From contig NC_008817.1 in the NCBI RefSeq assembly GCF_000015665.1, positions 558,001-622,000 of the forward strand: a stretch of DNA of 64,000 bases. The letters run 5' to 3'. How positions within the stretch are numbered: the stretch's first letter is position 1; each line of letters begins with the position of its first letter. The position numbers were made by a program, and so were the translations under genes. The DNA is from Prochlorococcus marinus str. MIT 9515. Lineage in GTDB: Bacteria; Cyanobacteriota; Cyanobacteriia; PCC-6307; Cyanobiaceae. Below, piece after piece: positions 1 through 64,000 of this stretch. Below the pieces are notes generated by a model. It was given only the letters and a program-made list of their open reading frames with translations. It did not search any database and was not told the DNA's origin.

Positions 1-395
1 TAGCTAAGTTACTTGATTTAGAGTTTGGTGGATGTCATATGTCTCTTGCAGTAAAAAATACTAGTAATTATTCAAAACCGACCGATCTTCCCGCTAATTG
101 TAAAGTGGCAAGTAAATTTACAAAAACGGCAAGGGCCTATTTTGATGACTTAAATATACCCGTTGAGATTGTCCATTTAACTGGGTCAGTCGAGCTTGGT
201 CCTATTACGGGGATGGCTGAAGCTATTGTTGATTTGGTCGCAACAGGCAAGACTCTTAAAGAAAACGGTTTAAGTAAAATTGATGATCTTTTTTATTCAA
301 CTGCAAGGTTAATTGCCAATCCTCTCTCTATTAGATTAGATAGCAATCCTCTCCGAGATGTGATTTTATCAATAGAATCTTTTAAAGGTACATAG
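1..395 (+). CDS. hisG: ATP phosphoribosyltransferase HisG, C-terminal part
   Basis: This is the 3' end of hisG, the first enzyme of histidine synthesis, which joins ATP and PRPP to give phosphoribosyl-ATP. The reading frame is open from base 3, before the first internal ATG at 39, so the gene begins outside the window. The visible part carries the typical segment with [17 protein letters not shown], followed by [10 protein letters not shown], which matches the catalytic-domain end of HisG. No regulatory ACT-like domain follows the conserved part, which fits the short HisG form that works with HisZ. That last point is inference, because most of the protein is unseen. The next gene starts 13 bases downstream. 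Confidence 0.9.
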
Positions 396-408
396 CATAT
401 TTAAATAA

Positions 409-2205
409 ATGTTTTTGAATGATTTTAATAGAATCAAAAAATTAGGTAGATATTTAACTAAAGATAAGAAAACAATTTATCTTATTTTAATAGTCTTATT
501 ACCTGTTTCTTTTGCAGGAGCAATTCAACCATTATTGGTTGGTCAAGCGATAACAATATTAAAAAATGAGAGTACAGATGTTTGGTTAGGCAAAACCTTC
601 TTTGGTCAATCTATAAATTTAATTATTATTACCTTGTTCATAACGGTTCTATTTAGATTGGTTTTGCAGGGCTATCAATCCTATAATATTCAATCCGTTG
701 GACAGAGATTGACAGCGAGGATTAGAAGAGAGCTTTTCGAACATTCTATTTCTCTTTCTCTGAAGTATCACGATAAAATGCCTGTTGGTAAATTGCTAAC
801 AAGACTTACCAATGATGTAGATGCTTTGGCAGAAGTTTTTGGCAGCGGGGCGGTTGGAGTTATTGCTGATTTTGTAAGTCTTATAGTTATTTCATTAACA
901 ATGCTTTCGATAGATAAAGGGCTCGCAATGTTGCTTCTTTTAACTCAAATTCCGGTTTCCTATTTTATTATTTGGCTTCAAAAACGCTACAGAAAAGCAA
1001 ATTATCAAGTGAGAGAGGAGTTATCTCAACTTAACTCTGACTTTCAAGAGAACCTTCAAGGATTAGAAGTCGTTCAAATGTTTAGGAGAGGATTTTTTAA
1101 TAGCAGGAAATTTTCTAATACAGGTATTGCATATCAAAAAGCAGTAAACGGGACCATTTTTTATGATAGTAGTATATCTGCTTTTATAGAATGGATATCT
1201 CTTGCTGCAGTATCTTTGGTTTTAGCTGTAGGAGGGTATCTAGTAACTTCGGGTAATATTGGATTAGGAACATTAACAACTTTTATTCTTTACTCCCAAA
1301 GACTCTTCGAACCCTTAAGACAATTAGCAGAAAGATTTACTCAGATACAAGGAGGACTTACTGCTGTAGAGAGAATAAATGAATTATTAGATGAAGAAAT
1401 TGAGATTAAAGACACATTTTCTTCTAAACAAATCTCAAAGGGTATTTTAAATAAGAATTATAAATTTAAAGGGAAGATTGAATTTCGTAATGTAAATTTC
1501 TTCTACAAAGAAGGTGAACATGTAATAAAAGATTTATCTTTTTTAGTTAATCCTGGAGAACATGTTGCTTTTGTTGGTCCAACTGGTTCTGGAAAATCAA
1601 CCATCATAAGATTACTTTGCAGACTCTATGAGCCTCAAGATGGCGAGATTTTAATTGATGATGTAAACATTAAAGATATACCAATAGCAAGACTTAGAAA
1701 TATGCTTGGGGTTGTGCTCCAAGATACTTTTATTTTTAGTGGTGATGTTGCCGATAACATAAAATTAAATAACGAAATAAATAATCAAGACTTAGAAAAT
1801 ATTTGTAAAGAGTTGGGTTTAGATACTTTATTAAAAAAGTTGCCTAATGGATTGAATACTTATCTTAGGGAGAGAGGGGGTAATCTTTCATCTGGAGAAA
1901 GACAACTTCTTTCAGTAGCAAGAGTAGCTATAAGAAATCCAATCATTTTGATAATGGATGAAGCTACGGCCTTTATGGATCCTTCCACAGAAGCAACTTT
2001 GCAAAAAGATCTTGAAAGGATTTTGAATAAAAGAACGGCATTAGTTATTGCGCATAGATTAGCTACTATTGAAAAATCTGATAAGATATTAGTCTTGAAA
2101 GGCGGAGCTTTAGTTGAAGAAGGAAATCACAGAGAGCTTAGACTCAAAAAAGGCTTATATTTCCAGCTCTCTGAACTTCAAGAAAAAGGATTCGCTAGCT
2201 TTTAA
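409..2205 (+). CDS. ABC exporter, fused permease/ATPase (MsbA/MdlB type)
   Basis: This 598-residue half-transporter has an N-terminal six-helix type I exporter domain (about residues 20-320) and a C-terminal ATPase (about 350-590). The ATPase shows Walker A (GPTGSGKST), the Q-loop (VVLQDTF), the signature LSSGERQLL, Walker B (ILIMDEAT) and the switch region (IAHRLAT). Such proteins act as dimers in the inner membrane and export lipids, peptides or drugs. The substrate cannot be read from the sequence. The gene starts 13 bp after hisG, and its TAA stop shares one base with the ATG of the acetyltransferase gene, so the two are probably cotranscribed and translationally coupled. Confidence 0.88.
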   Translation: MFLNDFNRIKKLGRYLTKDKKTIYLILIVLLPVSFAGAIQPLLVGQAITILKNESTDVWLGKTFFGQSINLIIITLFITVLFRLVLQGYQSYNIQSVGQRLTARIRRELFEHSISLSLKYHDKMPVGKLLTRLTNDVDALAEVFGSGAVGVIADFVSLIVISLTMLSIDKGLAMLLLLTQIPVSYFIIWLQKRYRKANYQVREELSQLNSDFQENLQGLEVVQMFRRGFFNSRKFSNTGIAYQKAVNGTIFYDSSISAFIEWISLAAVSLVLAVGGYLVTSGNIGLGTLTTFILYSQRLFEPLRQLAERFTQIQGGLTAVERINELLDEEIEIKDTFSSKQISKGILNKNYKFKGKIEFRNVNFFYKEGEHVIKDLSFLVNPGEHVAFVGPTGSGKSTIIRLLCRLYEPQDGEILIDDVNIKDIPIARLRNMLGVVLQDTFIFSGDVADNIKLNNEINNQDLENICKELGLDTLLKKLPNGLNTYLRERGGNLSSGERQLLSVARVAIRNPIILIMDEATAFMDPSTEATLQKDLERILNKRTALVIAHRLATIEKSDKILVLKGGALVEEGNHRELRLKKGLYFQLSELQEKGFASF

Positions 2206-2735
2206 TGATTTTTAGGAACAAGGGATCATCAATTAAGAAAACAAATAATCTTTCACAAGAAGAGCTCCTTAAGTATTATGGTTTGAATTCTTTTGAATTC
2301 ACCCATAAATTAAAAGATGAGATTTTTGTTTGTAGTAAAAATAAGGAGTTTGATCTTATTGAGTTAGACCAACTTTTACAGACTGTAGGATGGAGTAGGC
2401 GGCCAATAAGGAGAGTAAAAAGAGCTTTGGAATTTAGTATTTTAGTAGTAGGTTTATGGCGTCATGATGAGAAATTTCCTAGGCTTGTAGGTTTCGCTAG
2501 ATGTACAGGGGATGGAGTTATTGAAGCAACCATATGGGATGTTGCTGTTAATCCTGTTTATCAAGGACTAGGATTAGGTAAAGAATTGATGAAATATATA
2601 TTAAAAGAACTAAAAAAAACTGGGATATCAAAGGTTACTCTATTCGCTGATGCAGAGGTAGTCTCTTTCTACAAAAGACAGGGTTGGATCCTAGAACCAA
2701 AAGGTTCAAAATGTGCTTTTTGGTATGCAAATTAA
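2205..2735 (+). CDS. GNAT-family N-acetyltransferase
   Basis: This 176-residue protein has a GNAT fold in its C-terminal two thirds. The acetyl-CoA binding motif is seen as a strand (IWDVAVNP) followed by YQGLGLGKELM, and the last part has the typical FYKRQGW. The N-terminal ~45 residues are a polar extension. GNAT enzymes move an acetyl group from acetyl-CoA to an amine; the acceptor is unknown here. The start overlaps the stop of the ABC exporter (TAATG). The 3' end overlaps the convergent glycosyltransferase gene by 4 bp, so no separate terminator lies between them. Confidence 0.85.
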   Translation: MIFRNKGSSIKKTNNLSQEELLKYYGLNSFEFTHKLKDEIFVCSKNKEFDLIELDQLLQTVGWSRRPIRRVKRALEFSILVVGLWRHDEKFPRLVGFARCTGDGVIEATIWDVAVNPVYQGLGLGKELMKYILKELKKTGISKVTLFADAEVVSFYKRQGWILEPKGSKCAFWYAN

Positions 2736-3421
2736 TTTAATTTTTTATAGTAGTCATTATATAAAGATTTTATAGATTCCCCTCTTAACCACCTTTTTCT
2801 GAAATTCCAATTTTTGAATGCTTGAGAAATAATATTAGTTTTTTCCCACTTCCTGCTACTTGTATAAATTGGAATTGTTAACATTTTTAGATGTTCGTTA
2901 TTCTTTAATCTTTTTATGAAATCTAGATCTTCCATCAAAGGAATTTTTCTATAACCATTATTTTTGAAATATGTCCGCCTGTGAATTATAAGTCCTTGAT
3001 CTCCATAGGGATCTTTTAAAAAGAAACTTCTAAGGTTTACAACTATTTCAAGAAATCTATAAATGAGCTTTTCATTATTAATCTTGAATTTAAAAAAATA
3101 AATAAAGTTTTCTTTGTTTCTAATAACTGATTTCACTTTTTTTAACCAACCTTTACTAAGCCTAGAATCTGCATGTATGAAAATAAACCATTCTCCTTTA
3201 GCTTTTTTGGCTCCTAGATTTAATTGCAAACCTCTATTCTTTTCTTTTGATTTAAATATGTTTGTTCTATAAAATTTAGCTATGTCTCTAGTTTTATCTT
3301 CACTATTACAATCAACAATTATAATTTCTATTCCCTCATTGAATATTGATAAATCTGAAAGAAGTAATGATAAATGTTGAGATTCATTATACGTAGGAAT
3401 AATTATTGAGATTTTAGGCAA
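2732..3421 (-). CDS. Family 2 glycosyltransferase (TIGR04283-like)
   Basis: This 229-residue GT-A type glycosyltransferase begins with ISIIIPTYNE, the usual nucleotide-sugar binding start of family GT2. It has FIHADSR in the position of the metal-binding acidic motif and DPYGDQGL plus MEDLDFIKR further on. The short length and these motifs match the family called 'rSAM/selenodomain-associated transferase 2'. The partner family ('transferase 1', DUF2064) lies 5 bp upstream on the same strand, so the pair forms an operon. The sugar donor and acceptor are not known, and no transmembrane segment is evident. Confidence 0.82.
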   Translation of the reverse strand: MPKISIIIPTYNESQHLSLLLSDLSIFNEGIEIIIVDCNSEDKTRDIAKFYRTNIFKSKEKNRGLQLNLGAKKAKGEWFIFIHADSRLSKGWLKKVKSVIRNKENFIYFFKFKINNEKLIYRFLEIVVNLRSFFLKDPYGDQGLIIHRRTYFKNNGYRKIPLMEDLDFIKRLKNNEHLKMLTIPIYTSSRKWEKTNIISQAFKNWNFRKRWLRGESIKSLYNDYYKKLN

Positions 3422-3426
3422 GTTAA

Positions 3427-4080
3427 TTATTCCCTTTTTTTTATATCAATTATTGTATCAATATCAATTTTTCTATGAAGAAAGTCGTGTGTTATGGCAA
3501 CTTGATTGAAGTTATCTATGGTTTGTTTAAGGACATCTTCGCTACTCCATTTAATGTTTATAAAAGGTAAATATAAATCAGTTGATAATAATCTTTCTGA
3601 AAAAGCAATTAGCCAATATCCCCCGTCATTTGATGGGCCTAAAATAAGATCATTTTTTTTTAGTTTTGTAAGGGCATTTAATAAATCCAAATGACAAAAA
3701 TCTGGAAGATCAGTCCCTATAAAAATAATATTTCGTGTTTTTGTTAGGTTGAATTTTTTATTTATAAGAATTTGTCTTCTCATCTTTTCTCCTAAGCATC
3801 CTTTCCCTTGTAAATTAAAGTTTCTAACTCCTAACTCATTAGACCATCTTTTACTCTTTTTGAATCCAAGACCAGAGATGGCTAAGGAAATATCTATTAA
3901 ACCTTTGTTTTCTATAGCTTTAGCAACAGAAACTGTATGTTCTGTCATTTTTCTTTGCACATTTGCAGAACAAAATTTACCTATATCTTTTGATAATCTA
4001 GTTTTACAACGACCATAAGCATGCCACTTAGCCATCACAATTAGCAGTGCCTTGTCCAATAAAACTCCATATGTTTTCAT
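3427..4080 (-). CDS. DUF2064 / TIGR04282 family nucleotidyl- or glycosyltransferase-like protein
   Basis: This 217-residue protein has the DUF2064 pattern. It begins with a strand and VMAKW, then GRCKTRL (the usual PxxGxxKTRL loop), IGTDLPDF (acidic metal-binding motif) and LGPSNDGGYWLIAF near residue 155. This is a GT-A-like fold related to MobA/CofC nucleotidyltransferases; the biochemical role is unestablished. The ATG at 4080 is preceded by a 155-bp gap shared with dnaA on the other strand. It is followed after 5 bp by the GT2 gene. In other bacteria the two families occur near radical-SAM genes; none is seen in this window. Confidence 0.8.
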   Translation of the reverse strand: MKTYGVLLDKALLIVMAKWHAYGRCKTRLSKDIGKFCSANVQRKMTEHTVSVAKAIENKGLIDISLAISGLGFKKSKRWSNELGVRNFNLQGKGCLGEKMRRQILINKKFNLTKTRNIIFIGTDLPDFCHLDLLNALTKLKKNDLILGPSNDGGYWLIAFSERLLSTDLYLPFINIKWSSEDVLKQTIDNFNQVAITHDFLHRKIDIDTIIDIKKRE

Positions 4081-4109
4081 TATTATAAGGTTTAGACAAT
4101 GGTTAGAAT

Positions 4110-4136
4110 TTGTAATTAAAAAAATTTTTTTATAAT
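4110..4136 (+). promoter_or_regulatory. Putative sigma-70 promoter of dnaA
   Basis: A perfect TATAAT lies at 4131-4136 with TTGTAA at 4110-4115, a 15-bp spacer. Transcription would begin near 4143, giving dnaA a leader of about 90 bases. The spacer is short, so the -35 assignment is weak while the -10 is strong. No TTATCCACA-type DnaA box is seen in the 155-bp gap. Confidence 0.4.
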
Positions 4137-4235
4137 GCGCATTGTTAATAAATTTTAAATTTATCGTGATCTTGCGATTTGAGAATGACCAATTAATAAA
4201 TCCCTACTAGATTAAATGTCTATTGAATAAATTTA

Positions 4236-5627
4236 GTGCAAGCAACCAATCCTATTTGGGCAGAAGTTCAACAATTACTTCAAAAAAATTTAAGTAAACC
4301 TTCCTTCGAAACTTGGATAAGGCCAGCTAAATTTAATTGTTTTGAAAATGGCTTGTTAACTTTGATTACTCCAAATAACTTTACAAGTGATTGGCTTAGA
4401 AAAAATTATAGTGAAACTATTGAAAAAGCTGCAGAAGAAATTTGTGGACATAATGTAAAGGTGATTTTTAAGTCTGAAAATAATGTCAACAACAATTCAA
4501 ATATTCCTGACACCGTTAGCCAACAAAGTATTAAATCTCAGACAAGGTCTATTTCTACAAGTCAAGGGAATAATACAAATAATAGAACAAAAAAATCTCA
4601 TTCTTTAAATATACGTTATGTATTTAAAAGATTTGTTGTTGGTCCTAACAGTAGAATGGCTCATGCCGCAGCTTTAGCTGTCGCAGAATCTCCGGGGAGA
4701 GAATTTAACCCGTTATTTATTTGTGGTGGAGTTGGTCTTGGTAAGACCCACTTAATGCAGGCAATTGGTCATTACAGAGTGGAAATTGATCCTGAAGCGA
4801 AAGTTTTATATGTTTCAACAGAAACTTTTAGTAGTGATTTGATTCAATCTATAAGAAAAGATGGAATGCATGTCTTTAAAAATAAATACAGATCAGTAGA
4901 TCTACTATTAATTGACGATATTCAATTTTTGGAGGGCAAGGAATATACCCAAGAAGAATTTTTTAATACTTTCAATGCTTTGTATGAAGCTGGTAAACAA
5001 ATTGTTATTGCAAGTGATAGGCCTCCTAGTCAGATTCCTAAATTACAAGAAAGGCTGATCTCTAGATTTTCAATGGGATTAATAGCAGATATTCAACCTC
5101 CTGATATTGAGACAAGAATGGCAATTCTGCAGAAAAAAGCTGAACAAGAAAGAATGAATCTTCCAAGAGATTTGGTTCAATTTATCGCAGGAAGATTCTC
5201 TTCAAATATTCGGGAATTAGAGGGTGCTTTTACTAGAGCCGTTGCATTCGCATCAATAACAGGCTTACCTATGACAGTTCAATCAATTGCTCCAATGCTT
5301 GATCCAAATAGTGTTGGAGTAGTCGTAACGCCAAAGCAGGTAATAAAAAAGGTCTCAGACTTCTTTTCAGTAACAGCTGAAGAATTAGTTAGTTCAAGCA
5401 GACGAAAGCCAGTTAGTCAGGCAAGGCAAATAGGCATGTATCTTATGAGGCAAGGGACTAATTTGAGCCTTCCAAAAATTGGAGATGAATTTGGAGGTAA
5501 AGATCATACCACGGTTATGTATGCTATCGAGCAAGTGGAAAAAAAATTGTCAAGTGATCCAAATGTTGCAAGTCAAGTTCAAAAAATAAAAGATCTTCTT
5601 CAAATTGATTCAAGAAAAAATTTATGA
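4236..5627 (+). CDS. dnaA: Chromosomal replication initiator DnaA
   Basis: This 463-residue DnaA has all four domains. Domain I (residues 1-85) contains SFETWIRP. A polar Asn/Ser-rich linker follows (about 90-125). The AAA+ domain has Walker [10 protein letters not shown] near residue 165 and LLIDDIQFL as Walker B. The C-terminal DNA-binding domain carries [11 protein letters not shown]. DnaA-ATP opens the replication origin. The start is GTG; no in-frame ATG lies closer to the conserved N-terminus. The gene stands alone, without dnaN beside it, as is known for cyanobacteria. Its 3' end overlaps the convergent GST-like gene by 6 bp. Confidence 0.97.
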
Positions 5628-6860
5628 TCTTTGATTTAATTTGAATTTCGAAGGGTCTTGATCATATCGATGTGTAACTGGAATCTTATCAGTTTTGGAA
5701 TTAACATTAGGTGACCCTATTTTATTTAATGATTGCCTCAATAATCTTGCAGAAATGACAGGCATGTCTCTTGGGACTGAAATTCTATTTTTTAGGTAGT
5801 TGATAGACATGACAGCTTTGTCAGGAACTTTATTAATTTCAGAGGTAATCATATATGTAAGAGCAGATCTTAATGATTGATCAAATAAGTCTTTTTCATA
5901 AGGATTTGCATTGATAATATTATCTTTATGTTTCAAGACTCTTTTGAGGGCAAATTTAGCGTAATAATCTAAGTCAACAGCCTGATTAAATTCTGATTTC
6001 CCAAGCCCTTCTCCAACATCTATTAGATTAGATAATAAAATTTGTTGATCATTAACATCCTTAAAGCAGCCGCCCATTTGAGGAGGTAGATCATGAGAAT
6101 GTGTATGAAAATCCCCTTGAGTACCTCTATAGGGAGACAGATTTTCGAGGAGAGAAAGCCATCTATCAATGTGAGGGTAATTATTCCTTAAATTGAATCC
6201 TTTGTAATAGCTTAGAGAAGCGTTCATTCTTTCTATATAGGGAATAAAAATAATATCTCCAGTCCCTGGCTCTATTTTATCTGAATCATTTATTTGTGAA
6301 TCAATGAATCCTGTTTTGGATGAACTTAATATTTTTTCAAATTTTTGAATAGATTCCTTAAATTTATTTTTACTAAAGGATTCATCTAGATAACTAAAGC
6401 TTTTTCTGCAAAGCCAATTACACCATGATCTAAAAATTTCTCTTTCTAAAATTCTTGCTTCACGAATATCATTTGAAAGGAGCGATGAACCAAGTGTTCC
6501 ATATTCATTTTCTAAAAGAGATATGATGTTATCACTTTCTGTTATTATTTCCCCATTCAAGTCTATTGCAGGTAATTTACCTGAACTTACTTTGTTGAGA
6601 TACCATTTTTCTTTTTGACCATAACAATACATATTTATTTTTTTAACTTTGTATGGAATCCTCTTAAATTCAAGCCATAACCATATCTTTTGGCAGTAGG
6701 GGCACCATGAATGTCTATCTCTAAATAAAGTAAGATCAACTTCTTTTTCACTATGACCAAATAATCTTAAATTAGAGTAAGAATTATTTATCCCATTAAC
6801 TCTATCAATATCATCAATTTCAAATTTACTTAAATCTGCCCAACTCAAAACTTTATTCAT
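5622..6860 (-). CDS. Glutathione S-transferase-like protein with glutaredoxin CPYC motif and long C-terminal extension
   Basis: This 412-residue protein has a thioredoxin-fold N-terminal domain (about residues 43-125) with CPYC at residues 53-56, a cis-Pro segment ([11 protein letters not shown]) and ITESDNI, typical of GST and glutaredoxin glutathione binding. An all-alpha GST-like C domain follows to roughly residue 245. About 165 further residues have no recognised domain and include a run of predicted helices. A normal GST has about 200-230 residues. It is divergent from glutathione reductase across a 52-bp gap, which supports a glutathione-linked redox role. The exact activity is unknown. 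Confidence 0.75.
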
Positions 6861-6863
6861 TAT

Positions 6864-6894
6864 TTGATATTAGACTTCGTTATAAGGATATAAT
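6864..6894 (+). promoter_or_regulatory. Putative promoter of gor in the gst-gor divergent gap
   Basis: TTGATA at 6864-6869 and TATAAT at 6889-6894 are separated by 19 bp. Initiation near 6901 would leave a leader of about 12 bases before the TTG start at 6913. The whole gap to the divergent GST-like gene is only 52 bp, so both promoters must overlap here. Confidence 0.4.
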
Positions 6895-6912
6895 ATATGT
6901 TTTAAAAAGATT

Positions 6913-8277
6913 TTGGAATTTGAATTTGATTTAATTGTTGTTGGCGCTGGTTCCGGCGGTTTGGCCGCTGCAAAGCGCGCTGCAAGTTATGGAGCAAAAG
7001 TTGCAATAATAGAAGTTAATAAGATTGGTGGAACTTGTGTTCTTCGAGGTTGTGTTCCCAAAAAACTGATGGTTTATGCTGCCAATAATAGAAGGAATAT
7101 GGTTTCTGCTGAAGGGTATGGACTAATAAATAAAGAAATAACTTTTAATTCTAGTGTGTTACTAAAAAACGTTAGAGAAGAAGTATCTAGATTGAGTCAC
7201 ATACATTCAAACTCTTTAAAAAAATTAAACGTGACAGTTTTTGAAGGCTTAGGAAGATTTAAAAATCAAAATACAGTAGAAGTGGTTTGTCCAAAAACAA
7301 GAAACATTTTAAGAAAAGTAAGCGCTAATAAAGTTCTTATTTCGGTGGGTGGTAAACCCAAAAAACTAGAAATTCCAGGGGTAGATTTAGCATGGAGTAG
7401 TGATGATATTTTTGAATTGCAAGATTTTCCTAAAACATTATTAATAGTTGGTGGAGGCTATATTGCATGTGAATTTGCATCTATTTTTAAAAACTTAGGT
7501 ACTGAGGTTATACAAATAATTAGAGGTCAGAACTTGCTAAGTGGATTTGACAAAGATTTGTCAGAATGTTTGAAAAAATCAATGACCTCTTTGGGCATAG
7601 ATTTAAAATTTAATAATCAATTAAAGTCTATAAAAAAAATTAAGGGAAAACTACAGTCGACTTTAGTATCAGGAAGTAAATTTTTAACCAATAATATACT
7701 TATTGCAACTGGACGAGAGCCTGCTCTCAAAGAATTGCATTTAGATACTTTAAATCTTAAAATGGATGGTATTTATTTAGATGTTAATGAAGTTAATCAG
7801 ACAAGTAATTCCAATATATTTGCGATTGGAGATATAATCAAGAGGCCAAATTTAACCCCAGTAGCAATAGAACAAGGGAGGGTTTTCGCCGATAATTATT
7901 TTGCTGATCGTAGAAGAAAAGTTAACTATCAAAATATTCCTAAGGCAGTGTTTACTATCCCAGAGATTTCAACCGTTGGACTTAGTGAGGAAGAGGCAAC
8001 AGAAATTTACTCGGAATTAAATATAAAAATTTTCAAATGTAGTTTTACTCCTATGTCCAACACCTTTAAAAAAAACAAATCTAAATGTATGTTAAAACTT
8101 GTGGTCAACAAAAAAAATGATAAGATTTTAGGCTGCCATATGTTTGGTGAAGCAGCATCTGAGATTATTCAAATGGTTTCAGTCTCTTTAAATGCAGGAA
8201 TAACTAAAAAGGATTTTGATAATACTATGGCTTTGCATCCAACTATTTCAGAGGAATTTGTAACTATGTATGGCTGA
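6913..8277 (+). CDS. gor: Glutathione reductase / pyridine nucleotide-disulfide oxidoreductase
   Basis: This 454-residue flavoenzyme reduces glutathione disulfide with NADPH. The FAD-binding GAGSGG is at residues 11-16. The redox-active pair is C42 and C47 in CVLRGCVPKK. The NAD(P)-binding site GGGYIACEF lies near residue 180, the second FAD contact IFAIGDI near 300, and the C-terminal active-site motif HPTISEEF at the end. These motifs are those of glutathione reductase rather than mercuric reductase or lipoamide dehydrogenase. The start is TTG, chosen because the FAD motif begins almost at once. It ends 5 bp before the convergent antiporter gene. Confidence 0.93.
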   Translation: MEFEFDLIVVGAGSGGLAAAKRAASYGAKVAIIEVNKIGGTCVLRGCVPKKLMVYAANNRRNMVSAEGYGLINKEITFNSSVLLKNVREEVSRLSHIHSNSLKKLNVTVFEGLGRFKNQNTVEVVCPKTRNILRKVSANKVLISVGGKPKKLEIPGVDLAWSSDDIFELQDFPKTLLIVGGGYIACEFASIFKNLGTEVIQIIRGQNLLSGFDKDLSECLKKSMTSLGIDLKFNNQLKSIKKIKGKLQSTLVSGSKFLTNNILIATGREPALKELHLDTLNLKMDGIYLDVNEVNQTSNSNIFAIGDIIKRPNLTPVAIEQGRVFADNYFADRRRKVNYQNIPKAVFTIPEISTVGLSEEEATEIYSELNIKIFKCSFTPMSNTFKKNKSKCMLKLVVNKKNDKILGCHMFGEAASEIIQMVSVSLNAGITKKDFDNTMALHPTISEEFVTMYG

Positions 8278-8282
8278 TGAAA

Positions 8283-9362
8283 TTATCTTCTAGATGTTTT
8301 TAACTTTTCTTGTGTAAAAAGATATACTGTGAATAAAGAAAAATAAATAAAAATACACACCCTCAATTGATAGAGATTGTTAAATTCTTTCAAGAACAAT
8401 AACTTATCCATGATGTAAAAAATATAAAGATTCAAAAGTATAAAGCCTTCAATTCTAGAAATCTTACCTTTTGTCCAAAAAATTGGAAGGCACGCAAAAG
8501 TAGTCAAAACCATGAATGGTAGGTCAACTTTTATAAGGCTTTGATCAATTGTTAGACCTTTTAATCCGGAAAAAATACTGCAACTTCCCAGTATAAGAAG
8601 CTGATTGAGTAAATTACTTCCAATGACGTTACCAATAGCAAGATCTGTTTTACCTTTTAATGCTGCAATTATGGAAGTAACGAGTTCAGGCAGTGAGGTT
8701 CCCGTAGCAACTATCGTGAGACCAATAATTATTTCATTTACGCCTAATAGAGTTGCTAAAGATTGAGAACCATTTACTAAAGTATTTGAACCAAAACTTA
8801 GAAGAAGAATTCCAGATATCAATTTAAAAATAATGTTGAATTTGCTTCTCTCTCTTCCTTGAGATTCCTCAATCTCAGGCTCAGCCTTTTTTGTCTCCTC
8901 TTCATTCTCTTGTATTGTATTTATTTCCCAAATTGTATTTAAAGTTAAACAAAATATTAAAAAAATCCCTGCCTGCCAAGTTAATAGACCTGTTGATGAC
9001 ATTGCCCAAACTGCACATGAAATAGCTATTAGAAGAGGGACATCTCTTCTTACAATTCTGCTTTTTACTTTTAAAGGTGTTATCAATGAGCTTATTCCTA
9101 ATACAACAAGAACATTAAAAATATTGCTTCCAATTACATTACTTGCTGCTAGAGAGTCACTCCCTTTGAAGATTGAATTTAAACTTACTAATAATTCAGG
9201 AGAACTTGTCCCTAAAGAAACAACAGTTAAACCTATTACAATTTGAGGTATACCTAAAATTAAGGATAAAGAAATCGCCCCTTGAATGAATAATTCTCCA
9301 CCGGCAAAAAGTAATATTATTCCTATTAATATCTCCATTATTGGCAATATAAATTCACTCAT
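8283..9362 (-). CDS. Na+/Ca2+ antiporter, CaCA family (YrbG-like)
   Basis: This 359-residue membrane protein has the two inverted alpha repeats of the CaCA exchangers. The first contains GTSSPELLVSL and SNVIGSNIFNVL. The second contains GTSLPELVTSI and GNVIGSNLLNQL. Each repeat sits in a block of hydrophobic helices, about ten in all, joined by a charged Glu-rich loop (about residues 150-172). The family exchanges Ca2+ or similar cations for Na+ or H+. The ion used here is not determined. The last ~30 residues are a hydrophobic extension with a basic tail. The gene appears to be monocistronic, between gor and pyrC. Confidence 0.88.
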   Translation of the reverse strand: MSEFILPIMEILIGIILLFAGGELFIQGAISLSLILGIPQIVIGLTVVSLGTSSPELLVSLNSIFKGSDSLAASNVIGSNIFNVLVVLGISSLITPLKVKSRIVRRDVPLLIAISCAVWAMSSTGLLTWQAGIFLIFCLTLNTIWEINTIQENEEETKKAEPEIEESQGRERSKFNIIFKLISGILLLSFGSNTLVNGSQSLATLLGVNEIIIGLTIVATGTSLPELVTSIIAALKGKTDLAIGNVIGSNLLNQLLILGSCSIFSGLKGLTIDQSLIKVDLPFMVLTTFACLPIFWTKGKISRIEGFILLNLYIFYIMDKLLFLKEFNNLYQLRVCIFIYFSLFTVYLFTQEKLKTSRR

Positions 9363-9423
9363 ATTTAAAAGACTTATTTAAATGATTATATCTTTAATTT
9401 ATTCAATAATTATCTTAAAACTA

Positions 9424-9450
9424 TTGTCAAAATTTATTTGCTGTTAAAAT
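9424..9450 (+). promoter_or_regulatory. Putative promoter of pyrC with extended -10
   Basis: TTGTCA at 9424-9429 and TAAAAT at 9445-9450 are spaced by 15 bp. A TG lies one base before the -10 (TGT then TAAAAT), the extended -10 form that tolerates a poor spacer. Initiation near 9457 would give a leader of about 13 bases to the TTG start at 9470. Confidence 0.45.
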
Positions 9451-9469
9451 AGATTAAATAATTAAAATT

Positions 9470-10519
9470 TTGAAAGATTTAACTATATTAAAGCCTGATG
9501 ATTGGCATTTACATTTAAGAGAGGGAATTGTTTTAAAAAATATAATTAAGTTTAGCTCCGAGTTTTTTGGCAGAGCTATTGTGATGCCAAATACCAAAAA
9601 CCCAATAACATCTATAAATAAATGTATATCTTATAAAAAATCTATTTCTGAAGGATTACCTGAAAATTCAAAGTTTGAGCCATTAATGACGATATATCTT
9701 ACGGATGAAACAATAAAAGATGAATTAATAGAAGGATTTAAAAATGATGTTTTCTTCGCAGCTAAATTATATCCTGCTAATGCGACAACAAACTCCAGTC
9801 AGGGCGTAAAAAAAATAGAAAATCTTTATGAAATTTTTGAAGTTATGGAAGAACTTGGAATGCCTCTTTTAATCCATGGAGAAGTGACTGATCCTAAAGT
9901 TGATATTTTTGATAGGGAAGTGGTTTTTATAGATAAAGAACTTTTACCTCTAATACAAAGATTTCCAAAGTTAAAGATTGTTTTAGAACACATAACCACC
10001 TCTTATGCTGTTTCTTTTGTCCAAGAGAATAATTTAGGCGCTACTATTACACCACATCATTTACATATAAATAGGAATGCAATGTTCTTTGGAGGATTAA
10101 ATAGTGACTTTTACTGTCTACCAGTCGCTAAAAGGGAAAATAATAGAATTGCTTTAAGGAAAGCTGCTACTAGTGGAAAAAAATGTTTTTTCTTAGGCAC
10201 AGATTCTGCCCCCCATTTGAGACAGTGGAAAGCTTTTTGCGGTTGTGCAGGTATTTTTAATTCACCAGTTGCAATAGAAAGCTACATCCAAGTTTTTGAT
10301 GAGGAGGATTCACTGGATCAATTCGAAAAATTTGCAAGCTTGAATGGTCCTAATTTTTATAATTTGCCTGTAAATAAAGAAAAAATAAGATTAGTATCTA
10401 AATCAAATGAAATCCCAAAATTTATTGAAGTAATTGATAATAATAAGGTTGTTGGGCAAATAAAACCATTTCATGCAGGTGAAATACTAAACTGGCAAGT
10501 TGAAGGGATTGTGAATTAA
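9470..10519 (+). CDS. pyrC: Dihydroorotase
   Basis: This 349-residue enzyme closes carbamoyl-aspartate to dihydroorotate in pyrimidine synthesis. It has the metal-binding WHLHLREG near residue 13 and MPNTKNP near 40. The carboxylated-lysine region AAKLYPANATTNS lies near residue 100, with LLIHGEV, VLEHITT, and ATITPHHLHINRN further on. GTDSAPH near residue 245 supplies the last metal ligand. These mark it as the compact E. coli-type (class II) PyrC, and the length is normal for that class. The start is TTG, right before the first conserved strand. It has its own likely promoter and faces a 343-bp gap downstream. Confidence 0.95.
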   Translation: MKDLTILKPDDWHLHLREGIVLKNIIKFSSEFFGRAIVMPNTKNPITSINKCISYKKSISEGLPENSKFEPLMTIYLTDETIKDELIEGFKNDVFFAAKLYPANATTNSSQGVKKIENLYEIFEVMEELGMPLLIHGEVTDPKVDIFDREVVFIDKELLPLIQRFPKLKIVLEHITTSYAVSFVQENNLGATITPHHLHINRNAMFFGGLNSDFYCLPVAKRENNRIALRKAATSGKKCFFLGTDSAPHLRQWKAFCGCAGIFNSPVAIESYIQVFDEEDSLDQFEKFASLNGPNFYNLPVNKEKIRLVSKSNEIPKFIEVIDNNKVVGQIKPFHAGEILNWQVEGIVN

Positions 10520-10862
10520 ATCTAATCTAACCACTCAAGAAAAGTTAAAATTCCCAAATTCTTATTGGTTAAATGTATTAATATCTACCAAGTTCAAAAG
10601 CTCAAGTTACTTTTAGAAGTGTGCCGAAATTGAAGATGGGCAAGGCTTAAAATGAAATCTATAATTTAATACATTAGCTAAAAAGAAATTTGCGGATTGA
10701 GGTGAAACTCATCCCCTTTATCAATTTATAACCTATCCACTATCCACATTAAGTTGAATTCCAAGACATAATTTAGCGACCTTAACTATAGAAATTTCTC
10801 ATGTTTTTAAAGGTTTCTATTTATAAAGAGAGTTTTTAACTTTGAATCACAAGACAAAATAT
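10520..10862. other. 343-bp gene-free region between pyrC and the PspC gene
   Basis: I looked for ORFs on both strands and found only fragments of about a dozen codons. One compact hairpin is visible at 10694-10714: GGAT pairs with ATCC and GAG with CTC, with a bulged T and a GTGAAA loop. Two tandem TATCCAC copies follow at 10734-10747. The flanking genes converge. The region may hold 3' ends, a small RNA or decayed sequence; I do not recognise any known RNA family in it. Confidence 0.6.
10694..10714 (+). repeat. Compact hairpin in the pyrC downstream gap
   Basis: A seven-pair stem with one bulged T closes a GTGAAA loop. It is one of the few GC-containing stems in the noncoding sequence of this window. 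The run after it (CCTTTATCAATTT) is not a clean T-tract, so it is not a convincing intrinsic terminator. Its orientation is not determined by the sequence. Confidence 0.4.
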
Positions 10863-11054
10863 CTATTCTGCTTTTTCAATAGGAAAAATAACAGCCAATC
10901 CAAGATATATCAAAATTGGAATGCCAAAGGTGAAACATGCAGAGATGAAAAAAACTAATCGCCAGAAAAAAACATTTCCTCTATTAGATTTTTCTAGACC
11001 TTTGCAAACGCCTAAAAACCAAGAACCTTTTTTTGCTCTGATAATGCTTGACAT
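10863..11054 (-). CDS. Small PspC-domain membrane protein
   Basis: This 63-residue protein is almost entirely a PspC-type domain. It has GVCKGLEKS (the usual GVxaGla motif), then RLVFFISACFTFGIPILIYLGLAVIFP, a hydrophobic helix pair ending in the typical L-x-W/A-I-x-x-P. PspC domains sit in the inner membrane and in other bacteria take part in envelope stress signalling. No other psp gene is nearby, so a role in such a response is only inference. Confidence 0.75.
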   Translation of the reverse strand: MSSIIRAKKGSWFLGVCKGLEKSNRGNVFFWRLVFFISACFTFGIPILIYLGLAVIFPIEKAE

Positions 11055-11199
11055 CTATTTTTTAATTAAAGCTTATTATAGTAATTTATAAGCTATCTTA
11101 TTTTTTCTATTAAATATTGGCATAATTCTAAATAAGCTATTCCCATATAGGTCAAAAGCGTCTATTGCTTCCCTAAAAGTGTAAATATTCGCATTTTTC

Positions 11200-11229
11200 T
11201 TGTTTAATTGAGAGACTTTCGGCTACGAT
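11200..11229 (+). promoter_or_regulatory. Putative promoter of tRNA-Leu(UAA)
   Basis: TTGTTT at 11200-11205 and TACGAT at 11224-11229 are spaced by 18 bp and lie 22 bp before the first base of the tRNA. The 197-bp gap upstream of the tRNA holds no ORF, so a dedicated promoter is expected here. Confidence 0.4.
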
Positions 11230-11250
11230 TAAATTGTGCAAATTCCTTTT

Positions 11251-11336
11251 GGGAGTGTGGCGGAATTGGTAGACGCGCCGGACTTAAAATCCGTCGAGCG
11301 CTTTAGCTCGTGGGGGTTCAAGTCCCCCCACTCCCA
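11251..11336 (+). tRNA. tRNA-Leu(UAA), without intron
   Basis: The 7-bp acceptor stem GGGAGTG/CACTCCC closes at 11335 with an A discriminator at 11336. The D-arm holds GGTAGAC, the anticodon loop is CTTAAAA with anticodon TAA at 11285-11287, and the long variable arm (GAGCGCTTTAGCTC) is that of a class II tRNA. The T-arm is GGGGGTTCAAGTCCCCC. CCA is not encoded. Many cyanobacteria carry a group I intron in this anticodon; here the loop is uninterrupted, in line with what is known for Prochlorococcus. The anticodon stem has a mismatch at its outer pair. Confidence 0.97.
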
Positions 11337-11411
11337 TTCTTTAACTATATATTAAGTTTTTACGATAACTTTTTATAATTGTTATCTTTTACTAGGAAAC
11401 CAGAAATTCAA

Positions 11412-11645
11412 ATGGAAAGCATTCTTAATAATTCAGTTATTACTTTTGTTGCTTACGTGGGTATTATTTCTATTTATTTATTTGTTATCCCTTTAATACT
11501 TTTTTACTGGATGAATAATAGATGGAACGTTATGGGTAAATTAGAGAGATTAGGAGTTTATGGATTAGTTTTTCTTTTCTTCCCAGGCTTGATTTTATTC
11601 TCTCCATTTTTAAATCTTAGATTAAGAGGAAATAACGAAGGGTGA
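11412..11645 (+). CDS. ndhL: NDH-1 complex subunit NdhL
   Basis: NdhL is a small membrane subunit of cyanobacterial NADPH dehydrogenase-like complex 1, needed for respiration and cyclic electron flow. The 77 residues contain two hydrophobic helices (about 9-31 and 46-66) joined by [17 protein letters not shown], the family signature. I start at ATG 11412. The frame could extend to a TTG at 11379, but that codon overlaps a TATAAT at 11374-11379, so the leader would not include it. The TTG of the DUF3007 gene follows after 4 bp, indicating an operon. Confidence 0.9.
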
Positions 11646-11649
11646 ATAA

Positions 11650-11970
11650 TTGACTAAAGGTAAGGTTGTACAAATAGGTTTATTGATCTCTTTGTTAGGT
11701 ATATTAATTTTTAAATTATTACCCCAATTTGGGATAGATAATCTTACCTCAAGTACTATCTCAAACTTTATCTTGATTTTGATTGTAATAACATGGGTAA
11801 CATCTTACATTTTAAGAGTTGTAAACGGAAAAATGACTTTTATGGAACAAAGAAAGCGTTACAGAAAAGAATATGAAAAAATTGTGAATGATAAACTTGA
11901 AAATAAATTCAACTCATTACCAAAAGAAGAGCAGGAGAAACTAATGGAAGATTTAGAAAAAAATCTATAA
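11650..11970 (+). CDS. DUF3007 family membrane protein
   Basis: This 106-residue protein has two hydrophobic helices (about 6-26 and 36-58) and a charged C-terminal tail with RKRYRKEYEKIVNDKL. This matches the cyanobacterial/plastid DUF3007 family, whose function I cannot name. It begins with TTG 4 bp after ndhL and is followed by trpA after about 40 bp. The tight link to ndhL suggests shared expression and possibly a thylakoid role, but this is inference from position. Confidence 0.7.
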   Translation: MTKGKVVQIGLLISLLGILIFKLLPQFGIDNLTSSTISNFILILIVITWVTSYILRVVNGKMTFMEQRKRYRKEYEKIVNDKLENKFNSLPKEEQEKLMEDLEKNL

Positions 11971-12009
11971 AACACTTAACAATAATCAAATAAAAAAAAT
12001 CAAAAATTC

Positions 12010-12849
12010 ATGAAAGAAAACAAGAAACCTCAATTTACTAAAAATGAAACTTTATCAAAAATAAATGAGAAGTTTTTGGAATTAAAGAAAAGTAAAAAAT
12101 TAGCCTTGATGCCTTTTATAATGGCTGGTGATCCAAATATTGAAAAAACATCAGAGATTTTATTAAAGTTGCAAGAAAAGGGTGCAGATCTTATTGAATT
12201 GGGAATCCCTTATAGTGACCCTCTTGCAGATGGACCGATTATACAATTTTCAGCATCTAGGGCTTTAAAATCAGGAACTACTTCCATAAAGGTTATTCAG
12301 TTATTAGAGTCGCTTAAAGATAAGTTACGTATTCCAGTTATACTTTTTACTTATTTTAATCCTATCTTAAATTTTGGACTTGAGAATTTTTGTGATTTAG
12401 CATCCAAAGCAGGTGTTGCAGGATTGATAATTCCTGATCTTCCCTTAGAAGAAGCCTCTAAATTTTCGGAAATTATTAGTTCTTATTTTATTGATTTAAT
12501 ATTATTAGTTGCCCCTACTACACCCTTTGAAAGAATGAAAATGATATCTAACAAAACAAAAGGGTTTACTTATCTTGTAAGCGTAACAGGAGTAACAGGA
12601 GAAAGAAGCAAAATGGGAAATAGAGTAGAAAGTCTTATTACTAAATTAAAAGAAATAAGCATTAATCCAGTAGCAGTTGGTTTTGGAATATCCGCTCCTG
12701 AACATGTTAATAGAGTCAGTAAATGGGGGGCAGATGGAGTAATTATTGGAAGCGCATTTGTTAAAAGAATTTCTAATAGTAATGAAAGAGAAGTTGTAAA
12801 TGAAGTAGGAAACTTTTGCGAAGAAATGCGTAAAGCAGCTGATCAATAA
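12010..12849 (+). CDS. trpA: Tryptophan synthase alpha subunit
   Basis: TrpA cleaves indole-glycerol phosphate to indole and glyceraldehyde 3-phosphate, passing indole to TrpB. The 279-residue barrel has MPFIMAGDPN, the catalytic Glu in DLIELGIPYSDPLADGP, the catalytic Asp in LIIPDLPLEE, and the phosphate-binding VGFGIS and GVIIGSAFVK. An N-terminal extension of about 20 polar residues precedes the domain. The gene is apart from the other trp genes and follows ndhL and the DUF3007 gene, possibly in one transcript. Confidence 0.96.
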   Translation: MKENKKPQFTKNETLSKINEKFLELKKSKKLALMPFIMAGDPNIEKTSEILLKLQEKGADLIELGIPYSDPLADGPIIQFSASRALKSGTTSIKVIQLLESLKDKLRIPVILFTYFNPILNFGLENFCDLASKAGVAGLIIPDLPLEEASKFSEIISSYFIDLILLVAPTTPFERMKMISNKTKGFTYLVSVTGVTGERSKMGNRVESLITKLKEISINPVAVGFGISAPEHVNRVSKWGADGVIIGSAFVKRISNSNEREVVNEVGNFCEEMRKAADQ

Positions 12850-12885
12850 TAGTAAATAAGAAAAAAATTTTTTTTATAAACTTAT

Positions 12886-12900
12886 ATGATTCAAAATCAT
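12886..12900. terminator. Weak bidirectional terminator candidate between trpA and cyAbrB
   Basis: ATGATT-CAA-AATCAT forms a 6-bp AT hairpin in the 106-bp gap between two convergent genes. On the minus strand it is followed by AT-rich sequence with a T run at 12861-12867; on the plus strand T runs appear near 12920. The stem has little GC, so efficiency is doubtful. Confidence 0.3.
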
Positions 12901-12955
12901 TAGCGTAATAGGGGAGTATTTATTTTTTTATAGTTAAACCAATTCTTTATCTTAA

Positions 12956-13306
12956 TTAGTCAGCTGGTAATAATCTTATTTGCTTTCTCCCCAGCTTAAT
13001 TTCAAACTCATCTCCTGCTTTCAAGTCTAAGAGTGCTGTATATGCTTTCCCAATTAAAAGATTTCCATTACCTTGGACTGTTGCTATGTAACTTAATTTT
13101 CTACCACCCTTTCCTATTCCTGCAACTCCAGCATCACCTAGGTTAATACCTTTTGCTTCAAGCAGTGCTTCGTAAAAGGCGGTGAAATTTAGACGTTCTG
13201 TTCCATTCTTTTTTGTGGAAACATATCCACAGGCACGAACAAGATCTGACTTGCTAACATCACCAAGTTCTTTAACTTTAGCTAGAAGATCGCTACCAGT
13301 GAGCAT
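12956..13306 (-). CDS. AbrB-like transcriptional regulator (cyAbrB)
   Basis: This 116-residue protein matches the cyanobacterial AbrB-like family. The N-terminal part contains LTGSDLLAKVKEL and LVRACGY. The C-terminal AbrB-type DNA-binding part contains IGKAYTALLDLKAGDEFEIKLG and ends RKQIRLLPAD. Cyanobacteria usually carry two such regulators, which influence nitrogen and carbon metabolism genes. The domain order, with the binding part at the C-terminus, is the reverse of Bacillus AbrB. It is transcribed divergently from the YCII gene, with a likely promoter at 13336-13365. Confidence 0.9.
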   Translation of the reverse strand: MLTGSDLLAKVKELGDVSKSDLVRACGYVSTKKNGTERLNFTAFYEALLEAKGINLGDAGVAGIGKGGRKLSYIATVQGNGNLLIGKAYTALLDLKAGDEFEIKLGRKQIRLLPAD

Positions 13307-13335
13307 AATAAATTAATACAAAGTTATTCTTAATT

Positions 13336-13365
13336 AACATAGCAATTAGTGTGTAATTTGTGCAA
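13336..13365 (-). promoter_or_regulatory. Putative promoter of the cyAbrB gene
   Basis: Read on the minus strand, TTGCAC (13365-13360) and TATGTT (13341-13336) are spaced by 18 bp. Initiation near 13330 would give a leader of about 24 bases to the ATG at 13306. Confidence 0.4.
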
Positions 13366-13405
13366 TTATTAATTATGTATTTATTAAATTAGTTATCTTT
13401 TAATA

Positions 13406-13675
13406 ATGGAAAAATTTATAGTTTTTGGTAAGTACTGTGAGGATGCAATTAATAAAAGGGAACCATTTCGCAAACAACATCTTAAGCGACTTGGGAATTT
13501 AAAAGATAGAAATATTTTAGTTACTTTAGGACCTACTAAATGTACAAAATATTTATTTGGGATATTTAATGCTAATGATAAAAATGAATTAAGAGAATTA
13601 ATAGAGAAAGATATTTATTGGCAAAAAGGTATATGGATTTCAATTGATATTTATCCATGGATACAGGCATTCTAA
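13406..13675 (+). CDS. YCII-related domain protein
   Basis: This 89-residue protein resembles the YciI family. It begins MEKFIVFGKYCEDAINKREPFRKQH and ends with IDIYPWIQAF, matching the ferredoxin-like fold and terminal strand of this group. A histidine near residue 25 corresponds to the conserved His of YciI proteins. The family's function is mostly unknown, and some members are enzymes. The gene stands alone, divergent from cyAbrB. Confidence 0.7.
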   Translation: MEKFIVFGKYCEDAINKREPFRKQHLKRLGNLKDRNILVTLGPTKCTKYLFGIFNANDKNELRELIEKDIYWQKGIWISIDIYPWIQAF

Positions 13676-13730
13676 TCTAAAGTAGTTAATAAAAAATAAG
13701 ATTATCTATTAGCCCCTTTATATTTAATAA

Positions 13731-13759
13731 AACAATCATCAATTACATTTTTGATTGTT
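13731..13759. terminator. Hairpin in the gap between the YCII and HTH genes
   Basis: AACAATCA (13731-13738) and TGATTGTT (13752-13759) form a perfect 8-bp stem with a 13-base loop, in the 212-bp gap between two convergent genes. It lies about 55 bases after the YCII stop. No strong T-tract follows, so a terminator role is tentative. The rest of the gap holds only a 21-codon ATG frame at 13780 with no recognisable features. Confidence 0.35.
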
Positions 13760-13887
13760 AAAAATTAGTTTTCAATGTATGAAACCAAATGATAAAAAAC
13801 ATTTATTAATAAAAAAAGATTCTAAAAATATTCTTTTTATGTAGATAACTAAGCTTGAAATTTTGTTAGATAATTTAGATAATCTTA

Positions 13888-14205
13888 TTAAAGACTGTCT
13901 TTTTTTATTTGGTTTACTAAAGAGTCGATATCTAATTGATTATATGAATGGTTTTCCTTTTCTTTCTCAGAATCTGTTGGAATATTGTTTAGCCAATTTT
14001 GTTCTATCTTTATAAGATTTTTTGCAATATGGTAAACCCCTCCTTTTTTGTGAAATTCTTTAATTTTTTTAGTGATTTCGGAGGTTCGACTTGATTTGAG
14101 ATTCAATTCATTAGCTAGATCTTTTTGGGTATATCCGTGAGATTTTAACCAAACTTTAATAAAATCTAAAAGTTCTTTCTCTTCTTGCGGGGATAGTTTA
14201 TTCAT
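13888..14205 (-). CDS. Small helix-turn-helix protein
   Basis: This 105-residue protein has an N-terminal HTH of Cro/C1 flavour: LKSHGYTQKDLANELNLKSSRTSEITKKI, where TQKDLANELN and SRTSEIT look like the two HTH helices (about 25-50). The second half is polar and acidic. It may bind DNA, but no target can be named. Its ATG overlaps the TGA of the YkvA gene upstream (ATGA, 14202-14205), so the two are translationally coupled. Confidence 0.6.
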   Translation of the reverse strand: MNKLSPQEEKELLDFIKVWLKSHGYTQKDLANELNLKSSRTSEITKKIKEFHKKGGVYHIAKNLIKIEQNWLNNIPTDSEKEKENHSYNQLDIDSLVNQIKKDSL

Positions 14206-14576
14206 TTCAAGAAAGGGAATAACTTATTAAGTTTCCTTTCTGCTCTAATTCTTATTGAAGGAGTCATATACTTACTCCAAATACTTAAGACTGCAGTGAG
14301 TGCAACAAAGTCATCGCTAAAACCTACTAAAGGCATAAAGTCAGGGAATAGATCAAAAGGCATTATTAAATAAGCTAATGCAGCCATTAAGGAAACTCTT
14401 ACTTGAGTTGGAGTAAAAGGATCAAGGGCCATTTCTAAAACTTCTAAGGCAGGCTTTGCAATTGTCCTCCCAGCCTTTATTAGGATTTTTATGATGATAT
14501 TTTCATCCAAAGATGAACTTTCAATAACCTCTGCATCATATATTTTTTCCTTTTCTTTTGTATTGGACTCATTCAT
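14202..14576 (-). CDS. YkvA family (DUF1232) protein
   Basis: This 124-residue protein carries the DUF1232 core at about residues 65-100: a helix, then YLIMPFDLFPDFMPLVGFSDDFVAL. The P-x-D-x-x-P-D and DD motifs are the family hallmark. DUF1232 proteins are small membrane-associated proteins of unknown role. It lies 27 bp downstream of the sigma factor gene and overlaps the HTH gene by 4 bp, so sigma factor, YkvA and HTH may form one transcript. Confidence 0.78.
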   Translation of the reverse strand: MNESNTKEKEKIYDAEVIESSSLDENIIIKILIKAGRTIAKPALEVLEMALDPFTPTQVRVSLMAALAYLIMPFDLFPDFMPLVGFSDDFVALTAVLSIWSKYMTPSIRIRAERKLNKLFPFLK

Positions 14577-14603
14577 AGTTTTAAATTATTAAATTAAAGG
14601 CTT

Positions 14604-15527
14604 TTAGCTAACACTATCTACAAGTCCATTCTGAATTCCGGCTTTTCTAAGCTTTCTCAAGGCTCTTTGTACAACTTGTCTACAATACTCTCTACTACAA
14701 CTCATATGTCTTGCAACTTCAGCTAAAGTTTTCCATTCATTAGAGCCATCTAATCCAAATCTTAAACTTACTATTTTTCTTTCTTTTTCAGTAAGGTTGG
14801 CTTTATCTAATAGTGTCCAAGCAGAGGCTGTTCTCTCTGCAAGTTCTGCTAATTCCATTGGAGGGGTTTGATCACTTGGAAGAATATCAACCAATTCAGA
14901 TGGGTCTGACTTGGACTTGACAGTGCCTTGAAGACTAACTGTGATGCTTCTTAACTCACAAGAAAGTAGTTCATCAATTTCTTCTTTAGTAATTTTCATC
15001 TCTTCTGCCAGCTCAAAGCTAGTTGGAGGAAAACCTTTAAGTTGCATTAGCTTAGATTTTGCTGCTCTTAATTTTGTTAGTTTTTCATTTATATTTACGG
15101 GTATTCTTATGGTTCTGCTTTGAGTTGATAAAGCCCTATTCAATCCCTGCCTTATCCACCAGTAAGCATAAGTGGAGAATCTATGACCTCTTGAAGGATC
15201 GTATTTTTCTACAGCTCTTGTAAGACCAAGAGTACCCTCTTGAATTAAGTCTAATAACTCTAAACCCTTCCCTTGATATCTTTTCGCAAGATTTACCACT
15301 AATCTAAGATTTGCTGTAATCATCGCATTCTTAGCCTTTTCACCAATTTTGATTTTCTTTTTTTCAACTTCAGAATATTCACAAGCAGAGCCTTTGCCTC
15401 CCGCAGTTTGACATCTGTTAATTAACACAACCATTTCTTGGACTTTTCTTCCCATAGTGAGTTCCTTCTCGGGTGTCAAAAGTTGATGACGACCTATTTC
15501 TCCAAGAAAATCGCTTAATGAACTCAC
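14604..15527 (-). CDS. RNA polymerase sigma-70 family factor (group 2-like)
   Basis: This 307-residue sigma factor has a region 1.2-like start (DFLGEIGRHQLLTPEKE), region 2 (NLRLVVNLAKRYQGKGLELLDLIQEG, then YWWIRQGLNRAL), region 3 and region 4 with the HTH TLAEVARHMSCSREYCRQVVQRALRKLR. It lacks the long N-terminal region 1.1 of the housekeeping factor. These features fit the group 2 factors of cyanobacteria, which recognise similar promoters under stress or light changes. I cannot assign a Sig letter. An AT palindrome at 15593-15613 lies upstream of the start. Confidence 0.9.
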   Translation of the reverse strand: MSSLSDFLGEIGRHQLLTPEKELTMGRKVQEMVVLINRCQTAGGKGSACEYSEVEKKKIKIGEKAKNAMITANLRLVVNLAKRYQGKGLELLDLIQEGTLGLTRAVEKYDPSRGHRFSTYAYWWIRQGLNRALSTQSRTIRIPVNINEKLTKLRAAKSKLMQLKGFPPTSFELAEEMKITKEEIDELLSCELRSITVSLQGTVKSKSDPSELVDILPSDQTPPMELAELAERTASAWTLLDKANLTEKERKIVSLRFGLDGSNEWKTLAEVARHMSCSREYCRQVVQRALRKLRKAGIQNGLVDSVS

Positions 15528-15592
15528 GATTTACACCTTTAGTTAATGTATTCAACTTATAGTTAATTTCTTAATAAGCTACACATGTAATA

Positions 15593-15613
15593 ATTAATTA
15601 ATATTTAATTAAT
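15593..15613. repeat. Perfect AT-only inverted repeat upstream of the sigma factor gene
   Basis: ATTAATTAA (15593-15601) and TTAATTAAT (15605-15613) are exact 9-base inverted arms around TAT. It lies between the hisIE stop and the sigma factor start, 66 bp from the latter. It could be an operator, a weak hairpin or simply chance in AT-rich DNA. Confidence 0.45.
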
Positions 15614-15675
15614 AATTATTATTTCTTAATTTGATGAAATTTCTTAATTTATAGTTTTCATATATAGATATTTGA

Positions 15676-16338
15676 TTATCTTTTTTTTCTTCTTGATTCA
15701 AGAATATTTAGCACATCTCTCCACTCAACCCCCTTATACAGCAAAGCAACTTGGAGATGATATATTATATCTGCAGCTTCATTTGAGATTGAATTTTTGT
15801 CATTATCTTTGCAAGCCATTATAAATTCAGCAGTTTCTTCTCCTATTTTTTTTAAGATAGTATTACTACCTTTTGTTAATAAAAGATTGGTGTAACTTTT
15901 TTCAGAAGGATTAATTGATCTTTCATTAAGAGTATTAAATAATTCTGAACAAACATTAGACAAAGGCTTCTTTCTCTTTTCTTTTTTATTAATAAAATTA
16001 TTATCTATTTTGTTGAAAAAACAACTTTTTTCACCTGTATGGCATGCTCCGGAGCCATTTTGCTCTATAGAGAGAAGAAGTGCATCATTATCACAATCAA
16101 ATCTAATTTCTTTAAGAATTTGGGTACTACCGCTTGTTGCGCCTTTTCTCCAAATTTCAGATCTTGATCGGCTCCAGTAATGGACATTTTTTGTCTGAAG
16201 TGTTTTGTTTAAAGATTCTTTATTCATCCAAGCAAACATAAGAATTGAACCGTCTAACCAATCTTGCGCTATTGCAGGGATTAATCCATTATTGTCAAAG
16301 TGAAGATCTTCTATCGAAAAATTAGTTGAATAAGCCAT
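15676..16338 (-). CDS. hisI: Bifunctional phosphoribosyl-AMP cyclohydrolase / phosphoribosyl-ATP pyrophosphatase HisIE
   Basis: This 220-residue fusion performs steps 2 and 3 of histidine synthesis. The HisI domain (about 1-115) has AWMNKESL, HYWSRSR, the metal-binding DCDNDALLL, and GACHTGEKSCFF. The HisE domain (about 125-215) has LLTKGSNTILKKIGEETAEFIMA and NEAADIIYHL, the acidic residues that bind Mg-pyrophosphate. Both domains look complete. The gene lies far from hisG in this window, in keeping with scattered his genes in cyanobacteria. It is divergent from the PTPS-like gene. Confidence 0.95.
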   Translation of the reverse strand: MAYSTNFSIEDLHFDNNGLIPAIAQDWLDGSILMFAWMNKESLNKTLQTKNVHYWSRSRSEIWRKGATSGSTQILKEIRFDCDNDALLLSIEQNGSGACHTGEKSCFFNKIDNNFINKKEKRKKPLSNVCSELFNTLNERSINPSEKSYTNLLLTKGSNTILKKIGEETAEFIMACKDNDKNSISNEAADIIYHLQVALLYKGVEWRDVLNILESRRKKR

Positions 16339-16400
16339 TATATTAAATGTGTTAACTCTTTACTCTTTGTTTGACTAGAAATCATCTTAACAGCTAATTA

Positions 16401-16865
16401 ATGAATATTCATTCTTCGAAATTTTCTTGCTCTAAAAGTTATGAGGATTTTCCCTGTTCTCATAGGCAATGGCGTCATGAAGGACACTGTAGGTTTGTGC
16501 ATGGCTATTCGAGATCATTTACTTTTTGGTTTGTTGCAAAAGAATTAGATGTGAATGGTTTTGTTGTTGATTTTTCTGGATTAAAACCTCTTGAAATAAA
16601 ACTAAAAGAACAATTTGATCATACATTTCTAGTTAATAAAGATGATCCTTTATTAAATTACTGGAAAAAGTTACATGATTTAGAAGCTTTAAATTTGAGG
16701 ATTATGGATAATGTGGGAATGGAGTTCTCTTCTAAGATCGTATGGCAATGGGCAAATGAATTCTTAAAGGAAAAAGATAAAGGAAGAACTTGCTGCTGGA
16801 AAGCAGAATCAAAAGAAAATAAATCTAATTCTGCTAATTATGAAGAATTGCCAGAGTGGTTCTAA
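16401..16865 (+). CDS. 6-pyruvoyl-tetrahydropterin synthase / QueD-like protein with altered zinc site
   Basis: This 154-residue protein has the PTPS/QueD fold signature. A first His is in CSHRQ (H21) and the probable catalytic Cys is C30. A second His follows (H34 in VHGYS), then VDFSGLK and FDHTFLV. Family enzymes bind zinc with three His, the last two in HGH; here that motif reads HGY (Tyr36), so one ligand is missing or replaced. The E/T-S-E region later appears as GMEFSSKIVWQW. Known members make 6-carboxy-tetrahydropterin for queuosine or act in pterin synthesis. The activity here is uncertain. Confidence 0.7.
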   Translation: MNIHSSKFSCSKSYEDFPCSHRQWRHEGHCRFVHGYSRSFTFWFVAKELDVNGFVVDFSGLKPLEIKLKEQFDHTFLVNKDDPLLNYWKKLHDLEALNLRIMDNVGMEFSSKIVWQWANEFLKEKDKGRTCCWKAESKENKSNSANYEELPEWF

Positions 16866-16893
16866 GACCTGTAAAAAGATTTTTTCGTAAATA

Positions 16894-19476
16894 TTACTCT
16901 ACAAACAATTTCCCATTCTTAATAAATATATCAACCTCTTTTTTATTTAAATAAATGTTATTAAGGATATTGTTTGCAATGTTTGTCGTGATTTGATTTT
17001 GAATAATCCTCTTTAATGGTCTCGCTCCATAATTATTATCAAAACTATTTTTGACTAAGTACTCAACCGCCTCATCTGAAATTTTTAATTTTAAATCTTT
17101 TTTAATAAGTCTATTTTCTAAATTTTTAAGTTGAATGTTTGCAATTTCTTTTAATTCATTTATTTCCAAATTTTGGAAAATCACAATTTCATCTAATCGA
17201 TTTAAGAATTCTGGCTTAAAAAATTTCTTTAATTCAAGATCCACAATAGTTTTGATTTCATTTTTATCTTCATTTCTGATAGATAAATCATTTATTGATT
17301 GACTGCCTAAATTACTTGTAAGTACAATAATTGAATTTTTAAAACTAATAGTTCTGCCTTGACCATCAGTAATAATCCCATCATCAAGCACTTGCAAAAG
17401 AATATCTAAGATATCTTTATGAGCTTTCTCTATTTCATCTAAGAGAATCAATGAATAAGGATTTTTGCGAACTGCTTCTGTTAATTGACCTCCGGATTCA
17501 AAACCTAAATATCCAGGAGGAGCTCCAATGATTTTGCTAACTGAATGCTTTTCCATGTATTCAGACATATCTAGTCTTGTAATCGAATCACTTGAATCAA
17601 ATATTGTTTCAGCTGTTACTTTGCTAAGTTCTGTTTTACCTACTCCAGTTGGTCCTAAAAATAAAAAACTTGCTAATGGTCTATTCGGATCATTGAGTCC
17701 TGTCCTTGATCTTTTTATTGAATTTGCGACAGCAAAAATAGCATTACTTTGGCCAATAATTTTTTCCTTAAGAGTTAATTCTAATTTTAAAAGTTTGTCT
17801 TTTTCAGATTGGTTTAAATTATTAACTGGTATTGAGGTCCATTTCGAAACTACCTCCGCAATATCATCAAAGGTTACTTCCTGTCTTAAAAGATTATTTT
17901 CACCATTTTTAAAAGAATCTACCAAAATTTCATTTTTTGATTTTAATTTTTTTTGTAATGAAATTAAGGTTCCAAATTCTAATTCTGCTGCTTTATTAAG
18001 ATCAAAGCTTCTTTTGGCTTGTTCTATCTTTAATTGTGTAGATTCTATTTCTTCTTTTAAATTACTAATCTCATCAATTTCTTCTTTCTCTTTTCTCCAT
18101 TTAATATTTAATTCAGATTGTTTAGACTTGAGATCTTTAAGCTCATTATTAATTTTTTTTATCCTTTCTAAAGAAAAATTATCGGATTCTCTTTTTAGGG
18201 ATAAATTCTCCATTTCTAGTTGTAAAACTTTTCTATCAATCTCATCAATTTCTTCTGGTTTTGAAGTTATTACCATATTTAATCTTGAGGCAGCTTCATC
18301 AATTAGATCTATTGCTTTGTCTGGAAGAAATCTATCGTTGATATATCTTTCGCTTAAGCTGGCAGCGGCAACAAGAGCATTGTCAGAAATTCTTACACTA
18401 TGGTGAACTTCATATTTTTCTTTAAGTCCTCTAAGTATTGAAACAGTATCATCTACTGAAGGCGCGTTTATTTTAATTTTTTGAAATCTTCTTTCTAAAG
18501 CGGGATCTTTTTCTATATTTTGTTTGTGTTCATTAATTGTAGTAGCACCAATACATCTTAATTCCCCTCTCGCGAGCATAGGCTTTAAAAGGTTACTTGC
18601 ATCTAAAGAACCTCCGCTCGCACCTGCTCCAACAACTGTATGTATTTCATCAATAAAAAGAATAATTTTACCTGCAGAACTTTTAACTTTTTTTAAAACA
18701 TTTTTAATTCTCTCTTCAAATTCTCCTCTGTACTTAGCTCCGGCTATTAATGAACCCATATCTAATGAGATTAAACGCCTATTATGTAAGGAAGATGGGA
18801 CATCTCCATTAACTATTCTTTGAGCTAACCCTTCAACTATTGCTGTTTTGCCTACCCCGGGCTCTCCTATTAGAACAGGATTGTTTTTTGTTCTTCTGCT
18901 TAGTATTTGTATAGTTCTTCTGATTTCTTCATCCCTTCCAATAACTGGGTCTAAGTTACCCTCTGAAGCTGATTTAGTTAAATCAATACCGAATTTGTCT
19001 AAAGATTCATTAGGACTTTCAAAATTATTTTGAATTTTCGGATTGGATTTCATTTCAATTATGGTTTCTAAAAAGTCTGGAATTTTTTTCTTATTTAAAA
19101 TTAACTTTCCGCACACTTCATCATAAGACAAACCGTAAAGCAAGTGTTCTGTTGATATCACTACATCGTTTAAGGAAACTCTTAAATCATTTGATTTTAA
19201 AAAAATGTTATTGAGGCTTTCTCCTATGTACAATATTTTTTGCTTGTTCTTCATCTTTGCTTTTGAATTTAATAAAGAAATTAAATCTTTTTCTATCTTT
19301 TCAATATCTACTTCGTTTTTCTTAAGTATTTCTTTTGCAAGACTGTCTTCTTTTATTATTGTAAGTAATAAATTTTCTGAATCTACAGTTTGCTGAAAAT
19401 TATTAGCTGCTATTTTTTTCGACAAAATAAAATAGTCCCAGGCAGAATTTGAAAATTCAGTTGGGACTATTTTCAT
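16894..19476 (-). CDS. clpB: ClpB-family disaggregase (Hsp100)
   Basis: This 860-residue ATPase resolves protein aggregates with DnaK. It has an N-terminal Clp repeat domain (about 1-145) and AAA-1 with Walker [10 protein letters not shown] near residue 207. A coiled-coil middle domain follows (about 400-520), rich in Glu, Lys and Leu, and AAA-2 has [10 protein letters not shown] near 610. The C-terminal [13 protein letters not shown] is typical of sensor-2. The middle domain and length identify ClpB rather than ClpC. The N domain is poor in the usual conserved residues, which suggests the second cyanobacterial paralogue (ClpB2-like); that is inference. It ends 28 bp from the convergent PTPS-like gene. 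Confidence 0.92.
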
Positions 19477-19534
19477 TAAAGCGAGGATTAAATACTTTAA
19501 TTATTTCGAAACATTCACATGGATGATGAATATT

Positions 19535-19556
19535 TAAAAAACAATAAGAGGTTTTT
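19535..19556 (-). terminator. AT-rich terminator candidate after petE
   Basis: On the minus strand AAAAAC, starting within the petE stop codon, pairs with GTTTTT across an 8-base loop and runs into TTAAAT. The 6-bp stem has one GC pair, so this is a weak candidate. It would separate petE from clpB, 78 bp downstream. Confidence 0.3.
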
Positions 19557-19905
19557 ATTCAACAATTACTTTTCCTACCATACCAGCTCCTATATGAGGC
19601 TCACAGTAGTAGTCATAAGTTCCTGCTGTATCAAAGGTTTCTTCCCAAGATTCTCCTGGAGCGAAGGCTAGATCAGCATGACTTAGTTCCTCATGGCCAT
19701 CAAAAACAGCGTTATGAGGGGCTAATTTATTATTGATGAATTTAACAGTATCACCTGGACTTATAGTTACAGAACTTGGCTCGAAAGCAAGCATTCCAGC
19801 ATCAGTTCCAAGTTTGACTTCAACTGTTTTAGCTGAAACTGAAGAGATACCAAGGCCTAGAGTTAGAACTATTGCGAATAAGCCTGTAAAAAATGAACGT
19901 AGCAT
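19555..19905 (-). CDS. petE: Plastocyanin
   Basis: Plastocyanin carries electrons from cytochrome b6f to photosystem I in the thylakoid lumen. The 116-residue precursor has a signal peptide with a hydrophobic core at 8-22 and probable cleavage after VSA (residue 25). The copper ligands are H64 (PHNAVF), C101, H104 and M109 in [14 protein letters not shown]. The mature part of about 91 residues is slightly shorter than usual. A possible promoter on the minus strand is TTACCA (19947-19942), 16 bp, TTATAT (19925-19920), which would give a leader of about 8 bases; this is tentative. Confidence 0.95.
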
Positions 19906-19963
19906 AATTTAAATTAACTATATAACTATATTACAAGGGTTTGGTAACTAAATCGCGAGAAGT

Positions 19964-20947
19964 TTAATTGATATTACAGCTTGGTAATTTAGCTAACCTT
20001 AAAATATCATTCAGTGATTTAGCATGACTTTTTAGCTTAAATGTCTCTGGATTAGTCACTGGATGATGATTGAAGTCATATTTTTTAATACTGAAGCTAT
20101 CCCATGGAGTTGCTTGAATAGGAAGTATTCTTAATAATATTTTCATTATTTTTTTTGTTAGAGTTATAGAAAAATATCTATTCATTCGATTCCTTTTTAA
20201 AAGGATATTAATCGCATCATCAATTGAAATATAGTTTTGACCTAATACAAATTTCTTGAAACCTTTATAGGCATCTTCTTTATGATTTTTTATTAGAAAG
20301 CCACAAATTTGTGCAATGTCATTGGCATGTATAAAGTGAAATTTTGAGTTAAGTTTTAGAAATCTTGCTAACCAGAGCCATTTATTTATTTCTAACAAAC
20401 CGCTGGTTAGATAGCTTGTTGGATACTTACTTCTTTTATTAAGAGTTCCACCAAAAACTAGAGTAGGGAAAACTGCAAATGTTTTTTCTGCAAAAGAGCT
20501 CTCTCTAAGTCTTTGAAAACACTCATATTTTGTTTGAATGTATTCTGTTCCATAAGTTAAGGATTCTCTCATTAATTCAGTTTCTTGATTAAGTATGCTC
20601 GCTGTTGAAAAATAAATTATTTTTTCTAATTTATTTTTTTCAAGCATTCCCAATAACTCTTCAAACGCTTTTATATTTACTTCATAGGCTCTTTTCGGAT
20701 CACCCCAAGCTGTGGCAGTGTGTATAAGAAAATTTATTTGACTAATTTCTTTACTGAATTTATTGCATTCTCGAATATCACATATGAGCAATTTAATTCT
20801 TTTGTTTTTCTGGATGGATAGTGATAATTTATTTTTATTTCTAACCATGAGATAAAGCCTAAATCGAGTATTTTTTAAAAACCAATCAATTAAATATTGA
20901 CCAACACATCCGTTAGAGCCTGTTATTAATAAGTTTTTAGTTGCCAA
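19964..20947 (-). CDS. NAD(P)-dependent epimerase/dehydratase (extended SDR)
   Basis: This 327-residue extended short-chain dehydrogenase has the Rossmann motif GSNGCVG at residues 10-16, CDIREC as the adenine-binding acidic site, and HTATAWGDP at the end of strand 4. The active-site pair is Tyr/Lys in YIQTKYE near residue 135. Substrate could be a nucleotide sugar or other alcohol; the sequence does not tell. It follows hemE by 8 bp on the same strand, so the two may share a transcript, but no link in function is evident. Confidence 0.82.
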   Translation of the reverse strand: MATKNLLITGSNGCVGQYLIDWFLKNTRFRLYLMVRNKNKLSLSIQKNKRIKLLICDIRECNKFSKEISQINFLIHTATAWGDPKRAYEVNIKAFEELLGMLEKNKLEKIIYFSTASILNQETELMRESLTYGTEYIQTKYECFQRLRESSFAEKTFAVFPTLVFGGTLNKRSKYPTSYLTSGLLEINKWLWLARFLKLNSKFHFIHANDIAQICGFLIKNHKEDAYKGFKKFVLGQNYISIDDAINILLKRNRMNRYFSITLTKKIMKILLRILPIQATPWDSFSIKKYDFNHHPVTNPETFKLKSHAKSLNDILRLAKLPSCNIN

Positions 20948-20955
20948 AATATTAA

Positions 20956-21996
20956 TTAATAAGTAAGTTTTTTCCCGTGTTCAAAAAATGTTTGAGCATT
21001 TTCTTCAGGTGTACCTGGTAAAATTCCATGGCCTAAATTAAGAATATACTTTCTTCCTTTTGATTTGTTAAAAGTAATATCTATCCTCTCTTTTATGGAT
21101 TCTTTATTTCCGAATAATAGACCTGGATCAACATTACCCTGAATACCAATACCTTCAGGAATTCTCTTGCATGCTTCCTCGATATCTACAGTCCAGTCTA
21201 ATGAAATTATGTCTACCCCAGTTCTTGCCATTCTTTCTAATAGCCCAGCACTTCCTGATATATATAAAATAATAGGAGTTTCTGGGTATTTTTCCTTAAC
21301 TATATCAACCACTTTTTTTTGATAAGGACCAGCAAAAATATCGTAGTCTTGAGGACTTAATTGTCCTGCCCAAGAGTCAAAAATTTGTACAACCTGAGCA
21401 CCAGATTTGATTTGATATTTTAAATACTCACCTATGGATTTTGCAAAATGATCAAGAAGCTTGTGTAGCAAATCAGGCTCTTTGAAAGCCATTGACTTTA
21501 TTAAAGAATAATTTTTACTGCTTTTGCCTTCAACTACATACGCAGCAAGAGTCCAAGGTGCTCCAACGAATCCAAGAACAGTAGCTTCATTATTTACATC
21601 TTTTTTTAATGAGGATAGGACTTCTCCAACAAAACTTAAACTTTCGCTCGGAACTAATTCTTTCAAATTTTCTATCTGATGAATATTTTTTATGGGATTC
21701 TCTATGATTGGCCCCTTACTTTCTATTATTTCAAAATTGATACCCATTCCAGGCAGAGGGGTAAGAATATCTGAAAAAAGAATCACTCCATCCGGCTTGA
21801 AAGCCTTAAAAGGTTGCATTGAAATTTGATAAGAGAGTTCTGGGTTCTCAGATCTTTCCCTAAAACTTGGATAGCGCTCTCTTAAATCTCTATAAATCTT
21901 CATATACCTACCTGCTTGTCTCATCATCCATACTGGAGGCCTATTAACTTTCTTGCCTAAAGCAGCAGATAGTAAAAGTGGTAAATTCTCACCCAT
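20956..21996 (-). CDS. hemE: Uroporphyrinogen decarboxylase
   Basis: HemE removes four carboxyl groups from uroporphyrinogen III to give coproporphyrinogen III, on the way to haem and chlorophyll. The 346-residue protein has the N-terminal [14 protein letters not shown] (substrate-binding Arg residues) and ILFSDILTP with the catalytic Asp. [24 protein letters not shown], and the C-terminal [12 protein letters not shown] complete the pattern. All expected motifs and a normal length are present. A 127-bp gap separates it from glgB upstream on the same strand. Confidence 0.96.
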
Positions 21997-22123
21997 TTTT
22001 AGAGTTCAATATGTTTTTAAAAGAAAAAATAAAAAATCTTTAACTTAAAAAGTTTACAACGTGGAGCAGATTAAAATCGTTGATGTGAAGAATTAAATGA
22101 AATTAACTAATTAAAAAGCTTTT

Positions 22124-24388
22124 TTATTTCTTTAGCTGATGCTTAAAGATACTTACACTTAGTGGTGGGAGAGCAATTTCAAGAGCATTTTCATAATTGT
22201 GAATATTATATTTTAGGGTGTCCTTACCTCCCATATTCCCTTTGTTACTTCCTCCATATTTAGATCCATCTGAATTAAAAATCTCCTTATAGTATCCTTC
22301 TAATGGAACACCTATCTTATATGATTCGTGAAAATTAGGGGTAAAGTTTGCTATAACCACAAGCCATTCATTACTTTCATTTTCCCTTCTCATAAAACTA
22401 ATAACTGAATTAGAGGTGTCATCGCAATCTATCCATTGAAATCCATAAGGATCAAAGTCATTTTTCCATAAAGATGGCTCATTTTTATAAAGTTTATTTA
22501 AGTCATCAATAAGGTTTCTAATACCTTTGTGGGGTTCATATTCTAGAAGTTCCCATTGAAGATCATCCCAAACATTCCATTCTTGCCTTTGTCCAAATTC
22601 CATTCCCATAAAAATTGTCTTTTTACCAGGATGTGTCCACATATAAGTTAATAAAGCTCTTGTATTCGCAAATTTTTTCCAATCATCTCCTGGCATTTTA
22701 TGTAGAAGGTGACTTTTCCCATGAACAACCTCATCATGGCTAAGAGCAAGCATAAAATTTTCGGTATAGTTATAAGTTATCGAAAAGGTCACGCTATTTT
22801 GATGAAATTGTCTAAACCAAGGGTCTATTTCAAAATAATCGAGCATATCGTGCATCCACCCCATATTCCACTTTAAATTGAAACCTAAACCTCCTACATT
22901 TGTTGGCTCTGTAACCATTGGCCAAGTAGTGGATTCTTCAGCAATAGATAGTGCTCCCGGGAAATGTTGAAAAAGGACATGATTTGCTTGCTGAAGAAAT
23001 TTAACAGCTTCTAAATTTTCATTTCCACCATTTTCATTTGGAATCCATTCTCCTTCTGGACGTAAATAATCTCTGTATAACATTGAAGCTACAGCATCTA
23101 CTCTTATTCCATCAATATGAAATTCTTCAAACCAATAAATAAGATTTGCTACTAAAAAATTCCTTACTTCATTTCTACTGTAGTTAAAAATTAAAGTTCC
23201 CCATTCTTTATGTTCTCCAATACGAGGATCACCATGCTCATAAAGATGACAACCATCAAAGAAAGCTAAACCATGTTTATCTTTTGGGAAATGGCCAGGA
23301 ACCCAGTCTAGAATGACACCTATGCCCTCTGCATGGCATTTATTTATAAACTCTTTAAATTCATTTGGAGTTCCATATCTACTTGTTGGGGCATACCAAC
23401 CTGTAACTTGATATCCCCATGAACCATCAAAAGGATGTTCTGAAATAGGCATTAATTCGATATGAGTAAATCCTCTTTCTTTCACATATGGGATAAGCTT
23501 TTCGGTTAATTCAGGATAAGTTAAAAACCTTGTCCCAGGCTTTAAATCTGCTGCGGGTACTGGATGTCTTGGGTTGCCATTTTTTTCAATATACTTATTA
23601 TCGGTTGAATCATGCATCCAACTTCCAAGATGCATCTCATAAACTGAAATAGGTTTGTTAATTTGACTTGATGAATCTCTACTAGTGATCCAAGAACTAT
23701 CTTCCCAATTGAAGTTGTTGAGTTTAGATATTATTGAGCCATTTTGGGGCCTTACTTCATGAAGAAAACCATATGGGTCTGCTTTTTCATAAATATGCCC
23801 TTGTTGAGTTCTTATTTCATATTTATAAACATCTCCTTCCTTCAATATTGGCATAAATAATTCCCAAACTCCACCCAGCCTTTTTTGCATAGGATGATGT
23901 CTACCGTCCCAAGAATTTATATCTCCGATTATTGAGATTGATTTTGCATTTGGTGCCCAAATACAGAACATTACACCTTTTTGATTTATATCTTCACTGA
24001 TATGGGCACCCATTTTCTTCCAAATATGATGGTGATTACCCTCTGCAAAAAGGTGCCTATCGACCTCCCCCATCCATTCATCCTTAAAAGCCCATGGGTC
24101 TTGTTGTGAATGAGAAACTCCTCCTCTCAATACATTTATTTGATAATTATTTTTTGGGTCTTCATGAAGAATTGCCTCAAACATCCATTTATGATTGGGA
24201 GTAGTTGTTTTATAGGTTTTATCCTTAAAAGTAATATTTACTTCATCTGCCTCTGGCATCCATACTCTTGTAACCCACTTCCCTTTGAAGAAATGGGGAC
24301 CTAAAATATTTAATGGATTATCATTGCAACAATTTTCGAGGTTGAAAGCTTCTGATTTAATCCAGTCTGTTTGAATAGTTTCTTTCAT
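22124..24388 (-). CDS. glgB: 1,4-alpha-glucan branching enzyme
   Basis: GlgB creates alpha-1,6 branches in glycogen. The 754-residue protein has an N-terminal extension domain and a second CBM48 domain (about 125-225, with [19 protein letters not shown]). The GH13 barrel has [11 protein letters not shown], the nucleophile Asp in [12 protein letters not shown] (near residue 430), the acid Glu in [10 protein letters not shown] (near 482) and [10 protein letters not shown], followed by a C-terminal beta domain. Length and architecture match the long cyanobacterial form. Glycogen synthase lies about 27 kb away in this window on the other strand. Confidence 0.96.
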
Positions 24389-24439
24389 GACTGGTAGCAG
24401 TTAAGAGATAAGTTTATCAAATTATCAACAAAAAAAAAA

Positions 24440-26017
24440 TCAATTGAAAAATGGATTCATTTTCATAAATGTTTTACTGAGTTCAAAACTTAAAGTTATA
24501 ATTTTGTGATTAATTGTGGGAGCTCCATTATTATTGTCGCTAGATCCTGAATTTATGCCAATTGCTGGGTATGCCGCAGCTGATATTGACAACCTAAGTT
24601 TTGAACCCTTAAGAAGTAGAATATTTGTTGGATGCATTTCAATTTTGCACTCACATTTTTCATTTTTCTTTGAGTTTTTAACTCTTAAAAATCCAGTTGA
24701 AAATTGATTGACAGTTTTTTCTTTTTCATTAACCATAGACAAGGCAAGACATATATCAAAGCTTTTCTGATCACATTTTACTGAGGTTTCGAGGGTTGGA
24801 ATTCCTGAAATCTGAAGATCTTTCTGCAGAGAATTGGTTTGAAAAACCCCAACATCTAATCTTGTATCAAAAATATATCTATCAAACATCCCAGGGGTTG
24901 GACCTAAATGTCCTCCCTCTCCTTGAGACGGCCTCCATGGATCATTAACAATTGAAAACCAGCCTGAACCCTTTGAATTTAGCAGAAGACTACCATCAGT
25001 GACTTCAGTATTTGCGGTCCCATTACTTTCAAGGCCAAACTTATATTTTTGAACCTTTCCCTCTTCAATTGGTTCCCATTTTTTTAATGAAAGATTCCAA
25101 ATTTTTTTATGTTTAGAAAAATTTTTTTCTTTAACTTCTTTATCACTTTTGAGGTGGGTATCAAAAAAGTTTAATAAAGTTTTTTGTGATCCCTCCCACC
25201 AATTCAAGTGTGTAGCATCACCAATTATTATGTCAGGATTTCCTCCTGCAGCTTTTGACTTTTGATAGAGGTCAAATGCACCTCTTAGATGAGGATCCCA
25301 AAGACCACCAATAATTAACATTGGTTTTTTTAACCATGATGAAATTAACTTTATCTCAAGAAAATCATTATCATGATTTATATTTTTATGCCATTCAAGT
25401 ACAAAGTTATTAGGATCGTATTTTTTTAAAAGAGCTAATCCTTTTCTTAAATAACTTTTATTTTCCAGCGCTGAAATTATTTCTTCCCATCCTAAAGAAT
25501 TATTTTCTCTTTTCATCTTTAAGGCAGCTATTTGTAATCCCCACGCAATATTATTATTCCACCAAAAAGCCCCACCATCCGAACTCCAGTGATTTTTTAA
25601 ATCTATTCCCGTCATTGCGGGGGATAAGCAATCGGGAGGCTTTGAATCTTTGGTTCCTGTAAGTTGAGTCAATCCTTGATATGAAAAGCCATATAAGCCA
25701 AGTTTTCCATTGCATTCTTTTAAAGATCTTACCCATTGATGTGTTTCTGAGGTGTCTTTAGGTTCTTGAGAAAATCCTTTAAATATTCCACTAGATGAAC
25801 CCTGACCTCTTACATCTTGAATTACGACCATGTAACCTTTTGAAGCCCACCATTCAGGATGAGAATAAGTAATTGTTGAAGCTATTTCTCTTCCATATGG
25901 TTGTCTCATTAATAAGGCGGGCCAAGAACCGTTTCCTTTAGGGGTCCAAATTCTTGAAGCTAGTTCTATCCCATCATTTAGTCTTAATGACTTATCAACC
26001 CAATTTACTTCCCGCAT
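24440..26017 (-). CDS. CocE/NonD family alpha/beta hydrolase (X-Pro dipeptidyl-peptidase-like)
   Basis: This 525-residue serine hydrolase has the N-terminal half of a CocE/NonD enzyme: VVIQDVRGQGSSSG near residue 65 (oxyanion region) and the nucleophile Ser112 in GLYGFSYQG. A likely catalytic Asp is in GGLWDPH and a His in GDATHLNWW. The C-terminal part (from about 320) is a jelly-roll domain with DPWRPSQGEGG and KLRLSISAAAYP. Family members cleave acyl or X-Pro bonds; the substrate here is unknown. No signal peptide is seen, so it is probably cytoplasmic. Confidence 0.85.
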   Translation of the reverse strand: MREVNWVDKSLRLNDGIELASRIWTPKGNGSWPALLMRQPYGREIASTITYSHPEWWASKGYMVVIQDVRGQGSSSGIFKGFSQEPKDTSETHQWVRSLKECNGKLGLYGFSYQGLTQLTGTKDSKPPDCLSPAMTGIDLKNHWSSDGGAFWWNNNIAWGLQIAALKMKRENNSLGWEEIISALENKSYLRKGLALLKKYDPNNFVLEWHKNINHDNDFLEIKLISSWLKKPMLIIGGLWDPHLRGAFDLYQKSKAAGGNPDIIIGDATHLNWWEGSQKTLLNFFDTHLKSDKEVKEKNFSKHKKIWNLSLKKWEPIEEGKVQKYKFGLESNGTANTEVTDGSLLLNSKGSGWFSIVNDPWRPSQGEGGHLGPTPGMFDRYIFDTRLDVGVFQTNSLQKDLQISGIPTLETSVKCDQKSFDICLALSMVNEKEKTVNQFSTGFLRVKNSKKNEKCECKIEMHPTNILLLKGSKLRLSISAAAYPAIGINSGSSDNNNGAPTINHKIITLSFELSKTFMKMNPFFN

Positions 26018-26025
26018 TTAATTAT

Positions 26026-26292
26026 TTAAATAACCTGAGGGCAATGAAGTCCAATTACATAAATAGAGAGAATCTCAGCATTAATTGGGTTTAGGTTATT
26101 TTTTTTTGCAACAAACTCTATAGCTTTATCTGAACTGGCTGAGATACCTTTTGAATTTAATTCTTTAAATTTATTACACATCTTAATTGCATCACTAGGA
26201 TTTTTTTTGACGCTCTCCAAAAGATTTGATTGGCTTAAAATTGGATTTATATAGGATAGAGATAAAAATACTAATAAAAGAAAGTTATTCAT
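26026..26292 (-). CDS. Small secreted protein, possibly DUF732-like
   Basis: This 88-residue protein begins with a hydrophobic signal peptide (about 1-20, ending near ILS-QS). The mature part is helical with two cysteines, one in IKMCNKF and one in the C-terminal GLHCPQ. The spacing C...G-I-S...C-P near the end recalls the DUF732 pattern, in which the cysteines form a disulfide. That resemblance is my reading and not proven. It sits 8 bp before the CocE-type gene on the same strand. Confidence 0.5.
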   Translation of the reverse strand: MNNFLLLVFLSLSYINPILSQSNLLESVKKNPSDAIKMCNKFKELNSKGISASSDKAIEFVAKKNNLNPINAEILSIYVIGLHCPQVI

Positions 26293-26345
26293 TTATTTAT
26301 GATCTTTGCCAAATTCTACATTAAAAAATTTTTTTAATCAAAATT

Positions 26346-26753
26346 TTAAATGGATTTACAGATTTGATTAGCTCTTTTTATCCAATCTTTTAAAGTAGAT
26401 AGAGTTATATTTGTTTGAGTTTGAGTTCTAAGACTTCTCTCCAATCTTCCAATTCTCTCCTTAAGATCATATGGGTTCAAAATTGAAAGTGATTTGATAG
26501 AACCTACCCCGCAGTGTAGTAGTAAGTAAGATTCATATGGATTTATTGAAAGCTCACTTTTGAAATTAGCAATAGCTCTTATTTTTCTTAAATTATTTAG
26601 AGTACATAATGAGTATGAATTTTGAATAATATTCAATTCTGAATCACTAAGCTGACTTAATTTTTTAAAATCATTTAGTTTCTTTTTAATTAAAAAAGAT
26701 TTTTCATGTCTGAAGTTATCAGGTAAAACTTCTAAAAATTTCTCTTCAATCAT
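26346..26753 (-). CDS. DUF4332-like helical protein
   Basis: This 135-residue protein is all-helical with paired helix-hairpin-helix-like features: LLLHCGVGSIKSLSILNPYDLKERI resembles the C-G-V/I-G-S-L-x-x-L-A motif of DUF4332 proteins, which in turn resemble HhH DNA-binding units. An N-terminal repeat is less clear. The function is unknown. It lies 7 bp downstream of the ycf51 gene. Confidence 0.6.
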   Translation of the reverse strand: MIEEKFLEVLPDNFRHEKSFLIKKKLNDFKKLSQLSDSELNIIQNSYSLCTLNNLRKIRAIANFKSELSINPYESYLLLHCGVGSIKSLSILNPYDLKERIGRLERSLRTQTQTNITLSTLKDWIKRANQICKSI

Positions 26754-26760
26754 TTAATAA

Positions 26761-27204
26761 CTAATTCATCGTAAAGATTTTTTCTATCTCCCCAATAATT
26801 ACTGGCTTACTAACATCATTTGAGATCTTCTCAAGTTTCCTAAGTTTAATTTTAACGGTTGAGCCGGATCTACTACCCTTTTTAAGGTTTGCAGATAATT
26901 GTTTTAATGTGGGCTCAATGGCTTCTTCTGGAAATTCATTATCAGCTTTGGTAACAATTAAATCAAATCCGTTATCATAAACAATTGGAACATATTTAGC
27001 TCCTTCTATTTTTATATTTTCTGTATAGCTTTGTATAAAAGCCCAACTGCTTAAGGAAAGTAATAATGAAAAGATAGTTGCTCCTGTAATTCTGAATTTA
27101 AAGCCAAAATTAAAAATAAATGAAATCAAAGTACCAAGAAAAAGAAATATTCCAAAGAATCCAAATATCTTAGGTGTATTCTCTAATAGTTCATAAAAAG
27201 ACAT
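26761..27204 (-). CDS. ycf51: Ycf51 family protein
   Basis: This 147-residue protein has two hydrophobic helices (about 12-33 and 41-59) followed by a soluble beta-rich domain. The IFGFFGIFLFLGTLISF and FKFRITGATIF segments match the Ycf51/DUF2518 family known from cyanobacteria and some algal plastids. It is probably a thylakoid or plasma membrane protein of unknown function. It is divergent from the TamB-like gene across a 63-bp gap. Confidence 0.7.
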   Translation of the reverse strand: MSFYELLENTPKIFGFFGIFLFLGTLISFIFNFGFKFRITGATIFSLLLSLSSWAFIQSYTENIKIEGAKYVPIVYDNGFDLIVTKADNEFPEEAIEPTLKQLSANLKKGSRSGSTVKIKLRKLEKISNDVSKPVIIGEIEKIFTMN

Positions 27205-27267
27205 TTACTGGCTTTGACCTCATTAATTTCTTATATTTTGTAAGACTACTCTATTTAGGATTCTAAC

Positions 27268-30200
27268 TTGAAAAGAATTAGATCTCTAAATTTTAATAAA
27301 AAATCTTTTTTCTTAGTGGCTATTTTGTCAATTAGCTTTGTAGGGAATTTGTTATTAAATAGATTTGTTAAAGATTTATATGAGAATAGAAGAATAAGAC
27401 TAGAGGACAGGATAGGAAGATTTTTAGATAAAGATGTGGACTTGGGCGATTATGCTGGCATCAGATATTTTGGGATTTCTTTAAATAATTTCAAAATTAT
27501 TGATAATAATCATTCAAATTCTGAAATCGTAGCGAAGAATATATATATAAGCATTATGCCAATTAGATCTTTATTAAACCAAAGATGGATTTTTAATGTA
27601 ACGCCAAAAAAAAGCAAAATTGACATAAATCAAGATTTTTTCAAAAGAGAAGAACTTGATAAAAAAGAAAAAAAATTTATTAAAAATAAATTAAATTACG
27701 ATTTAAATTTTAATATAAAAGAATCTATAAATTTTAAACTAAAGGATATTGGAATAGAAACCAAAGTAAAAGGAAAATTAATATACAAATCAAAATCAAA
27801 ACATTTTTTTGGAAATATTAATACTTATGCCAAAGGTAAGGGTAATTTAAATTTAAAACTAAATACTAAATTAAATAAAGGTTTTTTTAATCTTGAGATA
27901 TTATCTCGTGGGATAAATTTGAAAGGATCTGAATATGGTTTCGGAGATAGTAAATTTGCTATAAGAAGCGGGAAAATTAAATCTAACCTTAAGTATTATA
28001 AATCTCCTAAACAAACATTTTGCAAAGGTAAGCTTTCTTTGAATAATTTAAGGTTGAAAACTAATAATCTTGTAGAGGATATTAATAGTGATTTTATTGG
28101 GCTTTTATGCCAAGGTAATAATATTATCGCTGATACAAAAAATCTTAATTACGGTACTTTAATATCAAATTTCAATCTAAATTTTCCTTTAAATCAAGAT
28201 ATTAATATTATAAATTTAAAAGGTAATGTTGGATATTTAGATAGTTTGAATCCTGAAATACAATTATCAGGAGATGTTCCGTATTGGTTTGATAAAAGTG
28301 GTATAAACTTTGGAGATATTAATTCTAATTTTATTCTTAATAGAACTCAATTATCAAATTTAAATATTTTCCGTAAAAATAGGATCAGAGGTTTTATTAC
28401 TGCAAAAGGGGAATTTAAGGGTAAGATAAATAACCCGGATATTCAAATCAATTTCAATGTTGATTATCCACATTATAAAGGTATAAGAATAAGAGAAATA
28501 TGGGAAGGAGAGATCAAAAATCAAGATAATCAATATGTCGTAAATATGAATAATAGATATTCACCCGTGCCTTCTTTTCTTACCTTTAATTTTGATTCAA
28601 AGATTAAGTTAGAAAATATAACCTTTAGTAGAATATTTAATTCCAATAAAGGTACTTTAAATCTAACTAAAGATGTTGATAAGTATCGTTGGAATGCGAA
28701 TAATTTCCCTCTAGATGAGATTGAATTGGCTACTAATAATAATGAATTCGATCGAGTTAGTGGGATTGTAAATGGTTCGGGTTTTATATCTAAGGATCAA
28801 ACCTATTATGACGGTCGTTTGGCTTGGAGTCTCGGCAAATATAAGAATATAAAATTTGAAAATTCATTATTTTATTTTACTTTTAATGATAAATCTTTTT
28901 ATATAAATTCCTCATTGTATCCAATTGATGGAGGTATGATTGATCTTGAATATGATTCTAATAAAGATAATAATTTTAATATAATTTTTAATAATATTAG
29001 TACTAGTTGGACATTACTAACAGCTGTGGATATTTTAAATCTTGATAATAAAAAAATTCTTCCAAATAGTAATTCTAGAGCCTTAGATGATATAGAAATA
29101 AATAATACTAATAGCTCATTTAAGGATAAGATCCTTTTGATAAATAATTTTATAAATGATAAAGCTTTTTCAGATGATAAATTAAATTTAAAAAGATATT
29201 TAAGTAAATTTGAAAGTAGATACGATGCAAATGTAACTATAGAAAGTAATAACTCATCTGATTTCAAATTGAAAACTAAATTAAACGGATATCTTGATTT
29301 AAAAAATGATATTAAAGAAAGTTCTAGAGAAAATTTTTCACTAGATTTAGAAGGAGGGATTTTTACAGGAAAAGGTTTTCTAAATATTAATAAATTGCCT
29401 TTAAAAACTATAAATATTTTTCTAGACAAGCCTAGAGATTTTGAAGGGAGTTTCGATATTAATTTACTTTATGACCTAGATAAAAAATCTTTTGCAACTA
29501 ATATTTCTTCAAATAATACTTCAATTTTTAATAACCCTATCATTCTGGATATTGGGGACATCCAATATAGGGACTCTATTTTTAATTTAGATTTATCTTT
29601 ATTATTAAATAACTCTAGTACTCCAATAAATATTTCTGGTTATATACCTATTAATAGAGAGGAAAAATTAGACTTGAGATTAAATGGTAATGGTAAGTTT
29701 ATTGAATTAATTGATATCTTTGCGGATGATTATTTCACCTTTAAGAAAGGTGATGTAAATCTAAGAATGATAATTAAAGGAACCCTTAATAAACCTATTG
29801 CGAATGGTTTTGTTTTTATAAAGGATTCTGAAATTGATATTTATAGCAATATTATTAAAAATATAAATAGTACTATTATTTTCGATTTTGATCATATAGA
29901 AATTAAAAACCTAAAGGCTTCAGATGATGATTCTGGTAATATTTTCGTAAATGGCTCACTACCTTTTTATAAAAAAAGTAGCACTAATGATAAAGATATT
30001 AGTTTGATATCAAATAAATTTAATATTAAATCTAGTAATATGAATTTTCTAATTGATTCTAAAATTAATATAGGAGGATCATTCAAAAAGCCCGTATTTG
30101 GCGGAAAATTAGCACTAAACAATGGATTCGTTAATTTAAATAACCCTAATAAAAAAAATATCAAGAAAAATAATGTTAAAGAAATAAATGATGAAAAGAA

Positions 30201-31215
30201 TTGGCCCGAACTATATTGGGGAAAAGATGAAAGAATTGAAATAATTTCAAATGAAACGATATTAAATTCTTTCCTTTTGGGAGAAAATGTCCCGAATTAT
30301 CTTGAGAATTTAAGTTTTAAGAACCTTAAATTAAAACTTGGTCCGGATTTTAGAATTCAATACTCAGAAATAATTAAAGCTTATTTAGACACTAAGTTAG
30401 ATTTGAATTTCAATGGAAATGTTGGTAAAGATTTAAACGCTAGAGGACTTATTACCTTAAGTAAAGGTATAGCAAATCTATATACAACCCCTTTCAAATT
30501 GGATAAAAATAAAGAAAATTATATTTTATTTGCCTCAAGAAGTGGCATTGTTCCTTTTATCAACTTTTCACTAACTAGTAAAGTTCCAGATTTAATAATC
30601 CCAATTAGTGAAAATAATCAAGATCTAAATAGTTCAAGTGGTTTAGATTCGAATGTTGGTTCAAGTGGTTTTGGGGTAGTTGGAATAGGTAATACAAGAC
30701 TTATAAAAATTGAGGCTTCATATGAAGGATTTCTCGATCAATTATCTTTTGAAGATGAAAATAAAAAAATACAACTAAGAAGTACACCTAGCTATAACAG
30801 ATCTCAAATTATTGGTTTGATAGGAGGAAACTCTGCAAATTTAATAAATAGAGCATTTATTTCTCAAATAAATAGTTCAGATGGATTTAGTGATCGATTT
30901 CAACTATCTTTATATCCTGCTTTAATAGAGAATAATGAATCAATAAATAATGTTTTTTCAAATGAAAAATTTGAAGTCAATGATACCGAAGATTCATCTT
31001 CTAATGTAGGATTTTCTTCTCAAGCTTGGATTGCTGAAATAGGACTTGATATTACAGATAGAGTGAACTTTGCCGTTCAAGCAACACCCGACAGGGATGA
31101 TTTACCGCCTCTTGGAATACTTACTTTGCAAGCTAATCCAAACTTAGAATTGTTAGGAACTATCGATTCTGATGGAAAGTGGAAAAGTCAACTACAGTTA
31201 TTTTTTAGATATTAA
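27268..31215 (+). CDS. TamB-like translocation/assembly module protein (DUF490, AsmA-like)
   Basis: This is the largest gene in the window, 1315 residues. An N-terminal hydrophobic anchor (about 13-30) precedes over 1200 residues of repeated beta strands, poor in cysteine and very rich in Asn, Lys, Ile and Ser. The C-terminal DUF490/TamB region (from about 960) contains LKLGPDFRIQYS, ARGLITLSKGIANLYTTPF and a final strand ending LFFRY, typical of TamB. TamB proteins bridge inner and outer membranes and help move lipids or assemble outer-membrane proteins. The start is TTG just before a basic stretch. No TamA/Omp85 gene is nearby. Confidence 0.85.
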   Translation: MKRIRSLNFNKKSFFLVAILSISFVGNLLLNRFVKDLYENRRIRLEDRIGRFLDKDVDLGDYAGIRYFGISLNNFKIIDNNHSNSEIVAKNIYISIMPIRSLLNQRWIFNVTPKKSKIDINQDFFKREELDKKEKKFIKNKLNYDLNFNIKESINFKLKDIGIETKVKGKLIYKSKSKHFFGNINTYAKGKGNLNLKLNTKLNKGFFNLEILSRGINLKGSEYGFGDSKFAIRSGKIKSNLKYYKSPKQTFCKGKLSLNNLRLKTNNLVEDINSDFIGLLCQGNNIIADTKNLNYGTLISNFNLNFPLNQDINIINLKGNVGYLDSLNPEIQLSGDVPYWFDKSGINFGDINSNFILNRTQLSNLNIFRKNRIRGFITAKGEFKGKINNPDIQINFNVDYPHYKGIRIREIWEGEIKNQDNQYVVNMNNRYSPVPSFLTFNFDSKIKLENITFSRIFNSNKGTLNLTKDVDKYRWNANNFPLDEIELATNNNEFDRVSGIVNGSGFISKDQTYYDGRLAWSLGKYKNIKFENSLFYFTFNDKSFYINSSLYPIDGGMIDLEYDSNKDNNFNIIFNNISTSWTLLTAVDILNLDNKKILPNSNSRALDDIEINNTNSSFKDKILLINNFINDKAFSDDKLNLKRYLSKFESRYDANVTIESNNSSDFKLKTKLNGYLDLKNDIKESSRENFSLDLEGGIFTGKGFLNINKLPLKTINIFLDKPRDFEGSFDINLLYDLDKKSFATNISSNNTSIFNNPIILDIGDIQYRDSIFNLDLSLLLNNSSTPINISGYIPINREEKLDLRLNGNGKFIELIDIFADDYFTFKKGDVNLRMIIKGTLNKPIANGFVFIKDSEIDIYSNIIKNINSTIIFDFDHIEIKNLKASDDDSGNIFVNGSLPFYKKSSTNDKDISLISNKFNIKSSNMNFLIDSKINIGGSFKKPVFGGKLALNNGFVNLNNPNKKNIKKNNVKEINDEKNWPELYWGKDERIEIISNETILNSFLLGENVPNYLENLSFKNLKLKLGPDFRIQYSEIIKAYLDTKLDLNFNGNVGKDLNARGLITLSKGIANLYTTPFKLDKNKENYILFASRSGIVPFINFSLTSKVPDLIIPISENNQDLNSSSGLDSNVGSSGFGVVGIGNTRLIKIEASYEGFLDQLSFEDENKKIQLRSTPSYNRSQIIGLIGGNSANLINRAFISQINSSDGFSDRFQLSLYPALIENNESINNVFSNEKFEVNDTEDSSSNVGFSSQAWIAEIGLDITDRVNFAVQATPDRDDLPPLGILTLQANPNLELLGTIDSDGKWKSQLQLFFRY

Positions 31216-31247
31216 TTCCTAAAATAAAAGTTTTAAGAATGCTTATT

Positions 31248-31275
31248 TTGACTTATTATTAAATTTAAATAAAAT
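31248..31275 (+). promoter_or_regulatory. Strong putative sigma-70 promoter abutting proA
   Basis: TTGACT at 31248-31253 and TAAAAT at 31270-31275 are spaced by 16 bp. This is the best match to a consensus -35 seen in the window. Initiation six to seven bases after the -10 would fall at 31281-31283, on the ATG of proA (31282), which implies a leaderless or nearly leaderless mRNA. Confidence 0.5.
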
Positions 31276-31281
31276 CAAATT

Positions 31282-32592
31282 ATGACTGATATATTTGAAG
31301 TTCCCAGCCCAGATAATAATCTTTTAGATAAAGCTGAGCAACTTCGCTTAGCTTCAATTAAAACTAGTCAAACAAATAATAATGAGAGAATTAGAGCTTT
31401 GAATTTAATGGCTGACTCTCTAGAAAAAAACTCAAAAGAAATAATTGACTCTAATTTTGAAGATTATAAAAAAGCAGAAATAAAAGGAATTTCAAAGGCC
31501 TTACTTTCTAGATTAAAGCTATCAAAAGAAAAACTAAATTTAGGAATAGAAGGGATAAGAAAAGTTGGTGACTTGTCAGATCCACTAGGTCAAATCCAAA
31601 TAAAAAAGGAACTTTCCAAAGGACTCATTCTAGAGAGAAAAACAGTTCCTATTGGAGTGCTAGGAGTGATTTTCGAATCAAGACCTGATGCAGTAATGCA
31701 AATAAGTTCTTTGGCAATTAGAGCTGGGAATGGAGTAATGCTTAAAGGGGGGAGTGAAGCCAATTTTACTAATCAAGCAATTGTTAGTGCACTTAAGAAG
31801 GGTTTGCAGAAATCAAATATCGATGATAACGCTATCTGTCTTTTAACAAGTAGAAAAGATAGTATGGCGATGCTGAACTTAGAAAAATTTATAAATTTAA
31901 TTATTCCAAGAGGAAGTAATGAACTCGTTAAATTTATACAGGAAAATACAGGAATCCCTGTTCTTGGCCATGCTGATGGGATTTGTCATTTATACATAGA
32001 CGATGAAGTAAATCTTGATATTGCTTTAAAAGTGGCTTTAGATAGTAAGATTCAATATCCAGCTGCCTGTAATGCTATTGAGACTCTTTTAATACATAAA
32101 AGTATTGCCCCTGCCTTTCTGAAAAAAGCTATCCCAATTTTTAATTCTAATAATGTTAAGTTGATTGGAGATAAAAAAGCTGTTAAATTGGGCGTCGCTT
32201 TTGAAGCTAATTACGAGGACTGGCAAACTGAATATTTAGATCTTATTCTCTCTATAAAAATTGTTGATGATTTAGAAGAAGGAATTGCTCATATACAAAA
32301 ATTCAGTTCAAAACATACAGATGGAATAATCACTGAAAATATAAGTAACGCTAATAAATTCATGAGTGAGATAGATAGTGCAGGGGTTTTTCATAATTGC
32401 TCAACAAGGTTCGCAGATGGTTTTAGATATGGCTTTGGAGCTGAAGTTGGGATATCTACTCAGACATTACCCCCAAGAGGTCCAGTAGGACTGGAGGGGT
32501 TGGTAACGTATAAGTATTTTTTAAGAGGTGAAGGCCATAGTGTTGATGATTTTTCATCTGGAAAATCAATATATACCCATAAAGATCTTTAA
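31282..32592 (+). CDS. proA: Gamma-glutamyl phosphate reductase
   Basis: ProA reduces gamma-glutamyl phosphate to glutamate semialdehyde in proline synthesis. The 436-residue protein has GVLGVIFESRPDAVMQI near residue 125, GNGVMLKGGSEA, and LIIPRGS. The catalytic Cys lies in QYPAACNAIETLL near residue 262, and the C-terminal FGFGAEVGISTQTLPPRGPVG is the family signature (here as YGFGAEVG). The length is normal. There is no proB next to it. folB follows after 11 bp. Confidence 0.95.
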   Translation: MTDIFEVPSPDNNLLDKAEQLRLASIKTSQTNNNERIRALNLMADSLEKNSKEIIDSNFEDYKKAEIKGISKALLSRLKLSKEKLNLGIEGIRKVGDLSDPLGQIQIKKELSKGLILERKTVPIGVLGVIFESRPDAVMQISSLAIRAGNGVMLKGGSEANFTNQAIVSALKKGLQKSNIDDNAICLLTSRKDSMAMLNLEKFINLIIPRGSNELVKFIQENTGIPVLGHADGICHLYIDDEVNLDIALKVALDSKIQYPAACNAIETLLIHKSIAPAFLKKAIPIFNSNNVKLIGDKKAVKLGVAFEANYEDWQTEYLDLILSIKIVDDLEEGIAHIQKFSSKHTDGIITENISNANKFMSEIDSAGVFHNCSTRFADGFRYGFGAEVGISTQTLPPRGPVGLEGLVTYKYFLRGEGHSVDDFSSGKSIYTHKDL

Positions 32593-32603
32593 ATATTATA
32601 AGA

Positions 32604-32966
32604 ATGGGAACATATTTAAAAATTAAGAATATTAAACTTTGGTCAAGAGTTGGTGTCCTAGAAGAAGAAAGAGAATTAGGGCAACTTTTTAGTTTAGATG
32701 TACTTCTATGGGCTGATTTTGAAAAGTGTACTCAAAATGATGATATTAAAAGTACAGTTGATTATTCAAAATTAGTTGAAATAGTAAAATATCAATCCAA
32801 GAAAATATGTTGCTTTACTATTGAGAAATATTCAAATGAAATTTTAAAAATTATTGATGAAGAGTTTGAACTTAGCCGAATTAAAATAATACTAACGAAA
32901 TGTAAGCCTCCAATAATTGGTTTTGATGGAGAGGTCTCAATTGTAAGAGTTTTAGAAAATAATTAA
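32604..32966 (+). CDS. folB: Dihydroneopterin aldolase
   Basis: FolB cleaves dihydroneopterin to 6-hydroxymethyl-dihydropterin and glycolaldehyde in folate synthesis. The 120-residue protein begins with a strand and GVLEEERELGQLFSLDV (pterin-site Glu), then STVDYSKLVE, FTIEKYSNEI with the conserved Glu, and the C-terminal KCKPPIIGFDGEVSI with the catalytic Lys region. The length is typical of the octameric T-fold enzyme. It lies between proA and the lipase gene with gaps of 11 and 5 bp, so it is probably cotranscribed. Confidence 0.9.
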   Translation: MGTYLKIKNIKLWSRVGVLEEERELGQLFSLDVLLWADFEKCTQNDDIKSTVDYSKLVEIVKYQSKKICCFTIEKYSNEILKIIDEEFELSRIKIILTKCKPPIIGFDGEVSIVRVLENN

Positions 32967-32971
32967 AAGTT

Positions 32972-33565
32972 TTGTCAAAAAGAGATCCCATAATATTAAT
33001 TCATGGTCTTTGGAATACAGCAGATATCTTTTCTTCGATTACTTCGAAACTTGATGAGATTGGAATTGAATATTTTGCACCAACTTTGAAGCATGAATAT
33101 GGAATGACATCTATTGTTGAATTAACTAGTTTATTAAATGATTTAATTTTAGAGAAATATGGTTATGAAAAAAAACTTGATATTTTGGGATTCTCAATGG
33201 GAGGAATAATTGGTAGGTATTGGATAAAAAAAATGAATGGTTATAAAAGAACTAGAAGATTTATAACGGTGGGTTCACCTCACAAAGGAACATTGGCATC
33301 ACAATTAATTCCTAAATATCCATTTAAAGGAATATCTGAAATGAAAATAAATAGCTATTTATTAAGAGAATTGTCAAAATCTGATTATCTTCTTAAGGGG
33401 ATTCATTGTATAAGTTTTTTTACTTATTGGGACCTTATGGTTTTCCCAGGATGGAGAGCAAATTTAAATTACGGTGACAAAATATCACTAAAAATTTATA
33501 AACATAGAAATTTAGTGAGGAATAAAGATGCGGTCGCACAAATTATTGACAGGCTTCTTGGGTAA
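32972..33565 (+). CDS. Small lipase/esterase (alpha/beta hydrolase)
   Basis: This 197-residue hydrolase begins after TTG with PIILIHGLWNTADIF, the HG oxyanion motif. The nucleophile is Ser in ILGFSMGGIIGRYW (about residue 75). VGSPHKGTLAS follows, as in triacylglycerol-lipase-like proteins. A C-terminal Asp (WDLMVFPG) and His (YKHRNLV) may complete the triad. The substrate is unknown and no signal peptide is visible. Its 3' end overlaps the convergent prlC by 23 bp. Confidence 0.82.
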   Translation: MSKRDPIILIHGLWNTADIFSSITSKLDEIGIEYFAPTLKHEYGMTSIVELTSLLNDLILEKYGYEKKLDILGFSMGGIIGRYWIKKMNGYKRTRRFITVGSPHKGTLASQLIPKYPFKGISEMKINSYLLRELSKSDYLLKGIHCISFFTYWDLMVFPGWRANLNYGDKISLKIYKHRNLVRNKDAVAQIIDRLLG

Positions 33566-35645
33566 CAGATGATAGACCTAAGTGTCTTATCAAAGAATCT
33601 GTTTTTGGTTCTCTCCCTCTAAATAATTTAAATACTTCTAGTGGAGAGAAACTTCCTCCAAGACTTAAAACTGTGTCTTTAAACTTTTTGCCAATTTTCT
33701 TTATATTTTGATTATTTTCTAAATCTGCCTCTTCAAACATAGAAAAAGCATCGGCACTTAAAACTTCTGCCCATTTGTAAGAATAATATCCAGCTGAATA
33801 ACCTCCTGCAAATATGTGACTAAAGCAGCAAAGGAATTTATCTTCTTGTATCGGGTTGATTACTGTTGTATCTCGTGCAATTTCTTTTCTGATCTCTTCT
33901 GAATTTTTATCCTTATTGCTTTTGATATTGCTATGTATTCTTAGATCTGTTATTGCAAAATGTAATTGTCTTAGAGTAGCCATCCCACAATTAAAAGTTC
34001 TGTTTTTTACTAATTTTTCAAAATTCTCATCAGATAGTCTTTCCCCTGTTTCATAATGCTTTGCAATATTTAACAAGGTTTTTTTGTGAAAACACCAGTT
34101 TTCCATAAATTGACTAGGAAGTTCAACAGCATCCCATTCAACATTATTAATACCAGCTGCTTGTGGAAGATTTACGGTGGTAAGCATATGTTGAAGTCCA
34201 TGACCAAATTCATGGAAAAGAGTTTGAACTTCATCAAAACTCATCAAACTGGGCTTGTCTTTGGATGGTGGAGTTTGATTACAAACTAAATAGGCAACAG
34301 GCAAAATATTTCTACCATGATTATTTTTGTTAAGACATTCATCCATCCATGCACCTCCTCGCTTTGACTCGGGTCGTGAGTAGGGGTCAAGATAAAAGGA
34401 AGCTATTTTATTATCATCCTTATTTAGAATATTAAAATACAAAACGTCATCATTCCATACCGGCGCTTCATTAGTCGCTTCAACTACTTTGATTTCGAAT
34501 AGGTTTTCACTAAGATTAAATAGACCTTTTAAAACATCATTAAGAGGGAACCATGGTCTAAGTGATTCTTGATCTAAATTAAGCTCCTCCTTTCTAAGGA
34601 TTTCAGACCAATAACTAATGTCCCAAGCTTCAAGAGCTTCGAAAGGTGGAAATCCATTTTCTTTTGAAAACTTATTGAGTTTTTCTAATTCATTTTTGGC
34701 TGTTTTAAAAGCAGGTTTTCTCAATTCCTCTAAAAGTTTCTCGACATTTTTTATTTTATTAGCCATTTTTGTTGAGAGACTTAGTTCTGCCCAACTTTCA
34801 TAACCAAGAAGATTAGCCTGTTTAGTCCTAAGAGATAGGATCTCTTCAATAATTTGACAGTTATTATTTTTTCCGTTAGAGGCTCTGCTCACAAACGCTT
34901 TATATAAATTTTCCCTTAGATTACGATCTTTTGCATATGTCATAAATGCGGTATAGGTGGGAATATCTAAACTTAATTTCCAAGGCCCATTTTTTGGATC
35001 AGCTTCGCCTTCTTTTTTTAAATATTCATGAGCTGATATAGACATTAATTCTAAAACCCTTTCTGGCAGTCCCTCTATTTGAGATTTATCATTTAATATT
35101 AAAAACCAAGCATTAGTTGCATCTAAGACATTATTACTGAAATTTGTAGATAATTTTCCAAGCTTTTCAGAAATAACATTGAATTCTTTTTGGTCATCTA
35201 TATTTAATGAAATTCCTCGATGTTCCATTTCGAGGATTTCTTTATCAAGGATTCTACTTTTGACTTTATCAAAATTATTTGTTTCTTTAAGCTTTACTAA
35301 TGCTTTATAAATAATTTTACTTTGTCCAAACTTATTACTTAAATTAATAATTTCAGGTAAAAATTTTGAGTAAATTTCTCTTAAACTTTCGGAATTTTTT
35401 ACTCCATTTAGATGACTTATAACTCCCCAGCTCCACCTAAGAATCTCATTGACTTCATTTAGAGGATTGATCACCTTGTCCCAATCAAGATTCTTTTGGT
35501 TCAAGTAATTAGATAAAAAGTTTTCTATATTCTTGAATTCAAGATTTATTTTATCTATTACACTTGGAAATTCTTTATTAATTCTATCTGATGTAAATTT
35601 TTTAAATTCTGGCAATTCTCCATAATTAAAAATTGAAGTTTCCAT
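33543..35645 (-). CDS. prlC: Oligopeptidase A-like M3 metallopeptidase
   Basis: This 700-residue zinc peptidase degrades short peptides in the cytoplasm. The zinc-binding HEFGH is in TLFHEFGHGLQHM near residue 478, with the third ligand Glu expected in NVEWDAVELPSQFMENW. The C-terminal substrate-binding loop FAGGYSAGYYSYKWAEVLSADAF is typical of M3A enzymes. Length and motifs fit PrlC/OpdA. It lies 17 bp downstream of ndhD on the same strand. Confidence 0.93.
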   Translation of the reverse strand: METSIFNYGELPEFKKFTSDRINKEFPSVIDKINLEFKNIENFLSNYLNQKNLDWDKVINPLNEVNEILRWSWGVISHLNGVKNSESLREIYSKFLPEIINLSNKFGQSKIIYKALVKLKETNNFDKVKSRILDKEILEMEHRGISLNIDDQKEFNVISEKLGKLSTNFSNNVLDATNAWFLILNDKSQIEGLPERVLELMSISAHEYLKKEGEADPKNGPWKLSLDIPTYTAFMTYAKDRNLRENLYKAFVSRASNGKNNNCQIIEEILSLRTKQANLLGYESWAELSLSTKMANKIKNVEKLLEELRKPAFKTAKNELEKLNKFSKENGFPPFEALEAWDISYWSEILRKEELNLDQESLRPWFPLNDVLKGLFNLSENLFEIKVVEATNEAPVWNDDVLYFNILNKDDNKIASFYLDPYSRPESKRGGAWMDECLNKNNHGRNILPVAYLVCNQTPPSKDKPSLMSFDEVQTLFHEFGHGLQHMLTTVNLPQAAGINNVEWDAVELPSQFMENWCFHKKTLLNIAKHYETGERLSDENFEKLVKNRTFNCGMATLRQLHFAITDLRIHSNIKSNKDKNSEEIRKEIARDTTVINPIQEDKFLCCFSHIFAGGYSAGYYSYKWAEVLSADAFSMFEEADLENNQNIKKIGKKFKDTVLSLGGSFSPLEVFKLFRGREPKTDSLIRHLGLSSVTQEACQ

Positions 35646-35662
35646 TTTTTTGAATATTAAAA

Positions 35663-37201
35663 TTAAGTGATGTTTGAAATTAACCCAACTAATTTAGCTA
35701 AAGTCAGTTGTTGACTGAGAGCATCTGTGGAAGATTCATATAAATTTATTGCTATTTTTGGCCAAAAACCTATAACCAGAGTAGGTAAAAGCAAACTAAA
35801 ACCAATAGTTAATTCTCTCCCATTCATTTCTTTGACAGAAGCAAGTGCTGGGATCCTAGGCCCAAAAAATACTCTTCTACACATAGAGAGAAGATATATG
35901 GGCGTTAAAACTAAACCAATAGCTGCTATAAGAATCGTTATTGATCTAAAGAGTGAGCTAAAGCCTTCTTGACTTGTGATTCCCAAAAATACAGTAATTT
36001 CACTTATAAAGCCACTCATCCCTGGTAGTGCTAAAGATGCTAAAGAGCTAGCAAGGAAAAAAGCAAATGTTATGGGTAAAACTTTTGCTAAACCCCCCAT
36101 GTTAGGAATCGAAAGGGTATTTGTCCTTTCATAAAAAGATCCAGTTACGAAAAACATAGCTGCAGCTATAAGACCATGGCTAATCATTTGTAGCATTGCA
36201 CCGCTTATACCTAAAGCATCTACTGCACCGATTCCTAAAAGTACAAATCCCATATGACTTACTGAACTACATGCAATTCTTCTTTTAACATTATCTTGAG
36301 CAAATGCATTTAATGCTCCATAAATTATGTTAATTATTCCAAGAATAATTAAAGCTGGTGCAAGTTTAAGATGTACTTCAGGTAAGATTTGAACATTAAA
36401 TCTTAAGAGTGCATAGCCACCCATCTTCAAAAGAATCCCAGCGAGAAGCATTGAAACAGGAGCATTAGCTTCACCATGAGCGTCGGGTAACCATGTATGT
36501 AGAGGGAAAATAGGGAGTTTAACTCCAAACCCTATTAAAAAGCCTAAATAAGAGAGTAATGCAAGACTTCCTTGTGCATGTTTATTAGTTAGTTCACTTA
36601 AATTTAAGGTAAAAGTATCCCCGCTCAGTGCTAATGCTAATCCACTTATAAGGATTAATAAAGAAGCTAAAGCAGTATAAAGTATAAATTTCGTAGCAGC
36701 ATAAAGTCTCTTTTTACCTCCCCAAATAGCAATCAGAAGATAAACAGGGACGAGTTCTAATTCCCATGCCAAGAAAAATAATAAGAAATCTTGAGAAAGG
36801 AATACCAATGCCTGTGCTGAGGCCTGAACTAAAAGTAATGCAAAATATAAATTTGCTTTTTTCTTTACTTTCCAACTTGCTGCAGCTGATAAAAACGTAA
36901 TTAATCCGCTTAAAGCGATTAAAGGAGCCGAGAGGCCATCTACCCCAAGAGACCATTCCAAGCCTATGGAAGGTAGCCAAGATAATCTTTCTAACAACTG
37001 TAATGAACTATCAGTATTGTCAAATTTCTGAAGTAATACACCTACAATGAGTAAAAAATCTATAAATAAAAAACCTAAAGATATATTTCTTGGAAGAGAA
37101 TTATCTTCTCCCTCATTTGTTTTTAAAAAAGGCATTATTAACGCCCCAATCAAAGGTAATAAAACAATAGATGATAACCAAGGAAAAGATTCTAAATTCA
37201 T
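35663..37201 (-). CDS. ndhD: NDH-1 subunit NdhD (NuoM-like proton-pumping subunit)
   Basis: This 512-residue membrane protein has about 14 hydrophobic helices. It carries the antiporter-like subunit features: [13 protein letters not shown], the helix with Glu in [16 protein letters not shown] near residue 145, the Lys/His helices [24 protein letters not shown] near 230, and [14 protein letters not shown] near 310. It belongs to the NuoM/NdhD family that pumps protons in NDH-1 complexes. Which NdhD paralogue it is cannot be settled here. It stands between thrB and prlC, away from other ndh genes. Confidence 0.93.
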
Positions 37202-37279
37202 TTATGTAATGAACAATTTTTTTATTGTAGTTGAAGATACTCCAGCTTGAGACTTTAACATTAAAAAGTGTAAGTAAAA

Positions 37280-38227
37280 CTACTTACCTGAAATAGTTTT
37301 GAATTGACTCCCCTTCGTTTGGACATTTAAAAATGGAGCTCTACTTGCAATGCCTAAGTTTTCCCAAGCTTTTACCATCGCCTGACTTACTACCTTGCCA
37401 TTATTACTTTTACATAAAGCTAAAATGCTTGGCCCAGCTCCACTAATTGCGCAACCTAAAGCTCCTGCTTGTAATGCAGCCTCTTTAACTTCTAATCCTC
37501 CTTTAATTAGTTTCCAGCGATATGGCTCATGTAATTTATCAAACATACCCTCTTTTATTAGCTCATCATTTCCAGTTTTTAAACCATTAAGTAATAAAGT
37601 AAGGGCACCCATGTTTGTAACGGCATCAGATATTGGAATATTTTTTGGCATCACTCTTCTTGCTTCGCTTGTGCTAAGTCGAATTGCGGGTATAGCTATA
37701 ACTGCTTTTATCGAATCATGCCAATCACATCTAATAATTCTCCATCTTTGGGAAGATGATCTTGCTGTTAAACATAAACCACCTAAAAGAGATGGAACTA
37801 CATTGTCAGGATGACCTTCTATATCGATCGCAAGTTCTAAGAGTTTTTCTTTAGGAAGTGGGGAGTTCATGATCGCATTGGCTCCAATAAGCCCTGCAAC
37901 AATGGCAGTTGCACTACTACCTAGTCCACGAGCTGGGGGGACTGCAAGTTTAACTCTTGCCTCAAGAGCGAATGGGGATACATCTGCACTCTCCCATACT
38001 TTTTGTGCCGCTCGAAAGACTAAGTTCTCAGGACCTCCTCTCAAATGATTGCCGTCTGTACTCTCCATGATTAAATCAAATCTATCTCCATCACCTTCTA
38101 TTCTTGTGAATATAAATTCATTATATAAGTCTAAGGCTGCTCCCAGACAATCAAATCCGGGACCTAAATTAGCAGTTGTAGAAGGAACTGTAACTATAAT
38201 TTTTTTACCTAAATTGGGTATAGACAT
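37280..38227 (-). CDS. thrB: Homoserine kinase
   Basis: ThrB phosphorylates homoserine in threonine synthesis. The 315-residue GHMP kinase has VTVPSTTANLGPGFDCLG at the start, the phosphate-binding PPARGLGSSATAIVAGL near residue 95, GHPDNVVPSLLGG and the C-terminal GCAISGAGPSILAL. All three GHMP motifs are intact. It follows glk by 8 bp, so the two are probably cotranscribed. A 78-bp gap leads to ndhD. Confidence 0.96.
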   Translation of the reverse strand: MSIPNLGKKIIVTVPSTTANLGPGFDCLGAALDLYNEFIFTRIEGDGDRFDLIMESTDGNHLRGGPENLVFRAAQKVWESADVSPFALEARVKLAVPPARGLGSSATAIVAGLIGANAIMNSPLPKEKLLELAIDIEGHPDNVVPSLLGGLCLTARSSSQRWRIIRCDWHDSIKAVIAIPAIRLSTSEARRVMPKNIPISDAVTNMGALTLLLNGLKTGNDELIKEGMFDKLHEPYRWKLIKGGLEVKEAALQAGALGCAISGAGPSILALCKSNNGKVVSQAMVKAWENLGIASRAPFLNVQTKGSQFKTISGK

Positions 38228-38235
38228 TCTTAGGG

Positions 38236-39273
38236 TTATGTTGTTTTTAATAGCATTTTTGCTCTGCAGGCTGCACTATAAAGTCCAAACTCTTCATCTA
38301 AAATTATTTTAATAGGAATAGATTTAACAATATCTATTAATCTTCCTTTATTTGAAATTTGTTTCAAAAATGAATCTGATTTAAAGTTTTTGAAATGTTT
38401 TGTAGCCGTACCTCCTGCAATCCATAATCCCCCAAAGCATAGTTCATGAACAGCGATATCTCCTAATAAAGAGGCATAAGCTTCTAACCATATCCTTTCA
38501 ATTTCCATCATTAAAATATCCCCTTCATTTGAAAGTTTACAAATTTGACTAGGTATCTTTTTTCTTGATTCCTCAGAAATTTCTAATTCTTTAATAGTTT
38601 TTTGAAAAGGATGATTTTTAGCATCAGGTTTGCTTAATCTCCACTCAGCTATTCTTGAGAGACCTTCACCACTAACAATTCTTTCGCAAGAAATTCTTTC
38701 CACTTTTAAATGATTTTTTAGCCATATCTTTAATTCCCATTCTTCTTTTGACCTTGGGGAGAACTCCACATGACCTCCTTCGCTTGCTAGGACCTCTATA
38801 TTATTTCCATTAATAAAGCCCCTCGCAATACCTAGACCTGTACCTGCTCCAACTATTGCGTGAAAATTTTTGCTGGAACTAACATGAAACTCTCCATTTT
38901 GAATTGTTGCAAATTGATTTTTTTGTAAGAATGGAATTCCATAAATTAATACTCCAAAGTCATTTATTAGTTCAACACTTTCAAATTTGAATTTCATTTT
39001 CAGATCATTACCTGAAATATTCCAAGACAAATTAATTATTTTTGCAGCATTATTTCTGACAGGACCCGCAATAGCAAAACATGCATGAAGAGGCCAAGTA
39101 ATGTTTTTACACTCTTTCTCTAGAAAGTTTTCAATTATTGAATCAAAAGAATCCCATTCTGTAGATAAATATTTTTTTTTAAAGATTAATTTAGGAGTAT
39201 CAGATTCAAGATCTTTTTCATAAATACCTACAAGAACTTTCGTACCCCCAAGATCACAAGCAAGAAAATTCAT
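38236..39273 (-). CDS. glk: Glucokinase
   Basis: Glucokinase makes glucose 6-phosphate from glucose and ATP. The 345-residue protein begins with the phosphate motif LACDLGGTKVLVGIYE and has ELINDFGVLIYG with the catalytic Asp. AIVGAGTGLGIARG and SEGGHVEFSP follow, as in the Glk (E. coli type) family, and LWIAGGTATK lies near the C-terminus. It sits between thrS (9 bp) and thrB (8 bp). The order has no obvious metabolic logic but is compact enough for one transcript. Confidence 0.92.
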   Translation of the reverse strand: MNFLACDLGGTKVLVGIYEKDLESDTPKLIFKKKYLSTEWDSFDSIIENFLEKECKNITWPLHACFAIAGPVRNNAAKIINLSWNISGNDLKMKFKFESVELINDFGVLIYGIPFLQKNQFATIQNGEFHVSSSKNFHAIVGAGTGLGIARGFINGNNIEVLASEGGHVEFSPRSKEEWELKIWLKNHLKVERISCERIVSGEGLSRIAEWRLSKPDAKNHPFQKTIKELEISEESRKKIPSQICKLSNEGDILMMEIERIWLEAYASLLGDIAVHELCFGGLWIAGGTATKHFKNFKSDSFLKQISNKGRLIDIVKSIPIKIILDEEFGLYSAACRAKMLLKTT

Positions 39274-39282
39274 AAAATTAAA

Positions 39283-41199
39283 TTAGTCTACTCTTCCCTT
39301 TTTCTCAATTAAAGTATTCATAAGTTTAAAAAGATTATCTAATTCATAAATTCCTAAATTCGATCCATCTAAAGCTCTCAAGGTAACTGAATTTAGTTCC
39401 TGCTCTTTGTCTCCAACAATACCAATTAATGGTATTCTGGCCAGCGTAGATTCTCTAATTTTATAACCAATCTTTTCGTTTCTAATATCAATTTTTGATC
39501 GATATCCTTTAGTATTTAATAAATTATTAAATTCAATACATTTTTTTATATTTCTTTCAGTAATACTTAATAAAATAATCTGAGTTGGAGCTAGCCAAAT
39601 AGGGAATTTAGCTTCGTATTGTTCTATCAATATTCCTATAAATCTCTCAAAAGAACCTAATATTGCTCTATGCAACATGACGGGACTTTTTTTCTCGTTA
39701 TTAATGTCTACAAAAGTCGCATCTAATCGAACAGGCATCGAAAAATCAACCTGAATCGTCCCACATTGCCATATCCTGTTAAGACAATCTTTAAGTGAAA
39801 ATTCAATTTTTGGACCATAAAATGCTCCTTCCCCTGGTTGGAGTTCCCATTTGAGATTTTTATTATTTAAAGCTTCGGTTAGAGCTTCCTCAGATTTGTC
39901 CCAAATATCCTCACTCCCTACTCTTTTTTCTGGACGGGTTGATAACTTTATGATAATTTCATCAAATCCAAAAGTATTATAAACCTCAAAAACTAGATCA
40001 ATAAAAGTTGAGACCTCTTCTTGAATTTGCTCTTCAGTACAAAATATATGAGCATCATCTTGAGTGAAATTTCTAACTCTCATCAAACCGTGCAAGGCTC
40101 CTGAAGGCTCATTTCTGTGGCAAGATCCAAATTCAGCCAGACGCAGAGGTAAATCTTTATAACTTTTCAACCCTTGATTAAATACTTGAATATGGCAAGG
40201 ACAGTTCATCGGCTTAATTGCATAAGTTCTATTCTCAGAGGCAGTAGTGAACATATCATCTCTGAATTTTTCCCAGTGACCTGATTTTTCCCAAAGAGAT
40301 TTATCAACTGCTTGGGGTGTTTTAATTTCGAGATATTCATTTTTTCTGAGAATTTCTCTTATGTATTTTTCAAGGATTTGATAAATTATCCAACCATTTG
40401 GATGCCAAAAAATCATTCCGGGAGATTCTTCTTGTATATGAAAAAGAGAATGTTTTTTGCCTAGTTTTCTATGGTCTCTTTTTTCGGCTTCTTCAATTCT
40501 TTTTAGATAATTAGTAAGATCCTTCTCCTTGCTCCACGCTGTACCATAAATTCTTTGCAATGATTCGTTTTTGCTGTCACCTCTCCAATATGATCCGGAT
40601 AATTTTAATAACTTAAAGTGTCTAAGATGTCTTGTGTTTGGGACATGAGGTCCTCTGCACATATCAATATATTCTTCATGTTTATATAAATTTATTGAAT
40701 CTTTTTCATCGATTTCTTCAATAATTCTTAATTTGAAAATCTCATCTCTTTCTTTAAAAGTTTTAATAGCTTCTTGTTTTGAAACTTGCAAAACTTCAAC
40801 GTCATAATCCTTTCTAATGAGTTGATTAATTCTTTCTTCAATTTTGATTAAATCTTCAGGAGTAAACCTATATTCTGAAAAAATATCATAATAAAATCCA
40901 TCCTCAATTACTGGACCAATAGCCATTTTTATATTTGGATATATTTGTTTAACGGCATGACCAATTAAATGAGCAAAAGAATGTCTAATTATCTCAATAC
41001 CCTCCTTATCTCGTGATGTAATTATTACCACTTTAGAATCATTTTTTATTGGCAGAGTTGCATCAAAAAGAACGTTATTTACTTTCCCCGCAATTGTTGC
41101 TTTGGCTAACCCTGCTCCAATACTTTTAGCAATATCAAGAGTAGTTACAGCTTTTTCGAAAACTTTTTTAGTACCATCAGGGAGTGTTATTTTTGGCAT
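39283..41199 (-). CDS. thrS: Threonyl-tRNA synthetase
   Basis: This 638-residue class II synthetase charges tRNA-Thr. It has an N-terminal TGS domain (about 1-60) and the editing domain with [16 protein letters not shown]. The catalytic core contains [11 protein letters not shown] (zinc Cys) and the motif 2 region [26 protein letters not shown]. Motif 3 is [19 protein letters not shown]-terminal anticodon-binding domain ends the protein. All parts seem intact and the length is normal. It is followed closely by glk and preceded by trpS with a 3-bp gap. Confidence 0.97.
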
Positions 41200-41202
41200 G
41201 AT

Positions 41203-42219
41203 TTATTTTTCCATTGAAAAGAAACCTAATTCTGATTTAACTCTACTTAGAGTTTTGTTTGCTACTAACTCAGCTTTCTCTTTACCCTCTAGAAGTATCT
41301 TATTTAGTTCATATGGATCATTAATAAGAACATTATATCTTTCTTGAATAGGTTCAAGCGATTCTATAACTTGTTCAGTAAATATTTTTTTAAAAGTTCC
41401 CCATCCTGTTTGCGAGAAATCATTCTCTAAATCAGAAATTTCTTTACCACTTAATAATGAATATATCATTAAAAGATTTCTGGATTCAGGCCTATCGGGA
41501 TTATTAAATTCCATTCCGATATGACTATCACTTTTAGCTCTTTTTATTTTTTTTGTAATAATTTCTGGAGTATCTAATAGATTAATTCTACTACCCTCGT
41601 TAATATCGCTTTTGCTCATTTTTTTTGATCCATCATTTAGACTCATTATCTTTGAACCTTTCTTCATAATTATTGGTTGAGGAATTTTTAAAATATTTTT
41701 TTTCTTACTAAACTTGGCATTTATTCTCTGTTGGGCAATATCTCTAGCAAGTTCTAAATGTTGTTTTTGATCTTCTCCTACGGGAACATAATCAGCATCG
41801 TATAGCAAAATATCAGCAGCCATTAATATTGGATAATCAAATAATCCAATAGAAACATTATTTCCTTGCTGGACAGATTTCTCCTTGAATTGGATCATCC
41901 TTTCCATCCAATTTATGGGAGTCATGCAATTTAATATCCAGCAAAGCTCTGAATGAGCAGATATCTGGCTTTGAACAAAAATAGAACATATTTTTGGATC
42001 TATACCACAAGCAACATATAAAGCAGCTGTTGAAAGTGTATTCCTTGAAAGCTGTTTTGGGTCATATTCTGTAGTAATTGCGTGCAAATCAACCACACAA
42101 AGAAATGTTTCGTGCTTCTCTTGAAGTGCAACCCAATTGTTTATTGCTCCAAGCCAGTTTCCAATGTGTAAATCTCCTGTAGGTTGAACTCCAGAAAGAA
42201 CTCTTTTTTTATTTGTCAT
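41203..42219 (-). CDS. trpS: Tryptophanyl-tRNA synthetase
   Basis: This class I synthetase charges tRNA-Trp. From ATG 42219 it has 338 residues, with HIGN at 18-21 in PTGDLHIGNWLGA, and KMSKS near residue 200. The open frame runs further up to 42312. The extra 31 residues (Lys/Glu-rich, low complexity) are out-of-frame translation of the upstream gene's end, so I use the later ATG. Even so the start overlaps the 3' end of the RG-rich gene by 11 bp, suggesting translational coupling. thrS follows after 3 bp. Confidence 0.94.
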   Translation of the reverse strand: MTNKKRVLSGVQPTGDLHIGNWLGAINNWVALQEKHETFLCVVDLHAITTEYDPKQLSRNTLSTAALYVACGIDPKICSIFVQSQISAHSELCWILNCMTPINWMERMIQFKEKSVQQGNNVSIGLFDYPILMAADILLYDADYVPVGEDQKQHLELARDIAQQRINAKFSKKKNILKIPQPIIMKKGSKIMSLNDGSKKMSKSDINEGSRINLLDTPEIITKKIKRAKSDSHIGMEFNNPDRPESRNLLMIYSLLSGKEISDLENDFSQTGWGTFKKIFTEQVIESLEPIQERYNVLINDPYELNKILLEGKEKAELVANKTLSRVKSELGFFSMEK

Positions 42220-42664
42220 CCCCTTCTTCTTCTTCTCCTTCTCCATCTCCTTTGAGCTCCTCTGTTTTTGGTGTAATTTTTTCAATAGGCTGATTCTTAA
42301 CTGGCCTTGCAAAAGGATTAGGCGCTGCTTTTATACTTTCGCTCTCAGAAGCTACTGCTTTACTCGGTGAAGATGTGTTTTTATTATTTTTTGCAAATTT
42401 AGTTATCGATTCCATTAAGCTTTTATCTTCAATTATTTCACTAAGTGTTCTGACTGAAAAACCTAAAACTGCAACTGTAGATTTAAGTTGAAAAGCCTCC
42501 TGTATTGATTTAACCGCTTTCATCTCATTATCACTTAATCTTATTCGAAATCCTCCCCCATCTCTATTTCCTCCGGATCTATTCCTAAAATTAGATCTAT
42601 CATTATTACCACGACTTCTATAGTTTTCTTGACCAAAATTATTGTCGTAATTGGAATTTGACAT
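42209..42664 (-). CDS. RG-rich N-terminus / acidic C-terminus protein, picocyanobacterial, function unknown
   Basis: This 151-residue protein has three parts. Residues 1-40 are rich in Asn, Arg, Gly and Ser with several RG/RS/NR repeats. A short conserved-looking core (about 40-92) contains IRLSDNEMKAVKSIQEAFQLKSTVAVLGFSV. The tail is disordered and ends in a stretch of Glu, Gly and Asp. The RG part suggests nucleic-acid binding and the acidic tail recalls RNA chaperones; both are inference. It overlaps trpS by 11 bp. Confidence 0.65.
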   Translation of the reverse strand: MSNSNYDNNFGQENYRSRGNNDRSNFRNRSGGNRDGGGFRIRLSDNEMKAVKSIQEAFQLKSTVAVLGFSVRTLSEIIEDKSLMESITKFAKNNKNTSSPSKAVASESESIKAAPNPFARPVKNQPIEKITPKTEELKGDGEGEEEEGDDK

Positions 42665-42831
42665 CTTAGGGAATCTTTTTTTTATGTAGTCAGTCTATTA
42701 ATTTACCACCTAGTGATGCAAGAAGTCTTAAATTGAACCTTAAATTTCTTATCTAAAAATTAAAGAGTTATGAAATTTTACTTTTTTCATTCACAAATTG
42801 CACTAAAATAGAAGAAAGATATTAAAGAATC

Positions 42832-44157
42832 GTGTCTAATATTAGTAAAGAAAACTTATTAACGGATTTAATAAAATTTCCTAAAAAAAATATATTTATA
42901 ATCTTACTTGTTTTGGGTTTTGGAGAATGGTTTTTAAGTGATGTAATAAACTTTGCGGGCGGTTCAATAGGCTTTTTGATTTTATGTTTTGGTGGATATT
43001 TTTATCTGAAAAATGAAAAACCAAAATTTAATGAGCCAAAGAATTTAAATGGTTGGATAAACCTTTGTAATGAGGATTTAGATTTCTTTGAGGAAATTGA
43101 ATTGAATAATAATTTGGAAAAAGAAAATATCAAAAGGAAACAATCTCTTAAATCAATAATTTATAGAGAAAAAAAAGAAGAAATTTATTGTATCGGGCAG
43201 AACAATTTTGATTCGAATAATGCATTATTTATAAATTACTTTAAAGAAGAAAGGTACGATTTAAATTTCATTGAGAAACTTCCAAAATATAATTCTTCTG
43301 AAATGATTCCTGAAGAAATTTTGAATAGTGACGCTATTTTGTATTTTTTAAAGTTACCCTTATCCGCAAATGATTTTTTATGGTTAGAAAAACTTCCTAA
43401 AAGTATGCCTATTTGGTTAGTTGCTTTACCTAAAAATGGATTAGACTATAAAAAAGAATTAGAGGAATTAAAGGCTCAGATTTCTGGAGATTATTTAAAC
43501 AGAATAATTATATTTGACACAACTAAAAAGGAACTTATTAGCATACCATTCTCTTTACGCAAGTTTTTTATTAGTTCAAGTAGCAATATTGAAAATACAA
43601 AAAAAAGACTTTTGAAGAGATTGCATATTAATTGGCAATCTGAGATTGAGGGGATAAGAAGACTTCAATTGAAGGATTTACAGAGGAGAAATCAGATAAT
43701 GGTAGCCACTTCGGTATTCTTTTCTCCAATTCCATCCATAGATGTTTTATCAATGACTGTTTTAAATTCCTTGATGATTAAAGAAATCAAATCTATATGG
43801 GGATGTAATTGGTCTCCAGAAATATTGGATAAAGTATCTAAGCAAATAATAAAAACTGCAATTGCGCAAGGAGTAATAGAGTGGAGTGGCCAGACGTTAT
43901 TAGGTCTAACAAAATTGCATGGCCCAAATTGGCTAGTAACTGGATCATTCCAAGCAATAAGTGCAGCATATTTAACCAGAGTAGTATCAAGTTCTTTGGC
44001 AGATTTCATGGCAATAACAAAGGGAGTCTCAGAACCTGACTTGGAATTTATAAAAGAAAATTCTGAAAAAATTGTTGAAAAAGCATTTGAAAAAGAGAAA
44101 ATAAATTGGAAATCACTCATATCTGATTTAAAAAACCCATTAATGGGACTAACTTAA
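42832..44157 (+). CDS. DUF697 (YcjF-like) membrane protein
   Basis: This 441-residue protein has two N-terminal hydrophobic segments (about 18-37 and 42-58), a soluble middle part and a C-terminal DUF697 domain (from about residue 285: VATSVFFSPIPSIDVLSMTVLNS, then helices with SFQAISAAYLTRVVSSSLADF). DUF697 often accompanies Era-like GTPases. In this protein I see no P-loop GxxxxGK[ST], so the GTPase part is absent or degenerate. The start is GTG. A TAAAAT at 42804-42809 could be its -10. Confidence 0.72.
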   Translation: MSNISKENLLTDLIKFPKKNIFIILLVLGFGEWFLSDVINFAGGSIGFLILCFGGYFYLKNEKPKFNEPKNLNGWINLCNEDLDFFEEIELNNNLEKENIKRKQSLKSIIYREKKEEIYCIGQNNFDSNNALFINYFKEERYDLNFIEKLPKYNSSEMIPEEILNSDAILYFLKLPLSANDFLWLEKLPKSMPIWLVALPKNGLDYKKELEELKAQISGDYLNRIIIFDTTKKELISIPFSLRKFFISSSSNIENTKKRLLKRLHINWQSEIEGIRRLQLKDLQRRNQIMVATSVFFSPIPSIDVLSMTVLNSLMIKEIKSIWGCNWSPEILDKVSKQIIKTAIAQGVIEWSGQTLLGLTKLHGPNWLVTGSFQAISAAYLTRVVSSSLADFMAITKGVSEPDLEFIKENSEKIVEKAFEKEKINWKSLISDLKNPLMGLT

Positions 44158-44178
44158 AAGTCTGAAACGATATCTTTC

Positions 44179-45090
44179 TTGAAAAAAATGAGAAAAAAGT
44201 TTTTACTTTTAATTTTTTCTTTTCTAATTTGTCTTAGTGCAAATTCTTGTAAAAAGAATTCATTTGAAAATGAAACTAATAAGGAAGTGATTTTGGCAAG
44301 TTTCACAGTTTTGGCTGATATTATAGAAAATATTGCTAAAGATGAGTTTGTTGTTAGATCAATTACTAAACCAGGAATGGAAGTTCATGGTTATCAGCCA
44401 ACTCCAAGTGATTTAATAAAAGCATCTAAAGCCTTCGTTTTTATTGATAATGGGTTTGGTTTTGAATTATGGGCAGAAAAATTTGTTTCGAACCTTGACC
44501 TCAAAAGAGTAACTATTTCAGATAGATTAGATCCCATTTTTATTAACGAAGATTTCTATAAAGGTAAACCTAATCCTCATGCTTGGATTTCTCCAAAAAG
44601 AGGGATGATTTATGTTGATATTATCGTTGAATCTTTATCAGAAATAAGACCATCTAAAGCAGAATTATTTAGAAAAAATGGAAAAATATATAAGAGCAAA
44701 ATCTCTAAACTAGATAAAGATTTTTCAATTTTTATTAATAACTTAGATAAAAATAATAGGTATCTAGTAACTTGTGAAGGAGCATTCTCTTATTTAACTA
44801 ATGATTATGGAATGAAAGAAGCTTATTTATGGCCTGTAAATGCAGAAAGTCTAATTACCCCTAAGAGAATGGCTAGAACAATATCTCTTGTTAGAGATCA
44901 AAAGGTTCCTTCTGTCTTTTGCGAGAGTACTGTAAGTAATGAATCACAAATCATTGTTGCAGAGGAAACTGGAGCAAATTTTGGTGGAGATCTTTTTGTT
45001 GATTCATTATCTGAGGCCGATGGCTTGGCTAATAGTTATTTAAATATGCTTCAACACAATTTGGTCCTTATAAAAAAAGGTTTGAGTTAA
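44179..45090 (+). CDS. mntC: Manganese-type metal ABC transporter, substrate-binding lipoprotein
   Basis: This 303-residue cluster A-I protein delivers a divalent metal to an ABC importer. A lipoprotein signal ends at Cys24 (ANSC). The metal ligands are visible as H70 (VHGYQPTP), H134 (NPHAW), E200 (TCEGAFSY) and an Asp near 275 (FVDSLSE). The His-His-Glu-Asp set, and the absence of the His-rich loop of ZnuA, point to Mn2+ rather than Zn2+. That is inference; Zn or Fe cannot be excluded. The start is TTG; an ATG three codons later is possible. The ATPase gene follows after 4 bp. Confidence 0.8.
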   Translation: MKKMRKKFLLLIFSFLICLSANSCKKNSFENETNKEVILASFTVLADIIENIAKDEFVVRSITKPGMEVHGYQPTPSDLIKASKAFVFIDNGFGFELWAEKFVSNLDLKRVTISDRLDPIFINEDFYKGKPNPHAWISPKRGMIYVDIIVESLSEIRPSKAELFRKNGKIYKSKISKLDKDFSIFINNLDKNNRYLVTCEGAFSYLTNDYGMKEAYLWPVNAESLITPKRMARTISLVRDQKVPSVFCESTVSNESQIIVAEETGANFGGDLFVDSLSEADGLANSYLNMLQHNLVLIKKGLS

Positions 45091-45094
45091 AAAG

Positions 45095-45859
45095 ATGGAA
45101 ACACCCAAATATAAAAACTATAGAATCGAGGCAGAAAATATCTGTGTCGATTATCATGGTAAAGTTGCCTTATATGATGCAAATTTGAAACTAAAGGCAG
45201 GACAAATTTGTGGTTTGGTAGGAATGAATGGAGCAGGCAAAACAACTTTCTTTAATGCTTTAACTGGGTTCGTAAATATCTCAAAAGGAAAAGTTAGAAT
45301 CAATGGAGAATCTTTGAGAAGTGCTCAAAAAGATCAGTCTATTGCATACGTTCCTCAACTTGAAGGTATAGATAGTCAATTCCCTGTAAACGTATGGGAT
45401 GTTGTAATGATGGGTCGATATGGGTCTATGAATATTACGAGATCTCCAAGAGAATCAGATATTCAAGCTGTCAAGGATGCTATTGAGAGGGTTGATCTCA
45501 TTGGACTATCATCTTCTCCCATTGGAAACTTGTCCGGGGGACAGAGGAAAAGAGCATTTTTAGCAAGAGCTATCGCACAAAGAGCATCTATTTTATTACT
45601 TGATGAACCTTTTGCAGGAGTTGATATTAGAACTGAGAAACTTATCTCAGAATTATTTATTCAATTTAAAAGTGAGGGGAAAACAATTTTGCTATCTACT
45701 CACGACATAATACATGTTCGCGAATTTTGCGATTTGGTTCTTTTGATAAATAAGACAGTTGTTGCTTATGGAGAGACTTCGGAAGTATTTACGCCTGAAA
45801 ATATTACAAGTACTTTTGGGGGAATGTCACCAGATGTTTTGTTTGGACCTGAGTCATAA
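45095..45859 (+). CDS. mntA: Metal ABC transporter, ATP-binding protein
   Basis: This 254-residue ATPase powers the importer. It has Walker A GMNGAGKTT near residue 45, the Q-loop VPQLEG, the signature LSGGQRKRAFLARAI, Walker B ILLLDEPFAGVD and the switch His in STHDI. It is placed between the binding protein (4 bp) and the permease (11 bp), the order known for mntCAB and znu-like operons of cyanobacteria. It acts in the plasma membrane as a dimer. Confidence 0.85.
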   Translation: METPKYKNYRIEAENICVDYHGKVALYDANLKLKAGQICGLVGMNGAGKTTFFNALTGFVNISKGKVRINGESLRSAQKDQSIAYVPQLEGIDSQFPVNVWDVVMMGRYGSMNITRSPRESDIQAVKDAIERVDLIGLSSSPIGNLSGGQRKRAFLARAIAQRASILLLDEPFAGVDIRTEKLISELFIQFKSEGKTILLSTHDIIHVREFCDLVLLINKTVVAYGETSEVFTPENITSTFGGMSPDVLFGPES

Positions 45860-45870
45860 AAGTTAGTTAA

Positions 45871-46743
45871 ATGGATCTATGTTTTTTATCTATAAATATA
45901 AATTCTTTTATCGTAGATCCATTAAGTCATGAATTTATGAGAAAAGCACTATTGATGAGCTCTTTAGTCGCTGCTGTTTGTGGTTTTTTATCTAGTTATT
46001 TAACTCTTAAAGGTTGGGCTTTAATGGGAGATGCCGTTTCTCACTCTGTAATGCCTGGTGTGGTTGTCGCGTATGCTTTGGGACTCCCTTTCTCCTTAGG
46101 GGCATTCATTTTTGGCGTAGGTTCTGTAGCTTTAATAGGATTTGTAAAACAAAAGTCGAGAGTGAAAGAAGATACAGTTATTGGTTTAGTTTTCACAGGC
46201 TTTTTTGCACTTGGAATAGTTTTAGTTTCAAAGATTAAAAGTAATATTGATCTTCATTCAATTCTTTTTGGGAGCCCTCTAGGTATCTCTCTATCAGATG
46301 TTAAACAAACTGTATTTATTTCTTTATTGGTGGTACTACTATTATCAGTCTTTAGAAAGGACTTAATCCTTTATTGTTTTGATCCAAGACACGCAAAAAC
46401 AGTAGGAATTAATGTATTATTTCTTCATTATTTATTACTCACATGCTTGTCTTTAGCTGCTGTAGTTGGATTACAAACCGTTGGGATAGTTTTGGTCGTT
46501 GCTATGCTGATAACTCCTGGTGCAACAGCATATTTATTAACAGATAAGTTTGATATTATGACCATTATTTCAGTAATTAGCGCCATCATTTCAAGTTTAC
46601 TAGGGATCTATTTTAGCTTTTGGTTCGATCTTGAAACCGGTGGCTCAATTGTCTTGGTTCAAACGTTTATATTTTTATTTGCTTTTTTGTTTGCTCCAAG
46701 ATATGGGTTATTCAAAATTAGAAAAATATTTTCTAATTATTAA
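45871..46743 (+). CDS. mntB: Metal ABC transporter, permease
   Basis: This 290-residue ABC-3 family permease has about eight hydrophobic helices. Characteristic parts are the SHSVMPGVVVAYALG region (family motif around residue 56), VGLQTVGIVLVVAMLITPGATAYLL (about 198-222) and the helices towards the C-terminus. It completes a three-gene divalent metal importer with mntC and mntA. The DUF4336 gene follows after 5 bp. Confidence 0.85.
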   Translation: MDLCFLSININSFIVDPLSHEFMRKALLMSSLVAAVCGFLSSYLTLKGWALMGDAVSHSVMPGVVVAYALGLPFSLGAFIFGVGSVALIGFVKQKSRVKEDTVIGLVFTGFFALGIVLVSKIKSNIDLHSILFGSPLGISLSDVKQTVFISLLVVLLLSVFRKDLILYCFDPRHAKTVGINVLFLHYLLLTCLSLAAVVGLQTVGIVLVVAMLITPGATAYLLTDKFDIMTIISVISAIISSLLGIYFSFWFDLETGGSIVLVQTFIFLFAFLFAPRYGLFKIRKIFSNY

Positions 46744-46748
46744 CAATA

Positions 46749-47915
46749 ATGTATAAAGAACTAAATAATAAAAGTTGGAATTGGTGGCCTTTATTTCCCC
46801 TTTATCCATATGGAAATAAGAAAACTATTCTTAGAGAAATAGTTCCTAATGAAATATGGTCCTTGGAACAGATTCAAGGTTTGTATTATGTTGCAGTTCC
46901 AATAAGAATGACAATAATTAAGGTTAATAATGGGCTAATGCTAATTAATCCTTTACCTCCTACGAAGGAACTTGTAACTGAATTAGAAAAATTAGTTTCT
47001 ATTTATGGAGAAGTAAAAACAATTGTCCTTCCTACAGCTTCAGGATTAGAACATAAAATTGGGTTGCCAGCATTAGCAAGGGTTTTTAAGGATTCTGAGA
47101 TTTGGTTATGCCCTGGCCAATGGAGTTTTCCTATTAATCTACCTTTAGATTTTCTCGGGATTCCTTCAAAAAGGACAAAGATACTTTTCGAAGATGGAAT
47201 TCCTTATGAAGAATGTTTTAAATGGTCTTCAATAGGGCCTTTAAATTTAGGACTTGGTAACTATCAAGAGGTGTGTTGTTATCATCTTTCAACAAGGACA
47301 TTACATGTTACAGACGCAATAGTTGGAATCGATTCAAAGCCTCCAGAAATATTTAATTTCGACCCTACCCCATTATTATTTCATTCGAGAGATCGAGGAG
47401 ATGAACCTGTCCTTGATACTTTTGAAGCTAGAAAAAAAGGCTGGGCAAGGATTGTTTTGTTTGCATCTTTTTTGAAACCAGGAAAATTAAGAATCCCCTC
47501 TCTGAAACAAATAATCAAATATTCTTTTAGAGAAGGTCTTCGAAATAAAAAAGCACATTTTGGTATATATCCTTTTTCTTGGGATGAAGATTGGGAATCA
47601 TCTTTAGTTGAAATAATGGGTGAAAATATTCCTAAGATTCAGATTGCTCCTGTTTTGCAAAATTTAATATTTCCTCGATCAAAACATGTACTTCTTTTAT
47701 GGCTTGAGAAGATTAAAACTTATAAAAATATGGAATATTTGATATCAGCTCATTATTCTGCACCTGTTAATTTTAGAAAAGAAGATTGTCAAAATTTAAT
47801 AGATGAAATTAATTCAGAAAAATGGAACAAATCTCCTGATGATAATAAATTCCTTATTAATTTTTATAAGAAATTATTTGAATTGGGGATAATTCCCGAA
47901 AAAGTAAATATTTAG
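46749..47915 (+). CDS. DUF4336 domain protein
   Basis: This 388-residue protein matches DUF4336: WSLEQIQGLYYVAVPIRMTI, LINPLPPTKEL, TASGLEHKIGLPAL and LHVTDAIVGI. The domain is related to metallo-beta-lactamase folds, although the usual HxHxDH motif is not present. Function is unknown. It starts 5 bp after mntB and probably belongs to the metal transporter transcript, which hints at a metal-related role. Its 3' end is 4 bp from the convergent DUF760 gene. Confidence 0.72.
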   Translation: MYKELNNKSWNWWPLFPLYPYGNKKTILREIVPNEIWSLEQIQGLYYVAVPIRMTIIKVNNGLMLINPLPPTKELVTELEKLVSIYGEVKTIVLPTASGLEHKIGLPALARVFKDSEIWLCPGQWSFPINLPLDFLGIPSKRTKILFEDGIPYEECFKWSSIGPLNLGLGNYQEVCCYHLSTRTLHVTDAIVGIDSKPPEIFNFDPTPLLFHSRDRGDEPVLDTFEARKKGWARIVLFASFLKPGKLRIPSLKQIIKYSFREGLRNKKAHFGIYPFSWDEDWESSLVEIMGENIPKIQIAPVLQNLIFPRSKHVLLLWLEKIKTYKNMEYLISAHYSAPVNFRKEDCQNLIDEINSEKWNKSPDDNKFLINFYKKLFELGIIPEKVNI

Positions 47916-47919
47916 AGAG

Positions 47920-48258
47920 TTATTCGTTTTCAATGGACATATCTTCATCTTTTTTTAGAGTTTGTTCAAGCTCTTTCCTTTGCTCCATTTGTCTTAAGAA
48001 ATATCCTGTCATCATTGCAGAGGAAAGTAAATTTGAGATATTGTCTTTTGAAGATGTTATTTTCACATCAAATTGATCAGATGGCAACATCCCTAAAAGA
48101 CCTTGAACATTGTGCCTTATGATTTCTTGAATATCTTCACTAGCTGATTTGGCGACCCTCTGCAAAACCTCTGGTGACTGTTTTTGAAGATATTGAATTA
48201 AATCATTCTCATCATTTGGATCATTATTTTCAGTAGCCAGAAATTCAGGATTGAACAT
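47920..48258 (-). CDS. DUF760 family protein
   Basis: This 112-residue protein has the DUF760 core: DLIQYLQKQSPEVLQRVAKSASEDIQEIIRHNVQGLLGMLPSDQFDV, then a helix with LLSSAMMTGYFLRQMEQR. The family occurs in cyanobacteria and plant plastids, and its molecular role is not established. The C-terminus is acidic. It lies 45 bp downstream of lepB on the same strand. Confidence 0.8.
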   Translation of the reverse strand: MFNPEFLATENNDPNDENDLIQYLQKQSPEVLQRVAKSASEDIQEIIRHNVQGLLGMLPSDQFDVKITSSKDNISNLLSSAMMTGYFLRQMEQRKELEQTLKKDEDMSIENE

Positions 48259-48303
48259 TTATGCAACTTCAACTTATAAAAACACTACAACACCATGAAC
48301 CCT

Positions 48304-48888
48304 TTATACTATTTTATTAAGACTAGGGAATTTAATAGGCCCAATATCTTTTAATGGCCAATATCTAAAAATAGCTTTTCCTATAACTTTTTCATAAGGA
48401 AGAAATCCCCATACATGTGAGTCCATGCTGTTATTTCTGTTGTCTCCCATTACCCACAATGAACTCTCTGGAACAACATATGGACCAGTTGAATAATCAA
48501 TATTACTATCAGAAATATAATTATTTTGAACAATATCATTTATGTATAAATTACCTTCTTTTACTTCAATTTTGTCCCCGGGGGTTCCAATAACCCTTTT
48601 GATTAATGCAATATCTGATTCATACCCAGCTTTAATTAATTGTTCAGGAACATTAAAAACAATTATTTTATTTTTAAATTTTGATAGGTTTGATTTGGAG
48701 GTTATTTTAGGAGTTATTTTCTCAACCAATATTTTGTCTTGGATTTGAAGGGTAGGTAGCATAGATCCTGAGGGGATCCATCTTGGTTCAATTACTTGCC
48801 ATCGTATAATTAAAGAAATTATTATCCAAATAAAAAGATTTTTAAAATCATTTTTGATTGAACTTTTTTTTTCTAGTAGATTTGGCAT
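48304..48888 (-). CDS. lepB: Signal peptidase I
   Basis: This 194-residue membrane peptidase removes signal peptides from exported proteins. One N-terminal transmembrane helix (about 17-33) precedes the catalytic Ser42 in IPSGSMLPTL and the catalytic Lys97 in LIKRVIGTPGD. The later box GDNRNNSMDSHVWGFLP is intact. It is the only leader peptidase in the window. It is divergent from menD across a 56-bp gap. Confidence 0.95.
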   Translation of the reverse strand: MPNLLEKKSSIKNDFKNLFIWIIISLIIRWQVIEPRWIPSGSMLPTLQIQDKILVEKITPKITSKSNLSKFKNKIIVFNVPEQLIKAGYESDIALIKRVIGTPGDKIEVKEGNLYINDIVQNNYISDSNIDYSTGPYVVPESSLWVMGDNRNNSMDSHVWGFLPYEKVIGKAIFRYWPLKDIGPIKFPSLNKIV

Positions 48889-48944
48889 TTTAGTTTAATT
48901 ATTTATTTGTAAAAAAAGGAATTTCTAAAGTATTTATATAATTT

Positions 48945-50711
48945 ATGACATCATCTATTGAATGCCAAAATATTTTTAGAAGTTTACAACTTTTAGATCT
49001 TTTTATAAAGATAGGAGTTAAAAATTTAATTTTATGTCCGGGAAGTCGATCAGCCCCTTTAGCAATAGCAGCAGGAGAGTTATATAAATATGGAATTTTA
49101 AATGTATTTAATTCGATAGACGAAAGATCTGCTGGATTTCATTCACTTGGAATTTCTACTGCTTCGGGAGATATTTCATTAGTTGTTACGACATCAGGGT
49201 CTGCCGTTGGAAACTTATTGCCTGCGGCCGTTGAGGCAGATAGATCCTGTAAATCAATCGTATTTATAACTGCTGATAGACCCTTAAGGTTAAAAAATTG
49301 TGGTTCTAATCAAACAGTAAATCAAGAAGCATTTCTGAATTCAGTTTGCAGAAGTACTTTGAGCACGAACTTAAATGGAATTCATAAGAATAATGACGAT
49401 GATATTTTGAAAATAGTAAAAATGATAAAAAAACAATTGCTCCAATCGCCTGGCCCTATTCATTTAAATATTCCTTTTGAAAAACCTCTAGATATTTCTC
49501 TAAAAAATAAAAGAAAGACTTTAAAGGTTTTTGAAACACTTTATTTGAATAAAACCTGTAAATTTTTAAAACAAAATGAACAAAATAAAAGTATTCATTT
49601 TTCTAAAAGAATTTTTGAAAGTTTAGATTTGTCTAACTCAGGAATAATTATTGTTGGTCCGTATCAGGGATCGATAAAAGATTTAGTTTCCTTTAATAAT
49701 TCTTTAGAAAAAATACAATCAATTACAGGCTGGCCCGTTTTTGCTGATCCTGTGTCAGGCGTATCAGCTGACTTGAGAGGATTAGTAGAAAATTGGGAAT
49801 TAATTATTAAAAAAAATAATAACGTTATCAAATGTAATCAGATTTTGAGACTAGGTCCTCTTTCCTCCTCAAACAATTTAGAGAAATTTTTATCAGATTT
49901 TGATGGCATACAAATTCTTGTCAAAGAAAATAATAGAAGAAAACTAGATCCTATAAAAAAATCTTTAGAATATGAATTTGGCTTAACTAATTTTGTTAAT
50001 CAACTTTTAGGAACCTATTCAGATGATCAAAAAAAGAAGAAACCTCTAATTAATTTGGTAAAAGTTTTGAGGAGAGAAGGACAAAAAATTAGCAAAATTT
50101 TAAATGAACAAATTTTTTTAAATAAAGAAATAACAGAATATAAACTTGCAAATTTTGTACCTAAAATTTGGCCAGAAAACTATCCTATTATGCTTTCAGC
50201 AAGCAGTCCTATTAGAGATTGGCTTACATTCTCTGAAAATGGAACTTTAACAAGGAAATGTTTTAGCTTTAGAGGGGCTTCAGGGATAGATGGGACTTTA
50301 TCTCTTGCATTAGGAATCGCTAGAATTACTCAACCTTTACTTTTGGTTACTGGGGATTTAGCCTTAATTCATGATATAAACGGTTTCCTTATTGAAAATT
50401 CAATTGATTTAAATCTGACAGTTCTATTAATAAATAATAATGGTGGAAATATATTTAATAATTTATATAAAAATAATTTAGAAAAAGAAGAATTAAAGAA
50501 ACTTTTTTTAATGCCTAAATCTATCAACTGGGAAAACCTTGCGAAAGCTTTTCAAGTGCCAATTAAAATTGTTTCAGATTTAAATAAATTACCAGAATCT
50601 TTTGAATGGAGCCTTTCTATGCAAAAATCAGTAATAATTAAAGTCGATATTAATGTTGATAATGAAATGAAAGAAAGAAGTTTAATCTTAAAAAAAATCC
50701 TCAATAATTAA
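48945..50711 (+). CDS. menD: 2-succinyl-5-enolpyruvyl-6-hydroxy-3-cyclohexene-1-carboxylate synthase
   Basis: MenD uses thiamine diphosphate to join 2-oxoglutarate to isochorismate. In cyanobacteria this branch leads to phylloquinone of photosystem I. The 588-residue protein has [15 protein letters not shown] near 29, the catalytic Glu in [30 protein letters not shown], and the ThDP-binding [12 protein letters not shown] with [12 protein letters not shown]. Length and motifs are normal. menB follows after 30 bp, so the two form an operon. Confidence 0.96.
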
Positions 50712-50741
50712 TGAAATTGCTTTTTAAAATTATTTAAATCT

Positions 50742-51599
50742 ATGAAAATTTTACCTGGAAAAAATAACGCAGATTGGAAAGAATGGAAATCCTATGAAGA
50801 TATCTTGTTTCATAAGAGTGGAGATGGAATAGCAAGAATTGCAATTAATCGACCTGAAAAAAGAAATGCATTTCGTCCAAAAACAGTTTGTGAGCTCTTA
50901 GAGGCTTTTAACCTTGTTAGGAATGATAAGAGTATCGGAGTTGTTCTTTTGACAGGGGCTGGCCCAGATAAAAAAGGAATTTTTTCGTTTTGTTCAGGTG
51001 GTGATCAAAGTGTTAGGGGTAAAAATGGATATATAGATGATCAAGGAAATCAAAGGCTGAATGTATTGGAATTGCAGAAATTAATAAGAACTATACCAAA
51101 AGTAGTTATAGCTTTAGTACCTGGTTTTGCAATAGGAGGAGGGCAAGTTTTACATTTACTTTGTGATCTAAGTATTGCTTCTGAAAATGCAATATTTGGC
51201 CAAACAGGTCCTAGAGTAGGAAGTTTTGATGCGGGATTTGGATCAAGCTATTTAGCTAGACTGGTTGGACAAAGAAAAGCTAAGGAAATTTGGTTTTTAT
51301 GCAGAAAATATAATTCTAAAGAAGCCTTTGAAATGGGATTGGTAAATGCGATTACAAAGATTGAAGAATTAGAAGCTGAGGGTGTAATCTGGGCAAGAGA
51401 GATTCTACAAAATAGTCCTACTGCTATTCGAATACTTAAGGCGTCATTTAATGCTGAATGTGACGGGATAGCAGGAATCCAGGAATTATCTGGGTATACA
51501 ACTCAGTTATTTTATTCTACGGACGAAGCTAAAGAGGGTAGAGATGCTTTCCTTGAGAAACGGCCACCTGATTTTTCTGATTGCGGATGGACTCCTTAA
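50742..51599 (+). CDS. menB: 1,4-dihydroxy-2-naphthoyl-CoA synthase
   Basis: MenB closes the second ring of the naphthoquinone. The 285-residue crotonase has [21 protein letters not shown] near residue 38, [11 protein letters not shown] (oxyanion and CoA site), [16 protein letters not shown], and [16 protein letters not shown]. The C-terminus ends with the typical [14 protein letters not shown]. These are MenB-specific features. It sits in tandem with menD, the preceding branch of the same pathway. Confidence 0.96.
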
Positions 51600-51643
51600 T
51601 AGCTTATTTCTCTTCAAAAATAACTTTTTAAAATAATGAATCA

Positions 51644-53095
51644 ATGAGAATTCTTCTTGCTGCTGCTGAATGTGCTCCAATGATCAAAGTTGGAGGGATG
51701 GGAGATGTCGTTGGTTCCTTACCACCATCATTGATAAAACTTGGTCACGACGTAAGGGTAATAATTCCAGGATATGGAAAATTGTGGAATCTACTAGAAA
51801 TATCAAGTGAACCAGTCTTTAGAGCAAATACAATGGGGAATGAGTTTTCTGTATATGAAGCAAAACATCCGATACACAATTATATAGTCTACTTAGTAGG
51901 GCATCCAACTTTTGATTCAGGACAGATATACGGTGGAGAAGATGAGGACTGGCGATTTACTTTTTTTGCTAGTTCTACTGCAGAATTTTCTTGGAATTAT
52001 TGGAAACCACAAGTCCTACATTGTCATGATTGGCATACTGGCATGATTCCTGTTTGGATGCATCAAGATCCTGAAATAAGTACTGTTTTTACTATACATA
52101 ATTTAAAATATCAGGGACCATGGAGGTGGAAACTTGAAAAAATGACGTGGTGTCCATGGTATATGCATGGTGACCATACTATGGCTGCTGCGATGCTTTA
52201 TGCAGATAGAGTTAATGCTGTTTCTCCAACATATGCCGATGAGATAAAAACGCATGAGTATGGGGAGAGTCTTGATGGACTGTTGAATTATATTTCTGGA
52301 AAATTGAGAGGCATACTTAATGGCATAGATTTAAATGAATGGGATCCTAATATAGATAAAGTTTTACCTGCTCAATTCAATATTAAAAATTTAGAAAGAA
52401 GATCAGAAAACAAGATAATTCTTCAAAAAGAAATGGGACTAGAAGTTAATAGTAAAAAATATCTTTTAGGAATGGTTAGTAGATTAGTAGATCAAAAAGG
52501 CGTTGATTTGGTTTTGCAGGTCTCTAAAAGATTACTAGCATATACAGATTCTCAAATAGCTATATTAGGCACAGGAGATAAATATTTAGAATCTGGATTA
52601 TGGCAATTAGCACTAGATTATCCCGGGAGATTTTCTGTATTTCTTACCTATGATGATTCTTTATCAAGGCTAATATATGGAGGATCTGATGCATTTTTAA
52701 TGCCAAGTCGATTTGAACCCTGTGGTATCAGTCAATTACTTGCTATGAGGTATGGATCAATTCCAATAGTAAGAAGAGTTGGAGGATTAGTTGATACTGT
52801 TTTGCCCCATGATCCAGAGAATAATTGTGGAACGGGATTTTGCTTTGATCGATTCGAACCGATTGATTTTTATACGGCTTTAGTGAGATCTTGGGAGGCA
52901 TTCAGACATAAGGATAGTTGGAAATTATTACAAATCAGAGCTATGAGCCAAGAATTCAGTTGGCAGAGATCAGCATTAGAGTACGAATTGATGTATAAGG
53001 ATGTATGCGGCATTAAGGAGCCATCACCAGATATTACTGAAATTGAAAAGTTTTCTTATGGTCAATCTGCTGATCCTTCTTTAAAAAAAATATGA
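51644..53095 (+). CDS. glgA: Glycogen synthase
   Basis: GlgA adds glucose from ADP-glucose to glycogen. This 483-residue GT5 enzyme has the ADP-glucose loop [13 protein letters not shown] near residue 16, [13 protein letters not shown] near 127, [15 protein letters not shown], and the C-terminal catalytic motif [18 protein letters not shown]. The start ATG lies a short distance before the first beta strand. Both GlgA and GlgB are thus in the window, though in separate places. Confidence 0.95.
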
Positions 53096-53106
53096 TTTAA
53101 TTTTTA

Positions 53107-54477
53107 ATGGATTTTTCTGTATGTAATATAAATACAATTTTAGGGAATTTAAAAAATTCGGAGAATCTTAAAAATCAATCTCAAACTTTTAAAAATATAA
53201 GCTTAGATAGTCGGAATATCTTAAATAATGATCTTTTTATCGCAATAAAAGGAAAAAATTTCGATGGACATGATTTTCTCAAAGAGGTCTTAAAAAAAGG
53301 CGTAAAAGCAGTTGTTATTCGAGACGGGATGCAGCATTTATTACCTGAAAAGTTTCCTTATTGGCTTGTACCTAATACTCTAGAATCTTTCCAAAAATTA
53401 GCTTTACATAAGAGAAGAACATTAAATATACCTGTTGTAGGAATTACAGGATCAGTCGGGAAAACAACAACAAAAGAAATGATGGGAGAAGTGTTAAAGC
53501 AACTAGGAAAAATCAAATTAACCCAATTAAACTATAATAATGAAATTGGAGTAGGCCGTACTATCCTTGATTCGGATTTCAAAGATAAAATTTTGATAAT
53601 CGAGATGGGAATGAGAGGACTAGGACAGATTGAAAATTTATCTAAATTTTCTGAACCTGATATTGCAGTTATTACAAATATTGGAAGTTCGCATATCGGA
53701 ATTTTAGGCTCAAAAGAAAATATTACTTATGCGAAATGTGAAATAACCAAGTATTTAAAACCCAGTGGAGTCGTAATTATTCCTGCTAATGATTTATTCT
53801 TAGAAGAAACTTTAAAAAAAAATTGGAGTGGGAGAATTATTAAGGTAGACCTCTTAGATATAAATCAAAAAGTTGATAGTATTAATAAAAAAAATTTAAT
53901 AGGATTTTTTAATCGATCTAATAATTCGATCATCATAGAAGATAAGCTTTTTGAAATATCACTTAAAGGTTTTCATAATGCCTTTAATTTCTTATTTGTA
54001 TATGCAGTTGCTAAAGAGTTTGGAATAGAATTCAAAGATACTAATAAATTCAATTTTCTTACTTTAGATGGAAGGAATAAAATTATTAAATCAAAAAAAA
54101 CTGTCATATACGATGAAACTTATAACGCATCCCCTGAATCCTTAAAAGCATGTATTATAAATTTATTAAATAATCCAAATAATCATTTTCTAATTTTTGG
54201 GAGTATACAAGAATTAGGATCTAAAAGTAAAAAATATCATAAGGAACTTTTTGATTTTATAGTTAAATCAGATATAAAAAAATGTATATTTATATGTGAT
54301 AGAAATGATGAGATCTATTATGCCGATTATTTAAAAAAAAGTACTAAATTTATATTTTTTAATGACGTAAATAAAGTTGGTATTACTATAAATAAATATA
54401 CAAAAAAAGGAGATTTTATCTTGGTTAAAGGTAGCCGAAATTGGCAGCTTGAAAGTATTCTTAAATCAATTGATTAA
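53107..54477 (+). CDS. murF: UDP-MurNAc-tripeptide--D-alanyl-D-alanine ligase
   Basis: MurF adds D-Ala-D-Ala to the UDP-MurNAc-tripeptide in peptidoglycan synthesis. The 456-residue Mur ligase has an N-terminal substrate domain with ISLDSRNI, the ATP-binding GITGSVGKTTTKEM near residue 115, NYNNEIGVGRTIL, IEMGMRGLGQI and the C-terminal YDETYNASPESLKA. The domain order is that of MurF. It is 11 bp after glgA and 9 bp from the convergent glmU. Confidence 0.94.
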   Translation: MDFSVCNINTILGNLKNSENLKNQSQTFKNISLDSRNILNNDLFIAIKGKNFDGHDFLKEVLKKGVKAVVIRDGMQHLLPEKFPYWLVPNTLESFQKLALHKRRTLNIPVVGITGSVGKTTTKEMMGEVLKQLGKIKLTQLNYNNEIGVGRTILDSDFKDKILIIEMGMRGLGQIENLSKFSEPDIAVITNIGSSHIGILGSKENITYAKCEITKYLKPSGVVIIPANDLFLEETLKKNWSGRIIKVDLLDINQKVDSINKKNLIGFFNRSNNSIIIEDKLFEISLKGFHNAFNFLFVYAVAKEFGIEFKDTNKFNFLTLDGRNKIIKSKKTVIYDETYNASPESLKACIINLLNNPNNHFLIFGSIQELGSKSKKYHKELFDFIVKSDIKKCIFICDRNDEIYYADYLKKSTKFIFFNDVNKVGITINKYTKKGDFILVKGSRNWQLESILKSID

Positions 54478-54486
54478 TTTTTGAAT

Positions 54487-55830
54487 TTAATTTTTTTTCC
54501 AATTTTCAATATTTACTTGTTTGGTTCTTGCAATAGCTAAAGAATTATTTTGAGAATCTTTAGTAATTACTGAGCCTGCTCCAGTTGTTACTGAATCACC
54601 AAGATTAATAGGCGCAATTAAAACCGTATTGGCACCTATACTGGAATTTTCCCCAATAAAAGTTGGATGTTTCTTTTTACCATCAAAATTTGCTGTAATT
54701 GTTCCTGCTCCAATATTGGTATGTTTCCCAACTGTAGAATCGCCAATATAGCTTAAATGATTAACTTTAACTTCTTTATCTAATTGACTATTTTTTATCT
54801 CAACAAAATTCCCAATTCTGCTGTAAGAAGATATTTCACAATTAGGTCTTATGTGACTGTAAGGACCTATATTTACAAAATCCATTAAAACTGAATTAAA
54901 AATAGTTGAATTTATAATTTCACAATTTTCATTTATGATCGTATCTTTTATGAAAGTATTTGGACCAATTTTACAATTATTAGAAATTTTAGAGTTTCCC
55001 CTTATATGAGTATTTGCATCGATTATTACATCTTTTCCGATTATTGATTCTTCACTTACTGTACAACTTGCGGGATTAATAAAAGTTACTCCTCCAAGCA
55101 TATGTTTCTCTTTAATTAAATTTTGGATGGTTTCTTCGCATTTTGATAATTGAACTCTATTATTTATTCCTTGAAGTTCTCCATTATCTAAAATTTCAAA
55201 GCTATAAGATTTTTTTAGCAAATAGATAGCGTCGGTTAGATAAATTTCGTTTTGTTTATTATTACTTTTTATAGTATTAATTATTTTTGATAAACTTTTC
55301 CAATTAAAGCAGTATATGCCTGCATTTATCAATAAATTGGATTTTTGAACGTTATTACAATCTTTTTCCTCGATTATCATTTCAATTAAATTATCTTTAG
55401 CAAATACTCTTCCATAACCATGTGGATTCTTTTTCTTCGTGGTTATTAAGGAAACATCGGCTTTTTGTGAATCATGATAATGAATAAGTTTTTTTAAAGT
55501 CTCACCTTTGATAAGTGGCACATCTCCATTAAGGACAATCAATTTACCGTCATGTTTTTTTACTTTCTGAGAAAGAACTTGAACGGCGTGTCCAGTTCCC
55601 TTTTGTGGCTTTTGAACAATAAAGTGAATATTATTATTTTTAAATACGGAATCTTTTACCTCCTTTGATTTGTGTCCAACGATAATAAATATTTTATCAG
55701 GTTTTAATTCATTGCAAGAATCGATAACTCTTTGAAGAAGAGTTTTTCCAGATAATTTATGTAAGACTTTAGGCAGTGAGCTTGCCATCCTAGTACCCTT
55801 ACCTGCAGCTAATATCGCGACAGTTAACAT
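54487..55830 (-). CDS. glmU: Bifunctional N-acetylglucosamine-1-phosphate uridyltransferase / glucosamine-1-phosphate acetyltransferase
   Basis: GlmU makes UDP-GlcNAc. The N-terminal nucleotidyltransferase (about 1-225) has [18 protein letters not shown] and LNGDVPL. The C-terminal left-handed beta helix (about 245-440) shows hexapeptide repeats with [28 protein letters not shown] and [10 protein letters not shown], where the acetyl-CoA and phosphate sites lie. The 447 residues are slightly shorter than E. coli GlmU, with a trimmed C-terminal tail. Together with murF and murI it marks this part of the window as rich in cell-wall genes. Confidence 0.95.
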
Positions 55831-55870
55831 ATTTATTAAGATATTTTATTTAAATCTTACTGTTTAAGAT

Positions 55871-56764
55871 CTATTTCGTCATTCCCCATTTATCTCTCCA
55901 TTCTTTTGGAGTTATAAGATTAGAGCATAATTGCTCTTTCACTCTTTTTTGAATAATATCATTAGCATTTGAATTTAAAGTAGGATCGCGATATGGAATA
56001 CTTGCTTTAGTCAATAAATGTTCTTCTTCCATCGAAGATAATTTCGTAAAAGATAGATTGCTTTTGGAAATTTTTTCGTCAATTATATTTATTGCAATAG
56101 TCCCATTACTCCATAAATTTTTAGATACAAAATTTGGTTTTATATTGAAAATATTCAAACCAAAATTTCTTAATGTTTTTCTTATCGCAGCTGAAGAAGA
56201 GTAGGTTATTAAATATCCATTAGTATTGAGTCTTTGAGTTACTTTTTCTAAAAATTCAACTGACCAAATTTGAGGACATTTTTGAGGAGAAAATCCATCT
56301 AAATAAATCAAGTCGAACTTTATATTTGCAGGAATACTATAAATTGTTTTTCTGGCATCGCCCCATAAAATATCACATTCAAAAAATTGATCCTTATATT
56401 TACAATTCTGAGCTAAAGATTTAAATATTTTTAAAACTTTCTGATCCCATAGTTTTTTAAATGATTTATTTCTTAAAGAATATTCTAGAGGTTTATTATC
56501 AATCTCCAAGGCATACCATTTTAAAAAAGAATTTTGTTTAATTAAGTTACTAAACAACGAAGCAGAGTTATATCCTAAACCGAAGCAAATATCTAATACA
56601 TTTACAGACTTATCCTTAAATCTTTTTAAATTGGAAGGATTTATGAATTTAATTTCAGTTTCTTTAAGTGCTCCTTCAAGGCTATGAAAATTCTCTTGAA
56701 AAAAAAGACTCCTAAGAGAAATACTTCCGTCCCGAGTTGAAATCTCCTGAAATTCTGTAAACAA
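55871..56764 (-). CDS. MnmD/MnmC2-like tRNA-modifying methyltransferase (DUF752)
   Basis: This 297-residue protein resembles the methyltransferase half of MnmC, which completes mnm5(s2)U34 in tRNA. It has SLRSLFFQENFHSLEGALKET (substrate-side start), DICFGLGYNSA as the SAM-binding loop, WGDARKT and FDLIYLDGFSPQKCPQIWS. The oxidoreductase half of MnmC is absent, as in stand-alone MnmD proteins. Length is slightly greater than typical. It follows aroA by 10 bp. Confidence 0.82.
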   Translation of the reverse strand: MFTEFQEISTRDGSISLRSLFFQENFHSLEGALKETEIKFINPSNLKRFKDKSVNVLDICFGLGYNSASLFSNLIKQNSFLKWYALEIDNKPLEYSLRNKSFKKLWDQKVLKIFKSLAQNCKYKDQFFECDILWGDARKTIYSIPANIKFDLIYLDGFSPQKCPQIWSVEFLEKVTQRLNTNGYLITYSSSAAIRKTLRNFGLNIFNIKPNFVSKNLWSNGTIAINIIDEKISKSNLSFTKLSSMEEEHLLTKASIPYRDPTLNSNANDIIQKRVKEQLCSNLITPKEWRDKWGMTK

Positions 56765-56774
56765 TTCTATTAGA

Positions 56775-58091
56775 TTAATTAATTAGTTTTTCAAGATCAT
56801 CCCAAAAAGTTGGATACGATACATTAGAAGCCCCTGCTCTTGCAATCCTTGTCGAGCCCTTAGCTAAAAGTGATGCTATTGCAAGGCTCATCGAGACTCG
56901 ATGGTCAGTTTCACTGTCAACTTCAGCAGAATGGAATTTAGACTCGCCAGTTATTATTAAACCGTCTTCTTTCTCAGTAATATTTGCACCAAATTTTTTA
57001 AGTTGTCTGGCCATAACTTTTAATCGGTCGGTTTCTTTAACTCTTAATTCTTTTGCATCTTTAATTTCTGAAACCCCATTGCAAAAACAAGCTGCAACCG
57101 TAAGTATTGGAATTTCGTCTATGAGTTTTGGAAGGATATCACCTTGTACTTTAAAAGGTTTCAAATTACTTACATATTTTACCTTTATAGAACCTATGGG
57201 TTCGCCTGCAATAGTTGATTTTTCAATTATTTTATAATCGCATCCCATTTCATCCATAACATGTAATATCCCCGTTCTTGTTGGATTTAGGCCTACATTT
57301 TTAACCAAGATTTCAGATTCAGGCACTATTGATGCTGCAATCATCCAAAAAGCTGCTGAGCTGATGTCTCCTGGGATCAATATATTTTGACCGGTTAAAT
57401 TATTACCTGATTTTATTACTATATTTCTTCCTAATTCCCCTCTTATTTTTATGTCAGCCCCGAATGCTTTAAGCATTCTTTCAGTATGATCTCTGGAAGA
57501 GGCAGGTTCAATAACCGAAGTAGTTCCAGAGGCATTTAACCCTGCTAGTAAGATTGCAGACTTAACTTGAGCACTTGCAACCGGAGTTCCAATGACGCAA
57601 CCCTTTAGTTTGTTCCCCGTTATGGAAATTGGAGCTTTTGTACCATTTTCTCTTCCATAAATTTTCCCTCCCATTAATGATAGTGGCTTACTAACTCTTC
57701 CCATTGGTCTTTCATTAAGAGATTTGTCTCCAGTTAATATGAAATTCCTATCTGTTTGACCAGCCAAAAGTCCCATTAATAATCTCATTGTGGTACCTGA
57801 ATTACCACAATTAAGAATTTCTTTAGGTTCTCTAAATCCATCAATACCTAAACCTCTAATGGTAAAAGGCTGATCCTTTTTAATTTCAGGAATATGTACA
57901 CCTAATTTTCTTAGACAATCAGCAGTTGAAAGTGGGTCTTCAGAATATAAAAAACCTTCAATATTAGTTTCACCTTCTGCAATACTTCCAATTATTAAAG
58001 ATCTGTGCGAGATTGATTTATCTCCAGGGACTTTTATTGTTCCTTGTAAACTCTTTTCACCTTTAACGGTGCGTATATCGTTTGTATTCAA
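56775..58091 (-). CDS. aroA: 3-phosphoshikimate 1-carboxyvinyltransferase (EPSP synthase)
   Basis: AroA joins shikimate 3-phosphate and phosphoenolpyruvate in the shikimate pathway. The 438-residue enzyme has [13 protein letters not shown] near residue 22, [17 protein letters not shown] near 93, [12 protein letters not shown] and the C-terminal [14 protein letters not shown]. The two-domain pattern is complete. Gly in GNSGTTMR and the following residues are of a normal glyphosate-sensitive or class II layout; I cannot assign the class. A 126-bp gap separates it from the divergent comB. Confidence 0.95.
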
Positions 58092-58166
58092 ATTAATAAT
58101 TAGTTGGATTTTATAAGTTTTTAATTAGATATATAATATCAATAAGTTTGTTTTTAAAAAAAAATA

Positions 58167-58195
58167 TTCAAAGTTAAGTAACTGTTTTCTATAAT
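58167..58195 (+). promoter_or_regulatory. Putative promoter of comB
   Basis: TTCAAA at 58167-58172 and TATAAT at 58190-58195 are spaced by 17 bp. Initiation near 58202 lies upstream of the ATT at 58218 but downstream of the only other near-cognate codon in that frame, CTG at 58182. This placement bears directly on the comB start. Confidence 0.45.
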
Positions 58196-58217
58196 ATTTA
58201 TAGCTTGCCTACTTACT

Positions 58218-58946
58218 ATTAATCTTTATTATTACCATGTTGCAGATGATGTCCTAGAAACGGATTCTGATATTGCTGTTGTTATTGATGTTTTAAGAGC
58301 GTCAACAACTATTTCTTGGGCATTAAAAAACGGTGCAGATTCAATTCAGTTTTTTTCTGATTTAGATCTATTGAAGGAAACTGCTGAAAGATGGGATGCC
58401 AATAAAAAATTAATGCTTGGCGAAAGAGGTGGAAAAAAAATTAATGGTTTTGATTTAGGGAATTCTCCATTATCTGTAACGAAAGAGAAAGTTCAGGGTA
58501 AAAGACTATTTATGAGTACAACGAATGGGACTAAATCATTAAAAAAGGTTCAAAATGTAAAATATTTATTTGCAATGGCTCTTCCAAATAGAAAAGCAGT
58601 TGCTGAAAGGATAATGTCTTTAAATAAAAAAAACGTACTTATACTTGGGAGCGGATGGGAGGGCTCTTATTCCTTGGAAGATTCCTTGGCTGCAGGAGCA
58701 CTCGCTTCTTACATAAAATATAATTTTAATAATGAAGTTAATATTTCTAATGATGAATTGCAGGCTTCATTAGCTCTTTGGAATACATGGAAGAACGATA
58801 TCCTAGGATGCTTGAAGACAGCGACTCACGGAAAAAGATTGACAAGTCTCGGTGACTACGATGATGATCTTAAGTGTTGTTCTGAACTTGATTGTTTAGA
58901 TATTGTTCCTACTCAATTTGAGAGAGGTGTAATTCGTGCCTCATGA
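58218..58946 (+). CDS. comB: 2-phosphosulfolactate phosphatase family protein, apparent ATT start
   Basis: ComB-family proteins remove phosphate from 2-phosphosulfolactate; the true role in cyanobacteria is not established. From 58218 the frame encodes 242 residues, the normal family length, with YYYHVADDV, then VIDVLRASTTISWAL (phosphate-binding start), LGERGGKKINGFDLGNSP, STTNGTKSL and LGSGWEGSYSLEDSLAAGA. No ATG, GTG or TTG precedes VIDVLRAS in this frame. The first ATG (58371) would remove 51 residues including that motif. I therefore take ATT, which directly precedes the conserved NLYYYHV and lies about 16 bases after the predicted transcription start. The next gene is 30 bp downstream. 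Confidence 0.75.
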   Translation: MNLYYYHVADDVLETDSDIAVVIDVLRASTTISWALKNGADSIQFFSDLDLLKETAERWDANKKLMLGERGGKKINGFDLGNSPLSVTKEKVQGKRLFMSTTNGTKSLKKVQNVKYLFAMALPNRKAVAERIMSLNKKNVLILGSGWEGSYSLEDSLAAGALASYIKYNFNNEVNISNDELQASLALWNTWKNDILGCLKTATHGKRLTSLGDYDDDLKCCSELDCLDIVPTQFERGVIRAS

Positions 58947-58976
58947 TTTGCAAATTTATTATCTTGGAGTTAAATC

Positions 58977-59804
58977 TTGACTGATTTTTTAGTTGCCGCT
59001 TTACAAATAACGAGTACTTCAAATGTTGAAACAAATTTTGCTGAAGCTGAGGAGCAGATTGAATTAGCCTCTAGAAGGGGTGCAGAATTAATTGGATTAC
59101 CTGAAAATTTTGCATTCCTAGGAGAAGATAATGAAAAATTAAGGTTGGCCTCTGAATTGGCAATAAAGTGTACTAATTTTTTAAAAACGATGTCTCAGCG
59201 ATATCAAGTCTTTCTTTTGGGTGGTGGTTATCCCGTTCCTGCAGGAGATAATAATCATACTTTTAACAGATCAGCCCTTTTTGGGAAAGATGGACAGGTT
59301 TTGGCCAAATATGACAAAATTCACCTTTTTGATGTTGATTTGCCCGATGGTAATTTATACAAAGAATCATCAACTATCCTATCAGGTAAAGAACATCCTC
59401 CAGTCGTAGACGTGCCGGGACTTTGCAAGATAGGGCTTTCTATTTGTTACGATGTAAGATTTCCCGAACTCTACAGAAACCTCTCTTTGAATGGTGCAGA
59501 ACTCATAATGATCCCAGCAGCTTTTACAGCCTTCACAGGTAAAGATCATTGGCAAATTCTACTTCAAGCAAGAGCGATAGAAAATACAGCTTATGTAGTA
59601 GCGCCTGCTCAAACAGGTATTCACTACGGGAGAAGGCAAAGTCATGGTCATGCCATGGTAATAGACCCATGGGGTACAGTTTTGTCTGATGCGGGGAAAA
59701 CACAGGGGGCAGCAATAGCTCCCGCTGATAAAGAAAGAGTAAAAAAGATAAGAGAGCAGATGCCAAGCTTAAAACATAGAAAAACGAAACTTTTCGCGGA
59801 ATGA
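58977..59804 (+). CDS. Carbon-nitrogen hydrolase (nitrilase superfamily, Nit-like amidase)
   Basis: This 275-residue enzyme has the complete nitrilase triad: E43 (LPENFAF), K114 (YDKIHLFDVD) and C157 (SICYDVRFPELYR). The HLFDVD and RFPELYR motifs are those of the Nit1/Nit2 branch, whose members deaminate dipeptide-like or deaminated glutathione or omega-amides. That last link is family knowledge, not shown here. The start is TTG, with the conserved first strand right behind. It overlaps the amidase gene by 4 bp (ATGA). Confidence 0.88.
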   Translation: MTDFLVAALQITSTSNVETNFAEAEEQIELASRRGAELIGLPENFAFLGEDNEKLRLASELAIKCTNFLKTMSQRYQVFLLGGGYPVPAGDNNHTFNRSALFGKDGQVLAKYDKIHLFDVDLPDGNLYKESSTILSGKEHPPVVDVPGLCKIGLSICYDVRFPELYRNLSLNGAELIMIPAAFTAFTGKDHWQILLQARAIENTAYVVAPAQTGIHYGRRQSHGHAMVIDPWGTVLSDAGKTQGAAIAPADKERVKKIREQMPSLKHRKTKLFAE

Positions 59805-60895
59805 TGTCAAAGTTTTTTTTTAATAAACTTTTTCGCTGCCTATCAATATTTTTACTTTTTAATTCAAGTATTTCTCCAGCCAGATCATCTAGTGCACTAG
59901 CTGCATGGAGTTTAAATTCTAATGGAGTTTTAGAATTAAGGACTAAATCAAATTCAAAATTAAAGGCCTACTTTCAAAAAGGAGGGAAAAATTTTGGGGA
60001 TAGATTTTGGATAGATTTCCCTGGGGAACTTCAAACTCCGAGAACTATAGAGGGAAATGGTCCAATAAAAGAAATTAGATTGGGCAAACCAATTAAAGGC
60101 AAAACTAGATTAGTAGTTGAATTTTCTGCTGATAATAATAATTTGAAACCTCTTAGTTGGAGGCTAGTAGGTATAGATCAAAACACATGGAAAATTAAAT
60201 TATTTTCTTTACCAAAAAATTCATTTCAAACAATTGGTGAAGGTCTTGTTAGTAAATCGAGAATTAATCTTAAGGCTAATAAAAAGCTAATTAAACCAAG
60301 AAAAACAAATTATGAGTTTTTGCAATTGCCGGATATTGAGAGAAATAAGTTTTATGTTGTTTTAGATCCAGGCCATGGTGGCCCAGATCCAGGAGCAATC
60401 GGTATAGGGGGGGTAAAAGAAGCAGATGTGGTCCTTGATGTTTCTAAAAGAGTTAGAAATTTATTATCTAAAAAAGGTGTAAATGTAAGAATGACGAGAA
60501 ATAAAGAAGTTGATTTGGATTTACCTCCAAGAGTCTCAATAGCTAATAGGACTAATGCTGATGTTTTTGTGAGCATTCACGCTAATGCCTCAAGAGGTAA
60601 AAGAAGAGATATTAATGGATTAGAAACTTTTTATTACACGGGATGGAGGGGCAGACTATTAGCCAAAAAAATTCAAAAACAAATCCTTAAAGTTTCACCT
60701 GGAAGTCCAGATAGAGGCGTAAGACAGGGGAGATTTTTCGTTATTAAAAATACTAGAATGCCAGCAGTTCTTGTAGAAATAGGTTTTTTAACAGGAAGAT
60801 TAGATGCGAGAAGGTTAGAAAAATCTATTCATCGTGAAAGAATAGCTTATGCAATTACAAAAGGTATTCTTGAATATCTTTCTAAGGCAGGGTGA
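59801..60895 (+). CDS. N-acetylmuramoyl-L-alanine amidase (AMIN + Amidase_3, AmiC-like)
   Basis: This 364-residue secreted amidase cuts the peptide from peptidoglycan glycan strands. A signal peptide (about 1-28) precedes an AMIN-type domain (about 35-130) and the zinc amidase domain (about 180-360). The latter has DPGHGGPDPGAIG with the first zinc His, KEADVVLDV with Glu, SIHANAS with the second His and VEIGFLTG with the catalytic Glu. The ATG overlaps the stop of the nitrilase-family gene, with another ATG three bases later. The murI start overlaps its stop, so all three are translationally coupled. Confidence 0.9.
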   Translation: MMSKFFFNKLFRCLSIFLLFNSSISPARSSSALAAWSLNSNGVLELRTKSNSKLKAYFQKGGKNFGDRFWIDFPGELQTPRTIEGNGPIKEIRLGKPIKGKTRLVVEFSADNNNLKPLSWRLVGIDQNTWKIKLFSLPKNSFQTIGEGLVSKSRINLKANKKLIKPRKTNYEFLQLPDIERNKFYVVLDPGHGGPDPGAIGIGGVKEADVVLDVSKRVRNLLSKKGVNVRMTRNKEVDLDLPPRVSIANRTNADVFVSIHANASRGKRRDINGLETFYYTGWRGRLLAKKIQKQILKVSPGSPDRGVRQGRFFVIKNTRMPAVLVEIGFLTGRLDARRLEKSIHRERIAYAITKGILEYLSKAG

Positions 60896-61686
60896 AAGTT
60901 AAAATAGGAATTTTTGACAGTGGAATAGGAGGGTTTACGATCCTTGATTATTTACTTAAGACTCGCAAGGATCTTGAGATTTTTTACTTGGCAGATACAA
61001 AGAGAGTTCCTTATGGCGATAAAGATTTTGAACAAATAAGAATTATTGCAAAAGAAATTTGTAATTGGTTTGAAGATAAGAATTTGGATGCATTGCTAGT
61101 AGCCTGCAATACGACAAATGCATGTGCTTTAGATATTTTAGAAAATCATCTGGGAATACCTGTTTTTGATCTAATTAATTCAGTTTCAGAAATAGTGAGT
61201 AAAAAATGTATAGGAGTTTTAGCAACTCCTGCTACCATTAAAACTTCTTATTACAAAAAAATAATAGAATCTAAAGGAGAAAATATAAAAGTGTTCCAGC
61301 AGGCATGTCCTGAATTTGTATCAGAGATAGAAAAAACCAAGCTAAATTTAAATAAATTAAATTATCTTTCGGATTCATATCTAAATCCTTTATTTAAAAA
61401 AAATATTGAAGAAATAATACTTGGATGTACCCATTATCCTCTGATTTTTAACGTTTTAGAAAATAAAATACCTTCAAATATAAAAATTATTGATCCCTCA
61501 GTTGCTTTAGTAAATAAATTTAATAATTCATTCTTAATTCCAAAAAATGACTGCAATAATAGTATATCTCAAGAAAATGTAAAGTTCTTTGTCACCTCAA
61601 AAAGTGAAGAATTTTCTAAAAAAGTAAAATATTGGTTAGAAATTAATAAAGAAATTAGGCTAGTTAACCTCCGAAGCAATGCTTGA
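60892..61686 (+). CDS. murI: Glutamate racemase
   Basis: MurI makes D-glutamate for peptidoglycan. The 264-residue protein starts at GTG overlapping the amidase stop (GTGA). The catalytic cysteines are C72 in VACNTTNA and about C179 in LGCTHYPLI. The start has IFDSGIGGFT and LADTKRVPYG, as expected for the family. Its place directly after an amidase gene puts two cell-wall functions into one transcript. Confidence 0.95.
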   Translation: MKVKIGIFDSGIGGFTILDYLLKTRKDLEIFYLADTKRVPYGDKDFEQIRIIAKEICNWFEDKNLDALLVACNTTNACALDILENHLGIPVFDLINSVSEIVSKKCIGVLATPATIKTSYYKKIIESKGENIKVFQQACPEFVSEIEKTKLNLNKLNYLSDSYLNPLFKKNIEEIILGCTHYPLIFNVLENKIPSNIKIIDPSVALVNKFNNSFLIPKNDCNNSISQENVKFFVTSKSEEFSKKVKYWLEINKEIRLVNLRSNA

Positions 61687-61701
61687 TTCTTTAGTATATT
61701 A

Positions 61702-61708
61702 AGGAGGT
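61702..61708 (+). promoter_or_regulatory. Perfect Shine-Dalgarno sequence of the polyprenyl synthase gene
   Basis: AGGAGGT lies 5 bases before the ATG at 61714. Most genes in this window show no recognisable ribosome binding site, so this complete match stands out and fixes the start of the polyprenyl synthase. Confidence 0.75.
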
Positions 61709-61713
61709 CAATT

Positions 61714-62685
61714 ATGAATACAGTAACAGAACTTCTACAGCCAGTTGAAAATGATCTTGATGATCTTATTCTCGAACTGAAAAATTTGATAGGTGCAGGT
61801 CATCCAATCCTTCAAGCTGCAGCGGAACATTTATTTAGTGCAGGAGGAAAAAGATTAAGGCCTGGGATAGTTTTATTGATTTCAAAGGCTATTTCTCGAG
61901 ATTTTAATTTAACCACTAAACATAAAAGACTTGCAGAGATTACTGAAATGATTCATACAGCATCATTAGTTCATGATGATGTAGTTGATGAAGCATCCAC
62001 AAGAAGAGGTGTTGATACTGTTCATAGTAGATTTAACACTAGGGTAGCTGTTCTTGCTGGGGATTTTTTATTTGCTCAAGCTAGTTGGCATTTGGCAAAC
62101 TTGGATAATGTAAAAGTAGTTAAATTACTTAGTAGAGTAATAATGGATTTAGCAGAAGGTGAAATAAAGCAAAATCTTAATAGATTTGATTCTGGACAAA
62201 CTTTTTCGAAATATATTAATAAGAGTTATTGTAAAACAGCCTCTTTAATTGCTAATAGTACTAAAGCTGCGGGTGTCTTGAGTAATTTAGAAGATGATAA
62301 ATTAAATTGTCTATATGAATTTGGTAAGAATATTGGATTAGCTTTTCAAGTGGTTGATGATATTCTCGATTTTACAGGAAACGATAAACAATTAGGAAAA
62401 CCAGCTGTAAGTGATCTTGCTAGTGGTTACCTTACTGCACCTGTTTTATATGCTCTAGAAGAAAATAAAAATTTATCTGTTTTGATAAATAGAGAACTTG
62501 TAGAAAAGGAAGACTTAAATAATGCTTTAAATATTGTTATGAACTCTCAAGCTATTCAGCGTTCTAGAAAATTAGCCGAAGATTTTGCCGTTCTCTCGAA
62601 GGAAGCTATATTATGGCTTCCTAATTCAGAATATAAAAGAGCTTTACTAGCTTTACCAGAATTCGTTCTGAGTCGTATTTCTTAG
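61714..62685 (+). CDS. sds: Polyprenyl diphosphate synthase (solanesyl diphosphate synthase type)
   Basis: This 323-residue trans-isoprenyl synthase extends allylic diphosphates with IPP to make the side chain of plastoquinone. It has GGKRLRPGIVLL near residue 48, the first Asp-rich motif in LVHDDVVDEA near 90, and the second in VVDDILDFTG near 215. Long-chain specificity is inferred from the cyanobacterial context and from the small Ala residue before the first Asp motif; product length cannot be read directly. It starts 27 bp after murI. Confidence 0.88.
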   Translation: MNTVTELLQPVENDLDDLILELKNLIGAGHPILQAAAEHLFSAGGKRLRPGIVLLISKAISRDFNLTTKHKRLAEITEMIHTASLVHDDVVDEASTRRGVDTVHSRFNTRVAVLAGDFLFAQASWHLANLDNVKVVKLLSRVIMDLAEGEIKQNLNRFDSGQTFSKYINKSYCKTASLIANSTKAAGVLSNLEDDKLNCLYEFGKNIGLAFQVVDDILDFTGNDKQLGKPAVSDLASGYLTAPVLYALEENKNLSVLINRELVEKEDLNNALNIVMNSQAIQRSRKLAEDFAVLSKEAILWLPNSEYKRALLALPEFVLSRIS

Positions 62686-62715
62686 ATTTATCAAAAAATA
62701 AATTTTTGTAGTTTA

Positions 62716-62752
62716 AAATACATTAAATTTCTTTCAAATTTATAATGTATTT
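62716..62752. repeat. Bulged dyad covering the putative acs promoter
   Basis: AAATACATT (62716-62724) pairs with AATGTATTT (62744-62752). Inside them AAATTT (62725-62730) pairs with AAATTT (62736-62741) around the loop CTTTC, with a 2-base AT bulge. A TATAAT at 62741-62746 lies within the right arm, 37 bases before the acs ATG. This may be an operator, or an mRNA 3' hairpin of the upstream gene. Confidence 0.5.
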
Positions 62753-62782
62753 GACTAAATAAATTGTGACTAGATTCATCTA

Positions 62783-64000
62783 ATGACACTAGATAAGAAA
62801 CATTCAATCAATAATATTCTTGAAGAAAAGAGACTCTTCCCTCCTTCAAAAGAATTTTCAGAAAAATCAAATATAAAAAGTTTTGAAGAATTACAACTTT
62901 TAAAAAAACAGTCTTTAGAGAACCCAATGAAATTCTGGGAATCCTTTGGAAAATCGGAAATTGATTGGTTTGAACCATTTAAGACTGTTTTAGACCGAGA
63001 AAATGCTCCCTTTTTTAAATGGTTCAAGGAAGGTAAATTAAATATTACTTATAACTGCTTAGATAGACATATTAAAAACGGGATTGGGAATAAAACAGCA
63101 CTTATATGGGAAGGTGAGCCTGGGGATAGTAGGAAATACACTTATCAAGAACTTCTCAATGAAGTATGTAAAGCTGCGAACGCTTTTAAATCTTTAGGAA
63201 TTAAAAAAGGTGATTTGGTATGTATTTATATGCCAATGATTCCTGAGGCGATGTTTGCCATGCTAGCTTGCGCAAGAATTGGAGCTGCACATTCAGTTGT
63301 CTTTGGGGGATTCTCTTCAGAAGCGTTAAAGGATAGATTAATAGACGGAAGTGTGAAATTTGTTATTACTGCAGATGGTGGGTTTAGAAAAGATAAGGTG
63401 ATTGAGCTTAAGAAAGCTGTTGATGCTGCAATTGAAAGTGGGGCAAATGAAATTGTTGAAAAAGTTATAGTTGTTCAAAGAACTAAAGAAAATATTTTGA
63501 TGATAAATAATAGGGATTTTTGGTGGCATGAATTATTAAGAGATCAAAAAGATTGGTGTGAACCCGAAATTATGAATAGCGAGGATAGATTATTTGTCTT
63601 GTATACTTCTGGTTCTACTGGTAAACCCAAGGGAATAGTTCATACTACTGCTGGTTATAATCTCTGGTCTCACTTAACATTCAAGTGGATTTTTGACATA
63701 AAAGATGACGATATATATTGGTGTACAGCAGATGTTGGGTGGATTACTGGTCATAGTTACATAGTCTATGGGCCCTTATCAAATGGAGCAACAACTCTTA
63801 TGTTTGAGGGTGTTCCAAGGGCCTCTAATTTAGGAGCTTTTTGGGAAGTGATCCAAAAATATAAAGTTACAATTTTCTATACAGCGCCTACAGCGATAAG
63901 ATCATTTATGAAATCTGGACGTGAAATTCCTGATCAATATGATTTAAGATCTTTGAGACTGTTGGGTACAGTTGGCGAACCTATTAATCCCGAAGCATGG
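62783..64000 (+). CDS. acs: Acetyl-CoA synthetase, N-terminal part
   Basis: Acs makes acetyl-CoA from acetate, ATP and CoA. The visible 406 residues begin with an N-terminal cap ([10 protein letters not shown] near residue 72) and continue with the adenylation domain: [37 protein letters not shown], the P-loop-like [19 protein letters not shown] (near 275), [14 protein letters not shown] and [12 protein letters not shown]. The gene runs out of the window at 64000, so the C-terminal domain with the acetylation-site Lys is unseen. The ATG at 62783 is the first in frame. The upstream dyad may regulate it. Confidence 0.95.

Follow-up and report, generated by a model that had tools for sequence, protein, structure and literature searches.

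In Escherichia coli, infC begins with an AUU codon and encodes IF3, by which its own expression is autoregulated. Outside infC, genes with an AUU start are few according to a study on start codon switches in prokaryotes, which recorded one change to AUU for 61,358 ancestral AUG starts and found non-AUG starts to be accompanied by stronger Shine-Dalgarno (SD) sequences (PMC5622118). For cvfC1 of Staphylococcus, another report describes a conserved AUU start with a strong extended SD on the basis of ribosome profiling and reporters (PMC13009471). The comB gene of Prochlorococcus considered here resembles E. coli infC in that its putative AUU start is conserved and weak initiation is to be expected, but it is a metabolic enzyme gene and its product is not IF3. 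With cvfC1 it would share a conserved AUU start outside infC together with a conserved SD; in contrast to cvfC1, the SD of comB is mostly 5-6 nt, and it is missing in the clade of the strain under study. As in the AUU switch recorded in PMC5622118, a standard start would have been replaced by AUU, whereas in comB ATT or ATC is found at the start position in 171 core genomes (defined below), 98 of which also carry an upstream TTG. The association of non-AUG starts with stronger SDs stated in the same source fits the core relatives outside the clade of our strain. Neither for comB nor for any Prochlorococcus gene was an AUU start mentioned in the titles and abstract openings listed by a literature search; subscription literature was outside the scope of this search, which is no proof of absence. 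comB would add to the known non-canonical starts and would be unusual in its breadth.

Prochlorococcus belongs to the commonest photosynthetic cells on Earth. The whole stretch of DNA that was analysed, called the window in the following, comprises 64,000 nt (positions 558001-622000 of a single-contig 1.70-Mb genome). The coordinates of comB and of the features discussed below are compiled in Table 1. By its whole-length match to the equivalog model NF002053 (418.4 bits with a cut-off of 319; profile positions 2-243 of 243 against residues 2-242), the product of the gene is ComB, predicted to be of the 2-phosphosulfolactate phosphatase family. Read from ATT, the protein also matches PF04029 over its cut-off (7.7e-75), and it scores 135.7 with the narrower model TIGR00298, which is under the cut-off of 175.05. 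At eight Prochlorococcus sp. loci ComB is 79-89% identical. Since NF002053 spans nearly all of the ATT-initiated protein, the start of the family falls at ATT 58218. The initial annotation had proposed exactly this codon as the start of comB and as the place where family members normally begin; the second point agrees with the alignment of NF002053 from residue 2 and with the ATG found at the same position in sister genera.

Table 1. Features at the 5′ end of comB (positions in the window; position 0 denotes the proposed start codon, and other codons are counted from it)
Feature	Position	Strand	Remarks
-35-like element TTCAAA	58167..58172	+	17 nt ahead of the -10 box
-10 box TATAAT	58190..58195	+	Present in 170/171 core genomes; TATACT in L182
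Predicted 16-nt leader	58202..58217	+	Without Shine-Dalgarno in this strain
Out-of-frame mini-ORF TTG CCT ACT TAC TAT TAA	58205..58222	+	Stop overlaps ATT
Codon -2	58212..58214	+	CTT in the window strain
Proposed start codon ATT (position 0)	58218..58220	+	ATT/ATC in core genomes, ATG in most sister-genus genomes
comB	58218..58946	+	2-phosphosulfolactate phosphatase family (predicted); 242 codons from ATT, plus stop
First standard in-frame start, TTG	58371..58373	+	Drops 51 residues including VIDVLRAS

The comB frame contains a TAA at 58179 and is then open up to the stop codon at 58944-58946. From 58182 onward its codons read CTG TTT TCT ATA ATA TTT ATA GCT TGC CTA CTT ACT ATT AAT CTT TAT, and it was confirmed that no ATG, GTG or TTG occurs ahead of the VIDVLRAS motif. 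The first standard start codon, which had been described as an ATG at 58371, lies at this position and would indeed cost the motif, but it is a TTG. Likewise, the CTG at 58182 had been taken for the sole near-cognate codon upstream, which does not hold, since in-frame ATA codons are also present at 58191, 58194 and 58200; all three lie ahead of the point near 58202 at which transcription is predicted to begin. The lack of an in-frame standard start ahead of 58371 might suggest that comB is decaying, or that translation from TTG 58371 yields a truncated protein as its sole product. This is very improbable, as the short form would be devoid of VIDVLRAS and of PF04029 profile positions 13-48 (the match begins at profile position 49 for the product from 58371 and at position 13 for the full form), internal stops are absent among the matches listed, and purifying selection is seen in codons 3-51 and later. 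The mean numbers of changes at codon positions 1, 2 and 3 are 1.27, 0.92 and 6.88 in codons 3-51, and 2.11, 0.89 and 6.58 later in the gene; judged by these counts, comB is clearly under purifying selection from its very beginning.

For a comparison with relatives, comB was matched in 215 of 266 genomes of the genus, and its 5′ end was fetched for 180 of them, the other 35 being left out. Two loci cut by a contig end (L188 and L190) were dropped, which gave 178 genus genomes including the window genome. Seven of these form a basal set (L181, L183-L187 and L189), and the remaining 171, with one genome per species, are referred to as the core. A tree was built from 78 full genes of the 178 (71 of them core), with 11 of its 75 inner branches starred as well supported, and 100 short core pieces are off the tree. 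Position 0 is ATT in 165 and ATC in six core genomes, and no core genome has ATG there. The sister genera, represented by 40 genomes taken from the better matches, show ATG at the same position in 36 cases, GTG in three and CTG in one. The ATT of comB therefore occupies the place of the Met codon of the family and corresponds by homology to the ATG with which comB begins in the sister genera. A usable in-frame ATG, GTG or TTG is missing from the predicted leader in 72 of the 171 core genomes, which is not so in the other 99. With the same organisation recurring in so many relatives, a sequencing or assembly error that erased an upstream start, as considered by the initial annotation, is hardly credible.

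The codon that calls for closest attention is codon -2. All seven basal genomes have a standard start there (ATG 1, GTG 1, TTG 5), and their position 0 is ATT in two and TTA or TTT in five; for both reasons this upstream start is very likely used in the basal set. Among core genomes, codon -2 is TTG in 98, TTA in 17, CTG in 13, TCG in nine and CTT in eight, with a few others and one TAA (L099), so that TTG is absent in 73 of 171. An in-frame ATG or TTG elsewhere in related strains had been named as an argument against the ATT. This applies in part, to these 98 core and seven basal genomes, but the window strain itself has CTT, and the upstream TTG of its relatives is no rescue for it or for the other genomes without TTG. 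On the 78-gene tree, codon -2 has switched between standard and other codons at least 19 times, with at least five switches forced by the starred branches. Four core genomes, of which three lack TTG at -2, have an in-frame stop at codon -4, and one has it at codon -2. It could be argued that TTG at -2 is the true start wherever it is present, with ATT as an inner Ile codon, and that only the strains lacking TTG fell back on AUU. The uniformly standard codon -2 of the basal members, five of them with TTA or TTT at position 0, and the retention of TTG by more than half of the core genomes speak for this reading; the many replacements of this TTG among the 171 core genomes, never by ATG or GTG, and the position of the SD, described below, speak against it. 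We consider it rather unlikely. As a separate observation, the sister-genus genome in which CTG takes the place of the family start (L220) has a GTG two codons upstream, and its lineage may, by the look of the sequence, represent another case of a start moved to codon -2.

An SD match of at least 5 nt is present in 129 of the 148 core genomes outside the clade of the window strain (window clade, comprising 23 genomes of the tree), and in one of the 23 genomes within it. Outside the window clade, the aligned SD lies 5 nt from position 0 in 108 genomes and 6 nt in 17, the four others having 4, 7, 11 and 17. Outside the window clade, the SD was found in 82 of 96 core genomes with TTG at -2 and in 47 of 52 without it, with much the same spacing, and this unchanged distance favours position 0 in both groups. 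Measured to TTG at -2, the same SD would have a spacing of -1 to 0, which is too close. For comparison, an SD of at least 5 nt precedes 23 of 271 other genes with an ATG start in the genome, at spacings of 6-18. With a rougher choice of starts, an SD was seen in 28 of 286 ATG genes at spacings of -3 to 20, two of the 28 being below 4; close SDs are thus not unheard of in the rougher gene set, which counts against the spacing argument.

Codon -1 is ATT in 120 core genomes, ATC in 35, ACT in ten, ACC and GCC in two each, and GTT and AGC in one each. With ATT or ATC there in 155 of 171, a start at -1 is conceivable in most relatives, which counts against position 0; either both codons of this tandem AUU-AUU would be used, or chiefly the first one. 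In line with this, the A of codon -1 changes only once on the tree. However, the SD spacing to codon -1 is mostly 2-3, the window strain has ACT at this place, and others have ACT, ACC, GCC, GTT or AGC, which makes this use of codon -1 improbable.

Within the 71 core genes on the tree, the fewest changes required per nucleotide are 19 at -4, then 1, 5 and 5 from -3 to -1, and 0, 0 and 3 over the ATT. As far as these counts tell, the constraint acts on the start region and not on the upstream TTG. Nevertheless, the three changes at the ATT position compare with 2-12 at nine conserved Ile columns, so that ATT is just slightly better conserved than ordinary Ile codons, which counts against its reading as a start. 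ATA is missing at position 0, and one of the nine Ile columns is without ATA as well. Two further features were set aside. The missing ATG at position 0 is suggestive of selection for a weak start but not significant, as nine of 19 comparable T-majority fourfold columns in the 71 genes are also without G. The di-pyrimidine directly ahead of position 0 in 170 of 171 core genomes is not relied on either; present at 73 of the 271 ATG genes used above for comparison, it is no general feature of such genes, which counts against the AUU reading, and it precedes 20 of the 40 sister-genus comB starts.

Taken together, the homology to the ATG of the sister genera, the lack of a standard start, the placement of the SD in relatives and the conservation of the region support the initial proposal well for this strain, and we put the probability that comB is translated from a conserved AUU start at 58218 at roughly 85%. 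The core relatives that carry TTG probably start at AUU likewise. In this strain, the initiator tRNA would read AUU 58218 as (formyl)methionine on an mRNA that a conserved promoter is predicted to start some 16 nt ahead of this codon. The genus ancestor would have lost the ATG, with an upstream ATG, GTG or TTG at -2 serving temporarily; in the main clade AUU would then have taken over, mostly aided by an AAAGGA SD, whereupon TTG decayed repeatedly. Weak initiation at AUU should hold the ComB level low, and AUU may have been retained in order to limit ComB expression. If the AUU start is real, an ordinary enzyme gene has kept it across a whole clade, and the upstream TTG, which gene finders might choose in over half of the genomes, would be a decaying relic. 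Automatic gene finders may then misplace the start of comB, a warning for annotated N-termini. The genomes would also provide a natural series for AUU initiation in cyanobacteria, ranging from ATG over TTG plus ATT and ATT with SD to ATT without SD.

The promoter proposed earlier, with TTCAAA and TATAAT separated by 17 nt, was recovered at 58167-58195. Taken alone this match is weak, as 251 bases contain four promoter-like sites where shuffled sequences have 1.8 on average; across the relatives, TATAAT (or TATACT) sits 26-32 nt ahead of ATT in all 171 core genomes. With the transcription start placed 7 nt past TATAAT, the predicted leader measures 14-20 nt in the core. A leader structure received no support: when the first 89 nt were folded, 155 of 200 shuffles did equally well (z 0.82). 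Directly ahead of the -10 box, at 58175-58189, the 15 bases TAAGTAACTGTTTTC are each at least 96% conserved in the 171 core genomes. The conservation of TAAGTAACTGTTTTC appears to exceed the needs of a plain spacer, and this element may be the site of a regulator.

Because the window sub-clade has lost the SD too, it must use an SD-independent route if it starts at AUU. For Prochlorococcus, initiation by ribosomal protein S1 or on leaderless mRNAs has been proposed (PMC5607370), and such routes are what the SD-less clade would need. A further candidate is the mini-ORF in Table 1. An out-of-frame start at nucleotide -13 is present in 13 of the 23 window-clade genomes (ATG in ten, TTG in three including this strain), and out-of-frame leader starts, wherever placed, were counted in 16 of 23 window-clade genomes versus 2 of the 148 other core genomes. 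The mini-ORF would be situated very close to the predicted 5′ terminus of the mRNA. A ribosome stopping at its UAA, which overlaps AUU as AU-UAA-U, would re-start on AUU. Caution is due, as this UAA, present in 165 of 171 core genomes, is supplied by the conserved ATT AAT in any case; the pattern may also reflect few events, since it lies in one clade. Moreover, the ATG at -13 could be a relic of AAAGGA turned into AATGG, which counts against re-initiation. A comB start by termination and re-initiation after the mini-ORF is considered quite improbable for the window sub-clade.

The initial annotation had further connected the ATT start with IF3-dependent control, for which no support was obtained. 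infC was matched in 19 of the 25 genus genomes searched. Of 17 loci fetched, one was cut short, and in all 16 readable ones infC starts with an ATG that directly follows an in-frame TGA. The infC of the window genome (L258, near 1608156) has an ATG start as well, and no AUU. The autoregulatory feedback of infC in E. coli therefore has no counterpart at infC of this genus, and no link between comB and IF3 was found in this analysis.

How unusual comB is within its own genome was assessed in a sample consisting of the window and 20 further stretches (464 kb of 1,704 kb) with 407 heuristically called, uncurated genes, each scored by how strong a coding signal precedes the first ATG, GTG or TTG. 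comB ranks first of the 407 with a score of 36.4, followed by 35.2 for the second and 12.9 for the third gene. The second-ranked gene (L280:7671-8542, corresponding to 967671-968542; score at L280:7880) has a coding signal that extends for 75 codons ahead of the first standard start, and it adjoins an ATG-started ORF of 73 aa in another frame; perhaps the two belong to a single gene with a frameshift, or the frame has been disrupted. In both neighbours of comB, at 58091 on the minus strand (which we take to be aroA) and at 58977 on the plus strand (presumably a carbon-nitrogen hydrolase-like gene), TTG is the first mechanical start, and three adjacent genes may thus, from their sequences, begin without ATG.
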